From the NCBI GenBank assembly GCA_040218145.1, contig JAVJQK010000033.1, positions 62,001 to 126,000 of the forward strand: 64,000 nt of DNA, written 5' to 3'. Origin of the DNA: Sandaracinaceae bacterium. Its GTDB lineage: Bacteria > Myxococcota_A > Polyangia > Polyangiales > Sandaracinaceae. The notes beneath the pieces were generated by a model. That model had not been told where the DNA came from. It searched no databases and saw only the letters and a list, made by a program, of their open reading frames with translations. Positions 1-64,000 of the stretch are shown here, one piece after another (position 1 is the stretch's first letter; every line of letters starts with the position of its first letter). Made by a program: the position numbers and the translations under genes.

Positions 1-1
1 G

Positions 2-1003
2 GGGCTGGCGCTCGGCGCGGACGGTCAGGTGCACGTCGTCTATCGGGACGGAACCGACGATGACCTGCGCTACGCGTCGCGCGGGCGCGGAGGGATCTGG
101 GAGCACGAGACGGTCGACGCGACGGGCAACCTCGCGGCGGGCACGGCGATCGCGATCGGTCCGGACGGCGCGGTCCACATCGCCTACCGCGACAGCAGCA
201 ACGCGGACCTCGAGTACGCCACCCGCCCGAGCCCCGGGGCGCCGTTCGAGCTGACGACGGTGGACGAGGTGGGCAACGTCGGCGACGAGGCCGATCTCGT
301 CGTGGAGGCGGACGGCACGGTGCACATCGCGCACGTCGACCGCAGCGCGGAGGATCTGCGCCTCTCGACGCTCGCGCCGGGGAGCGGGTGGAGCAACGTG
401 ACCCTCGACGCGATGGGGAGCGTCGGCTTCGCGCCGCGGCTCGCCACCGACCCGAGCGGGGGCCTCCACCTCGTCTACTACGACAACGGGCCCGACGACC
501 TGCGCTACCTGTTCCGGCCGGCGGGCGCCGCGTTCGCGAGCCCCGCGACCGTGCTCACGACCGGCAGCGTGGGGCGGCGGAGCGGCCTCGCGGTCGACGC
601 GGCCGGCGGCGTGCACGTGGTCGCGTGGCGGCAGAGCGTCGACGACCTGGAGTACGCCTTCCGGCCTGCGGGCGGGCTCTGGTCCCCCGAGACGGTCATC
701 GAGGCCGACCGGGTGCAGGAGTACGCGGACGTCGCGGTCGACGCGGCGGGCGACGTCTGGGCGGTGACCTTCGACGCGACGCCCGAGGTCGTCGGGACCA
801 GCGCCGTGCCGCGGCTCGACCTCCGCCTCGCCCACCGGCCGGCGGGGGGCAGCTGGACGGTGAGCACCCTCGACGCGGTGGGAGACGTCGGCCGCTGGCC
901 CGCCATCGCGACCACGCCGGACGGCTGGGTCCACGTGGTCTACTTCGAGAACGGCGCCGACGACCTGCGTCACCTCCGCTGGTGCCCGGAGGCAGGTCGC
1001 TGA
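2..1003 (+). CDS. Beta-propeller-like repeat protein, 5' end outside window
   Basis: The frame is already open at the first complete codon and in phase with the repeats, so the start lies upstream of the window. The 333 visible residues consist of about seven units of 45-50 residues. Each contains a block like DxVGxVG, then xxIAxxPDGxVHVVYxD, then a DLRYA-like end. This resembles BNR/Asp-box or propeller-blade repeats found in extracellular proteins. No catalytic residues, membrane segments or enzyme domain are visible. The product is probably exported, but the signal peptide would be in the missing part. A short CCTGCC-type hexamer run follows the stop. The function is unknown; a propeller fold is inferred from repeat length and pattern only. 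Confidence 0.7.
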   Translation, partial: GLALGADGQVHVVYRDGTDDDLRYASRGRGGIWEHETVDATGNLAAGTAIAIGPDGAVHIAYRDSSNADLEYATRPSPGAPFELTTVDEVGNVGDEADLVVEADGTVHIAHVDRSAEDLRLSTLAPGSGWSNVTLDAMGSVGFAPRLATDPSGGLHLVYYDNGPDDLRYLFRPAGAAFASPATVLTTGSVGRRSGLAVDAAGGVHVVAWRQSVDDLEYAFRPAGGLWSPETVIEADRVQEYADVAVDAAGDVWAVTFDATPEVVGTSAVPRLDLRLAHRPAGGSWTVSTLDAVGDVGRWPAIATTPDGWVHVVYFENGADDLRHLRWCPEAGR

Positions 1004-1109
1004 ACGACCTACCTCCCCCTTGCCTTTGCCCGTGCCCCTGCCCCTGCCCGCGTGGTGGAGGTGCTCCTCGAGACCAAGACCGACGATCCAAGGGGCGCCC
1101 CTGCGAGAC

Positions 1110-2168
1110 CTACCGCCTGAGGAGCCGACGCAGGGACGACGGCAGCGGCGGCGCGTTGCGCACGCGAGAGTCGATCGGGGCGCTGCTCAGCGTGTGCCAG
1201 TAGAGGAGCCGCCGCTTGGCGTGCGCGCCCGAGGCGTGGCGGAGGACCGACGCGAAGGTCTTCGCGGTGTAGGTGTCGTCCAGCTCGATCCCGACGTGAT
1301 CGCGCACCAGCCGGAGCGCGCTGCGGCCGGCGCTGCTCGGCACGCCGTAGCCCTGCCCGGCCTCACCGTGGTCGATCTCCACCTGGGCCCGCGCGAGCTT
1401 CGTCACGTCCGGGAAGCGCGCGTCGAGGCGTCGGAGGTGTTTGACGGTGCGCTTGATCAGCGACGCGATGAGCGCCGGGTGCGCGAGCGAGCGCGGCACG
1501 ACCCGCACCCCGTAGATGGGCGTGGTCACGCCGCCCGCCGCGAGCCCGATCGCGAGGCCGCTGAGCGTGCCGCCCGTGCCGAGGGGCACGAAGATCGCGT
1601 CGGGCTCGAGCATCTGCCCCGCCTCGAGCTGCCGCGCGAGCTCGAGCCCCGCCTCCACGTAGCCGATCACGCCCGCCACGTTCGAGCCGCCGGGAGGGAT
1701 CAGATAGGGGTGGCGACCCCGCACGCGCAGGCTCGCCGCCAGCGCGGTCATGCGGGGCACGATCCCGGCGCCGCCGCCGACCGGGTGCGCGTGCGCCCCC
1801 GCGATCTGCAGCGCGCGGAGGTTCTCTTCGGCGTGCACCCCGTAGCGCTGCGGCATGAGCACGGCGTGGGTCTGGAAGCCGAGGTCGGCCCCGTAGAGAG
1901 TGGTGGCGAGCGCGTGGTGCGAACCGGCCGCGCCCGCCGTGACGAGCGTGTCCGCCTTGCGGGAGAGCGCGTCGCCCAGGAGGTACTCGAGCTTCCGGAC
2001 CTTGTTGCCGCCGTAGTGCTCGGCGCTCTGGTCGTCCCGCTTGATCCAGAGCTCCGCGCCCGCGTGCGCGGAGAGCTGCGGGAGCGGCTCCACCGGCGTC
2101 GGGAGCCGGCAGAGACGCACGTGCGGCACGTTCCGCAGGCCGTGCCATCGATCGCTCAGGATCGTCAC
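1110..2168 (-). CDS. PLP-dependent D-cysteine desulfhydrase / ACC deaminase family enzyme
   Basis: This is a fold-type II PLP enzyme of the D-cysteine desulfhydrase/1-aminocyclopropane-1-carboxylate deaminase family. Members cleave D-cysteine to pyruvate, H2S and ammonia, or open the ring of ACC. The N-terminal block LWIKRDDQSAEHYGGNKVRK holds the PLP-binding lysine. GTGGTLSGLAIGL is the phosphate-binding loop, and PSSAGRSALRL lies near the C-terminus. The GTG start at 2168 gives 352 residues, close to family length. A longer open frame reaches GTG 2276, but that would sit 2 bp from the divergent gene and leave no promoter, and the extra 36 residues look unlike the family. No strong Shine-Dalgarno supports either start. 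D-cysteine and ACC substrates cannot be told apart by eye. Confidence 0.85.
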   Translation of the reverse strand: MTILSDRWHGLRNVPHVRLCRLPTPVEPLPQLSAHAGAELWIKRDDQSAEHYGGNKVRKLEYLLGDALSRKADTLVTAGAAGSHHALATTLYGADLGFQTHAVLMPQRYGVHAEENLRALQIAGAHAHPVGGGAGIVPRMTALAASLRVRGRHPYLIPPGGSNVAGVIGYVEAGLELARQLEAGQMLEPDAIFVPLGTGGTLSGLAIGLAAGGVTTPIYGVRVVPRSLAHPALIASLIKRTVKHLRRLDARFPDVTKLARAQVEIDHGEAGQGYGVPSSAGRSALRLVRDHVGIELDDTYTAKTFASVLRHASGAHAKRRLLYWHTLSSAPIDSRVRNAPPLPSSLRRLLRR

Positions 2169-2278
2169 CGTCGGGGAGGGTCGCCGGCCGATCGCGTTCC
2201 GGCAAGCCCGATCTGGACTGGCACACGTTGGCGCGGCACGATCGTTGCTCAACCTGAGCTCGTGGGTGGAGAGCACAG

Positions 2279-3880
2279 ATGACGGATCCCGACTCGGCGC
2301 GCCGCGCGCTGCGGCACCCGGCCTTCGTGGCCGCGCTCCTGCTGCTGGTCGTCAACGACCACGTGCTCAAGGGCGCGGAGCTGTTGCCGGGGTGGCTGAC
2401 GGGCAAGCTGAGCGACTTCGCGGGGCTGATCGTGGCGCCGCTGATCCTCACGGCGCTCCTGGGCGCGCGACGCCGCGGCGTGGCCTTCGCGCTGGTCGGC
2501 GTGTGGTTCGCGGCCGCCAACCTCGTGCCCGCGGTGGCCGAGGCGACCCGCGCGGTCGGCGCCTCGGTCGGGCTCGACTGGCACTTCGTCGTCGACCCCA
2601 CCGACCTGGTCGCGCTCGCGGTCTTGCCGTTCGCGTGGCGCCTGGGCCGTCGCGAGGGCACCGGTCACTCGATGGGCCACTCGACGCGCAAGGCGGCGGA
2701 GCGGCTCGCGGTGGGCTTCGGCGTCGCCGCGTCGATCGCCTCGCCCACGCCCGAGCCCTTCTACAACACCGCCGCCTACGTCGTGAACGACACCGACACG
2801 CGCCTCGAGCTGCGGGTGCGCTACGTCGAGTCGACCGTGGTCTGCGCCGAGGTGCGCGACCGCTTCGACGAGGTCCTCCCGCGCGACGCCTACCGGCCGG
2901 CCACCCGCTTCATCGTGGAGGCGGGCGAGGTCCTGCCGCTCGACCGCGCGCTCTCCGGGGTCCCTCGGACCGACGACGGTCCGCCCGCCGATCCCTTCGC
3001 GCCCGAGCCGACGCCGACCGTCGCGACCGGACACGATGGAGGATGCGACCTGATCATCCTGAGCGCCGAGGGGCTGCCGGAGACGGTGATCTTCTGGGAC
3101 GGCCTGACGCAACGGACCATCCCGATCGACACCGAGGGCGGACGCCGGGAGCAGCTCGAGGGGGGCCTCTTCATCACGGCCGAGGCGGACGGGGCGCTGC
3201 GCCTCGACGTGCCCGAGTCGGGCTACGACGCGCGGCCTCCCGTCGACGTGTACGACGGCGGCGCGCGCTGCCGGGACTACGGCACGATCACGGGCTTCGA
3301 CTGGTCGAGCTTCCCCACGTGGACCAACGCGCCGGTGCGCCTGGTGCGCGCGGAGCCGACCCTCGACGACTGCGTGTCGGTCGAGCTCGAGGACCTGACC
3401 AGCGGCACCACGCACGAGGGCTTCATCTGCGTTCCGCCGGACGACTTCCCCTTCGCGCGCAACGCCGAGCTCCGCGTCACGCACGGCGAAGGTCGCTTGC
3501 ACGTGGTGCGCGATCTGCCGCTCGAGGACGGCACCGTCTGGCGCACGGGCGAGCTGACGATCTACCGAGGCGTCGACGCGCTGATCGACGGGCCGTTCCG
3601 GGTGAGCCTGGACACCGTGGACGCGGAGTGCGCGGGCGTGCGCATGGAGTGTGGCGGCTTCCGGGTCCCGGCGGCCGCGGTGATGGGGCCCCCGGACGAC
3701 CGCACCTTCGTGCACCCGGGGGACGTGATCGAGAGAGACGCGGCCGACGGCCGACGCGCGCGGCTCAGGGTGGGCCGCGCGGAGACGATGTGGGCGACGC
3801 ACCCCGCGTGTGGGGCGGGGCGCAACCAGCTCGGCTCGCGCCTCGAGGCGCTGGTCGTGTACGGAGAGGAGAGGCGATGA
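2279..3880 (+). CDS. Multi-pass N-terminal membrane protein with large soluble C-terminal region, unknown function
   Basis: The protein has 533 residues. The first ~125 contain three or four hydrophobic segments (about 13-30, 43-62, 66-85 and 103-118) with the block PGWLTGKLSDFAGLIVAPL. I recall that block only from uncharacterised membrane proteins of this phylum. The remaining ~400 residues are soluble and rich in Asp, Glu and Arg, with scattered cysteines that could form disulfides if exported. No catalytic motif was recognised. A GGAGAG site precedes the ATG. The stop overlaps the start of the downstream lipoprotein gene by 4 bp (ATGA), so the two are probably co-translated. Function unknown. 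Confidence 0.75.
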   Translation: MTDPDSARRALRHPAFVAALLLLVVNDHVLKGAELLPGWLTGKLSDFAGLIVAPLILTALLGARRRGVAFALVGVWFAAANLVPAVAEATRAVGASVGLDWHFVVDPTDLVALAVLPFAWRLGRREGTGHSMGHSTRKAAERLAVGFGVAASIASPTPEPFYNTAAYVVNDTDTRLELRVRYVESTVVCAEVRDRFDEVLPRDAYRPATRFIVEAGEVLPLDRALSGVPRTDDGPPADPFAPEPTPTVATGHDGGCDLIILSAEGLPETVIFWDGLTQRTIPIDTEGGRREQLEGGLFITAEADGALRLDVPESGYDARPPVDVYDGGARCRDYGTITGFDWSSFPTWTNAPVRLVRAEPTLDDCVSVELEDLTSGTTHEGFICVPPDDFPFARNAELRVTHGEGRLHVVRDLPLEDGTVWRTGELTIYRGVDALIDGPFRVSLDTVDAECAGVRMECGGFRVPAAAVMGPPDDRTFVHPGDVIERDAADGRRARLRVGRAETMWATHPACGAGRNQLGSRLEALVVYGEERR

Positions 3881-5421
3881 AGAAGTTTCTTGGATTGGCC
3901 GCGCTGGTCGCGCTGGCCGGGTGTAGCAGCGACACGGCGGGGCGGGCCGCCATCGACCCGGAGACGATGGGGCCGACCGGCTCGCGCACCGTCACGCAGG
4001 GCGGGGCGCAGGACATCGGCTACTTCCGGTCGATCGTGGCCGCGGGCGACGTGCCCCGGCCCAACACGATCGAGCCGGTCGGCTTCTTCGCCGAGCACGC
4101 GGTGGACCTGCCGCCCGCCGACTGCGGCGACACGGTGTGCCTGCACGCCAACCTCGCCGTCGCGCCCGGCATCGACCGGGAGAGCAACTGGACGATGGCC
4201 TTCGTCGCGATGAACACGCCGGTCGACCCGCGTGAGCTCGAGCGGCCGGAGACGCACGTGGTGCTGGCCATCGAGGACACCACCCGCACCGCGCTCGTGA
4301 GCGAGAACGTGACGCGCCTCTTCCGCGCCCTGACCGCGGAGCTGCTCGCGGGAGACCGCGTCAGCGTGGTCCGGATCGGTCAGAACGCGCAGGTCCTGGC
4401 CGAGGGCCTGGCGCCGAGCGATCCCGCGTTGGCCACGGCGATCGGCGGCCTGAACGGGCTGGACGCGCAGGCGGCGCTCTACGACGGGCTCGCGCGCGCG
4501 GCGCAGCTGACCCAGGGCCTCGAGGGCTTCGGCGGCGCGCACCGCGTCGTGCTCCTGACGAGCGGGCTCGCGGACGCGGGCATCACCGACGACATGCGGA
4601 TCGTCGGGCTCGGCGAGGCGCTCGCGCGCGAAGGCACGGGCGTCAGCGTGGTCGGCGTGGGCGAGGGCTACCGGCCGGAGCTCGCGGCGCAGATCAGCGA
4701 AGGCGGCGGCGGCTCGTACTACTACGCGCAGGACGGCGACGACCTCGAGGAGATCTTCCGGCTCGAGGGCCGCACCTCGCTCTTCCCGCTCGCGACCGGC
4801 TTCGAGCTCGTCGTCACCCCGTCCCCCGGCTACCGCGTGGGCCGCATCTACGGCGCGCGCCGGGCGTGGGCCGAGGAGGCGGGCGCGCATCTGTCGAGCC
4901 CGGTGCTCATGGTCGGCAACCGGACCGGAGCCGACGACGTCGAGGAGGGCCGTCGCGGCGGCGGCGGCGGGCTCTTCGTGGAGCTCATCGCGGACGCGGA
5001 CTCGGGCATGGGCTCGGGCGCGCCGGCCTTCATCGTCTCGGGCACCTGGACCGACGCCCAGACGGGCGAGGCGGTCGAGCAGAGCATCACCGTGGCCAAC
5101 GGGCTCGCGCCGGGTGAGAACCCTGGCGGCATGTTCCCGCACTTCGCCGATCCGCTCCGCGGCAAGGCGTTCATGATGCTGAACATGTACCTCGCTCTCC
5201 GCGCGACCTCCGAGCTCTACCACGGCGGCAGCTGTCCTCAGGCGCTCGGCATCGAGCCGGCGCTCCTCGGCACCTACGAGGGCTGGCAGGCCGAGTACGA
5301 CGACCCGGACATCGACGCCGACTGGTTCTTGCTCACGGCGCTGAACGACAACGTCCAGTCGCGCTGCGGGGCCGTCGAGCCGGCGCCCCCGAACGTCCCC
5401 ATGTCTTGTTTCCACGACTGA
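3877..5421 (+). CDS. vWA-domain lipoprotein (YfbK-like)
   Basis: The start MKKFLGLAALVALAGCSS is a lipoprotein signal with Cys16 in the lipobox LAGC, so the 514-residue product should be lipid-anchored. The block TIEPVGFFAEHAVDLPPADC followed by a vWA-like domain (about residues 125-300) matches the YfbK/Ca-activated-channel-like vWA lipoprotein family. The MIDAS strand reads AIEDTTRT, not the usual DxSxS, so metal binding may be altered. The C-terminal region contains a conserved-looking HFADPLRGKAFMMLNMY helix. A very purine-rich ribosome-binding site (GGAGAGGAGAGG) precedes the ATG, which overlaps the upstream stop as ATGA. A strong inverted repeat follows the gene. The role is unknown; family members are thought to mediate protein contacts at the envelope. 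Confidence 0.8.
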   Translation: MKKFLGLAALVALAGCSSDTAGRAAIDPETMGPTGSRTVTQGGAQDIGYFRSIVAAGDVPRPNTIEPVGFFAEHAVDLPPADCGDTVCLHANLAVAPGIDRESNWTMAFVAMNTPVDPRELERPETHVVLAIEDTTRTALVSENVTRLFRALTAELLAGDRVSVVRIGQNAQVLAEGLAPSDPALATAIGGLNGLDAQAALYDGLARAAQLTQGLEGFGGAHRVVLLTSGLADAGITDDMRIVGLGEALAREGTGVSVVGVGEGYRPELAAQISEGGGGSYYYAQDGDDLEEIFRLEGRTSLFPLATGFELVVTPSPGYRVGRIYGARRAWAEEAGAHLSSPVLMVGNRTGADDVEEGRRGGGGGLFVELIADADSGMGSGAPAFIVSGTWTDAQTGEAVEQSITVANGLAPGENPGGMFPHFADPLRGKAFMMLNMYLALRATSELYHGGSCPQALGIEPALLGTYEGWQAEYDDPDIDADWFLLTALNDNVQSRCGAVEPAPPNVPMSCFHD

Positions 5422-5448
5422 GCCCCGACCCTCGCCCTTCTCCCCGCG

Positions 5449-5481
5449 GACGGCCCCCTCTCGAGTCGAGAGGGGGCCGTC
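5449..5481 (+). terminator. Strong hairpin after the vWA lipoprotein gene
   Basis: This is a perfect 16-bp inverted repeat around one central base, from 5449-5464 to 5466-5481. In RNA it would form a 12-13 bp GC-rich stem (arms GACGGCCCCCTC and GAGGGGGCCGTC) with a short TCGAGTC-like loop. It lies 28 bp after the stop at 5421 and before the isoprenoid genes. No T-run follows, so it could be Rho-assisted or act mainly as an mRNA 3' end. Confidence 0.65.
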
Positions 5482-5578
5482 TCGCGTTCCGGCGAAGAGA
5501 TGGCCGGGGCGTATTTGACGCTCGACGGGCGCGAGCCCAGAGTCCGAGGGGCGCAGAGAGGACGGGCGGGCGGACGAC

Positions 5579-6619
5579 ATGTTGGCGAAGCGGGAGGGGA
5601 GCTGGCTGTGGGAGGTTCGCTCCCTCGTGGACGAGCGCCTCGGCCGCTTCTTCGAGCACAAGCGCGCCAGCGCGGCCTCGCTGGCCCCCGAAGCGGTGGA
5701 GCTGGTCGAGGCGGTCGCCCGGCTCACGCTCCGCGGAGGCAAGCGGCTGCGGCCGGCGCTGCTCGTGGCCGCCTACCGCGCCGTGCGCCCGGAGGGGCGG
5801 GCCGACGAGGTCACCGACGCGTGCGCCGCGCTCGAGCTGTTGCAGTCCTACCTGCTGATCCACGACGACTGGATGGATCACGACGAGGAGCGGCGCGGCG
5901 GTCCGTCCGTGCACGTCGCCCTGCGCGAGGCGCACGGCGGCGATCCCCACCTCGGCGCCAGCCTCGCCATCCTCGCGGGCAACCTCGCGTCGGCGCAGGC
6001 GTGGGATCTCCTCGCGAGAGGCGAGTGGGATCCCGCGACGAAGGCGCGCGCGATCTCGGTGTTCCTGGAGATGCACCAGGAGGTCGTGTTCGGTCAGCAG
6101 CTCGACCTGCTCGCGAGCGAGAACGTCTCGCTGATGCAGCAGCTCAAGACGGGCAGCTACACGGTCCGCGGGCCGCTGCTCCTGGGCGCGGCGCTCGGAG
6201 GCGCGAGTGAAGCGGAGCGCGCTGCGCTCGAGGCCTACGGGCTCCCGCTCGGCGAGGCGTTCCAGATGCGGGACGACCTCCTCGGCACCTTCGGCGACCC
6301 CCGCGCCACGGGGAAACCCGCCGGCGGGGACATCCGCGAGGGCAAGCGCACCGCGCTCGTCCGCGCGGCCGAGGAGCAGGCCTCTCTCGAGGAGCTCCGC
6401 GCGATCCGCGCCGTGCTCGGGCGCAGCGACGCCTCCGACGCCGAGGTCGGGCGGGCGACCGCGATCCTGGAGTCGTGCGGCGCCAGGGAGCGGGTGGAGG
6501 CGCGTCTGGGCACGCTCCTCGACGAGGCCCGCGACGCGCTCTCGACCCGCGCGCTGCGGGCGCCGGGCACCGAGATGCTGTCTGAGCTGGCGAACCGGCT
6601 CGCAGTCCGCGATCGTTGA
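5579..6619 (+). CDS. Polyprenyl (farnesyl/geranylgeranyl) diphosphate synthase
   Basis: This is an E-isoprenyl diphosphate synthase, which joins IPP to an allylic diphosphate to make C15-C20 precursors of carotenoids, quinones or sterols. The first Asp-rich motif is DDWMD (about residues 97-101) inside LLIHDDWMDHDEERRGG. The second is MRDDLLGTFGDP (about 229-240), followed by TGKPAGGDIREGKRT. GGKRLRPALL is the substrate-binding block near residue 57. Its 346 residues fit the family. The second motif is DDxxG rather than DDxxD, as in many actinobacterial-type GGPP/FPP synthases. Chain length cannot be decided safely by eye. It heads a run of mevalonate-pathway genes whose products make its substrate; the next ATG is 4 bp after its stop. 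Confidence 0.9.
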   Translation: MLAKREGSWLWEVRSLVDERLGRFFEHKRASAASLAPEAVELVEAVARLTLRGGKRLRPALLVAAYRAVRPEGRADEVTDACAALELLQSYLLIHDDWMDHDEERRGGPSVHVALREAHGGDPHLGASLAILAGNLASAQAWDLLARGEWDPATKARAISVFLEMHQEVVFGQQLDLLASENVSLMQQLKTGSYTVRGPLLLGAALGGASEAERAALEAYGLPLGEAFQMRDDLLGTFGDPRATGKPAGGDIREGKRTALVRAAEEQASLEELRAIRAVLGRSDASDAEVGRATAILESCGARERVEARLGTLLDEARDALSTRALRAPGTEMLSELANRLAVRDR

Positions 6620-6623
6620 GCCC

Positions 6624-7565
6624 ATGGAAGACAGTGGAGCTCTGGAGCGCGCCGCCTTCGGCCGCGGGAAGGTGATCCTCGTCGGCGAGCACGCCGTCGT
6701 GTACGGGACGCCCGCGCTCGCGGCAGGCATCGAGCGCGGGGCGACGGGGCGCGCCGAGCCCGCCGACGGATTCAGCCTGCACATCCCGACCTGGGATCTC
6801 GAGCTGGCCGTGGACGCGGACGAGGACCTGGCGCGCGCCTTCGCGGCGCTGGTCGAGGCCCACCCGGATCGCGAGGCGCTGAAGCCGGTGCGGGTGAGCG
6901 TGGACGTGGCGCTCCCCGCGGGCGCGGGCCTGGGCTGCTCGGCCGCCGTGGGCGTCGCCGTCTGCCGCGCGCTCGACGCGACGGTGGGACGCGCCGATCC
7001 GGACGCGGCGATCGGCGAGCGCACCCTGGCCTGGGAGCGGGTGTTCCATGGCAACCCCTCGGGGATCGACAACGCGGTCTCGGCGCACGGGGGCGTGGTG
7101 CAGTTCCGCAAGGGGCAGCCGCTCGAGCCGATCGCGCCTCGGAGCGAGATGCACCTGGTTATCGGAGACAGCGGTGAGAGCGCCTCGACGAAGGCGATGG
7201 TGGCCGGCGTCGCGCGGCAGAAGGAGCGCGATCCGAAGCGCTTCCAGAAGACGCTCGACGCGGTGGAGTCGCTCGTGAAGAACGCGCGGCTGGCGATCGA
7301 GTCCGGAGATTGGTACGGGCTCGGCCAGCTGATGAATCTGAACCACGCATTGCTCAACACCCTGATGCTCTCCACCGCCCGTCTCGAGGAGATGTGCGCC
7401 GCGGCCCGCCACGCGGGCGCCCACGGGGCCAAGCTCACCGGCTCTGGCGGCGGCGGCTGCATGATCGCGCTCGCGGACGACGCGGACGCGGCGGCCGAGG
7501 TCGCGGAGGCCATCCGGGAGACCGGCCACGACGCCTTCACCACCCAGGTCGGAGGTGCCCAATGA
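6624..7565 (+). CDS. mvk: Mevalonate kinase
   Basis: This GHMP-family kinase phosphorylates mevalonate to 5-phosphomevalonate using ATP. GKVILVGEHAVVYGTPA at the N-terminus is the signature start. PAGAGLGCSAAVGVAVCRAL (about residues 97-116) is the glycine-rich ATP loop. GNPSGIDNAV supplies the catalytic-Asp region, and KLTGSGGGGCMIAL is the third GHMP motif. The length is 313 residues, normal for bacterial enzymes. The open frame extends far upstream within the synthase gene, but ATG 6624 places the signature where homologues have it. Its stop overlaps the next start by 4 bp (ATGA). Confidence 0.93.
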   Translation: MEDSGALERAAFGRGKVILVGEHAVVYGTPALAAGIERGATGRAEPADGFSLHIPTWDLELAVDADEDLARAFAALVEAHPDREALKPVRVSVDVALPAGAGLGCSAAVGVAVCRALDATVGRADPDAAIGERTLAWERVFHGNPSGIDNAVSAHGGVVQFRKGQPLEPIAPRSEMHLVIGDSGESASTKAMVAGVARQKERDPKRFQKTLDAVESLVKNARLAIESGDWYGLGQLMNLNHALLNTLMLSTARLEEMCAAARHAGAHGAKLTGSGGGGCMIALADDADAAAEVAEAIRETGHDAFTTQVGGAQ

Positions 7566-8581
7566 GCGGGCAAGCGAGCGCGGCGAAGGCGACCGCGTGC
7601 GCGAACATCGCGCTCGCCAAGTACTGGGGCAAGGCCGACGACACGCTCAACCTGCCGGCCGTCCCGAGCGTCTCCATCACCCTCGATCCCCTCGTCACCG
7701 AGACGACCGTGGTCTTCGACGCGGCGCTCGACGCCGACCGGTTCGAGCTGGACGGGGAGCCGGCCCGGGAAGCCGAGCTGAAGCGGGTCACCGCGCTGCT
7801 CGACGAGGTCCGGCGCGAGGCCGGGCTCGACCTCAAGGCGCGGGTGAAGAGCGACAACCGCTTCCCGACCGCGGCCGGCCTCGCCTCGAGCGCGTCCGGC
7901 TTCGCCGCCCTGGCCGGCGCCGCGAGCGCAGCGGCGGGGCTCTCGCCGTCGCTCGAGGAGCTCTCCGCCCGCGCGCGCCGGGCCAGCGCTTCGGCCGCGC
8001 GCTCCATCTTCGGCGGCTTCGTGGAGCTGCCCGCCGGGCGCGAGGGACGCGACGATCTCGCGGCGCGGCAGCTCGCCAAGCCCAACCACTGGGATCTGCG
8101 CGTCGTCGTGGCGGTGACCGCCGAGGGCCGCAAGCCCGTGGGCTCGCGCTCCGCGATGGGCGAGAGCCGGCACTCCTCGATGTTCTACGACGCCTGGGTC
8201 GAGGGCACGCGGCGCCTGACCACCGAGATCGAGGACGCGCTGATGGAGCGGGACTTCGCGCGGCTCGCGCCCCTCGTCGAGCAGAGCTTCTTCGCGATGC
8301 ATGGCGTCGCGATGGCGTCGATCCCGCCCGTCCTCTACTGGCAGTCGGGGAGCGTGGCCGCGCTGCACGCGGTGCGTCGCCTGCGCGAGGACGAGGGCCT
8401 CTCGGTCTGCGCGACCATGGACGCGGGCCCGCACGTCAAAGCCATCTGCACCGCGGCGGACGCGGACGCGGTGGTGGCGGGGCTCGAGGCGACCGACGGC
8501 GTGCTCCGCACGATCGTGACGAAGCCCGGGCCCGGCATCTCGATCGAGCGTATCTCAGTCGAAACCACCGAGGCGTCGTGA
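7562..8581 (+). CDS. mvaD: Diphosphomevalonate decarboxylase
   Basis: This enzyme converts 5-diphosphomevalonate to isopentenyl diphosphate with ATP-dependent decarboxylation. CANIALAKYWGKAD near residue 12 is the diagnostic N-terminal block (the Lys-Tyr-Trp-Gly-Lys core). PTAAGLASSASGFAAL (about residues 101-116) is the GHMP glycine/serine loop with the family's Ser. RSIFGGFVEL and AICTAADADAV follow. The length is 339 residues. It starts inside the stop of mevalonate kinase (ATGA) and its own stop is overlapped by the GTG of the next gene (GTGA). That pattern of coupled starts argues for one transcript and balanced amounts. Confidence 0.93.
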   Translation: MSGQASAAKATACANIALAKYWGKADDTLNLPAVPSVSITLDPLVTETTVVFDAALDADRFELDGEPAREAELKRVTALLDEVRREAGLDLKARVKSDNRFPTAAGLASSASGFAALAGAASAAAGLSPSLEELSARARRASASAARSIFGGFVELPAGREGRDDLAARQLAKPNHWDLRVVVAVTAEGRKPVGSRSAMGESRHSSMFYDAWVEGTRRLTTEIEDALMERDFARLAPLVEQSFFAMHGVAMASIPPVLYWQSGSVAALHAVRRLREDEGLSVCATMDAGPHVKAICTAADADAVVAGLEATDGVLRTIVTKPGPGISIERISVETTEAS

Positions 8582-9555
8582 TCCGGCTCAGCGCCCCCGG
8601 AAAGCTCATGATCTCCGGGGAGTATGTGGTGCTCGACGGGGCGGAGGCGCTCGTCGCGGCGGTGGACCGACGGCTCATCGCCCTCGGGTCGCGACCCCCG
8701 ATCGACGGCTCACCCGAACGAGGCGCCAGCTCACCGGAGGGCGCGGGACTGCCGCCCGAGGCCTTGCTAGCCAGACAGCATGCCGAGGACGTGCTCGGCG
8801 CCACCGACATGGACCTCCACATCGACGCCAGCGCGCTCCGCAGCTCCGACCGCAAGCTCGGGCTCGGCTCGTCTTCGGCGGCCTCGGCGGCGGCCGCGGG
8901 CGCGGTCGTCGCGTATCACGGAGGCGACGTCGCAGCGGAGCGGCGGCGCGTGCTCGAGTGGGCGCTCCGCGGTCACCGGGCCATCGCCCCTCAGGGCAGC
9001 GGCGCCGACGTGGCCGCGGCCACGCTGGGCGGGCTCGTGCGCTTCGAGCGCGAGCGCGCCGAGGACGCGCGGGTGGTCGAGTGGCCGGCCGAGCTCCGCG
9101 TGGAGGTCGTCTGGACGGGCAAGCCCGCGCGGACGAGCGAGCTGGTGGCGAAGGTGCGGGCGCTCCGGGAGCGCGACCCCGCCGCCTACCGAAGCGCGAG
9201 CTCGCCGCTCCACGCGGCGGCCGAGGCGCTGCTCGGCGCGGTGCTCGAGGGCGACGCCGAGGAGACCACGCGCGCGGCCGATGCGCACGGAGAGGCGATG
9301 CGAGGCCTGGGCGAGGCGGCCGACGCCCCGATCGTCACGCCGCTGCTCGCGGAGGCGGCGCGGCTGGCGAGGGCGCACGGCGGCGGCGCCAAGCCCAGCG
9401 GCGCGGGCGGCGGCGACGTGGCCCTCGCCTTCTTCACCCGTGACGACGACGCGGCGGCCTTCCGGCGCGCCTGCCCCGAGGCGGGGCTGGACCTACTGTC
9501 CGTGCAGCTGGGCGCCGAAGGCGTCCGCCTGGACTCCGGCACCGCAGAACCCTGA
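8578..9555 (+). CDS. Phosphomevalonate kinase (ERG8-like GHMP kinase)
   Basis: This GHMP kinase is assigned to the 5-phosphomevalonate to 5-diphosphomevalonate step. APGKLMISGEYVVLDGAEAL is the start block of the ERG8/bacterial phosphomevalonate kinase type. GLGSSSAASAAAAGAVV (about residues 99-115) is the ATP loop, QGSGADVAAATLGG the central motif, and KPSGAGGGDVALAF the C-terminal GHMP motif. GTG 8578 overlaps the preceding stop. The length is 325 residues. The assignment to phosphomevalonate rather than another small molecule rests on motifs plus position between the other mevalonate genes, where exactly this activity would otherwise be missing. Confidence 0.88.
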   Translation: MIRLSAPGKLMISGEYVVLDGAEALVAAVDRRLIALGSRPPIDGSPERGASSPEGAGLPPEALLARQHAEDVLGATDMDLHIDASALRSSDRKLGLGSSSAASAAAAGAVVAYHGGDVAAERRRVLEWALRGHRAIAPQGSGADVAAATLGGLVRFERERAEDARVVEWPAELRVEVVWTGKPARTSELVAKVRALRERDPAAYRSASSPLHAAAEALLGAVLEGDAEETTRAADAHGEAMRGLGEAADAPIVTPLLAEAARLARAHGGGAKPSGAGGGDVALAFFTRDDDAAAFRRACPEAGLDLLSVQLGAEGVRLDSGTAEP

Positions 9556-9571
9556 CGAACGGCGACCCCCC

Positions 9572-10879
9572 ATGGTGACCTCGAGACTCCCCGGCTTCTA
9601 CAAGCTGACCCTGAGCGAACGGCGCCGTATCGCGGCCGAGGCGCTCGGCGTCGACGTGCGCGAGCTCGAGGCGGCGCTCGAGGACGGGGGCATCGAGCTG
9701 GCCCGGGCCGACAAGACCATCGAGAACGTGATCGGCACCTACGCCATGCCGTTCGCGCTCGGGCTCAACGTGCAGATGAACGGGCGCGACTACCTCGTGC
9801 CGATGGTGGTGGAGGAGCCCTCGGTGGTCGCCGCGGCCTCGAACGCGTCGAAGATCATCCGCGGCGGCGGGGGCTTCGAGGTCGAGGCGGACGCGCCGGT
9901 CATGATCGCGCAGATCCAGCTCGACGGCGTGCCCGACGTGGCCGCCGCGCGCGCGGCGATCGAGGGCGCAAAGGCGGAGCTGCTCCGCCTGGCCGACGAG
10001 GCGGTGCCCAACCTGCTGGCCCGCGGCGGGGGCGCGCGAGACCTCGAGGTGCGAGACCTGGGCGACGGCTGGCTCGTGACCCACGTGCTCGTCGACTGCC
10101 GCGACGCCATGGGCGCCAACCTCGTCAACACCGTCGCCGAGGCGCTCAGCGATCGGGTGGCCGAGCTGGCCGGCGGGCGCATCGGCTTGCGCATCCTCAG
10201 CAACCTCTCCGACCGCCGCAACGTCAGGGTGCGCTGCGCCATCCCCGTGGCCGAGCTCTCGTTCGGCGGGTACGCCGGCGCCGAGGTGCGCGACCGGATC
10301 GTCAAGGCGAGCGAGTTCGCGGAGCGCGACCCCTACCGCGCCGCGACCCACAACAAGGGCACGATGAACGGCATCGACCCGGTCGTGATCGCCACCGGCA
10401 ACGACTGGCGCGCGGTCGAAGCCGGCGCGCACGCGTACGCGGCCCGCAACGGCTCCTACGAGCCGCTGTGCACTTGGCGCCGCGGCGACGACGGCGCGCT
10501 CGTGGGCACGATGGAGGTCCCGCTCGCGCTGGGCACCGTGGGCGGCACCCTGCGGGTGCACCGCGGCGCGCGCTTCGGGCTCGAGGTCGCGGGTGTGGAC
10601 AGCGCGCAGGAGCTGGCGATGCTCGCGGCCTGCGCCGGCGTGGCGAGCAACCTCGCGGCCCTGCGTGCCCTCGCGACCGACGGCATCCAGCGCGGCCACA
10701 TGGCGCTGCACGCGCGGAGCGTGGCCATCGCGGCCGGCGCGCGCGGCGACCACGTCGAGCACGTCGCCAAGGCGATCCACGAGGCCGGGCGCGTGACCGT
10801 CGAGGCCGCGCGCGAGGTCCTGCGGGGCATGCTCGGGCTGCCGGAGCCGCAGGCGGTCGTCGAGCGCACGGCCGAGTAG
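9572..10879 (+). CDS. mvaA: Class II hydroxymethylglutaryl-CoA reductase
   Basis: HMG-CoA reductase interconverts HMG-CoA and mevalonate. The bacterial class II type is shown by ENVIGTYAMPFALGLNVQMN, the catalytic-Glu block VVEEPSVVAAASNASK, NKGTMNGIDPV with the catalytic Lys, GNDWRAVEAGAHAYA with the catalytic Asp, and GHMALHARSVA with the catalytic His. The length of 435 residues is typical. In the degradative pseudomonad enzyme class II acts in mevalonate catabolism. Here, clustered with three mevalonate-consuming enzymes and a prenyl synthase, the biosynthetic direction is the natural reading (inference). HMG-CoA synthase, thiolase and IPP isomerase are not in the window. Confidence 0.93.
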   Translation: MVTSRLPGFYKLTLSERRRIAAEALGVDVRELEAALEDGGIELARADKTIENVIGTYAMPFALGLNVQMNGRDYLVPMVVEEPSVVAAASNASKIIRGGGGFEVEADAPVMIAQIQLDGVPDVAAARAAIEGAKAELLRLADEAVPNLLARGGGARDLEVRDLGDGWLVTHVLVDCRDAMGANLVNTVAEALSDRVAELAGGRIGLRILSNLSDRRNVRVRCAIPVAELSFGGYAGAEVRDRIVKASEFAERDPYRAATHNKGTMNGIDPVVIATGNDWRAVEAGAHAYAARNGSYEPLCTWRRGDDGALVGTMEVPLALGTVGGTLRVHRGARFGLEVAGVDSAQELAMLAACAGVASNLAALRALATDGIQRGHMALHARSVAIAAGARGDHVEHVAKAIHEAGRVTVEAAREVLRGMLGLPEPQAVVERTAE

Positions 10880-10884
10880 CCGCT

Positions 10885-11313
10885 TCAGTCCATCGCGGCC
10901 ACGACCTTCAGCAGATCGTGGCTCGTGACGATGCCGACCAGCTCGTTCTTCGCGTCGACCACCGGGAGGCAGTCGAAGCGCGCCTCCACCATCTTGCGCG
11001 CCGCGACCGAGATCGGCGTCTCGGGGAGCACCGTCTGTGGGTTGACGGTCATGATGGCGCGCACGAACGTGTTGGCCTTGAACATCGCGTCCTTGGACGC
11101 CGCGGCGGGGCCGCGCTCGAGCTGGTTGACGGTGAAGCGAAAGAGATCGCGCTGACTCAACAGCCCGACCAGGTTGCGGTCGTCCACCACGGGCAGGTGA
11201 CGGAAGCGAAAGCGCTCCATGTCGAAGGCGACCTCGGCGAGGTTGTCCTCCTCGTGAAGCACGACGACCTCGTCGGTCATGATCTCGGAGACGGTGCGGC
11301 TCATGGGTCTCAT
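10885..11313 (-). CDS. Tandem CBS-domain protein
   Basis: This 142-residue protein consists almost wholly of two CBS motifs. The first covers VSEIMTDEVVVLHEEDNLAE to HLPVVDDRNLVGLLSQRDL, and the second IMTVNPQTVLPETPISVA to CLPVVDAKNELVGIVTSHDL. Such Bateman modules bind adenosine nucleotides or S-adenosyl compounds and report energy or redox state to partners. No fused effector domain is present. ATGs exist at 11313 and 11304; the upstream one is given, and the shorter MSRTVSEIM start is equally possible. It converges on the HMG-CoA reductase gene with a 5-bp gap, so it is not part of that operon. Confidence 0.88.
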   Translation of the reverse strand: MRPMSRTVSEIMTDEVVVLHEEDNLAEVAFDMERFRFRHLPVVDDRNLVGLLSQRDLFRFTVNQLERGPAAASKDAMFKANTFVRAIMTVNPQTVLPETPISVAARKMVEARFDCLPVVDAKNELVGIVTSHDLLKVVAAMD

Positions 11314-11348
11314 GTGGCCACCGCCAGACGTCGCGCAATGGCGAGGGG

Positions 11349-12680
11349 TCAGATCAGCGGGCCCGAGCAGAAGCGGCGGTCGCCGAAGCAGTCGGTCTCC
11401 ACGCCGAAGGCCTGCACGATGCTGGTCAACAGATCATTGTGGCTGGCCCCGTCGAAGCGCAGATGGCGCCCCATCTCGAAGCCGCCGCCGCCGCCCGCGA
11501 GGAGGAACGGCATGTTGCGGCGCGTGTGGCTGTTGCCCTTGCCCAGCTCGTTGCCCCACACCACCAGCGTGTTGTCGAGCAGGGTGCCGTCGCCCTCGGG
11601 GATGGACTCCAGGCGAGCGAGGAGCGACGCGAACTGCTCGGCGTACCAGGTGTTGATCTGGATGATCTTCTCCTGCGCCGCGCCGTTGGAGTCGCCCTCG
11701 TGCGAGAGGTCGTGGTGCCGGTCGGTGAAGCCGAGGTGCGGGAAGCTCATCTGCCCGACCGAGCGGTTCCACTGCAGGCTGGCCACCCGGGTCAGATCGC
11801 ACGCGAAGGCCATGGTCACGAGCTCGCTCATGTGATCGACCAAGACCGGGTAGTTGTCCGCGCTGCGGAGGTCTCCGACCGGGCTGCCCAGCTCCGGGAT
11901 CGCGCAGGCGGCGCCGACCGCGGGAGAGCTCTCGAGCCGCCGCTCGAGCTCGCGCACGGACTCGAGGTGGGAGTCGAGCTTCTGGCGGTCCTCCGAGCCG
12001 AGGCGCGGACGCACCCGCTCGAAGTCCTGCCGGGCGAAGTCCAGCACGCTGCGGCGAAGCGCTCGGCGACGCTCGACGCCGGTCGCGTCCTCGCCGAGGT
12101 CTCCGAAGAGCCGGTCGAACGCCTGCCACGGATCGTCCTCGGGCGGCAGCGGCTCGCCCGCCGAGCGATAGACCATGCGGGACCAGACGTTCTCCGCGCG
12201 GCCCACGTCCACGCCGAGCTCCACCGAGGGGAAGGGCGTGTCGGCGCCGATCTGCATCGCCACCGCCTGATCGATGCTCATGCTGCTCGCCCAGGACACG
12301 GGCGGGCACGAGTCGCAGCCGCCCATCGTGTCGCCCGGGAGCAGCTCGACGCCCGTCCAGAGGCAGCCCATGCCCTTCTGGTGTCCGTCGCCGGGGCCCG
12401 TGTAGGAGATCTGCTGGTCGATCCCCTGGAGGATCAGGAGCTTCTCCCGGAAGGGCTCGAGGGACGAGAGGATCCGCTTCAGGCGGAAGCCGCGGCCGGT
12501 GTCGTCGGGGAAGTACTCGCCCGGGAACGTGCCGTTCGGGCTGAAGACGACGAGCAGGCGCTTGGGCGCCTCGGACGGCTGCGCCTCACCCCGGAGGATC
12601 TTCCAGAACGGCACCGTCAGCGCGGTCGCGCCGGCGGCGCCCACGAACCCGCGGCGGGTCCACTTCTTCAGCGCCTTCAT
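11349..12680 (-). CDS. DUF1552 family exported protein with Tat-type signal
   Basis: The N-terminus MKALKKWTRRGFVGAAGATA carries a twin-arginine-like signal (TRRGFVG), predicting folded export. The remainder matches the DUF1552 family in layout: RLLVVFSPNGTFPGEYFPD early, repeated Gly/Ser/His-rich stretches, SFPHLGFTDRHHDLSHEGD, and LVVWGNELGKGNSHTRRNMP near the C-terminus. That resembles the metal-ligand pattern of alkaline phosphatase/DUF1501-type proteins. The length is 443 residues. In Planctomycetes and Myxococcota these genes sit beside DUF1592 genes, as here (129 bp downstream of the DUF1592 stop). The biochemical role is not established. A G-run precedes the ATG as a possible ribosome-binding site. 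Confidence 0.85.
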   Translation of the reverse strand: MKALKKWTRRGFVGAAGATALTVPFWKILRGEAQPSEAPKRLLVVFSPNGTFPGEYFPDDTGRGFRLKRILSSLEPFREKLLILQGIDQQISYTGPGDGHQKGMGCLWTGVELLPGDTMGGCDSCPPVSWASSMSIDQAVAMQIGADTPFPSVELGVDVGRAENVWSRMVYRSAGEPLPPEDDPWQAFDRLFGDLGEDATGVERRRALRRSVLDFARQDFERVRPRLGSEDRQKLDSHLESVRELERRLESSPAVGAACAIPELGSPVGDLRSADNYPVLVDHMSELVTMAFACDLTRVASLQWNRSVGQMSFPHLGFTDRHHDLSHEGDSNGAAQEKIIQINTWYAEQFASLLARLESIPEGDGTLLDNTLVVWGNELGKGNSHTRRNMPFLLAGGGGGFEMGRHLRFDGASHNDLLTSIVQAFGVETDCFGDRRFCSGPLI

Positions 12681-12809
12681 GAGGCCCCCCGAAATCGCGG
12701 GTCGACGTGCACCGGGACCTCGTGCAGGTGCGCGGCGTCGCTGCGCTCTTCGGGCTCGGGCGCGGGACGGCGCCAGCGCGGCGGGCGGTACCCGCTCCTT
12801 CCGGTCGGC

Positions 12810-14462
12810 TCAATCACGAATCACCCCCGACGGCACCTGCTGGTGCCGGAACGCGTCGCTCTGGACCACCGCGATCATCAGCGCGCGGAGGTCGTAACCC
12901 GAGGCGTGGAAGTCCTCCTGGAGCCGCTGGACCGAGCAGAGATCCCACTCGGTCTCCGTGCGACCCATCGCGTATCGGAAGAGCTGCATGGCCACGCACT
13001 CGCGCACCTGCTGGCTCCCGGCGAGCAGACCCGCCAGCTCGGGCACGCCATAGAAGGCGCCGTCCGCGTCCACCGTCGCGAGCACCTCGCCCGTGGCGTC
13101 CACCGTCGCGCCCTCGTCCAGCTCCCGCCAGCGCCCCATCGCGTCGTAGTGCTCGAAGCCGAACCCGATCGGGTCCATCAGCTGGTGGCAGCCGCGGCAG
13201 CGCTCGTTCTGGCTGTGCTCGGCGAAGCGCTCCCGGGTGGAGAGGCCCGGCGCCGGGTCGGGCGCGACCACCGCGATGTCGTCCGGCGGCGGCGGGAGCT
13301 GCTGACAGAGCAGCCGCGTCCGCACGAACAGCCCGCGGTGGATCGGATCGCTCTGGTTCGGCTTGGAGAGCACGGTGAGCAGGCCCGGCTGGGTCAGCAG
13401 CCCGGCGCGCTGGCTCGGGTCGAGCTCCACGCGCTGCAGATCGTCGCCTTCGACCCCGTCGATGCCGTAGCTGCGGGCCAGAGGGCCGTCGACGTAGGCG
13501 TGGGTCCCGAGCAGGAGCGTATCGACATCGCCACCTTCGGTGAGGAACGCGTCTTCGACGTAGCGCTCGACCGACGCGCGGAGCCGGTGGCCGGTGTCGG
13601 CCTCGAAATCCGGGTAGCGCTCGGCGTCGCGGCGGGCTCCCTCGAGCACGTCGAGGTGGAGCCACTGTCGCGCGAAGTCGCGGACCCCGGCGATGGCGCG
13701 CTCGTCCTCGAGCATGCGGCGCGCCTGGGCCTCGAGCCCGGCGGGATCGGACAGCTCGCCCGCGCCCGCCGCCTCGAGCAGGGTGTCGTCGGGGATGGAG
13801 CCCCACAGGAAGAACGAGAGCCGGCTGGCCACCGCGAAGTCGTCCAGCGCGACCGTGTCCCCCGGTCGGGCCGCCGGATCCGGCGCGGACTCGACGTGGT
13901 AGAGGAAGCTCGGCGCGCTGAGCACGCCCTGGATCACCACCTGGATCCCGGTCCGGAAGTCGTACGCGCGGCCCACCTGATAGAGCGCGAAGAGACGCTC
14001 CGCCTCGTCGGCCTCGAGCGGCCGTCGGAAGGCGCGCATCCCGAAGCGCGAGATGAGCTGGCGCGCGCAGGCGTCCTCGCCCATCGCGGCGACGTCACAG
14101 TCGAGCAGCGCGTCGAAGCGCGTCGCCACCGCCTGCTCGGCCAGCGACTCGGCCGCGTCGACATACTGCTCTGCCAGCAGCGGTGATACCCGCGCGCCGA
14201 CCTCGTAGCCGCTCGTGTCGTCGTCGGCCGCGAAGTCACGCGCCGCGCGCGCCTCGAAGCCGAGCAGGTGGGTGGTGGCCCGGTCGTACTCGGCGCGGGT
14301 CAGGTGCTCGAGCGGCGCCAGATCGACCTGCGGCAGATCGCAGCCCGCGGCGGGTCCTGGCCCGTCCTCCCCGGGGCGGAACGGCCGCTCGCCTCCGGGG
14401 GGGAGGACCGAGCCCTGACACCCCAGGACGAGGACGGCCAACCAGGCGTGTGCCCGAGTCAT
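12810..14462 (-). CDS. DUF1592-type multidomain lipoprotein with CxxCH motif
   Basis: The domain order is that of the planctomycete-type family: DUF1587 (HLTRAEYDRATTHLLG), DUF1595 (SRFGMRAFRRPLEADEA), DUF1592 (ASRLSFFLWGSIPDDTLL), DUF1588 (PIHRGLFVRTRLLC, then CRGCHQLMDPIGFGFEHYDA) and DUF1585 (LFRYAMGRTETEWDLCSV). The CRGCH sequence is a CxxCH motif and could bind c-type heme; this is inferred. MTRAHAWLAVLVLGCQGS is a lipoprotein signal. ATG 14462 is preferred over an upstream frame extension because a GGGAG site lies 5 bp upstream and the signal peptide then begins correctly. The product has 550 residues. It is upstream of and co-oriented with the DUF1552 gene, as in other genomes. Confidence 0.87.
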   Translation of the reverse strand: MTRAHAWLAVLVLGCQGSVLPPGGERPFRPGEDGPGPAAGCDLPQVDLAPLEHLTRAEYDRATTHLLGFEARAARDFAADDDTSGYEVGARVSPLLAEQYVDAAESLAEQAVATRFDALLDCDVAAMGEDACARQLISRFGMRAFRRPLEADEAERLFALYQVGRAYDFRTGIQVVIQGVLSAPSFLYHVESAPDPAARPGDTVALDDFAVASRLSFFLWGSIPDDTLLEAAGAGELSDPAGLEAQARRMLEDERAIAGVRDFARQWLHLDVLEGARRDAERYPDFEADTGHRLRASVERYVEDAFLTEGGDVDTLLLGTHAYVDGPLARSYGIDGVEGDDLQRVELDPSQRAGLLTQPGLLTVLSKPNQSDPIHRGLFVRTRLLCQQLPPPPDDIAVVAPDPAPGLSTRERFAEHSQNERCRGCHQLMDPIGFGFEHYDAMGRWRELDEGATVDATGEVLATVDADGAFYGVPELAGLLAGSQQVRECVAMQLFRYAMGRTETEWDLCSVQRLQEDFHASGYDLRALMIAVVQSDAFRHQQVPSGVIRD

Positions 14463-14467
14463 GTCGA

Positions 14468-14472
14468 CTCCC
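14468..14472 (-). promoter_or_regulatory. Ribosome-binding site fixing the DUF1592 start
   Basis: The minus strand reads GGGAG here, 5 bp before ATG 14462. No comparable site is tied to the longer open frame. Together with the lipoprotein signal that begins at 14462, it decides the start. Confidence 0.5.
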
Positions 14473-14608
14473 GCCGCAAGTGTCACGCCACCGAGTGGGC
14501 CCCCGATCCGTGCCTACCGCGGCTGGCATGGAACCTCTCTCGCTCCAACGCGGAGCATGGCGCGCTCCGCGCTCCACGAGCCCGCGGGGCCAGCGCGGCG
14601 ACCCCTCG

Positions 14609-14666
14609 GGGACGGTGTTTACTTGTTGACTTGATACGTATCAAGTCGACAAGTAAACACCGTCCC
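14609..14666. repeat. 58-bp near-perfect palindrome, REP/MITE-like
   Basis: The two 29-base halves are reverse complements except for one T/G pair (14627 with 14648). The outer part is GC-rich (GGGACGG/CCGTCCC) and the inner part is unusually AT-rich for this window (TTTACTTG, CTTGATAC|GTATCAAG). The arm GTAAACACCGTCCC resembles ends of palindromic repeats linked elsewhere to REP-associated tyrosine transposases (family recollection, not verified). It lies in the 221-bp gap between the divergent DUF1592 start and the end of the enoyl-CoA hydratase gene. It could also fold as a terminator for the latter's transcription. Confidence 0.7.
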
Positions 14667-14683
14667 TGAGCTCGCGGCGCAGG

Positions 14684-15460
14684 TCAGGTGCCGCGGAACG
14701 CGGGATCGCGCTTCTCGAGCAGGGCCGCCATGCCCTCCTTCGCGTCGTCGGTCGCGACGGTCACCGCCTGCGCGTACGCTTCGCGGTAGGCGGCCGCGCG
14801 CTCGTCCCAGCCCAGCCCCTGCCGCAAGCTCCGCTTGGTCGTGCGCACCGCGATCGGGCCGTTCGCCGCGATCGCGCGCGCGACGTCCATCGCCTCGTCG
14901 AGGGGAGCGTCGCTCGCCGCGTTGAACAGCCCCGCCGCCGCGCCCTCCTCCGCGTCGAAGAGCCGGCCGGTGTAGAGCCACTCGCTGGCCTTCACGACGC
15001 CCACGATGCGGGGGAGCAGATAGCTCACGGCCATGCCCGGGTGGAGGCCGAGCTTGGTGAAGTTCGCTCCGTACTTGGCGCCCCGCTTGGCGTATCGAAG
15101 ATCACACATCAGCGCGAGCCCGAAGCCGCCGCCGATCGCGTGCCCGTTGAGCGCGCCCACGATCGGCACCTCCACGTCGAGCAGGCTCAGGAACGGCTCG
15201 TACATCGCATAGGAGCGCTCGTGTGGCTGGCGCCCGGGCTGCTCGCGCTGGATCTGGGCCTTGAAGTCGGCCCCCGCGCAGAACGAGCGGCCCTCCCCCG
15301 TGACCACCAGGCACCGCAGGTCCTGATCGGCCCTGGCCTCGCGCACCCGCGCGGCCACCCCCTCGAGCACCTCCTCGGTCATCGAGTTCCGGTTGTCCGG
15401 CCGGTTCAGGGTCATCACCCCGACGCCGCCTTCGCGCGCATAGAGAACCGCGTCGCTCAT
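14684..15460 (-). CDS. Enoyl-CoA hydratase/isomerase (crotonase) family protein
   Basis: This is a crotonase-fold enzyme acting on acyl-CoA thioesters. MTLNRPDNRNSM and GEGRSFCAGADFKAQ form the CoA-binding and first oxyanion-hole region. NGHAIGGGFGLALMCDLRYA gives the second oxyanion glycine. KLGLHPGMAVSYLLPRIVG and ASEWLYTGRLFDAEEGAAAG follow. Its 258 residues fit. Aligned by eye with classical enoyl-CoA hydratase, the second glutamate (in ASEW) is kept. The first falls on a Phe (YGANFTKLG against FGxPExxLG), so hydratase activity is not assured and an isomerase or other crotonase reaction is possible. The neighbours give no pathway. Confidence 0.85.
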   Translation of the reverse strand: MSDAVLYAREGGVGVMTLNRPDNRNSMTEEVLEGVAARVREARADQDLRCLVVTGEGRSFCAGADFKAQIQREQPGRQPHERSYAMYEPFLSLLDVEVPIVGALNGHAIGGGFGLALMCDLRYAKRGAKYGANFTKLGLHPGMAVSYLLPRIVGVVKASEWLYTGRLFDAEEGAAAGLFNAASDAPLDEAMDVARAIAANGPIAVRTTKRSLRQGLGWDERAAAYREAYAQAVTVATDDAKEGMAALLEKRDPAFRGT

Positions 15461-15557
15461 GCCCCGCCCATATCACATCTCGCCAACCTCGTTGGCCCTG
15501 GCGCCGCGGGATGGGCCGGCGCGACCTCGGGCATCACGCTTGCCCCCCGCGGCCGTC

Positions 15558-16007
15558 ATGCGGCTGCTCCCGTGGATCCTCCTGGCCCAGGCCTGTGCCC
15601 TCGCCCCGGCCGAGCCGCCGGACTGTCGGCACGGGCTCTTCGTCCAGCGAGCGCAGGTCATCGACACGGAGACGAAATGGTCGGGGACCCCGTTCGGCTG
15701 TCTGCCGAGGCGCCCGATCGAGGACCTCGGCGTGCCCAGGTGCCAGCTCGTGGAGGAGCGGTTCGGTGAGGGTGAGTGCGACGACGTCGCGGGTCGGGCT
15801 CGACTCGACGCCAGTGATCCGACCGTCTGTGAGGTCACCGTTCGCGCGCGCGACGAGGTCGGCCTGGCTGGCTACCGCCTCATCGCCCCCGACGCGATCT
15901 GCCGCGGTTCCCCTGCGCAGGTCGTCATCGAGCCGCGCACCCCCGCGAACACCCTGGTCACCCTGCGCTGCCAGACCGCGCTGAGCGAGCCCGCGACCTG
16001 CGAGTGA
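15558..16007 (+). CDS. Small exported protein of unknown function
   Basis: ATG 15558 opens a likely signal sequence (MRLLPWILLAQACALAPAEP) followed by about 130 residues with eight or so cysteines, suggesting a disulfide-bonded exported protein. LAQAC is close to, but not a good match for, a lipobox. A longer open frame reaches 15459 but adds a Pro/Arg-rich stretch unlike a signal peptide. No domain was recognised. It is divergent from the enoyl-CoA hydratase gene and converges on the ferritin-like gene with a 6-bp gap. The codon pattern is ordinary for the window. Function unknown. Confidence 0.55.
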   Translation: MRLLPWILLAQACALAPAEPPDCRHGLFVQRAQVIDTETKWSGTPFGCLPRRPIEDLGVPRCQLVEERFGEGECDDVAGRARLDASDPTVCEVTVRARDEVGLAGYRLIAPDAICRGSPAQVVIEPRTPANTLVTLRCQTALSEPATCE

Positions 16008-16013
16008 GGCGAG

Positions 16014-17438
16014 TCAGGCCCAGAGGTCGTTCGCGAGGTGATCGACGAAGCGGACGGCCTGAGCCGCGCTGGGCATGCCCGCGAGGCGACGGAGATCGGG
16101 GTCGGGCTCGCCCGAGGCCTGGTGGCGGAGGGCGACGATGGCGTCGCGGCGCGCCTGGTCGATCCGCGCGCGCTCGGCGGGGCTGAGCTGCGGCTCGAGC
16201 CAGGCGGCGACGGACCAGCTGAGCTCGGCGTGGCGGATCTCGTCGTCGGCGACGCCGCGCATGGCGGCGGCGATGGCGGGGTCCTCGGCCGCGAGCGCCT
16301 GGTGCGCGCCGACGAGCGCGCCGAAGGTCTCGCGCACGCAACCCTCGACCGCGTTCTCGAGGGCGATCTCGAACGCGCTCCGCTCCCGGGCCGGGGCGAT
16401 GTCGGGCCGGAGCGGGGTCGCGCCGTAGCTGCACGCGACCTCCCCCATCGAGGCGGCGTGTCGGACCTCGTCCTCGCGGGCCTCGCGCGCCGCGTCGAGC
16501 AAGCCCTCCGGCGCGCCGAGGCGCGACAGCTCGTCGATCATCACGTCGAAGGCGGCCACCGCGCTCGCCTCGAGGCGCGCGACGTGGGCGAAGTACTGGC
16601 CGAGCGTGGCGCGCTCGCCGGTCGCGGCCTGCAGGCCCTCCGGGCGGCGACCGATGCAGCCGAAGTCCTCCTCGCGCGCGACCTCGCGCTCGTCTTCGAG
16701 GGTCATCTCGCCCGCGGGGCTGACGTGGAAGGTGAAGCGCGTGGTGACCCACGGCTCGCCGCACCCGCCGCCGGCCTGGTAGGCGTAGACGCGGAAGCCG
16801 TCGGGCAGGGTCTCCACCGACGAGAGGTGCGGCCCCGCGCAGTAGATCTCGTAGCCCGCGTGCCAGACGACGAGGGCGGCCTCGTTCGGGGTGTCGATGG
16901 TGCCGAGGAACGCCAGGACGTCGGCGGGGTCGGTGCGCACGACGACGTCGTCGCCCGTGGTGCTGATCAGCGCGTTCTGCCAGGTCTCCTCCTGGGCGCG
17001 CTGGAGCTCCGCGTCGCAGCCGGCGCGGTCGCTCGCGTCCCCGCACGCCTCTCCGATCTCGTCGAGCGCGTAGATCGGGCTGCGTCCGAGCCCCACCGTC
17101 CACGCGCCCAGGTAGGTCGGCGACTCGGTCGGCGTCAGGCCGTGCACCGCTTGATACATATCACCCGCGCAGAGGGTCGCGGGCGGCGGAGGAGGCGGGG
17201 GCGGACCCGCGTCGGTCCCGCTGTCCGTCACCGTGCCGCCGTCGCCCGAACCCGAGTCGGCGACCGGCCCGCCGTCGGTGCCTCCATGGCTCATGCCGCA
17301 GCCCGCCATCACGGCCGCGCACACGGACGCCCGCGCGAGATCACGGAGGTAGTCGCCCAGGCCCCCGTTCCTGGCGATCATGAGGTCGAGCGCGCGGCGA
17401 GCGGCGTTGGGTCGGTCGAAGGGTCGGCGTGCGGTCAT
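16014..17438 (-). CDS. Ferritin-like di-iron domain protein with lipoprotein-like N-terminus
   Basis: The N-terminal ~60 residues end in CAAVMAGCGMS, a lipobox-like site, followed by a low-complexity Gly/Asp/Ser linker and a Pro run. This suggests a surface- or membrane-anchored protein with a long leader. The middle (about 100-280) is unassigned and Cys-containing. The C-terminal ~180 residues carry two helices-plus-ligand sets, LEASAVAAF with EDEVRHA and ENAVEGCVRETF with DDEIRHAE. That is the E...ExxH...E...ExxH pattern of ferritin-like di-iron proteins. ATG 17438 is preferred to GTG 17504 by position, though no strong ribosome-binding site was seen. The substrate is unknown. Confidence 0.72.
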   Translation of the reverse strand: MTARRPFDRPNAARRALDLMIARNGGLGDYLRDLARASVCAAVMAGCGMSHGGTDGGPVADSGSGDGGTVTDSGTDAGPPPPPPPPATLCAGDMYQAVHGLTPTESPTYLGAWTVGLGRSPIYALDEIGEACGDASDRAGCDAELQRAQEETWQNALISTTGDDVVVRTDPADVLAFLGTIDTPNEAALVVWHAGYEIYCAGPHLSSVETLPDGFRVYAYQAGGGCGEPWVTTRFTFHVSPAGEMTLEDEREVAREEDFGCIGRRPEGLQAATGERATLGQYFAHVARLEASAVAAFDVMIDELSRLGAPEGLLDAAREAREDEVRHAASMGEVACSYGATPLRPDIAPARERSAFEIALENAVEGCVRETFGALVGAHQALAAEDPAIAAAMRGVADDEIRHAELSWSVAAWLEPQLSPAERARIDQARRDAIVALRHQASGEPDPDLRRLAGMPSAAQAVRFVDHLANDLWA

Positions 17439-17523
17439 GCTCGAACCGAGCAGCAGCGAACGTGCCAGCCCCACGCTTTCGAGCGAATCGACGGTCCGCG
17501 GCACAGCGCGGCACGGGTTGGCG

Positions 17524-19656
17524 TCAGCGCGGGGCGACCTCGACGGGGATCCCGCTGAGCACCGCGTTGCCGCTGAGCGTGTCGACCAGCCGGTCGTCGG
17601 TCAGATCGTTCAGGCTGACCCCGGCGTGGGCGCGCGCGACCTCGAGCCGCACCCCCTCGCGGTCGTGCCCGAAGCCGTGCGGCAGGCTCACCACGCCGCG
17701 CATCACGTCGTCCGAGATCTCGACCGCGACCGCCACCTCGCCCGTGCGCGACGACACCGTGACCTCGTCGCCGTCGTCGAGCCCCCGCGCCTCGGCGTCC
17801 TCCGGGTGCATCAGCAGCGTGCAGATGGGTTTGCCGGCCATCAGCTTCGGCACGTTGTGCATCCAGCTGTTGTTGCTCCGGAGGTGCCGACGCCCGATCA
17901 GGCTCAGGCTCCGCCGCTGCGCTCCGCTGCCCTCGAGCCGCGGCAGATCCTCGAGGAAGCGGCGCGGCGCGATGTCGATCTTCTCGCGCCAGGGCTTCAT
18001 GCGGGCCGGCAGCTGGGGCTCGAGCGGGCCGAGGTCCACGCCGTGCGGCTGCTTCTTCAGCGCAGCCACGCTCAGCCCGCGCCGCGGCGGCCACGCCCGC
18101 GCGCCGTGCGGTCCGAGCCGCAGGCCCATGTCCACCAGCGCCTCGGGTCCGAGCCGCTTCATCGCCGCGTAGCGCACGCGCTTGGCCGCGGTGAGCGTCC
18201 CGCGGCGCCGCTCGAGCCGCTCGCCGAGCTCCAGCAGGATCCGGTGCTCGGGCATGCCCTTCGGCGCGAAGAGCGGCGGCGCGTACTTCGCCGTGTTGCG
18301 CACCGCGAGGTGATGGAAGGCCACGTCGTAGTGCGGTCGCTCGAGGGGAGACGGAGGCGGCAGGATCACCGTCGCGTGCCGCGTCGTCTCGTTCACGTAG
18401 AAGTCGACGCTGACCATGTGATCGAGCGCGGCGATGGCGCCGTCGAGTTGCCCGCCGTTCGGGGTGGAGAGCACCGGGTTGCCCGCGCTCGTCACCAGCG
18501 CGCGCACCTGGCCTTCGCCCTCCGTGAGCATCTCCTCGGCCAGCACCGCCACGGGCAGCTCTCCGTTGTGCTCGGGCAGCCCGCGGACCCGGCTGCCCCA
18601 CCGGCCGAAGCTCCCCTTGCCCACCCCGAGCCCGAGCGGGGCGTTCACCGCGTCGATGGCGGGCGAGGTGAGCATGGCGCCCCCCGCGCGGTCGAAGTTC
18701 CCGGTGACGAGGTTGATGGCCTGGATCAGCCACTGGCAGAGCCCACCGAACTCCTGGGTCGAGCACCCGAAGCGCCCGTAGACCACCGCGCGCTCCGCTG
18801 CACAGAGCGCCTCGGCCATCGCCTCGATGTCTTCTTCGTCGATGCCCGTGCGCTCGGCCGCGCGCGCCGGGGTGAAGCCCTCCATCGCCGCGCGCAGCGC
18901 GTCCATGCCCTCGACGTGCCCCTCGAGGTGGCCGAGCCCGCGCCCCGCTCGCAACGCCACATGCAAGACGGCGGCGAGCAGCCACGCGTCGGTGCCGGGC
19001 CGGATGAAGTGGTGCGCGTCGGCCAGCTTCGCCGTCTCGGTGCGGCGGGGATCGATGACCACCACCTTCCCGCCGCGGCTCTGGATCGCCTTCAGCCGCC
19101 GCTTCACGTCGGGCGCGCTCATCAGGCTCCCGTTCGAGGCGAGCGGGTTCGCGCCGAGGATCAGCATGTGCTGCGTCCGGTCGATGTCGGGGATGGGCAG
19201 CAAGAACTGGTGCCCCAGCATGAAGTGCGCGGCGAGGTGATGGGGGAGCTGGTCGACGCTCGTGGCCGAGTACTTGTTCTTCGTCCGCAGGGTGCGCATC
19301 AGCATCGGCGCGAAGAGCGCGGCCGGGAGCGAGTGCACCGTCGGGTTGCCCACGTAGATCGCCACCGCGTCGCGCCCGTGCGCCTCCTGCACCCGGTGCA
19401 GCCCATCGACCGCGAGGTCGAGCGCCTCGTCCCAGCCGCACTCCTCGAAGCGCCCGTTCACCTTCTTGAGCGGCGCCCGGAGCCGGTCCGGGTCCGTGTG
19501 CAGCCCCGCGAGCGCGGGCCCCTTGGGGCAGAGATAGCCGCGCGAGAACGGGTCCTCCGCGTCGCCTCGGATCGACACGATCTGCTCGCCGTCGGTCTCG
19601 ATGGCCAGCCCACACATCGCCTCGCACAGCGGGCAGCTCCGGAAGTGCTCCGTCAT
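17524..19656 (-). CDS. Molybdopterin-dependent oxidoreductase, catalytic subunit
   Basis: This 710-residue protein is of the formate dehydrogenase/DMSO reductase superfamily. The N-terminal CPLCEAMCGL with a further Cys in RGYLCPKGPAL gives the C-x2-C-x3-C-x27-C [4Fe-4S] pattern. VIDPRRTETAKLADAH and AVVYGRFGCSTQEFGG are bis-MGD-binding blocks. LMHPEDAEARGLDDGDEVTV begins the C-terminal molydopterin-binding domain, and LPHGFGHDREGV is near the end. There is no Tat signal, so it is probably cytoplasmic. The position that often bears Cys or SeCys in formate dehydrogenases reads SATSVDQ, which argues against a standard formate dehydrogenase. No electron-transfer or chaperone gene lies beside it. 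The substrate is not predictable. Confidence 0.88.
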   Translation of the reverse strand: MTEHFRSCPLCEAMCGLAIETDGEQIVSIRGDAEDPFSRGYLCPKGPALAGLHTDPDRLRAPLKKVNGRFEECGWDEALDLAVDGLHRVQEAHGRDAVAIYVGNPTVHSLPAALFAPMLMRTLRTKNKYSATSVDQLPHHLAAHFMLGHQFLLPIPDIDRTQHMLILGANPLASNGSLMSAPDVKRRLKAIQSRGGKVVVIDPRRTETAKLADAHHFIRPGTDAWLLAAVLHVALRAGRGLGHLEGHVEGMDALRAAMEGFTPARAAERTGIDEEDIEAMAEALCAAERAVVYGRFGCSTQEFGGLCQWLIQAINLVTGNFDRAGGAMLTSPAIDAVNAPLGLGVGKGSFGRWGSRVRGLPEHNGELPVAVLAEEMLTEGEGQVRALVTSAGNPVLSTPNGGQLDGAIAALDHMVSVDFYVNETTRHATVILPPPSPLERPHYDVAFHHLAVRNTAKYAPPLFAPKGMPEHRILLELGERLERRRGTLTAAKRVRYAAMKRLGPEALVDMGLRLGPHGARAWPPRRGLSVAALKKQPHGVDLGPLEPQLPARMKPWREKIDIAPRRFLEDLPRLEGSGAQRRSLSLIGRRHLRSNNSWMHNVPKLMAGKPICTLLMHPEDAEARGLDDGDEVTVSSRTGEVAVAVEISDDVMRGVVSLPHGFGHDREGVRLEVARAHAGVSLNDLTDDRLVDTLSGNAVLSGIPVEVAPR

Positions 19657-19707
19657 GCCCCGGAACTTACTCCGCTTCGCCCCGCGTTTCCGCGACGAGG
19701 GCCGGGG

Positions 19708-20361
19708 TCACGCCACGGACTGGCGCTTGCCCGGGACGACCTCGGCGCAGAGCTCCACGAGCGCGCCGGCGCGGACGGAGACGATCATCGCGGAGTCGGG
19801 GTCCATCTCGGCCGGGAACAGGCCCGTGTCCACGATGACCGCGCGGGCGCCGTGCTCGAGGTACTGGGGGGCGTTGTCGGAGCCGACGCCGCCGAACGCG
19901 ATGAGCTTCGCCTCCGGGAAGGCGGTCGAGAGCCAGCCGAAGTACTCGGGGCCGCCGAGGCCGTGGGCGGGGATCACCGAGATGGGGCCGTCGTGGATGC
20001 GGGCCGCGGTGTGGACCTCGTTCGGGGTCGTGACCGAGGGGATGACGTCGAGCCCGCGGGCGCGGCCGGTCTGCACCAGCTCGGTGTCGAAGATGGGCGA
20101 GAGAACGAACTCCGCGCCGGCCGCGAGGGCGACGTTGAGGTGGTCCGAGAGCACGACGTCGCTCAGGCCCACGGTGGCGTCGGTCATGTCGGCGACCTCG
20201 GCCGCGATCTCGGCCACGAACGGCACCGAGATCGGCAGGGCCAGGACCTCGATGCCGCCCTCGGCCGCGGCGAGCGCGCGGGCGAGCAGGCCCTCCCTCT
20301 CGGGCGCCTGGACGATCGCCGCCAGCTTGCAGCGCATCAGAGTCTCCACCGCGTCCCCCAT
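19708..20361 (-). CDS. KDPG/KHG aldolase-fold protein lacking the usual Schiff-base lysine
   Basis: The 217-residue sequence follows the class I KDPG aldolase (Eda) fold. AIVQAPEREGLLARALAAAE and GGIEVLALP come early. AGAEFVLSPIFDTELVQ, then GLDVIPSVTTPNEVHTA, then PISVIPAHGLGGPEYFGWL follow, and GGVGSDNAPQYLEHGARAV is the phosphate-loop region. In Eda the strand before the PA-x-x-x-GG loop is KFFPA with the Schiff-base lysine; here it reads SVIPA. The early Glu is kept. Either another lysine serves or the protein does different chemistry. No other Entner-Doudoroff gene is nearby. The start at ATG 20361 could be shortened to MRCKLAAIV. Confidence 0.7.
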   Translation of the reverse strand: MGDAVETLMRCKLAAIVQAPEREGLLARALAAAEGGIEVLALPISVPFVAEIAAEVADMTDATVGLSDVVLSDHLNVALAAGAEFVLSPIFDTELVQTGRARGLDVIPSVTTPNEVHTAARIHDGPISVIPAHGLGGPEYFGWLSTAFPEAKLIAFGGVGSDNAPQYLEHGARAVIVDTGLFPAEMDPDSAMIVSVRAGALVELCAEVVPGKRQSVA

Positions 20362-20541
20362 GCAGACGCAGCTATCCCCATTCGGGGCCCGCTGGTCAAG
20401 ACAGAGGTGCGGAAATCAGGCCCGAAGACCCGGGCGTCGAATGCCGGAATGCCCTATGCTGGCAACCGGTTGCGTGCCATGAGGCAGCGCTGCGGGCAGG
20501 GGGAGCCGGCCGCGCGCGAGCGATCCATCGGGGGATTCGAG

Positions 20542-21189
20542 TTGCTGATCTACGCGTACCTGGTCTCGTTGATCGTCGGAGGGGTGCTCCTCGGAGCCTC
20601 GATCCTGCTCGGCGGCAAGGACCTCGAGGTCGACGCGGACGCCGACGCGGATCTGGATCTCGATCTCGACGCGGACGGCGACGCGGACCTGGATCTCGAC
20701 GCGGACATCGACGGAGAGGCCGATGGGTTCGACAAGGACGTCGGGGGCCACGGGGACTTCTCCGGCTTCCTCTTCATGTTCCTCTCGCTTCGCTTCTGGA
20801 CCTTCTTCCTCGCGTTCTTCGGCCTCACGGGGATCGTGCTCGACGGCCTGAACCTGGTCAGCTCGCCGTGGCTCGGGCTCGGGCTCGCGCTCGGCATGGG
20901 GCTCGCCACCGGGGCGGGCGCGATGAGCGTCATCCGTATGCTCGGCTCGGACACCAGCGGGCAGGCGGTGCGCAGCACCGACTACATCGGCAAGACCGCG
21001 CGCGTGGTCGTCCCCTTCGAGGGGAGCAGCGTCGGCAAGGTGCGCGTCGACATCAAGGGCACCAGCGTCGACCTGCTCGCGAGCGGGCTCGAAGAGGACG
21101 GGTACCAGGGAAAAGAAGAGGTCCTCATCGTCGAGATGGACGGGGCCCGGGCGCGGGTCGCGCGCCTGAATTCGAACGGCAAGGCCTGA
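20542..21189 (+). CDS. NfeD/YqiJ-like membrane protein with Asp-rich loop, OB-fold C-terminus
   Basis: LLIYAYLVSLIVGGVLLGAS is a first membrane segment. Next comes an unusual run of about 35 residues made mainly of Asp alternating with Ala, Leu and Gly. Then FLFMFLSLRFWTFFLAFFGL and a Gly-rich helix (SSPWLGLGLALGMGLATGAG) form further membrane spans. The last ~75 residues, starting near GQAVRSTDYIGKTARVVVPF, look like the soluble OB-fold domain of NfeD-like proteins. Such proteins are encoded with flotillins, and two SPFH genes follow. TTG 20542 is chosen because GGGGGA lies about 6 bp upstream and homologues begin near this membrane helix. ATG 20479 in the same frame is the alternative. Confidence 0.72.
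   Translation: MLIYAYLVSLIVGGVLLGASILLGGKDLEVDADADADLDLDLDADGDADLDLDADIDGEADGFDKDVGGHGDFSGFLFMFLSLRFWTFFLAFFGLTGIVLDGLNLVSSPWLGLGLALGMGLATGAGAMSVIRMLGSDTSGQAVRSTDYIGKTARVVVPFEGSSVGKVRVDIKGTSVDLLASGLEEDGYQGKEEVLIVEMDGARARVARLNSNGKA
20629..20721 (+). repeat. GAC/GCG-type coding repeat (Asp-rich loop)
   Basis: The DNA alternates GACGCGGAC and GATCTGGATCTCGA units within the NfeD-like gene, encoding nearly all-acidic sequence. It is a likely site of slippage and length variation between strains. Confidence 0.6.
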
Positions 21190-21288
21190 CCGGCGACGGT
21201 CGTCCAACGCGTCCCGGGGGGCTCGGGCGCGCAGTTTTCAGCAGCTATCGGGGGGGCGCCACACGCGTCGCCGAGGAGAGAAGGAGAG

Positions 21289-22650
21289 ATGCAGTCACCC
21301 ATGTATGAAGACGCCGCTCAACAGGCGGCGAGCGGCGGAGGCGGCGACATCTGGTTCGTCGTGTTCGGCGCGCTCGCGTTCGCCGTCGGCTTGCTCGTGT
21401 TGATCGCGATCGCGCGCGCGCTGCTGCACATCGCGCGTCCGAACGAGGCGCTGATCTTCAGCGGCAAGCGCTACGTGACCAGCGACGGCCAGACCCTCGG
21501 GTACCAGGTCGTCCGCTCCGGTCGCCGCGCGTTCAAGATCCCCTTCCTCGAGCGGGTGGATCGCATCGACATGACGCTCATCCCGGTGGACGTCGTGGTG
21601 CAGAACGCCTACTCGAGAGGCAACATCCCTCTCATGATTCACGCGATCGCGAACGTGAAGGTGCACAGCGACGAGCGCCGGATCAACAACGCGATCGAGC
21701 GCTTCCTGGGCAAGCCCACCGCGGAGATCCAGCTCGTGGCGCAGCAGACCCTCGAGGGCGCGCTCCGCGAGGTGCTCGCGCAGCTGACGCCCGAGGAGGT
21801 CAACGAGGATCGGCTGAAGTTCGCGCAGAACCTCATCGAGGCGGCGGAGGACGACCTCGACAAGCTCGGCCTCCAGCTCGACACGCTGAAGATCCAGAGC
21901 GTGTCGGACGACACCGGCTACCTCGACTCGCTCGGCCGCCCCGCCATCGCGCAGGCGCTCCGTGACGCGGAGAACGCCGAGAACCAGGCGATGCAGGAGA
22001 TCGCGCAGGCGCAGGCCGAGGCGACGCAGCGCGCCGAGGTCGCCAGGGCGCACGCCGAGACCAACATCCAGAAGAAGAACAACGAGCTGCGACGCGTCAA
22101 GGCGGAGCTCGAGGGCGAGGCGGCGGCGGTCGAGCGTGAGGCCGACGTGGCCGCGAAGACCGCGCGCGCCTCCGCGGAGAAGGAGCTGCAGCAGGTGCGT
22201 GCCGCGCTCGAGAAGCTCCGGCTCGAGGCCGAGGTGGTCATCCCCTCGGACTACGACCGGCGCGCCAAGGCCATCCGCGCGGTCGGCGACGCGGCGCCCA
22301 CCAAGGAGAACGGTGAGGCGGCCGTCGAGGTCCTGCGCATGATGAGCGCGGCGTGGGCGGAGATGGGCGATCAAGCCCGCGAGCTCTACGTCATCCAGCA
22401 CCTCGAGGAGATCGTCGGCACGGTCGTGGCCCAGCTGGGCAAGGTCGACATCGACGAGGTGCACGTGCTCGATCAGGGCGACGGCTCCGGCCTCAGCTCG
22501 TACGCCGCGACCTACCCCAAGATGGTCGCAGAGGTGATGAAGGCGCTCAGGGAGACCACCGGCGTGGACGTGCCGGGCATCCTGAGCGGCGCTGGTAGCA
22601 ACGCGCAGTCCTCGGGCAACGCCCCGAGCCTGTCCGGGAGGAGGATCTGA
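21289..22650 (+). CDS. Flotillin-like SPFH/band 7 protein, first copy
   Basis: The protein has 453 residues. A single N-terminal membrane segment (about 20-46) is followed by RPNEALIFSGKRYVTSDGQ, the flotillin-type start of the SPFH domain. LMIHAIANVKVHSDERRINN, AIERFLGKP and QTLEGALREVLAQLTPEEVN are typical flotillin blocks. A long Ala/Glu-rich coiled coil (about 225-330) precedes a globular end ending in VDVPGILSG. Flotillins scaffold membrane microdomains as oligomers. AAGGAG lies immediately before ATG 21289, which is tight; ATG 21301 is an alternative start. It lies 99 bp after the NfeD-like gene and overlaps the second SPFH gene by 1 bp. Confidence 0.87.
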   Translation: MQSPMYEDAAQQAASGGGGDIWFVVFGALAFAVGLLVLIAIARALLHIARPNEALIFSGKRYVTSDGQTLGYQVVRSGRRAFKIPFLERVDRIDMTLIPVDVVVQNAYSRGNIPLMIHAIANVKVHSDERRINNAIERFLGKPTAEIQLVAQQTLEGALREVLAQLTPEEVNEDRLKFAQNLIEAAEDDLDKLGLQLDTLKIQSVSDDTGYLDSLGRPAIAQALRDAENAENQAMQEIAQAQAEATQRAEVARAHAETNIQKKNNELRRVKAELEGEAAAVEREADVAAKTARASAEKELQQVRAALEKLRLEAEVVIPSDYDRRAKAIRAVGDAAPTKENGEAAVEVLRMMSAAWAEMGDQARELYVIQHLEEIVGTVVAQLGKVDIDEVHVLDQGDGSGLSSYAATYPKMVAEVMKALRETTGVDVPGILSGAGSNAQSSGNAPSLSGRRI

Positions 22651-23933
22651 TGGGTTTCGGAGCATTCGTCGCGATGGCGGGCATCGCCGTCATCGCCTTC
22701 GCCGCGATCGTCCTCGTCATCAAGAACGTCTTGTACGTCTGCCAGCCCAACGAGGTGCTGGTCTTCAGCGGGCGCCCCCGCACGACGTCCGACGGCCGCG
22801 CCATCGGCTACCGGATCGTCAAGGGCGGCCGGACGCTGAGGATGCCTCTGATCGAGACGGTCGATCGGATGGACCTGACCAACATGATCATCGAGCTGAC
22901 GGTCCGGAACGCCTACTCCAAGGGCGGCATCCCGCTGACCGTGCAGGGCGTGGCCAACATCAAGGTCCCCGGTGAGGAGCCCCTCATCCACGCCAGCCTC
23001 GAGCGCTTCCTCGGCAAGACGCGCGGGGAGATCATGAAGGTCGCGCGGGAGACGCTGGAGGGGAACCTCCGCGGCGTGCTCGCGATCCTCACGCCCGAGC
23101 AGGTCAACCAGGACAAGGAAGCGTTCGCCATGAAGCTCACCGAAGAGGCGGAGCACGACCTGACGAACATCGGCCTGATCCTGGACACCCTCAAGATCCA
23201 GAACGTCACCGACGACGTCGGCTACCTCGACTCCATCGGGCGCATGCGCTCGGCGGACATCCGGAAGAAGGCGCAGATCGCGGAGGCGAGCGCGAAGGCC
23301 GAGGCGCAGATCCAGAAGTGGACCAACACGGAGGGCGCGGAGCTGGCCAAGGTCAACGCGCAGATCCACGTGGCCAAGAAGGACAACGACCGACGGATCG
23401 TCGACGCCCAGACGAAGCGGGAGGCGATGATCGCCGAGGAGCAGGCGGACGTGCAGGCGACCATCAGCCAGGCCACGGCCGAGATCTCCATGCAGGAGGC
23501 GCGCATCGAGCAGGTGCGGCAGCGCCTGCAGGCGGACGTCATCGAGCCCGCGGAGGCCGGTCGAAAGCAGGCCGAGCAGCGGGCGAAGGCGGACGCGGCC
23601 CAGATCATCGAGCAGGGCCGGGCGACGGCCGACGTGCTCGCGAGCCTCGCCAAGACCTACCGCAGCAGCGGGACCGACGGCCGAGACGTGCTGCTCATGC
23701 AGAAGCTCGTCCCGATGCTGAAGACCGTGAGCGGGAGCATCGGCGAGCTGCACGTGGACAAGCTGACGGTGATCGGCTCGGGCAGGAACGGCGCGGGCGA
23801 CTCCGATCTCGCCGCGACGCTCATGCGCACGAACGAGCAGATCAAGGCGGCGACCGGCGTCGACGTCCCGAAGATGCTCACGCGCTTCCAGGAGGGCGGC
23901 GCACGCAGCGGGCCGCCTCCAGTCCCGGAGTGA
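22650..23933 (+). CDS. Flotillin-like SPFH/band 7 protein, second copy
   Basis: This 427-residue paralogue has the same plan as the preceding gene. It has an N-terminal membrane segment (FVAMAGIAVIAFAAIVLVI), then QPNEVLVFSGRPRTTSDGRA, GVANIKVPGEEPLIHASLER, FLGKTRGEIMKVARETLEGN and LRGVLAILTPEQVNQD. A coiled coil of about 130 residues with many Gln/Lys/Glu follows, then a C-terminal domain ending TGVDVPKMLTRFQEGG. The ATG overlaps the previous stop (TGATG), indicating translational coupling and probably a hetero-oligomer of the two SPFH proteins with the NfeD-like partner. A 12-bp terminator hairpin follows. Confidence 0.87.
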   Translation: MGFGAFVAMAGIAVIAFAAIVLVIKNVLYVCQPNEVLVFSGRPRTTSDGRAIGYRIVKGGRTLRMPLIETVDRMDLTNMIIELTVRNAYSKGGIPLTVQGVANIKVPGEEPLIHASLERFLGKTRGEIMKVARETLEGNLRGVLAILTPEQVNQDKEAFAMKLTEEAEHDLTNIGLILDTLKIQNVTDDVGYLDSIGRMRSADIRKKAQIAEASAKAEAQIQKWTNTEGAELAKVNAQIHVAKKDNDRRIVDAQTKREAMIAEEQADVQATISQATAEISMQEARIEQVRQRLQADVIEPAEAGRKQAEQRAKADAAQIIEQGRATADVLASLAKTYRSSGTDGRDVLLMQKLVPMLKTVSGSIGELHVDKLTVIGSGRNGAGDSDLAATLMRTNEQIKAATGVDVPKMLTRFQEGGARSGPPPVPE

Positions 23934-23972
23934 GCACTCCCTGAGTGAGGAGGAACACGGTCTCACGATCGT

Positions 23973-24002
23973 ACGGGCGGACTCTGAGAGGAGTCCGCCC
24001 GT
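23973..24002 (+). terminator. Intrinsic terminator after the flotillin unit
   Basis: Arms ACGGGCGGACTC (23973-23984) and GAGTCCGCCCGT (23991-24002) are exactly complementary around a 6-base loop, TGAGAG. The hairpin lies 39 bp after the stop. The following bases, TCCAATTC, are AT-richer than the surroundings but are not a full T-run. Confidence 0.75.
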
Positions 24003-24200
24003 TCCAATTCGAGCCAGCGATGCTCGCCGGATCACCCCGACACCTTGTTGGCGCGAGCCGACAAACGGACCCAGCGATGGGGTCCGAACCGGTCAGCTGG
24101 CGTCGTGGCACGCCGGTTGCGGAACGGAAGGGTCAGAGCCTGCCCGGTGCGGGGCGGGACGACACATCCAGTGGGGGGATTCCTCCGAATCGAGTTTCAA

Positions 24201-25223
24201 ATGACGTCCGACGCTGCATCCATCGCCTGGTACCTGCATCGCGCCTCTCCCTCGAGCGCCATCGAATGGCCCGAGGGCACTCAGGCCGACTCACCACCCG
24301 ACTACCCCACCCGTCTGCCGACCTCCGACCTGGCGCGGCTCTTCGAGCAGGCCGGCCAGGGCAACCCCACCGCCGCGACCCGCGCCGGGATCGAGGCCGG
24401 TCGCAAGCCGGTCACCGCGCTCCCGCTGTTGGTCCGCGCGAGCGCTCGCGCCGCAGACGCCGCCGACGCCGCCAGCCAGTTCTGGAGCGCCTTCAGCGGT
24501 AGCACCCGGCTCGAGAGCCGGACCGAAGGCGACCGCTGGGAGCTCGTGCTCGTCGAGAGCTGGCGCGAGCGGAGCCGCGGTCAAGACATGTTCCTTCAGT
24601 ATCTCGTGGGCAGCCTCGTCGGCGCGCTCGCCGAGCACAGCGCGGGCGCGGTTCAGCCCCGCGAGGTGCGCCTGCCCGGAGCGTCGCAGCCCGGCGACGG
24701 CGAGGTCTCGCGCGCGCTCGGTGTCCCGGTCCACCGGGGCTCGGACCTGACCCGGATCGTCTACGACCGGAGCGCGCGTGGCGTGGCGCTGCGGACCTCC
24801 GACCCGCTGGTCTCGACCTTCCTCTCGGCGGAGCTCCATCGCGCCATCGCGCGCCTTCGCCTCGCCGTCACCTGGCAGATCGACGAGCTCATCCGCGAGA
24901 ACCTCTCGGAGGGCCTCGGCATGCGGGAGGCGGCCAAGCACCTCGGGCTCAGCGAGCGCACGCTCCGTCGGCGCCTGGACGAGGAGGGCACCTCGTTCCG
25001 CGAGCGCCTCGACCACGTCCGCCGGGGTCGCGCGCTCGAGCTGCTCTCCGACCACGACGTGCAGACGGTGGCTCGCCAGCTCGGCTTCGTGGACGCCCGC
25101 TCGTTCCAGCGCGCCTTCCGCCGCTGGACCAAGATGACGCCGCTCGAGCACAAGCGTCGGCTGCGCGCCTCGGCGCGTCAGGCGCCGATGGTCGCCCGCG
25201 CGCACGTGGAAGCCGCGCAGTAG
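24201..25223 (+). CDS. AraC-family transcriptional regulator
   Basis: The 340-residue protein has a C-terminal pair of helix-turn-helix motifs of AraC type (about residues 233-320). The first is GLGMREAAKHLGLSERTLRR. The second is VQTVARQLGFVDARSFQRAF followed by RRWTKMTPLEHKRRL. The N-terminal ~200 residues resemble the variable effector-binding domain of the OruR/ArgR-like subgroup rather than a cupin arm. ATG 24201 is the most likely start; the frame remains open upstream but includes the terminator region. No strong ribosome-binding site is seen. Its regulon is not evident, and the unknown gene downstream is convergent. Confidence 0.85.
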   Translation: MTSDAASIAWYLHRASPSSAIEWPEGTQADSPPDYPTRLPTSDLARLFEQAGQGNPTAATRAGIEAGRKPVTALPLLVRASARAADAADAASQFWSAFSGSTRLESRTEGDRWELVLVESWRERSRGQDMFLQYLVGSLVGALAEHSAGAVQPREVRLPGASQPGDGEVSRALGVPVHRGSDLTRIVYDRSARGVALRTSDPLVSTFLSAELHRAIARLRLAVTWQIDELIRENLSEGLGMREAAKHLGLSERTLRRRLDEEGTSFRERLDHVRRGRALELLSDHDVQTVARQLGFVDARSFQRAFRRWTKMTPLEHKRRLRASARQAPMVARAHVEAAQ

Positions 25224-25229
25224 AGGGGA

Positions 25230-25940
25230 TCAACCCGAGGCGTGGCGCGCCTCGAGGATCCGGACGTTCTCCGCGAGGCGGGCGTCGAAGGCCTCGAGGA
25301 AGGCGCGCGCCTCGGGCGTCTCCAGGGCGGCGCCGAGCTTCGCCGTCCCGCGCTTCATCGCGTCGTCGTCCGCCTCGGACAGCCCCTCGGTCGGATCGGC
25401 GCCTGCGCCGCCGCGGCGGAGTCGCCTGACCGCGTGCCACGCCGCCTTGGGGAGGCCCGACACCCCACGAAGCGCCTTCATCAGCAGCCCCTGCAAGAGC
25501 TGCATGTCGGTCCCGGCCACGGCGTTGTCGAAGGCCGATCGCAGCAGAGACGCCTCCTGGAGGCGCGCGGGAGGGTCGGTCGCGTCGGCGAGTCGACCCG
25601 CCTCGAGCCAGCCGTCGAGGGCGCGGCCCAGCAGGACCGCGTCCGTCAGGTCGCGGGTGAGGTAGCGGAGCGCGAAGAGCCAGGTCAGCACCTTCTTGAC
25701 GGGGAAGAGGAGGAGCTTCACCGCCGAGAGCAGGCAGCCGTACAGGCAGCCGTGCGGGTCGGCGTAGAGGGGCGCGACCTGCTTCGAGGGGAAGCGCCGC
25801 CCGTGCGCGCTCAGCGTCTTGTCGACCATCAGCCGGCGCGCGCGGTCGCCGAGGAAGTCGTCCAGGAAGGGGACCGGCGTGAGCCGGGCGGCGGAGGCGA
25901 GGAGGCCGCAGGTCAGTCGCAGATGAAGGGTCCGCTCCAT
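25230..25940 (-). CDS. Conserved-looking protein of unknown function
   Basis: The product has 236 residues with no recognised domain. Residues about 60-95 contain a hydrophobic patch with paired basic residues (GCLYGCLLSAVKLLLFPVKK), compatible with a membrane-associated amphipathic helix or one membrane segment. The front resembles a motif seen in uncharacterised proteins, FLDDFLGDRARRLMV. The C-terminal third is charged and helical. The start ATG 25940 follows a stretch containing three 13-bp repeats. It converges on the AraC-type regulator with a 6-bp gap. Codon use is ordinary, so a real gene is likely; function unknown. Confidence 0.65.
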   Translation of the reverse strand: MERTLHLRLTCGLLASAARLTPVPFLDDFLGDRARRLMVDKTLSAHGRRFPSKQVAPLYADPHGCLYGCLLSAVKLLLFPVKKVLTWLFALRYLTRDLTDAVLLGRALDGWLEAGRLADATDPPARLQEASLLRSAFDNAVAGTDMQLLQGLLMKALRGVSGLPKAAWHAVRRLRRGGAGADPTEGLSEADDDAMKRGTAKLGAALETPEARAFLEAFDARLAENVRILEARHASG

Positions 25941-25973
25941 GCGTGTTCAGGGTACCCAAACCCCGACGCGCCC

Positions 25974-26012
25974 GGTTGATTCCGCAGGTTGATTGCGCAG
26001 GTTGATTCCGCG
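25974..26012. repeat. Three tandem 13-bp repeats
   Basis: The unit GGTTGATTCCGCA occurs three times in a row (25974-25986, 25987-25999, 26000-26012) with one or two changes. It lies just after the PAS-like gene's 3' end and upstream of the unknown gene, so it could be a binding site array for a regulator of the latter or a chance minisatellite. Confidence 0.6.
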
Positions 26013-26023
26013 CGGGGCGCCGC

Positions 26024-26557
26024 TCAGGCGCCGCGGCCGATGTCGGTGCGGCAGCGCGCGCAGACGGAGTAGACGACCGCGGCCTCGGTCGGGAGGCGCC
26101 CCTCGGCCGCCGCGTCGCTGGCCTCGCGCCACTCGGCGTCGAGCTTCACCCGGTTGCACATGCTGCAGCGCACGAGCGCGTCGGGGCCTCTCCGGTAGTG
26201 GAAGCGCACCCCCGGCGTCATGCGCTCCTCCCGGAGGATGCGGTGCTCGAGCCGGACGCGATCTCCGTCACGGGACAACCGCATCTCCATGTGGCGGCGG
26301 TGCGTGGGGGAGTCACAGCGATAGCGCCGCACGAGGGTCTTGCCGTGCGTGCGCACCGCGCCGAGGAGCGTCGAGAGCAGCATGCGCGTGGCGTCGCCCT
26401 CGATGAACGACCACAGAGTGCGCCCGAGCACGAGGTCGCGGAGCACGGCGCCGCCGTCGTTCTCCCGCGCGAAGCCGTCCCAGCCGCCGCTCACGTCCGT
26501 CACGACGTCGTGGTCGTCCACCCAGTAGACGACCGTCTCGCCGACCTGCTCTCTCAC
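26024..26557 (-). CDS. PAS-like sensor protein with C-terminal double CxxC
   Basis: The N-terminal part (VGETVVYWVDDHDVVTDVSG, ENDGGAVLRDLVLGRTLWSF) resembles the start of a PAS domain. The middle (HRRHMEMRLSRDGDRVRLEH) fits PAS strands. The C-terminus holds CSMCNRVKLDAEWREA and SVCARCRTDIG. Two CxxC pairs around a linker are a pattern seen in stand-alone PAS proteins and may bind zinc. GTG 26557 gives 177 residues; the frame stays open upstream through the SDR gene. It lies 17 bp downstream of that SDR gene on the same strand, so the two probably form an operon. The signal sensed is unknown. Confidence 0.65.
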   Translation of the reverse strand: MREQVGETVVYWVDDHDVVTDVSGGWDGFARENDGGAVLRDLVLGRTLWSFIEGDATRMLLSTLLGAVRTHGKTLVRRYRCDSPTHRRHMEMRLSRDGDRVRLEHRILREERMTPGVRFHYRRGPDALVRCSMCNRVKLDAEWREASDAAAEGRLPTEAAVVYSVCARCRTDIGRGA

Positions 26558-26574
26558 CCGGAGCTCTCTAGGTC

Positions 26575-27408
26575 CTATCTCCCGGACAGCCACTTCGAGA
26601 TGCGCGGGCTCCGCGTCATCTTGCCGACGAAGTCGTGGAAGCCCTGGCCGAGCAGGCGCTTGGCCCGCCACATGACCTTGCCGTCGGCCTGGGGGACCAC
26701 GTAGAGGTCGCCTCGCTCGAGGCCCCTGAGCGCCACGTCCGCCACCGCCTCGGCCGTCCACTTGGACTTCGTGACCAGCTTCTCGGTCTGCGCGCGGAGC
26801 GCCTCGTCGGCGCGGGCGCTCTCGTGGATGCGGGTCCGGAAGAACGTCGGGCACAGCGCCGTGACGTGCACGCCCGTCCCGTCCAGCTCGCCGTAGAGGG
26901 TCTCGCTCAGCGCGACCACGCCCGCCTTCGTGACGTTGTAGGGGCCCATCATCGGCGCCGAGAGCAGCCCGGCCGCCGACGCGACGTTCAGCACCCAGCC
27001 GTGCCCCTGCTTCCGCATGCGCGGGACGAACGCGTGGCAGCCGTGGATGACGCCGTAGAGGTTGATGTCGATCTGCCAGCGCCAGTCCTCGAGGCTCACG
27101 ACGCCGACCGCGCCCGCCACGGCCACGCCGGCGTTGTTGACGAGGATGTCGGTCCCGTCGAACGCCTCGTCCGCCCGGGCCGCGACCGCCTCGACCTGTT
27201 CGGGATCGCGGACGTCGCAGATCATGGTCACGACCTCGCCCCCTTCCGCGCGAGCCAGCTTCGCGGTCTCTTCGAGCCCCGCTTCGTCGACGTCGCTGAG
27301 GACCAGGCGCGCGCCGCGCGCCGCGAGCCGGAGACTGATGGCGCGACCGAAGCCGCTGGCCGCGCCGGTGACCGCGGCGCGGGGCCGCGAGGGGAAGGTC
27401 TGCGCCAT
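26575..27408 (-). CDS. Short-chain dehydrogenase/reductase
   Basis: This is a classical SDR of 277 residues. AAVTGAASGFGRAISLRLAA is the TGxxxGxG nucleotide-binding loop. VLSDVD at the end of the second strand favours NAD over NADP because of the Asp. ILVNNAGVAVAG is the NNAG motif. VASAAGLLSAPMMGPYNVTK contains the catalytic Ser and YxxxK. After residue 200 the tail (KLVTKSKWTAEAVADVALRG, MWRAKRLLGQGFHDFVGKMT) is basic, as in membrane-associated SDRs of lipid metabolism. It is divergent from the chemosensory cluster and likely co-transcribed with the PAS-like gene. Its substrate cannot be named. Confidence 0.87.
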   Translation of the reverse strand: MAQTFPSRPRAAVTGAASGFGRAISLRLAARGARLVLSDVDEAGLEETAKLARAEGGEVVTMICDVRDPEQVEAVAARADEAFDGTDILVNNAGVAVAGAVGVVSLEDWRWQIDINLYGVIHGCHAFVPRMRKQGHGWVLNVASAAGLLSAPMMGPYNVTKAGVVALSETLYGELDGTGVHVTALCPTFFRTRIHESARADEALRAQTEKLVTKSKWTAEAVADVALRGLERGDLYVVPQADGKVMWRAKRLLGQGFHDFVGKMTRSPRISKWLSGR

Positions 27409-27504
27409 GCGTTGGCTGTAGCACGCCCGCTTCGGCCATCGAAGGCAGGGACCGCTCTCAAGGATCGGCGCGGCTCCGCCGTTGATCCGCCCGAACCCTC
27501 ATGC

Positions 27505-27511
27505 GGGAGAG
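27505..27511 (+). promoter_or_regulatory. Ribosome-binding site choosing the CheY-like start
   Basis: GGGAGAG lies 6 bp before ATG 27518 but directly against ATG 27512, so the second ATG is the better start. Confidence 0.45.
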
Positions 27512-27517
27512 ATGAAA

Positions 27518-27874
27518 ATGAAGGTCCTCGTCGTAGACGACAGCAAGGCCATGCGGATGATCGTCCGCCGCGCGCTTCGGCAAACCGGTCTCGATCTCGA
27601 CGTCTCGGAGGCGGAGAACGGCCAGGCGGCGTTCCACCAGCTCACCGAGACGCGATTCGACTTCGTGCTCAGTGACTGGAACATGCCGGAGATGAACGGC
27701 TACGAGCTGCTCCAACGCATCAAGGCGGAGGGCATCCCCGTCAAGCTCGGCTTCGTCACGTCGGAGAGCACCGACGAGATGCGGTCGCAGGCGCGCTCCG
27801 CGGGCGCGGAGTTCCTGATCTCCAAGCCGTTCACCCCCGAGATCCTGAGCGAGCGCCTCTCGCCCTACGCGTGA
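27518..27874 (+). CDS. cheY: CheY-like single-domain response regulator
   Basis: The 118-residue receiver domain stands alone. MKVLVVDDSKAMRMIVRRAL contains the acidic pair. VLSDWNMPEMNG holds the phospho-acceptor Asp. FVTSESTDEM supplies the conserved Thr/Ser and ISKPFTPE the conserved Lys. All active-site residues are present, so phosphorylation by the cluster's CheA is likely. It opens the chemosensory cluster, and its stop overlaps the GTG of the MCP-rhodanese gene (GTGA). The output could be a flagellar switch, a motility motor or another process; nothing in the window decides this. Confidence 0.9.
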   Translation: MKVLVVDDSKAMRMIVRRALRQTGLDLDVSEAENGQAAFHQLTETRFDFVLSDWNMPEMNGYELLQRIKAEGIPVKLGFVTSESTDEMRSQARSAGAEFLISKPFTPEILSERLSPYA

Positions 27875-28926
27875 GTCAGATGGCGCGCACCGGCACCGAC
27901 GACGCCGTTCGCCAGGTCTCTGCCCACTCGCACGAGCAAGCGCGGGTGATGGAGGAGGCGGCACGGGCCGTGTCCGGGATGGCCGAGATGAGCGCGCGCA
28001 TCGAGGAGCTCAGCCGCACCGCGTCACACCTCGCGGAGGAGGCGAACGGGCAGGCTTGCGAAGGCCGCACCGAGCTCGACCGGCTGAGCACGGTCGTGGG
28101 TGAGCTGGACGGCCTGCACGCGGAGCTCGGGGAGCTCGCCCGGAGCGTGCGCGCCATCCAGGAGCGGTCGCGGGCGATCCAGCGCTTCGCGGCGCAGGCC
28201 CGGATGCTCGCGCTCAACGCGCAGATCGAGGCCGCCCGCGCGGGCGACCGCGGCAAGGGCTTCTCGGTCGTCGCGGTGGAGATGCGCGAGCTCGCGAACT
28301 CCTCCCAGGAGGCCGCGCAGGAGATCTCCGACGCCGTCGACGATGGCGCGGGGCGCATCGAGGAGCTGCGCGGGCACGCGGGCGAGCGGACCCGCGTGGT
28401 GCGCGAGGCGGTCGGGAGCTCGCGGCGCGCGTTCGAGCTGATCGCCGACGAGGTCCACCGCATCGCGGAGGCCAACCACACGATCGCGCGCACCACCCTC
28501 GAGCAGGCGTCGCTGACGCGCGCCACGAGCGAGAGCCTCCGCGAGCGCTCCGAGCGCGCGAGCGGGCGGGCGGCGGAGGTCGAGTCCCTGCTGGCCGGCG
28601 AAGAGATCCCCGAGCTGACCCCCGAGGAGGCCTACGGCGCGCTCTCGCGCTTCGAGGTCATCGACGTTCGCGATCGCAAGGAATACGTGGACGAGCTGGG
28701 CCACATCACGGGCAGCCGATGCATCCCCATCGGGGATGAGTTGAAGGCCGCCCTGTCCGACCTGGACCCCTCGAAGAAATACCTGTTCGTGTGTCGTAGC
28801 GGGGGTCGGAGCCTCCGCGCCGCGCGTCTCGCCCAGGCCGCTGGGCTCCATTCATCCCACAACCTGACCGGGGGGATGCTGCGCTGGAACGAGGCGCGGC
28901 TCCCGGTGACGAAACGCGCCGCTTGA
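27871..28926 (+). CDS. Soluble methyl-accepting-type signalling protein fused to a rhodanese domain
   Basis: Residues ~1-240 are helical coiled coil with the MCP tip sequence AQARMLALNAQIEAARAGDR and GKGFSVVAVEMRELANSSQE, the part that binds CheA and CheW. No membrane segment occurs, so it is cytoplasmic. Residues ~247-347 form a rhodanese domain: FEVIDVRDRKEYVDELGHI and YLFVCRSGGRSLRAA, with Cys308 in the active loop, then NLTGGMLRWNEARLPV. Rhodaneses bind sulfane sulfur as a cysteine persulfide, so the fusion could sense sulfur or redox state and pass it to the Che complex (inference). It is coupled to cheY through GTGA; ATG 27880 is a possible later start. The fusion is uncommon as far as I know. 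Confidence 0.85.
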   Translation: MSQMARTGTDDAVRQVSAHSHEQARVMEEAARAVSGMAEMSARIEELSRTASHLAEEANGQACEGRTELDRLSTVVGELDGLHAELGELARSVRAIQERSRAIQRFAAQARMLALNAQIEAARAGDRGKGFSVVAVEMRELANSSQEAAQEISDAVDDGAGRIEELRGHAGERTRVVREAVGSSRRAFELIADEVHRIAEANHTIARTTLEQASLTRATSESLRERSERASGRAAEVESLLAGEEIPELTPEEAYGALSRFEVIDVRDRKEYVDELGHITGSRCIPIGDELKAALSDLDPSKKYLFVCRSGGRSLRAARLAQAAGLHSSHNLTGGMLRWNEARLPVTKRAA

Positions 28927-28939
28927 GGAGCCACGACAG

Positions 28940-30154
28940 ATGAGCCACGCCGCCGCCAGAGACGAATCGGGCGTCGCCGTCCTGCTCGGGCGTCGCCCGA
29001 TGTTCGGCCCCGACCTCGAGACCACCGCCTACCGCCTCCTCTACGCCGGCGTGCCGGAGCCCGGTGGGGCGGAGCGCATGACGGCGGAGGTCGTCGTGCG
29101 CGCGATGGTCGACTTCGGGATCGAGCGCATCTGCGAGGACAAGCCCGCGGTGATCAGCTTCCCGCGGCCCTTCCTCGTGGGTGACCTCCCGATGGCCGTG
29201 CCGCGACACAAGGTCGTGGTGCGCGTCGCGCCGGACGTGGAGCCCGACGTCGAGGTCGTTCGTGGTCTCGCGGCCATGAAGGAGGCGGGCTTCCGCATCG
29301 CGCTCAGCAGCCCCCCGCTCGGCCCGCTGGCGGGAGAGATGAAGGCGGCGGCGTATCTGGTGGAGATCCCCGTGGCGGGTCGCACCCTCGACGAGGTGCG
29401 CGCGAGCGTCGAGAGCGTCGGAGACCTCCGCACGGTGGCGATCGGGGTCGAGTCGTTCACCCAGCTGGGCGACCTGAAGCAGCTCGGTTTCTCGCACTTC
29501 GCGGGTGACTTCCTCGGCAAGCCGCGCCTCCTCAAGACCCGCCGCCCGAGCTCCGGCCGGCTGGCCACCCTGGAGCTGCTCCGCCTCGTCCATGATCCGG
29601 ACGTGACCATCCCTCAGCTCGAGGCGGTGATCTCGAGGGACGCGACGCTCGGCTACCGGTTGCTCCGCTGGGTGAACTCGGCCGCGTGCGGGCTCCCCCG
29701 CCGGATCGACTCCGTCCAGCAGGCGCTGGTCCTGCTGGGGCTGCAGAAGCTCCGGGCCCTCGTGTCGATGGTCGCGCTCGCGTCCCTGACCGACGAGCCG
29801 AAGGAGCTACTCACGCTGTCGCTGACCCGAGCGCGCTGCTGCGAGCTGATCGCGCGAAGGACGGGCGCCGACAGCCCCGACGTCTACTTCACGGTGGGCC
29901 TCTTCTCGCTCCTCGACGCCCTCTTCGGCATGTCGATGGACGCCATCCTCGAGCGCGTGCCGCTCAGCGAGCGCGTCGCCCGCGCCCTCACGTCGGGTGA
30001 CAACGCGGAGGGTCGCATGCTCGCCGTGGTCGGAGCGCAAGAGCGAGGCGACTTCGCGCAGGTGGCCCGTCTCGGCAGCGATCCGCACGCCGTGAGTCTG
30101 ACCTGGGTCGAGTCGATCGAGTGGGCGAGCGCGGCCGGCCGCGAAATGCGCTGA
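28940..30154 (+). CDS. EAL-like/HDOD signalling protein (YuxH type)
   Basis: The 404-residue protein has the two-part plan of YuxH-like proteins. The N-terminal ~200 residues resemble an EAL phosphodiesterase (GRRPMFGPDLETTAYRLLYA at the start, GFRIALSSPP in the middle, FSHFAGDFLGKP at the end). The EAL signature and metal ligands are replaced, so c-di-GMP cleavage is improbable. The C-terminal HDOD domain (about 205-390) begins LELLRLVHDPDVTIPQLEAV, then ISRDATLGYRLLRWVNSAAC and IDSVQQALVLLGLQKLRALV. Such proteins are signal-transduction adaptors. It sits between the MCP-rhodanese gene and cheA, 13 bp after the former, so is probably part of this chemosensory pathway. Confidence 0.8.
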   Translation: MSHAAARDESGVAVLLGRRPMFGPDLETTAYRLLYAGVPEPGGAERMTAEVVVRAMVDFGIERICEDKPAVISFPRPFLVGDLPMAVPRHKVVVRVAPDVEPDVEVVRGLAAMKEAGFRIALSSPPLGPLAGEMKAAAYLVEIPVAGRTLDEVRASVESVGDLRTVAIGVESFTQLGDLKQLGFSHFAGDFLGKPRLLKTRRPSSGRLATLELLRLVHDPDVTIPQLEAVISRDATLGYRLLRWVNSAACGLPRRIDSVQQALVLLGLQKLRALVSMVALASLTDEPKELLTLSLTRARCCELIARRTGADSPDVYFTVGLFSLLDALFGMSMDAILERVPLSERVARALTSGDNAEGRMLAVVGAQERGDFAQVARLGSDPHAVSLTWVESIEWASAAGREMR

Positions 30155-30201
30155 TCGTCGCGGCCACTGTCTCAAGAAGCGACGTGGCCCGCCGATGATC
30201 C

Positions 30202-32400
30202 ATGTCGAGACGCATGGACGAGCTCGAAGAGATCATTCAGTCCTTTCTGGTCGAATCGGCCGAGGGCCTCGCGCAGGTCGAACAAGACCTGGTGTTGCTC
30301 GAGAAGGACCCCGAGGACGGAGAGGCCGTCAAGCGCATCACCCGCGTGCTGCACACGATCAAGGGGACGTGCGGCTTCCTCGGCTTCGAGAACCTCGAGG
30401 AGCTCACCCACGTCGCGGAGTCGACCCTGATCCCCATCCGGGACGGGCAGCGACGCTTCGACACGCGGCTGGCCGACGTGCTGCTCGACGTGGTCGACCG
30501 GATGCGCGGGATCTTCGCGCAGATCGAGACCGAGGGCACCGAGCACCCCCAGCCGCACGACGCGCTCGTCGAGCGGCTGAAGGCGATCGAGGCGGACGAG
30601 CCCGAGCCGGAGACCGAGGCGCAGGCGGCGCCCGAGCCGGTCACGGAGACGGCGGACACGCAGACGGAGGGCCCGGAGGCGGAGGGCACGAAGGCAGAGG
30701 AGCCGACGAGCCCCCCTCCGACGAGCGCAGACCCCAAGCCGCCCGCGGCGATGCACGCCGATCCCGCGCACCGCGGCGACACCACCATCCGGGTCGACGT
30801 CCGCGTGCTCGACCGCCTGATGAACCTCGTCGGCGAGCTCGTCCTGTCGCGCAACCAGCTCGTGCGCAGCGAGCTGCGCGAGACCAGCTCCCACGTCGGC
30901 GCGGCGCTCGCGCGGCTGAGCTCGATCACGACCGAGCTGCAGGAAGGGATCATGAAGACCCGGATGCAGCCCGTGAAGCAGATCTGGGGCAGCGTCCCGC
31001 GCATCGTGCGCGACGTCTCCAAGGTCGCGGGCAAGGACGTGGAGCTCGCGCTCACCGGCGCGGACACCGAGATCGACCGCGGCGTGCTCGACGCCATCAA
31101 GGACCCGCTGCTGCACCTCGTGCGCAACGCCGTCGACCACGGCGTCGAGCCGCCCGACGTGCGCGAGCGGAACGGCAAGCCGCGCGCGGGGACCCTCTCG
31201 GTGCACGCCTACCACGAGAACGGCTTCGTCGGGATCCGCATCAAGGACGACGGCGCCGGCATCGACCCCGGGCGCATCCGCGCCAAGGCGCTCGAGCGCG
31301 GCCTGATCGACGCGGCCGCCGCGGAGCGCATGTCCGACCGCGACCTCGTCTCTCTCATCTTCGCCCCCGGGTTCTCGACGGCCGAGAAGGTGACGAACAT
31401 CTCCGGCCGCGGCGTCGGGATGGACGTCGTCAAGACGAGCATCGAGCGCATCGGCGGCGTGGTCGAGGTCGACTCGACGATCGGCGCTGGGACCACGTTC
31501 CAGATCAAGCTCCCCCTGACGCTCGCCATCGTGCCCGCCCTCGTCGTGCGCGCCGAGGGCGAGCGATACGCGCTGCCACAGGCGACCGTCCAGGAGCTCA
31601 TCCGGATCCGGGAGGGCGCGATCGAGCGCGTGCAGGACGCCTTCGTCTACCGACTCCGCGGGCAGCTGATGCCGCTCGTCTCGCTGGGCGAGATGCTCCA
31701 GCTCCACGGGGGGATCCTCGAGGGCGCCATGAAGAGCGAGCGAGACGGCACGCTCCTGGTGATCAACGCCGACGGCAAGACGTTCGGGCTCGTCGTGGAC
31801 GAGGTCGCCGACTCGGAGGAGATCGTCGTCAAGCCCCTCGGCACCCTCGCGGGTGACCTCGGCGTCTTCGGCGGCGCGACCATCCTCGGCGATGGACGCG
31901 TGGCGCTCATCCTCGATCCCCTCGGGCTCGCCCAGCAAGCGGCCCTGGCGGAGGAGGCGTCCCGGAGCGTGACGGGCACGATGGTCGTCGACGAGGACGA
32001 CCTCCCGTCGGAGAAGGACTCGCTCCTCGTGTGCCTCGAGGACGAGGGCCGACGCGTCGCGTTCCCGCTCGCGCAGGTGGCCAGGCTCGAGGAGGTCGCG
32101 CCCGAAGAGGTCGAGCGCTCGCACGGCCGGCCGGTGGTGCAGTACCACGGGCGTCTCCTGCCGCTGGTGAACGCGGCCGCCGGGCGAGACATGCCGCTGA
32201 TGCACGTCGTCGTGCGCGAGACCCCCGGCGGTCCGGTCGGCGTCGTCGTGCGCGAGGTCCTCGACGTGATCGAGCGGCAGACCGAAGGCGAGCGCGGCAG
32301 CATCGTCGTCGACGGGAAGGTCACCGATCTGCTCGCGCTCGACGACATGATCGCGCGGGAGCGCCCGGAGCTGCTGGACGGAGTCGGAAATGCGGCCTGA
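30202..32400 (+). CDS. cheA: Chemotaxis histidine kinase CheA
   Basis: The 732-residue protein has a full CheA layout. The Hpt domain carries His51 in VLHTIKGTCGFLGF. A Glu/Ala/Pro-rich linker follows (about 120-190). The dimerisation helices start near DTTIRVDVRVLDRLMNLVGE (192). The ATPase contains LLHLVRNAVDHGVEPPDV (near 300), DDGAGIDPGRI and GRGVGMDVVKTSIERIGG. The CheW-like domain begins near 440 (LTLAIVPALVVRAEGERYAL). A second CheW-like segment (about 605-725, LVCLEDEGRRVAFPLAQVAR) follows, an extra over the E. coli form. No separate P2 CheY-docking domain is obvious. Its stop lies 11 bp inside the cheW gene. Confidence 0.93.
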   Translation: MSRRMDELEEIIQSFLVESAEGLAQVEQDLVLLEKDPEDGEAVKRITRVLHTIKGTCGFLGFENLEELTHVAESTLIPIRDGQRRFDTRLADVLLDVVDRMRGIFAQIETEGTEHPQPHDALVERLKAIEADEPEPETEAQAAPEPVTETADTQTEGPEAEGTKAEEPTSPPPTSADPKPPAAMHADPAHRGDTTIRVDVRVLDRLMNLVGELVLSRNQLVRSELRETSSHVGAALARLSSITTELQEGIMKTRMQPVKQIWGSVPRIVRDVSKVAGKDVELALTGADTEIDRGVLDAIKDPLLHLVRNAVDHGVEPPDVRERNGKPRAGTLSVHAYHENGFVGIRIKDDGAGIDPGRIRAKALERGLIDAAAAERMSDRDLVSLIFAPGFSTAEKVTNISGRGVGMDVVKTSIERIGGVVEVDSTIGAGTTFQIKLPLTLAIVPALVVRAEGERYALPQATVQELIRIREGAIERVQDAFVYRLRGQLMPLVSLGEMLQLHGGILEGAMKSERDGTLLVINADGKTFGLVVDEVADSEEIVVKPLGTLAGDLGVFGGATILGDGRVALILDPLGLAQQAALAEEASRSVTGTMVVDEDDLPSEKDSLLVCLEDEGRRVAFPLAQVARLEEVAPEEVERSHGRPVVQYHGRLLPLVNAAAGRDMPLMHVVVRETPGGPVGVVVREVLDVIERQTEGERGSIVVDGKVTDLLALDDMIARERPELLDGVGNAA

Positions 32401-32824
32401 CACCCCCACGCGACAGCTCTGCACCTTCCAGGTCGACGACCTGCTCTTCGGGATCCCCGTGGAGTCGGTGCGAGAGCTGATGAAGCCCCAGCCGATGACC
32501 CGCGTGCCGCTCTCGGGCCACGCGGTCGCCGGGTTGATCAACATCCGCGGCGAGATCGTGACCGCGCTGGATGTCCGACGACGCCTCGGCCTCGCCGGCA
32601 CGGAGACCCCCTCCATGAACGTCGTCCTGTTCGTCCGAGACGAGCTCGCGAGCGTGCTGGTCGACAAGATCGGCGACGTCGTAGAGGTCCACGACGATCA
32701 GTTCGAGCGCCCCCCCGAGACCCTGCGCGGCTCCGTACGCGAGGTGATCCGAGGCGCCTACAAGCTCCCCAACCGTTTGCTGCTCCTGCTCGACGTGCCG
32801 CGGTTCGTCGAGGGGTGCTGCTGA
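32390..32824 (+). CDS. cheW: Chemotaxis adaptor CheW
   Basis: This 144-residue single-domain CheW starts with QLCTFQVDDLLFGIPVESVR. VPLSGHAVAGLINIRGEIVT contains the NxRG-type motif typical of CheW. VVLFVRDELASVLVDKIGDV and LPNRLLLLLDVPRFVE follow. It links receptors to CheA in the signalling array. The start overlaps the end of cheA by 11 bp, and it is 12 bp from the membrane receptor gene, so these are expressed together. Confidence 0.92.
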   Translation: MRPDTPTRQLCTFQVDDLLFGIPVESVRELMKPQPMTRVPLSGHAVAGLINIRGEIVTALDVRRRLGLAGTETPSMNVVLFVRDELASVLVDKIGDVVEVHDDQFERPPETLRGSVREVIRGAYKLPNRLLLLLDVPRFVEGCC

Positions 32825-32836
32825 AAGAGGCCGACC

Positions 32837-34432
32837 ATGATGGCAACCGTTCCGACTCAGACGAACCCCAGAATGCACGTGCTCGTGCTCGGTGGGGGTG
32901 TCCTCTTGCTCGCCGCGTGGGTCGTCGGCGCCGTGAGCGCGTTCAACGTCCACGAGGACGCGGCCGCGAGCGCGGCCATCGCCCGACAGGGCGCGCTCGC
33001 GCAGCGCTACGCGCTCGAGGTCTTCGAGAGCCCGGCGAGCGCGGACGCGACGATCGACGCGCTCCGGGCGTCGATGTCCATCGCGACGGATGTCGAGGTG
33101 GCCGACGCGGTCGACGCGCTCGTCGAGCGCGGCGCCGACATGAGCCAGGGGGCGTCGCCCGAGCGCCGCTTGGCGCTCACCCGCGCGGCGCAGGCCGTCG
33201 AGCGGGCCGCCGACCGGGCCGCGAGCGAGCGCATGCCGAGCTACGCGGCGGTCTTCCTGCCCGCCCTCATCGCGGGCGGCGCGGCCCTGATCGGCGTCAT
33301 CTTCTTCATCTTCGCGCTCCGCAAGCTTCGCGGTCGCCTGGACATCCCCGCGCGCGAGGTCTCCGGCATCGCCGAGGCGCTCGCCCGCGGCGACCTCACC
33401 GCGCGGGCCGTCTTCACCGACCCCGCATTTCGCAGCGCCGGTGACGCGCTCGACGGCGCCATCGAGCGCTTCGGCGGCTCGGTCTCGTCCATCCGCGACA
33501 GCTCGCGCGGCCTCTCGCAGTCGTCGGAGGAGCTCACCGCGGTCAGCCACCAGCTGGCGAGCGGCGCCGAGGAGACCTCCACCCGCGCCAGCGCGGTGAC
33601 CAGCGCCGCGAAGGGCGTCAGCGACAACGTGCAGCTCGTCGTCGCGGCGGCCGAACAGATGAACGCGAGCGTGGGTGAGATCGCGCGGGCGGCGCGCGAG
33701 GCGTCGGAGATCGCGGGCAGCGCGGTCGACGCGGCGCAGAGCACCAACGCGTCGGTCACCCGCCTCGGCGCGAGCAGCGCGGAGATCGGGCAGGTGGTCA
33801 AGGTGATCACGTCCATCGCGGAGCAGACCAACCTCCTGGCGCTGAACGCGACCATCGAGGCGGCGCGCGCGGGTGAGGCGGGCAAGGGCTTCGCCGTCGT
33901 GGCCAACGAGGTGAAGGAGCTGGCGAAGGAGACGAGCCGCGCCACCGACGACATCAGCCGGCGGATCGACACCATCCAGCGAGACACCACCGAGGCGGTG
34001 AAGGCCATCGGCCGCATCGACCAGGTCATTCAGCAGGTCAACGAGATCCAGGCGACGATCGCCGCGGCGGTCGAGGAGCAGTCGATCACCACCCAGGAGA
34101 TCCAGCGCAACGTGGCCGAGGCCGCGCAGGGCAGCGCCGACATCGCGGACAGCGTCGCCGGCCTCGCCGAGGCGGCCCGCGAGACGAGCGAGAGCGCGAG
34201 CGCCATCCGGATCGCGGCGCGCGAGCTGTCGAGCATGGGCGTCGAGCTGCAGGGTCTGGTGGGTCAGTTCCGCGTCGCGGGCAAGAGCCACAGCAAGGTC
34301 GAGAGCCGGAGCTCGAGCGCGAGCGCGCGCGGCGGCTTCGGCTACTCGAACGGCAACGGGTCGAGCGCCTACGGCAACGGGGGCATCCACCCCGCGCTGG
34401 CGGACTTCGACGGCCCCATCATCGAGATGTGA
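32837..34432 (+). CDS. Membrane methyl-accepting chemotaxis receptor
   Basis: The 531-residue receptor has membrane segments at about 12-35 ([20 protein letters not shown]) and 135-160 ([20 protein letters not shown]). They enclose a short, helical ~100-residue periplasmic domain. A HAMP-like linker follows ([20 protein letters not shown]). The signalling hairpin is [20 protein letters not shown] followed by [20 protein letters not shown] (about 333-372). Gln/Glu pairs such as SSEELTAV and [10 protein letters not shown] are candidate methylation sites. The last 50 residues are a Ser/Gly/Asn-rich flexible tail, with no canonical CheR-binding pentapeptide at the end (DGPIIEM). The ligand is unknown. 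Confidence 0.92.
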
Positions 34433-34435
34433 CGT

Positions 34436-35518
34436 GTGGCCAAGCGCATCCTGATCGCAGATGACAGCGCGGTCGTGCGGGGATTCCTCGTGCGGCTCCT
34501 CGAGGGAGATCCGCGCTTCGAGCTGACGGGCATCGCGCACGACGGCCAGGCCGCGGTCGAGCGGGTTCGGCGGGGAGACTTCGACGCCGCCATCCTCGAC
34601 GTCGAGATGCCGCGCATGAACGGGCTCGAGGCCCTGACGGTGATCCGGGACATCGCGCCTCGCTTGCCGGTCCTGATGTTCAGCCAGCACACCGAGCGCG
34701 GCGCGCGCATCGCGATCGACGCGCTGGCCCGAGGCGCGGCCGACTACGTCACCAAGCCCTCCGCGCGGCTCCGAGATCTGAGCACCGAGAAGGTCACCCA
34801 GGACCTCCTCGACAAGCTCCATGCGGTGACGCAGGGGACGCCGCCCGGCACCCTCGTGCCGACGCTCCGGCCGCGCCCGCCGCTTCGGGGGCAGCGCCCA
34901 CCGGAGGTCATCGTGCTGGCGACCTCCACCGGAGGCCCGCGCGCGCTCGACATCGTGCTCCGCGGTCTGCCGGCCTGGCTGCCCGTGCCGGTCCTGGTCG
35001 TGCAGCACATGCCGGCGCTCTTCACCCGGCACCTCGCCGACCGACTCGACGAGGTCACGCCGCTGCGCGTGATGGAGGCGGTGGACGGCAGGCTGATCGA
35101 GCCCGGCACGGTCTACGTGGCGCCGGGCGACCGACACCTGCGCGTCCTCCGCATCGGCGAGACGCGGCGCCTGCGCGTGGTGGACGACGCCCCGGTGCAG
35201 GGCTGTCGCCCCTCCGCTGACGTGCTCTTCAGCTCGGCGTCGGACGCGTGGGGCAAGGGCGTGCTCGCGGCGGTGCTGACCGGGATGGGCCGAGACGGAA
35301 CGGCGGGCTCGCGCCGCGTGGTGGAGGGCGGGGGGCGCGTGCTCGCGCAGGACCAGAGCTCCTCCGCCGTGTGGGGCATGCCCGGCCAGGTGGTGAAGGA
35401 GGGCCTGGTCGAGGCGGTCGTGCCGCTGGACGACATGGCGCGCGCGCTGGTCGCCCGGATCATCACCGGCCAGCAGCGCGAGCGGATCGAAGACAGGGCC
35501 AGCGATGGACGACGCTGA
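34436..35518 (+). CDS. cheB: Chemotaxis methylesterase/deamidase CheB
   Basis: The N-terminal receiver (RILIADDSAVVRGFLVRLLE, the phospho-acceptor Asp in AILDVEMPRMNGLEAL, YVTKPSAR) is joined to the C-terminal methylesterase domain. That domain has catalytic Ser in LATSTGGPRALD, His in VVQHMPALFTRHLADRL and Asp in LTGMGRDGTAGSR. The 360-residue protein demethylates or deamidates receptor glutamates to reset sensitivity. GTG 34436 lies 3 bp after the receptor stop. Its end overlaps the cheR start by 14 bp. Confidence 0.93.
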   Translation: MAKRILIADDSAVVRGFLVRLLEGDPRFELTGIAHDGQAAVERVRRGDFDAAILDVEMPRMNGLEALTVIRDIAPRLPVLMFSQHTERGARIAIDALARGAADYVTKPSARLRDLSTEKVTQDLLDKLHAVTQGTPPGTLVPTLRPRPPLRGQRPPEVIVLATSTGGPRALDIVLRGLPAWLPVPVLVVQHMPALFTRHLADRLDEVTPLRVMEAVDGRLIEPGTVYVAPGDRHLRVLRIGETRRLRVVDDAPVQGCRPSADVLFSSASDAWGKGVLAAVLTGMGRDGTAGSRRVVEGGGRVLAQDQSSSAVWGMPGQVVKEGLVEAVVPLDDMARALVARIITGQQRERIEDRASDGRR

Positions 35519-36482
35519 CGTCCGGAAGGTCCGCGAGATCCTCTTCCGCCGCGCCGGGATCGAGCTGGGCGACCAGCGACGCTACCTGGTCGTGGAGCGC
35601 CTCGGCGCGATGGCCCGCGAGCTCTCGTACAGCAGCGCGGCCGAGCTCGTACAGAGGGCTCCGAAGGAGCAGCTCGACGAGGCCGTGCTCGAGGCGCTGA
35701 CCACCCACGAGACCTCGTTCTTCCGGGAGCCCCAGGTGTTCGAGGCGCTCCGCGTGCACGTCCTGCCGCGCCTGATCGCGGCCGCCCGTCCGGAGCGGCG
35801 GCTGTCGATCTGGTCGGCCGCCGCGTCGACCGGGCAGGAGGCCTACAGCCTCGCGATGCAGATCCACGCGTGCTTCCCCGAGGTGCACGGCTGGAACGTG
35901 CGCATCCACGCGACGGATCTCTCCGCGCGCGTGGTCTCGAAGATCGACAGTGGCGTCTACAGCGAGTGGGAGACCCGACGCGGGCTCCCCGGTCATCTGC
36001 ACGGGCGCTATCTGGTGCGCCGCGGCGCGGACTGGCAGGTCGTGCCCGAGCTCCGTCGCTGGGTGCGAGGCTCGCAGCTGAACCTCATCGACGCGTGGCC
36101 GAGTCAGCTGCACTCGCTCGATCTGGTCCTGGTCCGCAACGTCCTCATCTATCTGCACGACGGCGCGCGCTGGTCGATCCTCCGGCGCGTCCGGGACGTG
36201 CTGAAGCCGAAGGGGCGCCTCGTGCTCGGCAGCTCCGAGACGCGCATGCGCGGGACCGAGCTCTTCGACGCGCAGCGCTTCGGGGGCGCGCTCTTCCACG
36301 GGCCGCCCGGCTCCGAACACGACCTCGACCAGACGCGGCCCTTCCACGTCAGGCCCGAGCTCGCCGCGCCGCGCGCGCCGAGACGGACCCAGTCCTCGAC
36401 GAGCGTCACGAAGACCGCCGACCTCGAGGAGATCGCGCGGGAGCTGCGACGAAGCGCCGAGGCGCTGAAGAAAGTGCGCTGA
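35505..36482 (+). CDS. cheR: Chemotaxis receptor methyltransferase CheR
   Basis: The 325-residue SAM-dependent methyltransferase adds methyl groups to receptor glutamates. VREILFRRAGIELGDQRRYL starts the N-terminal helical domain. ALTTHETSFFREPQVFEAL is the CheR signature. LSIWSAAASTGQEAYSLAMQ is the SAM-binding motif (usually SAGCSTGEEPY, here AAASTGQEA). HATDLSARVVSKIDSGVYS and LVLVRNVLIYLH complete the core. There are no TPR repeats. Paired with cheB, it gives the system a full adaptation module. Confidence 0.92.
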   Translation: MDDADVRKVREILFRRAGIELGDQRRYLVVERLGAMARELSYSSAAELVQRAPKEQLDEAVLEALTTHETSFFREPQVFEALRVHVLPRLIAAARPERRLSIWSAAASTGQEAYSLAMQIHACFPEVHGWNVRIHATDLSARVVSKIDSGVYSEWETRRGLPGHLHGRYLVRRGADWQVVPELRRWVRGSQLNLIDAWPSQLHSLDLVLVRNVLIYLHDGARWSILRRVRDVLKPKGRLVLGSSETRMRGTELFDAQRFGGALFHGPPGSEHDLDQTRPFHVRPELAAPRAPRRTQSSTSVTKTADLEEIARELRRSAEALKKVR

Positions 36483-36498
36483 GCGCCGTAGAGACAAT

Positions 36499-36506
36499 GG
36501 GAGGAG
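36499..36506 (+). promoter_or_regulatory. Strong ribosome-binding site of the 57-residue gene
   Basis: GGGAGGAG lies 5 bp before GTG 36512. This makes translation of the short frame credible and argues against the upstream ATG 36497. Confidence 0.55.
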
Positions 36507-36511
36507 AGACC

Positions 36512-36685
36512 GTGACCAAGACCATGGAAGACCTTTTTCCCGGGAACATGGGCCGCATGCTCATGATCCGGGTGATGCTGAAGATGCGGCGGCCCGACCT
36601 ACGGGACATGCCGCGCACCGCTCCTCTCGAGGCCAGCCTGGTCGCCGAGCTGGAGACCACCATTCGCCAGGTCCAGTTGGGCTGA
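36512..36685 (+). CDS. Small 57-residue protein downstream of cheR
   Basis: A GTG start with a very good ribosome-binding site opens a frame of 57 codons beginning VTKTMEDLFPGNMGRMLMIR and ending ETTIRQVQLG. It is rich in Met and Arg, with an amphipathic middle (MLMIRVMLKMRRPDLRDM), and has no cysteine or signal peptide. It sits between cheR and the V4R-like gene, 10 bp before the next start. No family was recognised. It might be a small partner of the downstream sensor. Confidence 0.55.
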   Translation: MTKTMEDLFPGNMGRMLMIRVMLKMRRPDLRDMPRTAPLEASLVAELETTIRQVQLG

Positions 36686-36695
36686 GGAGACGACG

Positions 36696-37928
36696 ATGAC
36701 ACGACGCACCGGATCCATCAGCCAGGAGGCGCACGGCCGCACGCTCATGAGCGGCGAGCCCCTCGTCTTCCACTGCAACCACTACAACTACTGGCTCCAG
36801 AAGACGCTCCTGCTGCCCGAGGGCCTCGGCATGCGCGGCGTGATCCGCGACGCGGCCGCGAGCGCGGCGCACGCCCTGATCAGCGCCGCGGCGAAGGAGC
36901 ACGACGTCACCGAGCCCTCCGAGGTCCTGGCCATCGCGAGCGACTGCTTCGCGGCGCTGGGCTTCGGCACGATCGACTTCTCGCAGGCCGCCGACGGCGG
37001 CGGCACGGTCCGCACGCCCACCTCTCACTACGGTCAGTGCCTCCGCATCGCGTCGGGCGCCGACTTCGCCGAGCCCCAGGAGCTCTTCGACCAGGGCTAC
37101 GCGGCGGGCGCGCTCGCCGCGGCTTACGGCAAGCCCGCCGGCGCCTACGCCGCGCGGAGCGAGGCCAGTCAATCGATGGGAGCCGAGGTCGGCGAGATCA
37201 CGCTCTCCTCGCGCGACGTGCCCGAGGGCTTCTTCGTCGCGCCGGGCCGCGGCCCGCACGCTCAGCTCGAGGTGCCCTCGACGCATCCGAGCTCGAACGT
37301 GGACGAGGCCGCGGTGCTGCAGGCGCTCTCGGGGCTCGATCTGTCGGGCAACGAGGAGGGCCTCCTCCCGCGCTTCGGGGTGATCCTCACCAACCACTTC
37401 GCCAACTTCTACGACCGCGTCAGCTTCGAGTTCGTCCAGCGCATGGGCGGCACGGGCATGCTCGACATGGCGGAGGAGCTCCTCGTCGAGGCCGGCTACC
37501 GCTGCGCCTTCAACACCTTCGGCGGCATCATGACCAGCCCGGAGTGGGACGCGGTCGTGAAGCCGCAGTGCAAGACCACCGAGGACTGGGTCCACGGCAT
37601 GGTCGCGGTGATCAACGCCCTCGGCTGGGGCGTCTGGCGCGTGCACGAGCTCAGCTCGAGCCGCCTCGTCGTGCGCATCTGGGACGACTACGAGTCCACC
37701 GGCTACCTCGGCATGTACGGCAAGGCCGACCGCTTCGTCTCGCACCTCGCCGCCGGCGGCGTCGCGGGGCTCATGAACCTCGTCTACCCGGGCCGCATCG
37801 ACGAGAGCCCCACCCTCGACGGCGAGTACTACGCCCGCATCTTCGAGTCCCCCGAGCGCTTCACCCCCCAGGGCGTGAAGTGCATGGCGGCGGGCGACGA
37901 GTACACCGAGGTCGTGGCCGAGCGGTGA
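36696..37928 (+). CDS. Tandem V4R-like (4-vinyl-reductase-like) domain protein
   Basis: The 410-residue protein appears to contain two related halves. The C-terminal half has GMVAVINALGWGVWRVHELS, then LVVRIWDDYESTGYLG, SHLAAGGVAGLMNLVYP and KCMAAGDEYTEVV. This matches the layout of V4R domains: LGWG, a YE pair, a Gly-rich helix, a final Cys-x-A-x-GD. The N-terminal half (FAALGFGTIDF, ELFDQGYAAGALAAAYGKPA, SMGAEVGEITLSS) follows a weaker copy. V4R domains bind small hydrophobic or tetrapyrrole-like molecules in regulators and reductases. Its place after cheR, with 10-bp spacing, suggests an input to this chemosensory system. The assignment is by eye. Confidence 0.55.
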   Translation: MTRRTGSISQEAHGRTLMSGEPLVFHCNHYNYWLQKTLLLPEGLGMRGVIRDAAASAAHALISAAAKEHDVTEPSEVLAIASDCFAALGFGTIDFSQAADGGGTVRTPTSHYGQCLRIASGADFAEPQELFDQGYAAGALAAAYGKPAGAYAARSEASQSMGAEVGEITLSSRDVPEGFFVAPGRGPHAQLEVPSTHPSSNVDEAAVLQALSGLDLSGNEEGLLPRFGVILTNHFANFYDRVSFEFVQRMGGTGMLDMAEELLVEAGYRCAFNTFGGIMTSPEWDAVVKPQCKTTEDWVHGMVAVINALGWGVWRVHELSSSRLVVRIWDDYESTGYLGMYGKADRFVSHLAAGGVAGLMNLVYPGRIDESPTLDGEYYARIFESPERFTPQGVKCMAAGDEYTEVVAER

Positions 37929-38251
37929 GCGAGCCCTTCGAGATGGAGCGTGACCTGCGCTGTCAGCGTGGGTTGCGATTCATCTACCGCGCAGAATTCG
38001 ACCCGGTCGCCCTCGCCGACGCCCTCGACGCCGCCTACGACGGAATGGTCGTACGCCACGTAGAGACCCTGGGCGCCGTCCGCACCGAGCGCGTCATCGT
38101 CCAGTTCCAGGTCGAGTTCCGCGTCGGCGAGCGGCCCGGAGAGGTCTCCCTCACCCACCGCGTCAGCGCCGCCCCCGACACCCGCGCGGCGAGCCACCGT
38201 GCCCTGGAGCACGCCCTCCGTCACCTGGCCGCCGACCGCCCCGCAGCCTGA
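37925..38251 (+). CDS. Small protein of unknown function after the V4R-like gene
   Basis: GTG 37925 overlaps the preceding stop (GTGA). It opens 108 codons starting VSEPFEMERDLRCQRGLRFI and containing RVIVQFQVEFRVGERPGEVS, which suggests beta strands. It has no signal peptide and one cysteine. The stop codon lies in the first unit of a 14-bp tandem repeat. It is the last gene of the chemosensory transcription unit and precedes the repeat island. No family was recognised. Confidence 0.55.
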   Translation: MSEPFEMERDLRCQRGLRFIYRAEFDPVALADALDAAYDGMVVRHVETLGAVRTERVIVQFQVEFRVGERPGEVSLTHRVSAAPDTRAASHRALEHALRHLAADRPAA

Positions 38252-38278
38252 CCCCCGCAGCCTGACCCCCGCAGCCTG
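38243..38278. repeat. 14-bp tandem repeat at the gene end
   Basis: The unit GCAGCCTGACCCCC occurs twice, plus an 8-bp partial third copy. The first unit supplies the TGA stop of the upstream gene. Confidence 0.65.
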
Positions 38279-38316
38279 CCCGTCAGCAAGCCGGGCCCGG
38301 CCAGCGGGGTTGCGAA

Positions 38317-38652
38317 GGGCGACGAGCGAAACGATGTCGCCCCCCGAGCAGCACCTCCGAGGCGCGTGGCATCGCGAAGGGCGACGAGCGAAGCGATGTC
38401 GCGCCCCCAGACGGGTCCCCCGCGGCAGCGGGCGCCCAGCCTTCGCGAAGCGAAAGCGCGAGGCGCGAGGCTTTGCGAGGGCGACGAGCGAAGCGATGTC
38501 GCCTGCGACGAGCAAAGCGATGTCGCGCCCCCAGACGGGTCCCCCGGCGCGTGGCATTGCGAGGGCGACGAGCGAAGCGATGTCGCGCCCCCAAACGGAT
38601 CCCCCGCGGCAGCGGGCGCCCAGCTTTCGCGAAGCGAAAGCGCGAGGCGCGT
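38317..38652. repeat. Five copies of a 24-bp motif within two ~90-bp direct repeats
   Basis: The motif GCGACGAGCGAAGCGATGTC (core) starts near 38317, 38379, 38479, 38504 and 38563, with one or two changes in the first and fourth copies. Copies two and five are each followed by the same ~65-bp tail (GCGCCCCCAGACGGGTCCCC in the first), giving two ~90-bp units at about 38379-38468 and 38563-38652 with a handful of mismatches. Spacing is irregular (62, 100, 25 and 59 bp), so it is not a CRISPR array. No protein-coding role is apparent. Confidence 0.7.
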
Positions 38653-38722
38653 GGCTCACGCGCGAAGCGCGGGACACGGGCGACGTCAGTCGCCCGACTT
38701 GGGTTGGGGGGGGCCCCGCGGA

Positions 38723-38779
38723 GCCGGGGCAGCGATGTTTGCGAAGGGCGAAGCCCGAAGCGAACATCGTTGCCCCGGC
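38723..38779. repeat. Imperfect inverted repeat, first of a pair
   Basis: Arms GCCGGGGCAGCGATGTT (38723-38739) and AACATCGTTGCCCCGGC (38763-38779) are complementary except for one base pair. A closely similar structure recurs about 110 bp further on, each followed by the same short hairpin. Confidence 0.65.
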
Positions 38780-38792
38780 GCCGTGGGGGGGA

Positions 38793-38809
38793 GGGGCTTG
38801 AAAAGCCCC
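38793..38809 (-). terminator. Short terminator-like hairpin, distal copy
   Basis: GGGGCTT / AAGCCCC form a 7-bp stem with a GAA loop. On the minus strand the stem core contains TTTT. It repeats the hairpin next to the MopE gene end. Confidence 0.45.
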
Positions 38810-38831
38810 GCCCAAAAGGAGGCCCCGCCGC

Positions 38832-38894
38832 GCGGGTGCAGCGATGTTCGCGAAGGGGTGCGCAGCGCCCCGTAGCGAACATCGTTGCGCCCGC
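38832..38894. repeat. Imperfect inverted repeat, second of a pair
   Basis: Arms GCGGGTGCAGCGATGTTCGC (38832-38851) and GCGAACATCGTTGCGCCCGC (38875-38894) pair over 20 bp with two mismatches. The core GCGATGTTnGCGAAG and its inverse are shared with the first structure. Confidence 0.65.
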
Positions 38895-38907
38895 GTGGTG
38901 GGGGGGA

Positions 38908-38924
38908 GGGGCTTGAAAAGCCCC
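38908..38924 (-). terminator. Terminator-like hairpin after the MopE-repeat gene
   Basis: GGGGCTT (38908-38914) and AAGCCCC (38918-38924) flank GAA. It is 10 bp past the stop of the minus-strand MopE-repeat gene, the right place to end its transcript. The stem is short and no U-run follows the stem. Confidence 0.5.
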
Positions 38925-38933
38925 GCCCAAAGG

Positions 38934-45281
<6,348 letters not shown>

Positions 45282-45531
45282 CGTCGTTCACCTGCCCGTC
45301 GCAGTCGGTGTCGATGCCCGCCGTGCAGTCGGTGCCGCAGAGCTCGCCACCGGCCCGAGCGGTGCAACCCGTCGTGACACCGTCTCCGAAGGTCGGCGTG
45401 CCGCTCAGGTCGAGCGCCATCGAGCCCGACGTGTCGAACGCGATCACGATGCGCGGCGCGACCTGAGCGGAGGCGAAGGCGGGGGCGCACAGAACCAGCA
45501 GGGTGGCCCAAGCGGCGGTTCGAAGACTCAT
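45282..45531 (-). pseudogene. N-terminal fragment (signal peptide and vWA start) out of frame with the MopE-repeat gene
   Basis: ATG 45531 has a GGGAG site 8 bp upstream. It starts MSLRTAAWATLLVLCAPAFA, a clear signal peptide, then VAPRIVIAFDTSGSMALDLS with an intact MIDAS motif (DTSGSM). After GIDTDCDGQVNDG the natural continuation (NMVSAFGDVDWAL) lies in a different frame, beginning at about 45281. A few residues usually found between these blocks also seem to be missing. Either a frameshifting deletion has split the gene or the sequence has an error here. The correct gene would run from 45531 downward into the giant frame. Confidence 0.7.
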
Positions 45532-45719
45532 CGGCGAAGCTCCCGGAGGTGGTGGGAGGGCCTTGCGACGGGCCGAAGACTCCCAGAACAGAAAACCACG
45601 GGCACTGCAAAGGGTCAATGTCGGTGAATGCCCCACGCCGTCTGTGGGCAGGCTATGATCGGGGAGAAACCGAGGATTTGTCCCCGCGCCCGCGTTCGTG
45701 GACACTTCGATTCTCACCC

Positions 45720-48380
45720 GTGCCTCCCAAGTTCACCAGAAGCGCCATCGAGCGGGCCGTCAATCGGCCGACCGTGCTCATGGTCGGCGCCGGCGATCCC
45801 ATGGACGCCGCGCTGAAGATCGCCCTCGATCGGCATGGGCTGTTCGTGGAGGCGGTGGGTCTGGAGAACCTGCGCCGCTCGGTGCACCTGGCCGCGCCGG
45901 ACCTGATCCTCCTGCTCGGAGACGCGGCGGCCCAGGGCGGCGTCGCGGCGCTGACCGTGCTCGCGGAGGACGCCTCGACCGCCGCGGTGCCCGTGGTGCT
46001 CCTCGCCCAGGACGCGCGCCTCGAGAGCCGGATGCACGCCTTCCGGCACGGGGCCATGGCCGTGGTGCCGCGGAGCGCCAGCGCGGACGCCATCGCGCGG
46101 AGAGTGGCCCAGCTCTCGAAGGAGCTGTCGGAGCACTTCGAGGAGAAGACGGGCGAGATCGGCGAGGCCACCTTCGACGAGCTGGTCGAGCTGGTGAAGA
46201 AGGAGCTCCGGAGCGGGATCCTCTCCGTCCACACGCCCGGCCACAAGGGCGGCCCGATGCGCGTGGTGCTCGGGGCGGGCCGGCCCGTGGCGGCCGCGGT
46301 GCAGGAGTTCGTCGCGCGCCTGAAGCCCCACGTGCAGCAGGCCGACCCGATGTACTACCAGTTCCACACCAGCGCGGGCGGGCCGGTGGAGCTGCTCGAG
46401 GCCGACGCGCCGGAGACGGGGGACGTCAGCGCGTACGAGCGGCTGCGGGTGCTCCTGGTCGACGACGATCCGGCCCGGGCGGACACGCTCGCCCAGGAGC
46501 TGCGCAACCGCGGCGCGCTGGTCTTCGTGACCGACACCAAGGGCCAGGGCCTGCACCGCGCGGTCGGGCTCGACCCGCAGGTCGCGATCATCGACGCGGC
46601 CGGGCTCGAGGGCCAGGGCTTCGAGGTCGTGCGCGCCATCCGCAAGGACGTGCGGCTGCGCTGGGCGTCGATCCTGGTCGCGCCCTGGGAGGAGATCTGG
46701 CCCAAGGGGGCGCCGAGCCCGGACATGGAGCGGCTGGCCGCCCGGATCGAGCCGCTGCTCTCGCCCGAGCAGGACCTCCGAGAGCGCGCGGAGTCGGAGG
46801 CGCCCTTCGACATCCGACTCGAGTCGACCGGGCCGAGCCGCCTGATGCGGATCCTGACCCAGAACGGAGCGACCCTGCACCTGACGGTGCGGAACCCCAA
46901 GGCGGTCGTGCACATCGACCTGGCGGAGAACCTGATCGTCGGCGCGGTGGCGAAGCCCTCGGAGGGCCCGCAGGTCGGAGGCCCCGCCGCGCTCGCCACG
47001 CTGCTCTCGCTCGGCTCGGGCCGGGTCCGGGTCGAGCGGCGCGCCAACCCCTCGGTCGCCAACGTGATGGCGCCTCTCGACGAGGCCCTGAGCGCGGCCT
47101 CGCAGGAGGACAGCGCCGTGCGACCCTCGTCGGCGCCCCCGCGCCATCCGGTGCCGAGCCCTCCGAGGCCAGACGTGCCGAGGCCGGGCGCGGCGAGCCC
47201 CGCGATCCCGAGACCCCCGCCCCCGCCCCGATCGCCCGACGAGTCGGTGAGCGGCCCCCTGCTCCGCCCCACTCCTCCCGCGTCCTCCAGCGACGCGCCC
47301 GCCCGACCGCTCGCCAAGGGCGATCTGCGCTGGGACGCCACGCAGTCCGCGGAGGCCTTCGTGCCGCTCGAGGACGACGACGAGGCCCCGGAGCAGGCGC
47401 GCACCAAGATCAAGGATCTGTCCAAGCTCGCCGAGGCGGGCGAGGTGATCCTCGACGACGGCTCGACGGCCCCGCCGCCCCCCGTCGGACCGGTCGCCGC
47501 CAACGAGCGGCTGCGCCAGCGCACCAAGCGCAAGGCGACGCTCGTGATGGGCGCGCCGGTGCTTCCCCAGGAGAACCAGGACAAGACGCCGTCGGAGCCG
47601 CCGCCGTCGAGCTCGGGCATGCCGACGGTCCCGGCGCCGCCTCCGAGCGAGCAGCTGGAGGCGAGCGCGAAGCGTCCCGCCCGGCTGAAGAGCACGATGC
47701 TGGGCATGCAGGCGCCGGCGATCCCGAGCCCCACGCCCCCGCCGACCCAGCCCGTCGAGGAGCTCGCCCCCGACACGGACCCCGCGAGCGCGCCCGCCGG
47801 CGACGCGGACAGCGCGACGGCAAGCGATACGGCGAGCACGACGGCCAGCGACACGGCGATCGACACCCGGCCGGCCGAGCTCGAGGCGCCCCCTCCGATG
47901 CCCGAGCCGCCGTCGGAGCACGGCCTGCCCGTGGCGCCGCTCGAGGCCCGCCGCGAGGCGGCGGCGGAGCCCACGGAGCCCATCGCGCTGCCCCGTCGCC
48001 GGGGCCCCGCGCGTCTCTTCGCGATGCTCTCCGTGGCCACCGCCAGCCTGGTCTTGCTCACGGTCCTGAGCCTCATCGCCTACCGGCGCTCGGGCGAGTC
48101 GGTGCCCGCGCTCGACGCGGCGCTCCTCGCGCTCGGCGTCCCCCCCGTGGAGCCGACGACCCCGGAGATCGGCACGGAGATCGGCACGGAAGACCAGACC
48201 GAGCCGGAGGTCGAAGCCCAGGAGACCGAGACCGAAGCGGAAGCGGAAGCCGAGACCGAAGCCGAAGCGGAGGCGGAAACGGAGGCGGAAGCGGAAGCGG
48301 AAGCGGCAGCGGCAGCGGATGCCGAGTCGGCAGCAGACGCGGAGGCCGCGGGAGCTTCGAGCCCGGTCAGCCCGCGATGA
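45720..48380 (+). CDS. Tandem receiver/PATAN-like membrane protein with Glu/Ala-rich tail
   Basis: Two receiver-like domains alternate with two DUF4388/PATAN-like domains. The first receiver is PTVLMVGAGDPMDAALKIAL to VVPRSAS and is degenerate. The first PATAN-like part is FDELVELVKKELRSGILSVH. The second receiver, VLLVDDDPARADTLAQELRN, has IIDAAG, and the C-terminal Lys is not obvious. The second PATAN-like part is FDIRLESTGPSRLMRILTQN. A ~300-residue Pro/Ser-rich linker follows, then a membrane segment (LFAMLSVATASLVLLTVLSL, about 764-785) and an acidic Glu/Ala tail outside. GTG 45720 gives 886 residues; ATG 45618 in the same frame is possible. A TATGAT box at 45654 might be its -10. It is divergent from the vWA/MopE locus. 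The signalling partner is unknown. Confidence 0.65.
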   Translation: MPPKFTRSAIERAVNRPTVLMVGAGDPMDAALKIALDRHGLFVEAVGLENLRRSVHLAAPDLILLLGDAAAQGGVAALTVLAEDASTAAVPVVLLAQDARLESRMHAFRHGAMAVVPRSASADAIARRVAQLSKELSEHFEEKTGEIGEATFDELVELVKKELRSGILSVHTPGHKGGPMRVVLGAGRPVAAAVQEFVARLKPHVQQADPMYYQFHTSAGGPVELLEADAPETGDVSAYERLRVLLVDDDPARADTLAQELRNRGALVFVTDTKGQGLHRAVGLDPQVAIIDAAGLEGQGFEVVRAIRKDVRLRWASILVAPWEEIWPKGAPSPDMERLAARIEPLLSPEQDLRERAESEAPFDIRLESTGPSRLMRILTQNGATLHLTVRNPKAVVHIDLAENLIVGAVAKPSEGPQVGGPAALATLLSLGSGRVRVERRANPSVANVMAPLDEALSAASQEDSAVRPSSAPPRHPVPSPPRPDVPRPGAASPAIPRPPPPPRSPDESVSGPLLRPTPPASSSDAPARPLAKGDLRWDATQSAEAFVPLEDDDEAPEQARTKIKDLSKLAEAGEVILDDGSTAPPPPVGPVAANERLRQRTKRKATLVMGAPVLPQENQDKTPSEPPPSSSGMPTVPAPPPSEQLEASAKRPARLKSTMLGMQAPAIPSPTPPPTQPVEELAPDTDPASAPAGDADSATASDTASTTASDTAIDTRPAELEAPPPMPEPPSEHGLPVAPLEARREAAAEPTEPIALPRRRGPARLFAMLSVATASLVLLTVLSLIAYRRSGESVPALDAALLALGVPPVEPTTPEIGTEIGTEDQTEPEVEAQETETEAEAEAETEAEAEAETEAEAEAEAAAAADAESAADAEAAGASSPVSPR
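48213..48345 (+). repeat. Degenerate hexamer repeat encoding the Glu/Ala tail
   Basis: The run is built of GAAGCG, GAGACC and GAGGCG units repeated some twenty times, giving the (E-A/T)n tail of the REC/PATAN-like protein. It is a likely slippage hot spot. A shorter GAGATCGGCACG duplication lies just before it. Confidence 0.7.
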
Positions 48381-49545
48381 GCTCCACCTCGGTCGCCGCA
48401 GCGAACGCCATCGCCTTGGCTTCTTCCCACTCCGGGTGTCGGAACATCAGGTAGCCGTCGCTCACCAGCGTGTGGCGCCAGTTGCGCCGCGGCGAGCCCA
48501 CCGGCAGCAGGCGCTCCTCGATGAGCCAGCGCCCGCAGCGGCGGCGGAGCGCGTCCATGCCGCGGACCGCCTGGATGGCGCCCGCGCCCTTCGCCCGTTT
48601 GAACGTGATGGCGCAGTTGTACTTGCGCTGTGTATCGCCCTCGAAGCGCCCCCAGCAGACCGCGCGCGCCCACTCGACGAAGAGGTCGACGTCACATGTG
48701 TAGTTCATCTGATCGACCAGGTGCGCGCCGCCCGGGCGGGCTCCGATCTCGCCGAAGACCGCCTCGCCGTCGTCGGTGAGGAACCACTCCATGTGCGTGA
48801 AGCCGTCCTGCATGCCGAGCGCGCCGAGCACCGCGCGGCCGAGGGCGAGGCCCGGCTGGAGCTCGGGTCGCTCGAGATCGCGGACCGTGATGATCACGGG
48901 GCTGATCCACTCCGTCGAGCGCGCCTCGAGCGGCCTGGGCAGGTACTGCGCCACGTTCTCGAACAGAGGCTGACCGTCCACGCACACCGTGTCGTAGGTG
49001 CGCTCCTCACCGTGCACGAACTCCTCGACGCTGACCTCGGGGACGTGCCGCACGGCGTCGAGCACGCGCTGGAGATCGACCGCGTCATCCACTCGGTAGG
49101 TGTCGGCGCTTCCCGCGCCCGCGATGGGCTTGAGGATGAGCGGGTAGCCGATCTCCTCGGCCGCGGCCCAGACCTGGCGAGCGCTGCGAGCGCGAGCGGC
49201 GCGCGGGACGCGGAGGCCCGCCGCCTCGACTCGCTGCTTCATCACGTCCTTGTCGCGGAAGCCGATGGCGGTGTCGACCGACATGCCGGGCACCCCCCAG
49301 CGCTCTCGCATCCGCGCCGCGAGCACGATGAGCGGCTCCCAGTTGCAGAGCACCCGGTCGATGCTGCGGCCTCGGAGCCACGCCGTGGCGCGCTCGAGCA
49401 CGTCGTCCTCGTCGAGCAGCCGGGGCACGGCTAGGTAGCTCGAGAGATAGCGGCGGCTGTCCGCCGGCAGCCCCTCGAGGGGCGTGTCGCCGACGCCGTG
49501 GACACGCGCGCCGACCTCGGCGAGCCCGCGCGCGTACTGGCGCAT
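48367..49545 (-). CDS. ATP-grasp ligase-like protein
   Basis: A member of the carnosine-synthase-like ATP-grasp group, which joins a carboxylate to an amine using ATP. YPLILKPIAGAGSADTYRVD gives the ATP-binding lysine and Gly-rich loop. VEEFVHGEERTYDTVCVDG is the hinge region. GFTHMEWFLTDDGEAVFGEI then GARPGGAHLVDQ holds the Mg-binding Glu. At ATG 49545 the protein has 392 residues but lacks the first strand that the paralogues at 53029 and 55715 show. In-frame upstream codons encode IDVLFLAPTYPPE with no ATG, GTG or TTG, and ATC 49584 has GGGGTAAG upstream. The true start may be that codon. It lies downstream of the RIO-like kinase gene and overlaps the 3' end of the convergent REC/PATAN gene by 14 bp. 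Confidence 0.8.
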   Translation of the reverse strand: MRQYARGLAEVGARVHGVGDTPLEGLPADSRRYLSSYLAVPRLLDEDDVLERATAWLRGRSIDRVLCNWEPLIVLAARMRERWGVPGMSVDTAIGFRDKDVMKQRVEAAGLRVPRAARARSARQVWAAAEEIGYPLILKPIAGAGSADTYRVDDAVDLQRVLDAVRHVPEVSVEEFVHGEERTYDTVCVDGQPLFENVAQYLPRPLEARSTEWISPVIITVRDLERPELQPGLALGRAVLGALGMQDGFTHMEWFLTDDGEAVFGEIGARPGGAHLVDQMNYTCDVDLFVEWARAVCWGRFEGDTQRKYNCAITFKRAKGAGAIQAVRGMDALRRRCGRWLIEERLLPVGSPRRNWRHTLVSDGYLMFRHPEWEEAKAMAFAAATEVELIAG

Positions 49546-49646
49546 CTCCGGGGGATAGGTCGGGGCGAGGAAGAGGACGTCGATGACGACGAGCTTACCC
49601 CGATCGGCGCAGCTCCGTGACGGGAAACGACGCGCCGCGGGCCGAC

Positions 49647-51392
49647 TCAGCCGCCCGAGAGGGGCGCGGGGGACTTGCGGCGACGGCGGCGACGGCGACG
49701 ACGCTTCGGCGCTCCGTCCTCGGCGCCCGACCGCGGGGCTTCCCTCGCACCGTTCTGCTGCGGAGGCTGCTGCGACTGCGGCTGGCGACCTTCGTCCGGC
49801 TTCGGGTCCCCGCTACGGCGGCGGCGGCGGCGGCGCTTCGGAGGCGCGCCCTCCTCCGGGCGCTGCGAGTCGTGGCCGCGCCCCTCAGCGCTGCGGCTCC
49901 GCGCGTCGCCGTCGCGACCGCGGGCGTCGCCATGGCGCGCGTCGCCATCGCGGCTCCCACCGTCACGGCTGCGCGCGTCGCCGCGGCGCCCTTCGCCGTC
50001 GCGACCGCGGACGTCGCCATGGCGCGCGTCGCCATCGCGGCTCCCACCGTCACGGCTGCGCACGTCGCGGCGCGCGTCGCCGTCGCGACCGCGTGCGTCG
50101 TCGCGCCGCGCGTCGCCATCGCGGCTCCGGCCGTCACGGCTGCGCGCGTCGTCGCGGCGCGCATCGCCGCTCCGGCTCCGAGCCTCGCTGTTGCGCCCGT
50201 CTCCGCTCCGGCTCCGAGCCTCGCCGTTGCGCCCGTCTCCGTGACGGCTCCGAGCCTCGCCGTTGCGCCCGTCTCCGTGACGGCTCCGGGCGTCGCCGTT
50301 GCGTGCGTCACGGCCGCGCCCGTCGCCGTTGCGGCTCCGGGGATCGCCATCGCGGGTGTCCCCGCCACGAGCCCGGGCGTCGCCGTCGCTGCGGCTGCGG
50401 CCGTCTCCGGCGCGGGCGTCGCGGCGGCGCGGGTCTCCGCTCCGCGCGGCGCGCTCGTTGGGCGCCCCGCCCGCGCCACCCGAGCGGCGGCGTCCGCGGC
50501 CGCCCTCGGGCTGCGGCGCCGTCATCACGACCTCGCGCTTGCGCTGCGGCTGCCCGCCGACCTTCTCACGGCGACGCCGCTCGTCTTCGTCGGCGTCCTC
50601 GATCTGCGAGAGGATGCCGCGCATGTCGACCGGCGCCGACGAGCGCTGGAAGCGGCCCGTGAGCTCGAGGTCCGGGGTGAGCGTGTTGCTCTCGTAGGCG
50701 GCCCAGAGCTCCTCCCCGTACGGCCGACGGCGGGCGCTCGGCGAGAAGCGCGAGAGGAACGCCGAGAGGTTGTCCACGTCGCGGATCAGCAGCTTCTTGG
50801 CGTTGCGGTTCTGCGCCGCGTCGACCGACTGCGGGAAGTCGATGACCACCGGCCCGTCCGCGTCGACGAGGATGTTGTAGTCCGAGAGGTCGCCGTGCAC
50901 GATTCCCGCGCACAGCATCTTGACGACCTCGCGGAGCAGGCGCTCGAAGTACGCGGTGGCCGTCTGGGCGTCGAGGTCGAGCTCCGCCAGCCGCGGCGCG
51001 GGGTATCCGTCGTCGCCGCGGACGAGCTCCATGATCAGCACCCCGTCGATGAAGTTCCACGGGGCGGGGACGCGCACACCCTGCGCGTGGAGCCGGTGGA
51101 TCACGTCGACCTCGGCCGACTTCCAGGCCTGCTCCTCCTGCGCTCGGCCGTGGCGGCTGCGCCGGTCGATGGCCCGCTGGTCGCGCGTGTTGCGGACCCG
51201 ACGACCCTCCGAGTACTGGGCGCGCTGCTTGAACGAGCGCTCGCTCGCGTCCTTGTAGACCTTGGCCACCCGCACGTCGCCGCCGGCGCGCACGAGGTAG
51301 ACCTGGGCCTCCTTGCCGCTCTTGAGGGGACGGACGACCTCGTCGATGACGCCTTGGTCGGTCAGCGACCACAACACTTCAGGTACGCGCAT
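49647..51392 (-). CDS. RIO-family protein kinase with long Arg/Asp/Gly-rich tail
   Basis: The kinase domain (about residues 5-260) has RIO1 signatures. SGKEAQVYLV with the following VAKVYKD is the ATP loop and lysine. IVHGDLSDYNILVD is the catalytic loop. VVIDFPQSVD is the metal-binding loop. Residues ~290-581 are low-complexity: repeated RSRDG/GDAR units with basic blocks (KRRRRRRRRSG, KRRRRRRRRRRK) at the end, predicted to be disordered. ATG 51392 is preferred because earlier in-frame codons overlap the divergent kinase gene and do not resemble the family. RIO kinases act in ribosome maturation in archaea and eukaryotes; bacterial roles are little known. The tail could bind RNA (inference). 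Confidence 0.85.
   Translation of the reverse strand: MRVPEVLWSLTDQGVIDEVVRPLKSGKEAQVYLVRAGGDVRVAKVYKDASERSFKQRAQYSEGRRVRNTRDQRAIDRRSRHGRAQEEQAWKSAEVDVIHRLHAQGVRVPAPWNFIDGVLIMELVRGDDGYPAPRLAELDLDAQTATAYFERLLREVVKMLCAGIVHGDLSDYNILVDADGPVVIDFPQSVDAAQNRNAKKLLIRDVDNLSAFLSRFSPSARRRPYGEELWAAYESNTLTPDLELTGRFQRSSAPVDMRGILSQIEDADEDERRRREKVGGQPQRKREVVMTAPQPEGGRGRRRSGGAGGAPNERAARSGDPRRRDARAGDGRSRSDGDARARGGDTRDGDPRSRNGDGRGRDARNGDARSRHGDGRNGEARSRHGDGRNGEARSRSGDGRNSEARSRSGDARRDDARSRDGRSRDGDARRDDARGRDGDARRDVRSRDGGSRDGDARHGDVRGRDGEGRRGDARSRDGGSRDGDARHGDARGRDGDARSRSAEGRGHDSQRPEEGAPPKRRRRRRRSGDPKPDEGRQPQSQQPPQQNGAREAPRSGAEDGAPKRRRRRRRRRKSPAPLSGG
49895..50425 (-). repeat. Coding repeats of the RIO kinase tail
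   Basis: Within the gene, imperfect copies of short units such as CGTCGCCATCGCGGCTC recur, with two longer near-copies near 49914-49990 and 50001-50065. They encode (RSRDGGSRDGDARHGD)-like sequence. It is a coding minisatellite. Confidence 0.55.
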
Positions 51393-51537
51393 GAGCTCCA
51401 ACCGCTGGCGGGTCGAGGGATGTTGGCGATCGGCCAAGCGTAGCACCGTCGCGACGCGCCGCAGCCCGGCGTTGACGCCGCGCCTCGGGGCCTGCAAATG
51501 TGGCCGAACGCCGCGCCCTGGGCCGCTCGGAGAGAGC

Positions 51538-52659
51538 ATGAACCCGGACCTCACCACCAAGAGCAGCCACCTCGAGGAGTCCACCGCCATCGACGCTTCG
51601 TTCCGTCGCCTGGCCTTGCTGGCCCACGGGGGCTTCGGCGTCATCGAGCTCGCGATTCGCCCGCCTGACGGGCAACTCTATGCGGTGAAGCGGCTTCATC
51701 CGAGCGAGGCGAGCGACCCCGGACGGATGGACATGTTCCTCGACGAAGCCCGCCTGGCCAGCCGCATCCACCACGAGAACGTGGTGGCGGTCCGGGACAC
51801 GGGCTGCGACGCCAACGGCCCCTTCATCGCGATGGACTTCGTCGAAGGGCTCGACCTGCGCGCCGTGATCGACGGGACGCGAGAGGCCCTGCCCGCCCAG
51901 CTCTGCGCGACCATCGCGGCGCAGGTGGCGCACGGGCTCCACGCCGCGCACGAGGCCCGCGACGTCGACGGCGAGCCGCTCGGGCTCGTCCATCGCGACC
52001 TCGCGCCGCCCAACGTCCTCGTCGGCGTCGACGGCCGCGTCAGGCTCCTCGACTTCGGGGTCGCCAAGGCCAAGCGGCGGTTCACGGCGACGGCGATCGG
52101 CGTCCGGAAGGGCCGCTACTCCTACATGTCGCCCGAGCAGGTGGCCAACCAGCCGCTCGACCGGCGCAGTGACCTCTTCTCGCTCGGCGTCGTCCTGCAC
52201 GAGCTGCTCAGCGGCCAGCACCCCTTCGAGGGCGAAGACGGCATCGCGCGCGCGGTCGCGGTCATGCACCGCGCCGAGCCGGTCCGGATCCGGGATGTGC
52301 GCCCGGACGTGCCGCCGAGCCTCGAGGTCCTGCTCGCGGAGCTCCTCGCCTTCACCCCCGATGAGCGCCCGCCGACGGCGGCCAACGTCGCCCGGCGCCT
52401 CGACGCGCTGGTCAGCGAGCTGGCCGCGAGCGAGGGTCCGATCTCGCTCGAAGATCACCTCTCGAACATGTTCGGCAACGAGCTGGCCGAACAGCGCCGC
52501 CTCGTGGAGGCGGCCGTTCGTCCGCGCCACCCCTCGGTGCCCCCCGCTCCGGCTCCGGCCGCGCCGTCGACCCGCTCGCTCGTCTGGCTCGCGGCCGCGC
52601 TCATCACGGTGGGCGCGGGCCTCGGGTTCGCGCTCGCCGCACTGCTCGCGCCCACGTAG
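51538..52659 (+). CDS. Ser/Thr protein kinase with C-terminal membrane anchor
   Basis: This is a Hanks-type kinase. LAHGGFGVIELA is the Gly loop and YAVKRLH the ATP lysine. VHRDLAPPNVLV (near residue 151) holds the catalytic Asp, LLDFGVAK the Mg-binding Asp, and YMSPEQ the APE-like end of the activation segment. A Pro/Ala linker precedes a single membrane segment near the C-terminus (SLVWLAAALITVGAGLGFAL). The external tail is only a few residues, so there is no extracellular sensor. GGAGAGAG lies 3-5 bp before ATG 51538. It is divergent from the RIO-like kinase gene, 145 bp away. Targets unknown. Confidence 0.9.
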   Translation: MNPDLTTKSSHLEESTAIDASFRRLALLAHGGFGVIELAIRPPDGQLYAVKRLHPSEASDPGRMDMFLDEARLASRIHHENVVAVRDTGCDANGPFIAMDFVEGLDLRAVIDGTREALPAQLCATIAAQVAHGLHAAHEARDVDGEPLGLVHRDLAPPNVLVGVDGRVRLLDFGVAKAKRRFTATAIGVRKGRYSYMSPEQVANQPLDRRSDLFSLGVVLHELLSGQHPFEGEDGIARAVAVMHRAEPVRIRDVRPDVPPSLEVLLAELLAFTPDERPPTAANVARRLDALVSELAASEGPISLEDHLSNMFGNELAEQRRLVEAAVRPRHPSVPPAPAPAAPSTRSLVWLAAALITVGAGLGFALAALLAPT

Positions 52660-53028
52660 CCGCACGCGCCCGGCGATTCGCTGGTACCTCGCCGAAGGGG
52701 AGATGGGGGAGATGGGGGAGATGACCGAGTCGCCGCGAGGCATCGGCGTTTCGAATCGAGCAGCGACGACGAGGAATACTCGAAGCACTCCGACGAGGAG
52801 CGACGCTGAGCCGCGCGCCGAGGGCCGCGGCGAACGGCGCGCTCCCAGGAAGGTCCGGCCGACCTCCCGGTCGTGCGCACGCCAGCTCGCGGCCCCGACC
52901 CGAGCGCGCTGATGCTCGGCAAGCCGTGCCGCGTCCGCGTCGTGAGCGTGGGGGCACGGGTGCGCGCTCCGTCACGCTGGCCGCTTTGCGGCGGCGCCGC
53001 GCTGGGGTAGAGCGGCGCCCACTCCGCC
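52660..53028. other. Intergenic region, 369 bp
   Basis: No gene was identified. The region carries a 9-bp repeat in triplicate (52697-52723), is less even in composition than its surroundings, and precedes the ATP-grasp/glgA operon, so its promoter should be here. No clear -10/-35 pair was recognised. Confidence 0.5.
52697..52723. repeat. 9-bp repeat, three copies
   Basis: GGGGAGATG occurs three times in direct succession upstream of the ATP-grasp/glgA operon. It also looks like three ribosome-binding/start pairs, but no reading frame of note follows. Confidence 0.65.
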
Positions 53029-54255
53029 ATGAACGTCATCTTCATCGCCCCCTTCCCCGCCGAGACCACGCTGCGCTTCGTGCGCGCGAGCAAGGCGCTG
53101 CTCTCCGAAGACGGAGGGCGTGGTCGCCTCCTCGGCGTCGTGCACACGGCCCCCGGTGGCGCGGACTCCGGGCTGTTCCACGACATGGCGCGGGTCGACA
53201 ACCCCATGGATCTCGGTCAGCTCGCGGGCGCCATCGAGCGGCTCGCCGCGAAGCACGGGCGGCCCGACCGCATCCTCGGGATCCTCGAGCCGATGCAGGT
53301 GGAGCTGGCCAAGCTCCGGGCGCACTTCGGGGTGAGCGGCACGGACGAGAAGACGGCGGCGCTCTTCCGCGACAAGGCGATGATGAAGGACGCCCTGCGG
53401 GCGGCGGGCCTGCCCACGGCGCGGCACCGGCTCCTGCGCTCCTGGGAGGACGCGGGCGCGTTCCTCGACGAGGTCGGCTTCCCGATCGTGCTGAAGCCGC
53501 CGGCCGGCATGGCCTGCAAGGCGACGTGGCGCATCGAGTCGATCGAGCAGGCGCGCGCCGCGCTCGAGGCGCTCCAGCCGCGGAGCGAGGACCCGGTCCT
53601 GGCCGAGGAATTCCTGCGCGGCCGCGAGCACAGCCTGGAGACCATCACGGTCAAGGGCGAGGTGCGGATGTTCTCGAGCACCGAGTACCACCCGACGCCG
53701 CTCGAGGTGGTCGAGAACGACTGGATCCAGTGGGCGGTCATCGCCCCGCGCGAGCTGGACGGTCCGGGCGTGCAGGAGGCGGCCGCGCTGGCGAAGCGCG
53801 CCGTGAAGGCGCTCGGGCTCGGCAGCGGCATGACGCACATGGAGTGGTTCCGCCGCGAGGACGGGTCGCTCGCGATCGGGGAGATCGCGGCGCGCCCGCC
53901 CGGGGCCAACATCGTGCGGCTGACCGGGCTCGCGCACGACACCAGCATGTACCGCGCGTGGGCGCGCGCGGTGATCGACGAGGCCTTCGACGGCCCCTTC
54001 GAGCGACGCTACGCGAGCGGCTCGGCGTTCTTGCGCGGGATCGGGCGCGGGCGGGTGCTCGGCGTGGAGGGGCTGGACGCGGTGCACCGCGCCATCGGGG
54101 ACCTGGTGGTCGAGGCGAAGGTGCCCACCATCGGCGCCCCCAAGTCCGACAGCTACGAGGGCGACGGCCACGTCATCGTGCGCCACCCCGAGACCTCGGT
54201 GGTCGAGGACGCGATGCGCGCCGTCATCGACGCCGTTCGCGTACGATACGCCTGA
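53029..54255 (+). CDS. ATP-grasp ligase-like protein, first gene of the ATP-grasp/glgA operon
   Basis: The 408-residue protein starts with a preATP-grasp strand MNVIFIAPFPAETTLRFVRA. DKAMMKDALRAAGLPTARHR is the usual helix before the ATP-grasp domain. FPIVLKPPAGMACKATWRIE is the lysine/Gly loop. LAEEFLRGREHSLETITVKG is the hinge. THMEWFRREDGSLAIGEIAA with RPPGANIV holds the metal Glu. This is the carnosine-synthase-like group. The C-terminal ~90 residues are variable. It shares extended similarity with the proteins at 48367 and 55715 (the THMEWF block), so three paralogues lie within 9 kb. The substrate is unknown. The glgA GTG lies 8 bp after its stop. Confidence 0.85.
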   Translation: MNVIFIAPFPAETTLRFVRASKALLSEDGGRGRLLGVVHTAPGGADSGLFHDMARVDNPMDLGQLAGAIERLAAKHGRPDRILGILEPMQVELAKLRAHFGVSGTDEKTAALFRDKAMMKDALRAAGLPTARHRLLRSWEDAGAFLDEVGFPIVLKPPAGMACKATWRIESIEQARAALEALQPRSEDPVLAEEFLRGREHSLETITVKGEVRMFSSTEYHPTPLEVVENDWIQWAVIAPRELDGPGVQEAAALAKRAVKALGLGSGMTHMEWFRREDGSLAIGEIAARPPGANIVRLTGLAHDTSMYRAWARAVIDEAFDGPFERRYASGSAFLRGIGRGRVLGVEGLDAVHRAIGDLVVEAKVPTIGAPKSDSYEGDGHVIVRHPETSVVEDAMRAVIDAVRVRYA

Positions 54256-54263
54256 GCCGACAC

Positions 54264-55715
54264 GTGAAGATCCTCTACGCTGCATCGGAGGTCGCCCCCT
54301 TCGCCAAGACCGGCGGCCTCGCCGACGTCTCGGCCGCGCTGCCGCGCCACCTCGCGCGCCGCGGCCACGACGTGCTGCTGGTGGCGCCGCTCTACCGTCG
54401 CGTGCGCGAGACGGTGGAGACCACGCCCATCCCCGGCGCCCAGGATCTGCGGCTGTCGCTCGGCCCGCACGAGGTCCGCGTCTCGCTGCACCGCGCGCCG
54501 CTGCCCAACTCGGAGGTCCAGGTCTGCTTCGTGCGCTGCGACGCGCTGTACGGGCGCGACGGGATCTACACGCAGGACCCAGACGAGCACCTGCGCTTCA
54601 TCGTGTTGACCTACGCCGCGCTGACCGCGTGTCAGCGGCTCGGCTTCGCGCCCGACATCGCCCACGTGCACGACTGGCAGACCGCGCTGTTGCCGCTCGC
54701 GCTGCGCTGCCGCTACGACTGGGACGGGGCGATCTTCGGGCGCACCAAGACGGTCCTGACGATCCACAACCTCGCCCACCAGGGCGCGTTCGGCGCGCAC
54801 GTCCTGCCCGACACCGGCCTCGCGGACAGCGCGCACCTCTTCCACCAGGATCAGCTCAGCGCGGGCGCGATCAGCCTGCTCACCACGGGCATCCTCTACG
54901 CCGACGCGATCACCACCGTCAGCCCCACCTACGCGAAGGAGATCCAGTCCCCCGAGCTCGGCATGGGCCTCGACGGGCTGCTCCGCGAGCGGGCGAGCAC
55001 GGTGGTGGGCGTCCTGAACGGGATCGACCCCACCGAGTGGGATCCGGCGACCGATCCGCTCATCCCGCACCGCTTCTCACGCGGGGATCTCGACGGCAAG
55101 GAGCGTTGCAAGAAGGCGCTCCTCGAGAGCGTGGGCCTGCCCTATCACACCGGGCTGCCGCTCGCGGGCGTGGTCACCCGGCTGACGGCGCAGAAGGGGC
55201 TCGAGCTCATCCTCGAGGTGGCCCCGCACTTCCTGGCCCGCGGGCGCATGCAGCTGGTCGTGCTCGGCTCGGGCGCGACGCACTACGAGAACGCGTTCTC
55301 GCAGCTCCAGCACCGCTTCCCCCACCAGGTCTGCTTCTACCGCGGCTTCTCGAACGAGCTGGCGCACCTCATCGAGGCGGGCTCGGACATGTTCTTGATG
55401 CCCTCGCGCTTCGAGCCGTGCGGTCTGAACCAGCTCTACAGCCTCGCCTACGGCACCGCGCCCATCGTGCGCGCCACGGGCGGGCTCAAGGACAGCGTGC
55501 GCCCCTTCGACGCGCGCACGGGCGAGGGCACGGGCTTCGTCTTCGAGCACTTCGACGCGCAGGGCCTGGGCTGGGCGCTCGACCAGGCGCTGCGCACCTA
55601 CCGGAACCGGCCGCTCTGGCGCCGACTCCAGGACAACGCCATGGCGCAGGACTTCTCGTGGGAGCGGCGGGTCCGCACCTACGAGGAGCTCTATGAGCGC
55701 GTGAGGGAGCTCTGA
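54264..55715 (+). CDS. glgA: Glycogen (starch) synthase
   Basis: This GT5-family glucosyltransferase transfers glucose from ADP-glucose to alpha-1,4-glucan ends. VKILYAASEVAPFAKTGGLA contains the KTGGL substrate-binding motif. DIAHVHDWQTALLPL, KTVLTIHNLAHQGAF, TTVSPTYAKEIQ and VLNGIDPTEWDP are GT5 blocks. PSRFEPCGLNQLYSLAYGTA contains the catalytic EPCGL motif, and GTAPIVRATGGLKDSV follows. The length of 483 residues is typical. It is embedded between two ATP-grasp genes (8-bp gap before, 1-bp overlap after), not beside glgB, glgC or glgP. Either these genes merely share a promoter, or an alpha-glucan is part of the pathway encoded here. Confidence 0.92.
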   Translation: MKILYAASEVAPFAKTGGLADVSAALPRHLARRGHDVLLVAPLYRRVRETVETTPIPGAQDLRLSLGPHEVRVSLHRAPLPNSEVQVCFVRCDALYGRDGIYTQDPDEHLRFIVLTYAALTACQRLGFAPDIAHVHDWQTALLPLALRCRYDWDGAIFGRTKTVLTIHNLAHQGAFGAHVLPDTGLADSAHLFHQDQLSAGAISLLTTGILYADAITTVSPTYAKEIQSPELGMGLDGLLRERASTVVGVLNGIDPTEWDPATDPLIPHRFSRGDLDGKERCKKALLESVGLPYHTGLPLAGVVTRLTAQKGLELILEVAPHFLARGRMQLVVLGSGATHYENAFSQLQHRFPHQVCFYRGFSNELAHLIEAGSDMFLMPSRFEPCGLNQLYSLAYGTAPIVRATGGLKDSVRPFDARTGEGTGFVFEHFDAQGLGWALDQALRTYRNRPLWRRLQDNAMAQDFSWERRVRTYEELYERVREL

Positions 55716-56938
55716 TGGACGTCATCCTCGTCGAGCCGTGCTTTCCCCGGAACCAGCGTGAGTTCGCGCGGGCGCTGCACTCGGTGGGCGCGCGCGTGAT
55801 CGGCATCGGCGAGCGCCCCAAGGAGGCGCTCGACGACAGCCTGCGGCACTGGCTCACGCACTACGAGCAGGTCTCGAACGTGTGCGACGAGGCGGCGCTC
55901 GAGAAGGCGGTGCGCTTCGTCCAGTCGATCAGCCACCCCGAGCGGCTCGAGGCGACGGTCGAGGCCCACATCCAGACCGCGGCGCAGGTGCGCGAGCGCT
56001 GCGGGATCCCGGGCACGAGCGCGAAGACGGCGTTCCTGTGCCGCGACAAGCCCTCCATGAAGGAGGTGCTCCGCCAGGCCGGCGTCCCCTGCGCGGCGTC
56101 GACGGGGACCGGCTCCCCCGACGAGGCGCGCGCCTTCGCGGCCCGGGTCGGCTACCCGCTCATCCTCAAGCCCCGCGACGGCGCGGGCGCGGCGGGCACC
56201 TTCCGCGTGGACGACGACGCGGAGCTCGAGGCGGCGATGCAGAAGAGCGGCCTCGGCCGCGGCGCGTCGGTCGCGATCGAGGAGTTCGTCGAGGGGCACG
56301 AGGGCTTCTACGACACCGTCACGGTCGACGGCCGCGTCGTGCACGAGTTCGTCTGCCACTACTACCCGAACGTGCTCGAGGCGATGCGCACGCGCTGGAT
56401 CTCGCCGCAGTTCATCACCACCAACCGCGTGGAGAGCGCGCCGGGGTACGAAGAGGTGCGCGCGATGGGCCGCCGGGTCATCGAGGCGCTCGACATCGGC
56501 ACGAGCGCCACGCACATGGAGTGGTTCTTCGGGCCCAAGGGCCTGCGCTTCAGCGAGATCGGCTGCCGCCCGCCGGGCGTCGGCGCGTGGGACCTCTACA
56601 GCGCGGGCAACGAGATGGACCTCTACCGCGAGTGGGCGATGGCCGTCGTGCACGGCCGGCCCGGCTCCAAGCCCTCGCGACGCTACGCGGCGGGCATCAT
56701 CGCGCTCCGCCCGGACCGGGACGGCGTCATCGATCACTACGACGGGCTCGAAGAGGTCCAGCGAAACTTCGGTGAGCACCTGATCGACGCGCACCTGCCG
56801 CCCGCGGGGACGCCGACCCAGCCCGTCGAGGCCGGCTACATGGCCAACGCGTGGATGCGCTTCCGCCACCCGGACTACGACACCCTGCGCCGCATCCTGG
56901 ACGCGGTCGGCCAGACGGTGCAGGTTCGCGCTCGATGA
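55715..56938 (+). CDS. ATP-grasp ligase-like protein, second gene of the operon type
   Basis: The 407-residue paralogue has the layout of its neighbours: MDVILVEPCFPRNQREFARA, DKPSMKEVLRQAGVP, YPLILKPRDGAGAAGTFRVD, AIEEFVEGHEGFYDTVTVDG, and THMEWFFGPKGLRFSEIGCR with PPGVGAWD. The lysines, the Gly loop and the metal Glu are present, so it should be active. It resembles the minus-strand protein at 48367 (RTRWISP/STEWISP and TYDTV/FYDTV blocks) more than the one at 53029. The ATG overlaps the glgA stop by one base, and the peptidase-like gene follows after 25 bp. The products it ligates are unknown. Confidence 0.85.
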   Translation: MDVILVEPCFPRNQREFARALHSVGARVIGIGERPKEALDDSLRHWLTHYEQVSNVCDEAALEKAVRFVQSISHPERLEATVEAHIQTAAQVRERCGIPGTSAKTAFLCRDKPSMKEVLRQAGVPCAASTGTGSPDEARAFAARVGYPLILKPRDGAGAAGTFRVDDDAELEAAMQKSGLGRGASVAIEEFVEGHEGFYDTVTVDGRVVHEFVCHYYPNVLEAMRTRWISPQFITTNRVESAPGYEEVRAMGRRVIEALDIGTSATHMEWFFGPKGLRFSEIGCRPPGVGAWDLYSAGNEMDLYREWAMAVVHGRPGSKPSRRYAAGIIALRPDRDGVIDHYDGLEEVQRNFGEHLIDAHLPPAGTPTQPVEAGYMANAWMRFRHPDYDTLRRILDAVGQTVQVRAR

Positions 56939-56963
56939 GCTCGGTACCCGACCCGGAGGCGAC

Positions 56964-57890
56964 GTGAAGGTCGCGCTACTCGGACCGCAGCGCTTCGACC
57001 CCAGCGTGGCCGAGGCGGCGAAGGCGGCCGGCGTCACCGGGCGCTTCGCGCTGATCACCGCCGGCTGGCAGGAGCGCGAGCGGGAGGACGACGAGCTGTC
57101 CGAGCACCTCGGCGGCCGCACGGTGAACCTCGCGCTGCACGAGCGGGCCGACGACGTCTTCCGGAGCGACGGCGAGCTGCGCGGGGCCTACCGCGCGCGC
57201 CAGCTCCGCTTCCGCCAGCTCCAGGACTTCTACCGCATCCGGCTCGAGCACCTGATCGAGTCCGCGCGGGTGATCGCGCACCGCGCCGCCCCCACCGAGC
57301 TGCTCGCGCAGGAGCAGGAGTGGTCGGTCAACGGGATTCGCGTGCTCGATAAGCACCATCTCCGTCAGTGCGAGCGCGTGCGGACGGAGTTCCAGAAGGA
57401 GTGGGCGCCGCACGCGCGAGGTCGCGTCGCCTGGCACCGGGCGGAGCTCGCGCGGCTGCTCGAGGGCTGCGACGCGGTCGCGATCGCGGGCGGGCACGTC
57501 GCGTCGCTGCTCAACCGGTTGCAGCTCTTCGGCGTGACGGACCTCATCGGGGAGCGCCCGGTCTTCGCCTGGTCGGCGGGCGCGATGGCCGTCACCGAGC
57601 GCATCGTGCTCTTCCACGACGACCCTCCCTACGGGGTGGACGCACCGCAGGTGCTCGAGCCCGGCCTCGGGCTTGTGTCGGACGTCGTGGCGCTGCCGAA
57701 CCCGGAGGCCCGGCTCGCGCTGGACGACGCCGAGCGGATGGCGATGTACGCGCAGCGCTTCGCGCCCGCGACCTGCATGGTCCTGCCGCGCCGCAGCTGG
57801 GTGCTCTTCGAGGCGGGCGCCCTGGTCGAGAGCCAACGCGCCCTGACCCTCCACGCAGACGGCGCCGTCGCGGACGCGGAGGCAGCGTGA
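56964..57890 (+). CDS. Peptidase S51/cyanophycinase-like (class I glutaminase-fold) hydrolase
   Basis: The 308-residue protein starts VKVALLGPQRFDPSVAEAAK. GRFALITAGWQEREREDDEL is the first glycine motif. DAVAIAGGHVASLLNRLQLF is the substrate loop, and GERPVFAWSAGAMAVTERIV holds the nucleophile Ser in the WSAGA elbow, like the GxSAGA of S51 peptidases. A helical insertion of about 60 residues (LQDFYRIRLEHLIESARVIA) is larger than in dipeptidase E. Members hydrolyse Asp- or Arg-containing dipeptides or isopeptides such as cyanophycin. A good GGAGG site precedes GTG 56964. Beside ATP-grasp ligases it may release or trim the amide product. Assignment to S51 is by motif. Confidence 0.75.
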   Translation: MKVALLGPQRFDPSVAEAAKAAGVTGRFALITAGWQEREREDDELSEHLGGRTVNLALHERADDVFRSDGELRGAYRARQLRFRQLQDFYRIRLEHLIESARVIAHRAAPTELLAQEQEWSVNGIRVLDKHHLRQCERVRTEFQKEWAPHARGRVAWHRAELARLLEGCDAVAIAGGHVASLLNRLQLFGVTDLIGERPVFAWSAGAMAVTERIVLFHDDPPYGVDAPQVLEPGLGLVSDVVALPNPEARLALDDAERMAMYAQRFAPATCMVLPRRSWVLFEAGALVESQRALTLHADGAVADAEAA

Positions 57891-59035
57891 CCGGCGAGCG
57901 GCTCGCCATCCATCGGCTCCTCGCCGACGCGCCCGTGACGGGCGAGAAGATCGACGCGTTCCTGAAGGGGCGCGAGTTCCCGGTCGTCGAAGGCGCGAGC
58001 GTCACGTTCGTCTTCCGGGGCGACGTCGAGGGCGTGAACCTGCGGCACTGGATCTACGGCCTCGAGTCCTCGCAGGCGCTGACGCGCGTGCCGGAGACCG
58101 ACCTCTTCTACGGGATCGTCGAGCTGCCGCCGCACTCGCGGGTCGAGTACAAGCTCGAGCTCCGCAAGGACGGCAACAGCTGGTGGGTCGAGGACCCGCT
58201 GAACGACAAGCGCGCGCACGATCCCTTCGGTGCGAACTCCGTCGCGCACGGCGAGGGCTACGAGGTCCCCGCCTGGACGCAGACGGATCCGGAGGCGCGG
58301 GCCGGCGTGCTCGAGCCCTTCCGCATGAAGAGCCGGGTCTTCGGCGGCGTGCGCGGCGGCCACCTCTACTACCCGGCGCGCTACCGCACCTCGCGCCGCT
58401 ACCCGCTCCTCGTGGTGCACGACGGCAGCGACTACCTCCGCTACGCGGCGATGAAGACGGTGCTCGACAACCTGATCCACCGCCTGGCCATCCCGGACAT
58501 GGTGGTCTGCTTCAGCGACTCGCCCGACCGCCTCAAGGAGTACGCGAGCGACGAGGCGCACGCGCGCTTCCTCAAGGAGGAGCTCGTCCCGCACCTCGAG
58601 CGCACGCTCCCGCTCGACGCGAGGCCGCAGGGGCGCTGCCTCATGGGGGCGAGCTTCGGCGCGGTCGCCGCGCTCTCGACCGCGTGGCGCTACCCGGGCT
58701 TCTTCGGCCGGCTGATGCTGCAGTCGGGCTCGTTCGCCTTCACGGACATCGGCGGCGGGAACCGGCGCGGCCCGCTCTTCGACCCCGTGGTCGCGTTCGT
58801 GAACGAGCTCCGCAAGGACATCGGCCCGATGAGCGAGCGCGTGTTCCTGAGCTGCGGCGTGTACGAGTCGCTGATCTACGAGAACCGCTCGCTGGTGCCG
58901 CTCCTGAGCGAGAGCGGCATGGAGGTGCGCTTCGAAGAGGCGCGCGACGGTCACAACTGGGAAAACTGGCGGGATCGACTGCAGGACGGGCTCTCGTGGC
59001 TCTTCCCCGGACCGCTCTTGATGGTCTACGAGTGA
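57887..59035 (+). CDS. Fes-like esterase with N-terminal E-set domain
   Basis: GTG 57887 overlaps the previous stop (GTGA). The N-terminal ~130 residues resemble an Ig/E-set domain of the enterochelin-esterase or CBM48 type (VTFVFRGDVEGVNLRHWIYG, LPPHSRVEYKLELRKDGNSW). The C-terminal alpha/beta-hydrolase domain has RYPLLVVHDGSDYLRYAAMK, catalytic Ser in CLMGASFGAVAALSTAWRYP, and catalytic His in EEARDGHNWENWRDRLQDGL. This is the Fes/putative esterase D type. Such enzymes cleave ester bonds of siderophores or glycan acyl groups. A 7-bp gap separates it from the next gene. The length is 382 residues. Substrate unknown; the E-set domain could bind an alpha-glucan (inference). Confidence 0.85.
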   Translation: MTGERLAIHRLLADAPVTGEKIDAFLKGREFPVVEGASVTFVFRGDVEGVNLRHWIYGLESSQALTRVPETDLFYGIVELPPHSRVEYKLELRKDGNSWWVEDPLNDKRAHDPFGANSVAHGEGYEVPAWTQTDPEARAGVLEPFRMKSRVFGGVRGGHLYYPARYRTSRRYPLLVVHDGSDYLRYAAMKTVLDNLIHRLAIPDMVVCFSDSPDRLKEYASDEAHARFLKEELVPHLERTLPLDARPQGRCLMGASFGAVAALSTAWRYPGFFGRLMLQSGSFAFTDIGGGNRRGPLFDPVVAFVNELRKDIGPMSERVFLSCGVYESLIYENRSLVPLLSESGMEVRFEEARDGHNWENWRDRLQDGLSWLFPGPLLMVYE

Positions 59036-59042
59036 GAGACGC

Positions 59043-60284
59043 ATGCCGAACGTGACGAAGAAGATCGGGCTCTCGCTGGGAGCCGACCTCTGCTGGCCCC
59101 TCTGCTACGAGGACCTCCTCCGGCGGCTCGCGCTGTCGATCCCCGTGGACGGCGACCGGGTCCAGCTCGAGGTCGAGCGGGTCTCGATCGAGCCCTTCGA
59201 CCTGAGCCAGCCGTGCAGCTACGCCGTGGTCATAGACCGGCTGACGCACTGGTACCACACGAGCCGGGAGTGGATAAAGAAAGCCGTGTTGATGGACGAC
59301 CTCTACGTCCTCAACAACCCCTGGTCGCTCCAGTCGATGGAGAAGCAGACGACCTACTGCGCGATGATGAAGCTCGGCATGGCCATCCCCGAGACGTGGA
59401 TGCTCCCGCCGAAGTCCTACGAGCCGCTCCCGGACCTGCGCGACACGCTCCAGCGCTACGCGAAGCTCTTCGACGTCGGCCGCGTCGGCAAGGAGCTGGG
59501 CTACCCGGTGATCCTCAAGCCCTACGACGGCGGCGGCTGGCGCGCGGTCACGCGGGCGGAGGACGAGGCGGCGCTCCGGCGCGCGTACGAGTCGAGCGGC
59601 AGCCTCGTCATGCACGCCCAGAAGGCCGTACACCCGCACGACATGTTCGTGCGCTGCGTCGGCATCGGCCCGCAGACGCGCTTCGTGAAGTACGACCTGA
59701 CGGCGCCGCTGCACGACCGCTACACGATGGACACCGCGTTCTTGACCGCCGCCGAGGAGGCGGAGATCCGGGACACGACGATGACCATCAACAGCTTCTT
59801 CGGCTGGGAGTTCAACAGCTGCGAGCTGATGCGGAGCGAGGGCGTCTGGCACCCCATCGACTTCGCCAACGCCTGCCCGGACTCACAGGTCACGTCGCTC
59901 CACTACCACTTCCCCTGGCTCGTGAAGTCGCTGCTGCGCTGGAGCGTCTACTGCGCGGTGACCGGCCGGCCGATGCGGCGCACGCTCGACTGGGACGCCT
60001 ACTACGCCATCGCGAACGAGGACGCGCCCTACCCGGAGAAGCTCGCGCGCTACGCCGAGATCGCGGCCGACCGCTTCGAGACGGAGCGCTTCGAGGAGTT
60101 CTGCGCCACGCACCTCGCCCACCTGGACGAGGAGGCGTACGCCTACTTCGGGACCGACGACGCGAAGCGGGCGGTGCGCCGGAAGGTCGAGGCGCTCTAC
60201 CCGGAGCACGAGCGCGACTCGTTCACCGAGCTGTTCTGGGGCCGCATCCAGAAGTGGCGCGCCGAAGAGGGGTCCCCGGCGTGA
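59043..60284 (+). CDS. Divergent ATP-grasp-like protein
   Basis: The 413-residue protein has a different N-terminus from the other ATP-grasp proteins (KKIGLSLGADLCWPLCYEDL). The ATP-grasp core is recognisable: LQSMEKQTTYCAMMKLGMAI, YPVILKPYDGGGWRAVTRAE, VMHAQKAVHPHDMFVRCVGI and NSCELMRSEGVWHPIDFANA. The usual Glu/Asn metal pair seems to be replaced by DFANA. Its ligands are thus partly unusual, and activity needs testing. It follows the Fes-like esterase by 7 bp and overlaps the second esterase start (GTGA). Operon position suggests it completes or reverses a step in the same pathway. No family name is recognised. Confidence 0.75.
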   Translation: MPNVTKKIGLSLGADLCWPLCYEDLLRRLALSIPVDGDRVQLEVERVSIEPFDLSQPCSYAVVIDRLTHWYHTSREWIKKAVLMDDLYVLNNPWSLQSMEKQTTYCAMMKLGMAIPETWMLPPKSYEPLPDLRDTLQRYAKLFDVGRVGKELGYPVILKPYDGGGWRAVTRAEDEAALRRAYESSGSLVMHAQKAVHPHDMFVRCVGIGPQTRFVKYDLTAPLHDRYTMDTAFLTAAEEAEIRDTTMTINSFFGWEFNSCELMRSEGVWHPIDFANACPDSQVTSLHYHFPWLVKSLLRWSVYCAVTGRPMRRTLDWDAYYAIANEDAPYPEKLARYAEIAADRFETERFEEFCATHLAHLDEEAYAYFGTDDAKRAVRRKVEALYPEHERDSFTELFWGRIQKWRAEEGSPA

Positions 60285-61027
60285 GCCTTCACGAGACGTC
60301 CACCTGGTACAGCCACCGGGTGAAGCGCGAGGTGCGCCTCAGCCGCTGGGGTCACTTCGGCGTGCCGGTCCTCGTCTTCCCCACCGCGGGCGGCGACTCC
60401 GAGGAGATCGAGCGCTGGCAGATGATCCGAGCGCTGGCGCCGCTGCTGGGGGCGGGGCGCGTCAAGATCTACTCCTGTGATTCGGTGGCGGGTCAGGCGT
60501 GGTTCGCGCAAGAGGGCGACCTCGGCCACCGCATGTGGGTCATGAACCAGTTCCAGCAGTACGTGCGCCACGAGGTGGTCCCCGCGATCTACGCGGATTG
60601 CCGCACGGACACCCTGCCCATCTGGACGGCCGGCGCGTCGATCGGCGCGCTGCACGCGGTGGCGATGGTCTGCCGCTTCCCGGACGTCTTCCATCGCGCG
60701 CTCGGCATGAGCGGCACCTACGACATCCTGCGCTTCGCGGGCGCCGACCGCTTCACCCACGACTACTTCGTCTCGACGCCGCTCCGGTTCGTGCCGGAGC
60801 TGAGCGAGGAGGACCCGCGCCTCGCTCTCCTCCGTCAACGTTTCGTGCTGCTCGCGTCGGGAGAGGGCCGGGCCGAGGCCATCCAGGAGAGCTGGAACAT
60901 GGCCAAGGTGCTCGGCGAGCGCCGCGTCCCCAACTGGGTCGACAGCTGGGGCCCCTCCTGGCACCACGACTGGGAGACCTGGCGCGAGATGCTGCCGAAG
61001 TACCTCGCGGAGTGGACCTCGCAGTAG
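60281..61027 (+). CDS. Esterase, second alpha/beta hydrolase of the operon
   Basis: GTG 60281 overlaps the preceding stop. The 248-residue protein has VPVLVFPTAGGDSEEIERWQ as the oxyanion region and IWTAGASIGALHAVAMVCRF with the catalytic Ser in GASIGA. FHRALGMSGTYDILRF and the C-terminal SWHHDWETWREMLPKYLAEW provide the His. It resembles the C-terminal domain of the Fes-like esterase in this operon, sharing GAS[FI]GA and an HxWExW-like end, so the two probably act on related esters. There is no signal peptide, so it is cytoplasmic. It ends the operon; the next gene starts 46 bp away with a secretion signal. Confidence 0.82.
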   Translation: MSLHETSTWYSHRVKREVRLSRWGHFGVPVLVFPTAGGDSEEIERWQMIRALAPLLGAGRVKIYSCDSVAGQAWFAQEGDLGHRMWVMNQFQQYVRHEVVPAIYADCRTDTLPIWTAGASIGALHAVAMVCRFPDVFHRALGMSGTYDILRFAGADRFTHDYFVSTPLRFVPELSEEDPRLALLRQRFVLLASGEGRAEAIQESWNMAKVLGERRVPNWVDSWGPSWHHDWETWREMLPKYLAEWTSQ

Positions 61028-61073
61028 AATCCGAGGCCTGGTTTCCGGGACGCAGGCGCGGCACGCTCGCCGC

Positions 61074-62264
61074 GTGATTCGACTTCTGCTCGCCTTCTGC
61101 CTGCTCGCCGCCTGCGGGTCTCCCGCCGATCCCGACGGCGGGGTCGCGCGCGACGCCGGCCTCGCGGACGCGGGCCTCGCCGACGCGGGCGCCCTGCCCG
61201 AGCCGGCGACGGACTACTTCGCGCGGGGGCCCCACCCGGTCGGGAACGTGCGCGTGCTCCTGACCGACGCGACGCGCGGGCGCGCCCTGCCGACGGAGCT
61301 CTGGTACCCCGCGGCGGAGGCGGCGAGGGACGACGCGGAGCGCGGGCAGCCGCTTGGCGCGTTCGAGATGGAGCCGCCTCGCGCGGACACCCTCGCCGGG
61401 CTGATCGCCGACGCGGATCCGAGCTGCCTCCGCGCGACGACGCGATCGGCCCCCGCGCCCGAGCCGGCCGCCAGCCCGGGCCGCTGGCCGGTCGTGGTCT
61501 TCTCGCACTGCCACGTGTGCACGCGCTTCGACCTCGCCCAGGTCGCGGAGCGGCTCGCGAGCTTCGGGATCGCGGTCGCGGCGCCGGATCACGAGGAGAA
61601 CACCCTCTGGGATCACCTCGAAGGGAGCGCGGCGGAGGTGGGGAGCGAGTTCCTGGAGGTGCGCGTGGCGGACGTGCGCTTCGTGCTCGACGCGCTCCTC
61701 GACGACGGCCTCGAGGCGCTGCCCGAGGGGCTGCGCGGCCGCTTCGACCCCGAGCGCGCGGCCGTCATGGGGCACAGCTTCGGCGCGGCGACGGCGGGGA
61801 TCGCGGCCGCGCGGGACGCTCGATTCCGCGCGGGCCTGGCGGTGGCCGCGCCGCTGACCGCGCTCGGGGGCGGGGTGACCGCGGGTGACATCACCACCCC
61901 GTTCGCCTTCGTGCTGGCGATGGAAGACAACAGCATCACCGAGGCCGGCAACCGCCTCATCCGCAACGAGCACCGTCGCCTCGGCGCGCCGAGCCTGCTC
62001 GTGGAGGTCGAGGACGCCGGCCACTGGAGCTTCTCCGACCACGCGGGCCTGGTCGACCTCTTCGCCGCGGGCTGCGGCGAGGGCGAGCGGCAGACCTCGC
62101 CGGGCGAGGCGTTCACGTACCTCGACAACGCGACCGCGCGGGACGTCGCGGCCGGGGTGGCCGCCGCCTTCTTCGGGCGCCACCTCCTGGACGACCCGGG
62201 CGGCCTCACGCCCATCCTCCGCGGGCACCCGTCCGGCGTCACCACGGCGTCCCTGCGGGAGTGA
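61074..62264 (+). CDS. Lipoprotein with alpha/beta-hydrolase domain (PAF-acetylhydrolase-like)
   Basis: VIRLLLAFCLLAACGSPADP is a lipoprotein signal with Cys14 in the LAAC lipobox; an Ala/Asp-rich linker follows. PVVVFSHCHVCTRFDLAQVA gives the oxyanion region, and AAVMGHSFGAATAGIAAARD is the nucleophile elbow GHSFGA. PFAFVLAMEDNSITEAGNRL precedes the acid, and LVEVEDAGHWSFSDHAGLVD carries the catalytic His. The fold is that of PAF-acetylhydrolase/dienelactone-hydrolase-like enzymes. Its 396 residues sit at the envelope. The GTG start (61074) is used, and no good ribosome-binding site was seen. The substrate cannot be named. Confidence 0.83.
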   Translation: MIRLLLAFCLLAACGSPADPDGGVARDAGLADAGLADAGALPEPATDYFARGPHPVGNVRVLLTDATRGRALPTELWYPAAEAARDDAERGQPLGAFEMEPPRADTLAGLIADADPSCLRATTRSAPAPEPAASPGRWPVVVFSHCHVCTRFDLAQVAERLASFGIAVAAPDHEENTLWDHLEGSAAEVGSEFLEVRVADVRFVLDALLDDGLEALPEGLRGRFDPERAAVMGHSFGAATAGIAAARDARFRAGLAVAAPLTALGGGVTAGDITTPFAFVLAMEDNSITEAGNRLIRNEHRRLGAPSLLVEVEDAGHWSFSDHAGLVDLFAAGCGEGERQTSPGEAFTYLDNATARDVAAGVAAAFFGRHLLDDPGGLTPILRGHPSGVTTASLRE

Positions 62265-62302
62265 GGCTTGCCTCGGCGCGGATGCGCGTTACCAAGTAGG
62301 GC

Positions 62303-62776
62303 GTGACGCGCACCTTCACCCTGGCGGAGGCGAACGCGCTCATCCCCCAGGTGGCCGCCATCCTCGGGCGTTCCGTGCAGCTGCTCGGTCGAGCGCAGGC
62401 GATCGCGCGCCAGCTCGCCGAGGCGGGCGTGCACCCGACCGAGGAGGGCGTGCCCCCGGACGAGGACGAGCTGCCCGAGGACCGCCCGGAGCTCGCCGAC
62501 GCCCTCCAGAAGGCGATCCTGCTCGGAGACACCGCCATCGAGCAGGGGCGGCTCCTCGAGTCGATGGGCGTGGTGATCCAGGACCTCGAGCGAGGCCGGG
62601 TCGCCTTCCGCTCGGTCATCGACGGGCAGCGCGAGGTCTTCCTCAGCTGGCAGCTCGGAGAGCGGCAGATCACGCACTTCCACGAGGCGCACGCCGCCTT
62701 CGTCGATCGTCGGCCGATCGAGGGGCACTCGTTCTTCCGGAGCCGCCAGCTGGTGCCGCCGCGCGACCACGATTGA
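62303..62776 (+). CDS. DUF2203 family protein
   Basis: The 157-residue protein begins MTRTFTLAEANALIPQVAAI, the typical N-terminus of DUF2203 proteins. It continues with a helical region and VVIQDLERGRVAFRSVIDGQ, then EVFLSWQLGERQITHFHEAH and AAFVDRRPIEGHSFF, which match the family's conserved Trp-x-x-Gly-Glu and the His/Glu that follow. The function of the family is unknown to me. GTG 62303 starts it. The gap to the upstream lipoprotein gene is 38 bp, so co-transcription is possible. Confidence 0.8.
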   Translation: MTRTFTLAEANALIPQVAAILGRSVQLLGRAQAIARQLAEAGVHPTEEGVPPDEDELPEDRPELADALQKAILLGDTAIEQGRLLESMGVVIQDLERGRVAFRSVIDGQREVFLSWQLGERQITHFHEAHAAFVDRRPIEGHSFFRSRQLVPPRDHD

Positions 62777-62884
62777 GGGCGTCCGGATCCGAAGCTTCCG
62801 TGGTACGTTGCGAGCGCGCTCCGGCGGGCCGTCGGCCCCTGCTCGCACGTGCGGCCTCGGGCCGGCCGGGGATCCGCCTCGCTC

Positions 62885-64000
62885 ATGTCCGCCTCGCACT
62901 TGTCCGCCTCGCTCATGGACGCCACCGCGCAAGAGCTCATCGCGCGCCTGCGACGCAATCCGGACGACCCGGAGGCCTTCGCGTCGCTGCGCGCGCACTA
63001 CCAGCGCATCGGCGACTACGCGTCGCTCGCCAACTTGCTCGAGGGCTGGGCCGGTCGCGCCTCGGATCGCGGCGCGGGCGCGCACGCGATGTACGAGGCG
63101 GGCGAGCTGGTCCTGGGCGCCCTCGCCGACCGGGAGCGCGCGGTGCGCATGTACGAGCGCGCGCTCACCCTCGACGCGCGGCATCAGGACGCCTTCCTCC
63201 GTCTGCGTGGGCTCTTCGAGGACGCGGGCGAGATGCGGCGCCTGGCCGACATGCTCGAGAAGCAGGCCGGCGCGCTCTCCAAGGCGGGGGCCGACCCGCG
63301 CGACGTGGCGCTGCTCTACCACCAGCTCGGAGAGATCTGGGAGCACCGCTTCTCTCGCGTGGACAAGGCCGTCAACCACTACCGGCGCGCCTTCGAGCTG
63401 GACCCGAGCTTCGTCGCCGCGCTCTACGCGGCGCGCGAGATCTATCGCGCGGCCGGGAACATGAAGGCGGCCGCCACGCTCCTCGAGAAGGAGGCGAAGG
63501 CGGAGCTGGACGGAGCCCGGCGCAACGCGCTCTGGCGAGAGCTCGCCCACCTGCGGGCGGAGCACCTCGACGATCAGGAGGGCGCGGCGCGCGCGCTGAA
63601 GCGGGCCCTGGCCGACGCGCCCGGCGACCTCGAGGTGATGAGCGACCTGGCGCGGGTCTACCTGACCCGGGCCGAGCGCACCGACGACGACCACGTGCGG
63701 GCCTCGGACCGACACCGCGCGGCCGACCTCCTCTACCAGATGGCCCAGCAGGTCCCGACGGACCACGCGCTCGCGTACCTCGAGCAGGCCCTCGACGCGC
63801 GGCCCGATCACGACGGCGCGATGCTCCTCTACGAGCGCATGGCGGGCGAGATCGGCCAGCCCGCGCGTCTGCCCCCCCGCTGGGTCGCCTACCTCGCGCA
63901 CGCGCCCGACCGGCCGGAGAGCGCGACGCGGCGCAAGCAGCTCGCGCAGGCCTACCTCGACGCGGGCCAGGTGGACTACGCGATCACCTGCCTCGAGTGG
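62885..64000 (+). CDS. TPR-repeat protein, 3' end outside window
   Basis: The open frame runs to the window edge without a stop (372 residues seen). It consists of helical repeats of TPR type: DRERAVRMYERALTLDARHQ, RVDKAVNHYRRAFELDPSFV, AARALKRALADAPGDLEVMS and LAYLEQALDARPDHDGAMLL. They suggest a protein-interaction scaffold, perhaps a larger enzyme subunit. ATG 62885 and ATG 62915 are both possible. The sequence between them is a duplicated CCGCCTCGC-type stretch, so the second (MDATAQELIARLRRNPDDPE) may be the real start. The plan resembles large TPR proteins in this phylum. The function is unknown. Confidence 0.8.
   Translation, partial: MSASHLSASLMDATAQELIARLRRNPDDPEAFASLRAHYQRIGDYASLANLLEGWAGRASDRGAGAHAMYEAGELVLGALADRERAVRMYERALTLDARHQDAFLRLRGLFEDAGEMRRLADMLEKQAGALSKAGADPRDVALLYHQLGEIWEHRFSRVDKAVNHYRRAFELDPSFVAALYAAREIYRAAGNMKAAATLLEKEAKAELDGARRNALWRELAHLRAEHLDDQEGAARALKRALADAPGDLEVMSDLARVYLTRAERTDDDHVRASDRHRAADLLYQMAQQVPTDHALAYLEQALDARPDHDGAMLLYERMAGEIGQPARLPPRWVAYLAHAPDRPESATRRKQLAQAYLDAGQVDYAITCLEW

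Follow-up and report, generated by a model that had tools for sequence, protein, structure and literature searches.

The closest described systems are amidoligase neighbourhoods, in which several unrelated ATP-grasp or COOH-NH2 peptide ligases are encoded together with hydrolases, and linked peptide ligases often carry out successive ligations (PMC4431377). The set of eight genes reported here (A to G and X; Table 1) is similar in composition, and GCS2, FGase and AstE genes stand beside it in relatives, but it differs in that its LAL-like ligases are three paralogues, in having two esterases of PF00756 and a GlgA of its own, and in its links to glycogen loci. Compared with L-amino-acid ligases (RizA-type, PDB 4wd3, and BacD), C matches over the ATP-grasp core and A is a full-length paralogue of C, whereas the bit scores of A, C and X are far under the curated cut-offs and the three genes form a set with F. 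Enterochelin esterase Fes shares with E an Enterochelin_N and an esterase domain, but E scores under the NF007758 cut-off and no siderophore genes were seen in the block by gene calls and Pfam. Graspetide ligases (MdnC, PsnB) resemble F in fold, while F carries a C-terminal helical extension and no precursor gene fits into the block. Bacterial glycogen loci (GlgC-GlgA, GT3, GDE, GH57) surround the set in other phyla; its ligases and esterases, in contrast, lie outside the pathways described in the available part of a 2024 alpha-glucan review, in which the terms “esterase” and “ATP-grasp” are both absent (PMC11046441). No description of the set was found in the open-licence literature, and the 2009 amidoligase survey is outside that search.

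The window (the whole stretch of 64,000 nucleotides that was analysed) is part of contig 33 of a high-GC genome of 11.06 Mb. Exactly as in the original prediction, which was made from the letters of the window, seven plus-strand genes (A to G) follow each other with gaps of 8, -1, 25, -4, 7 and -4 bp. The position it gave for a further ATP-grasp gene (X, at 48367) is also right, but X is not the mere neighbour it was taken for: it belongs to the set, since it co-occurs with F and C and adjoins A in many relatives. In relatives such as L045, no RIO-type kinase gene was seen separating X from A, and kinase genes stand beside the set only occasionally in other loci. The promoter and terminator scan gave no signal above chance. 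A reading as a defence system was dropped because PADLOC (anti-phage defence models) returned 0 matches for all eight proteins.

Table 1. Genes of the set and the kinase genes between X and A in the window
Gene	Feature	Position	Strand	Remark
X	LAL-like ATP-grasp ligase, 392 aa	48367-49545	minus	Set member; co-occurs with F and C
	RIO-type kinase, Arg/Asp-rich repeat tail	49647-51644	minus	Between X and A here; outside the set
	Ser/Thr protein kinase	51418-52659	plus	Between X and A in this lineage; no consistent set member
A	LAL-like ATP-grasp ligase, 408 aa	53029-54255	plus	Full-length paralogue of C
B	GlgA-type glycogen synthase, dedicated clade, 483 aa, GTG start	54264-55715	plus	TIGR02095
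C	LAL-like ATP-grasp ligase, 407 aa, best conserved of A, C and X	55715-56938	plus	PDB 4wd3
D	S51-fold protein, long helical insertion, Ser204 present, Asn246 for His	56964-57890	plus	Foldseek
E	Fes-like esterase, Enterochelin_N and PF00756, Ser/His intact, 382 aa, GTG start	57887-59035	plus	
F	Divergent ATP-grasp ligase, C-terminal helical extension, 413 aa	59043-60284	plus	AlphaFold/Foldseek
G	Small PF00756 esterase, Ser/His intact, 248 aa, GTG start	60281-61027	plus	

Presence and absence were summarized over 284 Myxococcota genomes. Incomplete MAGs occur in the genome samples of this and the other phyla, and outside the window genes were called from ORFs and HMMs. A search with F gave about 80 strong matches, the full-length ones at 51–69% identity. 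F, C and X are each found in 80 of the 284 genomes (about 28% of the Myxococcota sample); F and C are common to 78 genomes (Fisher p about 6e-65) and F and X to 76 (Fisher p 1e-58), relatedness being ignored in both tests, and 74 genomes contain all three. For synteny, loci were picked by F identity. Of 50 such F loci, each read within a region no longer than 20 kb, E is present at 37, G at 35, D at 33, C at 27, A at 18, X at 15 and B at 15. The order B-C-D-E-F-G recurs in many of these loci, often followed by X and A as a pair. L045 has the order <X >A >B >C >D >E >F >G, which is that of the window minus the two kinase genes. Where C or X does not adjoin F, it is found elsewhere in the genome. 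The set is split into E-D|C-X plus F-G-A in one family and into A-C(-X) plus D-E-F-G in another, and in G173, a family mate of the window genome, it is scattered over about 70 kb. Near-identical presence of F, C and X, together with a set that stays complete even when split, is the pattern of one pathway; the eight genes form one conserved and co-inherited set.

The further phyla were named from one member each: the phylum of the Gemmatales genome G292 was taken as Planctomycetota, and that of G284 as Gemmatimonadota. F is present in 27 of 199 genomes of the former (probably Planctomycetota), at 41–66% identity. At 19 F loci of this phylum we counted E 17 times, D 16, G 15, A 12, X 11, B 10 and C 10, with gene order and strands that differ from the Myxococcota arrangement. 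In Gemmatimonadota, a block of the window type was found in two genomes (L236, L240). The set is thus kept across Myxococcota, Gemmatimonadota and, probably, Planctomycetota. The prediction that a real system would show GlgA together with the S51 gene and two or more ATP-grasp genes across genera holds even across phyla. An accidental grouping of unrelated genes, with the association missing in other genomes, would fit the order and orientation that change between phyla, but with near-identical presence and absence and dozens of conserved loci it has next to no probability.

Three of the four ligases are related to each other. The closest PDB entry to C is the L-amino acid ligase 4wd3 (E 1e-21, over the ATP-grasp core); the LAL_C2 and NCBIfam models remain below cut-off. 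Since A aligns with C over the full length (hhalign E 7e-78, 32% identity) and X is about 37% identical to C, A, C and X are paralogues. By this nearest match, they are predicted to be L-amino-acid-ligase-like enzymes, which may form dipeptides from free amino acids. F matches no Pfam family, and its earlier description as a divergent ATP-grasp is borne out by the predicted fold (AlphaFold pLDDT 87.8; Foldseek E down to 4e-10) and by the invariant residues K159, E261, D273 and N276. Foldseek places VanA, ArgX, D-Ala ligases, MdnC and PsnB among the best structural matches of F; VanA and MdnC/PsnB are ester-forming ATP-grasps. A graspetide was rejected because the gaps of at most 25 bp leave no room for a precursor peptide gene, the absence of which had already been noticed.

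The fold of F is close to that of ArgX, MdnC and PsnB, whose substrates are proteins or peptides, and protein modification by free-standing small ligases is known. On this view, the ligases might add amino acids to a protein such as a glycogen enzyme, in a RimK/TTL-like manner, leaving E and G for another step. We regard such protein modification as quite unlikely: A, C and X are closest to ligases using free amino acids, the block is without a carrier or target gene, and the two esterases would have no evident role.

Both esterases belong to PF00756, in agreement with the description of E as Fes-like and of G as a second esterase. The Enterochelin_N domain is detected in 22 of 22 E members at E <=1 (best 5e-8; 0.11 for the window member), the catalytic Ser and His of E are present in 57 of 57 members, and every member of G keeps the nucleophile Ser and the His. 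The closest structure to E is Fes (2b20, E 2e-21), followed by feruloyl esterases and CBM48-bearing CE1 enzymes; weak matches to the starch-binding CBM20 occur in only 7 of 22 members. Against the enterochelin esterase equivalog NF007758, E reaches 97.6 bits (cut-off 222).

D had been called an S51-like hydrolase, and the first half of that name stands: Foldseek matches it to peptidase E and cyanophycinase with a probability of 1.00, apart from a long helical insertion, and its score against Pfam S51 (21.6 bits) is just below the cut-off of 23.9. An active peptidase is another matter. The catalytic Ser is kept in 40 of 51 family members, the His in 30 and both in 26, and many of those with both residues come from the Planctomycetota sample, while in the window Ser204 is kept and Asn246 takes the place of the His. 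Because the catalytic residues are so poorly kept, S51 peptidase activity of the window protein, including a cyanophycin-like one, is doubtful. What speaks for a cyanophycin-like storage peptide broken down by an S51 hydrolase is the fold of D and weak matches of A and C to cyanophycin synthetase that cover the ATP-grasp core only. These matches score 38–42 bits against cut-offs of about 850–877, and the ligases have about 400 aa against some 860–870 model positions (CphA has two ligase domains in about 870 aa). By ligase length, scores and the missing dyad of D, this polymer is largely refuted and very improbable.

The link to glycogen starts from B, which scores 534 bits against TIGR02095 (cut-off 328) and keeps the conserved GlgA residues, including R306, K311 and E384. 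B belongs to a clade (29 rows across both phyla, support 97/98) separate from the other GlgA copies of the same genomes, and the window genome has a further glgC-glgA pair on contig 76. GlgA of the B clade is found in 28 of the 284 Myxococcota genomes, 25 of which also have F. In 27 of 84 ligase-bearing genomes, the start of a GlgA gene lies no more than 5 kb from C, X or F, where a rough uniform estimate that ignores relatedness would give about 0.6. Among these 27, the GlgA copies of G253, G262 and G074 look separately recruited, because they are only 44–46% identical to B.

Neighbour genes were grouped by clustering and then checked with Pfam. Loci assigned to Planctomycetota (L208, L211, L213, L215, L217, L219, L221 and others) contain GlgC, debranching enzyme (GDE_N/GDE_C), GH57, GT4 and glycogen-synthase/phosphorylase (GT3-phosphorylase) genes, and in G423 no GlgC or GlgA was detected other than those inside the block. 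In Gemmatimonadota, L230 has the order GT35-like phosphorylase, GlgA, GH57 branching enzyme, GH57-DUF3536, A, X. In Myxococcota the link consists chiefly of B, plus GlgC at L069, and many genomes with F, C and X are without the dedicated GlgA and have no glycogen gene adjoining the set. From the above, a dedicated GlgA clade belongs to the set, and glycogen genes are associated with it in at least two further phyla. The alpha-glucan link, which had been proposed from GlgA, is stronger than the window alone could show, because the sets of other phyla have genes for GlgC, a debranching enzyme, GH57 and a phosphorylase as neighbours, and we are highly confident that this is a real system tied to glycogen metabolism.

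We propose that A to G and X would act as one metabolic module accessory to glycogen (alpha-glucan) metabolism. A, C and X, together with F (D-Ala-ligase/ArgX fold), would build a short unit, peptide-like or aminoacyl, with each enzyme forming one bond; an ester would join this unit to an alpha-glucan or glucoside that B makes. The glucan-peptide ester is assumed because esterases are present; E and G would form it by transfer or cleave it. D, with its eroded catalytic dyad, may, in this lineage, bind or channel the peptide part and not cut it. Such a product would serve as a reserve or stress compound, synthesized and consumed alongside glycogen. We infer that A, C, X and F perform successive ligations on small substrates and that E and G make or cleave an ester on a glucan or glucoside. 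Taken as a whole, with the ligated unit, its ester to a glucan or glucoside, the action of E and G on this ester and binding by D, the mechanism is a tentative reading that has little more than one chance in three.

Almost as likely as a glucan-linked unit is a free compound that the cell makes in the same storage state; by itself this alternative has about one chance in three. Here the small molecule made by the ligases would be peptide-like and free, for instance an osmolyte, a nitrogen reserve, a thiol or an antibiotic. The glycogen genes would be neighbours only through being turned on in one and the same stress or storage state, and E and G would act on esters within the molecule. Multi-ligase clusters usually yield small molecules (PMC4431377), GlgA is located elsewhere in many genomes with F, C and X, and a related family of short F-like ATP-grasps (c9) is associated with GCS2 ligases, PuuD, M29 and a circularly permuted ATP-grasp, in most cases with no glycogen genes. 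Against this, the set has its own GlgA clade, and GlgA copies that probably fall outside this clade also adjoin the ligases (G253, G262, G074), which is more than plain co-regulation predicts. The accessory genes beside the set (GCS2-CBS at 14, FGase at 9 and AstE at 6 of the 50 Myxococcota F loci) suit peptide-type chemistry and fit a glucan-linked and a free product alike.

If the glucan-linked reading is true, peptide-bond chemistry would be tied to bacterial glycogen storage, which is absent from the available part of the alpha-glucan review (PMC11046441), and at least seven conserved protein families would gain a function. In a more specific version, dedicated ATP-grasps would attach amino acids or short peptides reversibly to glycogen or an oligosaccharide derived from it, and the two esterases would take them off again. 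This version is rather unlikely; it would amount to a novel way of covalently modifying a storage polysaccharide, shared by Myxococcota, Gemmatimonadota and probably Planctomycetota.

The c9 family, which was pursued as a lead into further phyla, marks a related set that includes the Glike esterase, the circularly permuted (CP) ATP-grasp, GCS2, PuuD and M29; since it mostly occurs without glycogen genes, it was left out of the evidence for the glycogen link. In Gemmatimonadota, L228 and L237 have A-X and then FesL-Glike-c9-CPg-YbdK-PuuD. As a point against the glycogen link, pyrimidine genes take the place of glycogen neighbours at six A-X loci of Gemmatimonadota and at L056, a Myxococcota locus.

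Short ATP-grasp enzymes resembling F, the divergent ATP-grasp of the operon, form a widespread family (c9; at least 581 loci), whose neighbours are genes for an esterase similar to G, a circularly permuted ATP-grasp, YbdK-type GCS2, PuuD and M29 (L094–L173, e.g. L126, L139 and L160). The gene set marked by c9, found in Acidobacteriota, Chloroflexota and Gemmatimonadota, is a sister system of the A–G/X set. In Acidobacteriota loci L107, L109, L110 and L113, GlgC lies a few kb from a cluster of YbdK, c9, circularly permuted ATP-grasp and M29 genes, so this sister set may also be tied to glycogen metabolism there.

In seven of the loci read, pyrB/pyrC-like pyrimidine genes, not glycogen genes, are located near the ligase-like gene A. 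Six of them, in which A occurs with X, come from Gemmatimonadota (L231, L233, L234, L235, L238 and L239), and the seventh is L056 (Myxococcota).

Further features of the window
Feature	Window position	Strand	Remark
ORF, 2115 aa	38934-45281	-	
RIO-domain kinase	49647-51644	-	between X and A; long repeat tail rich in Arg/Asp/Gly
PAF-acetylhydrolase-like hydrolase	61074-62264	+	immediately 3' of operon

The PAF-acetylhydrolase-like hydrolase is probably secreted or a lipoprotein, and none was seen adjoining F among the related loci examined. The 2115-aa ORF carries numerous CDGLDNDCDG-type repeats. Within it, a lipobox-like signal comes after a MYXO-CTERM-like tail in the same reading frame. From its sequence, it looks like a read-through of two exported proteins, possibly through a lost stop or a sequencing error.
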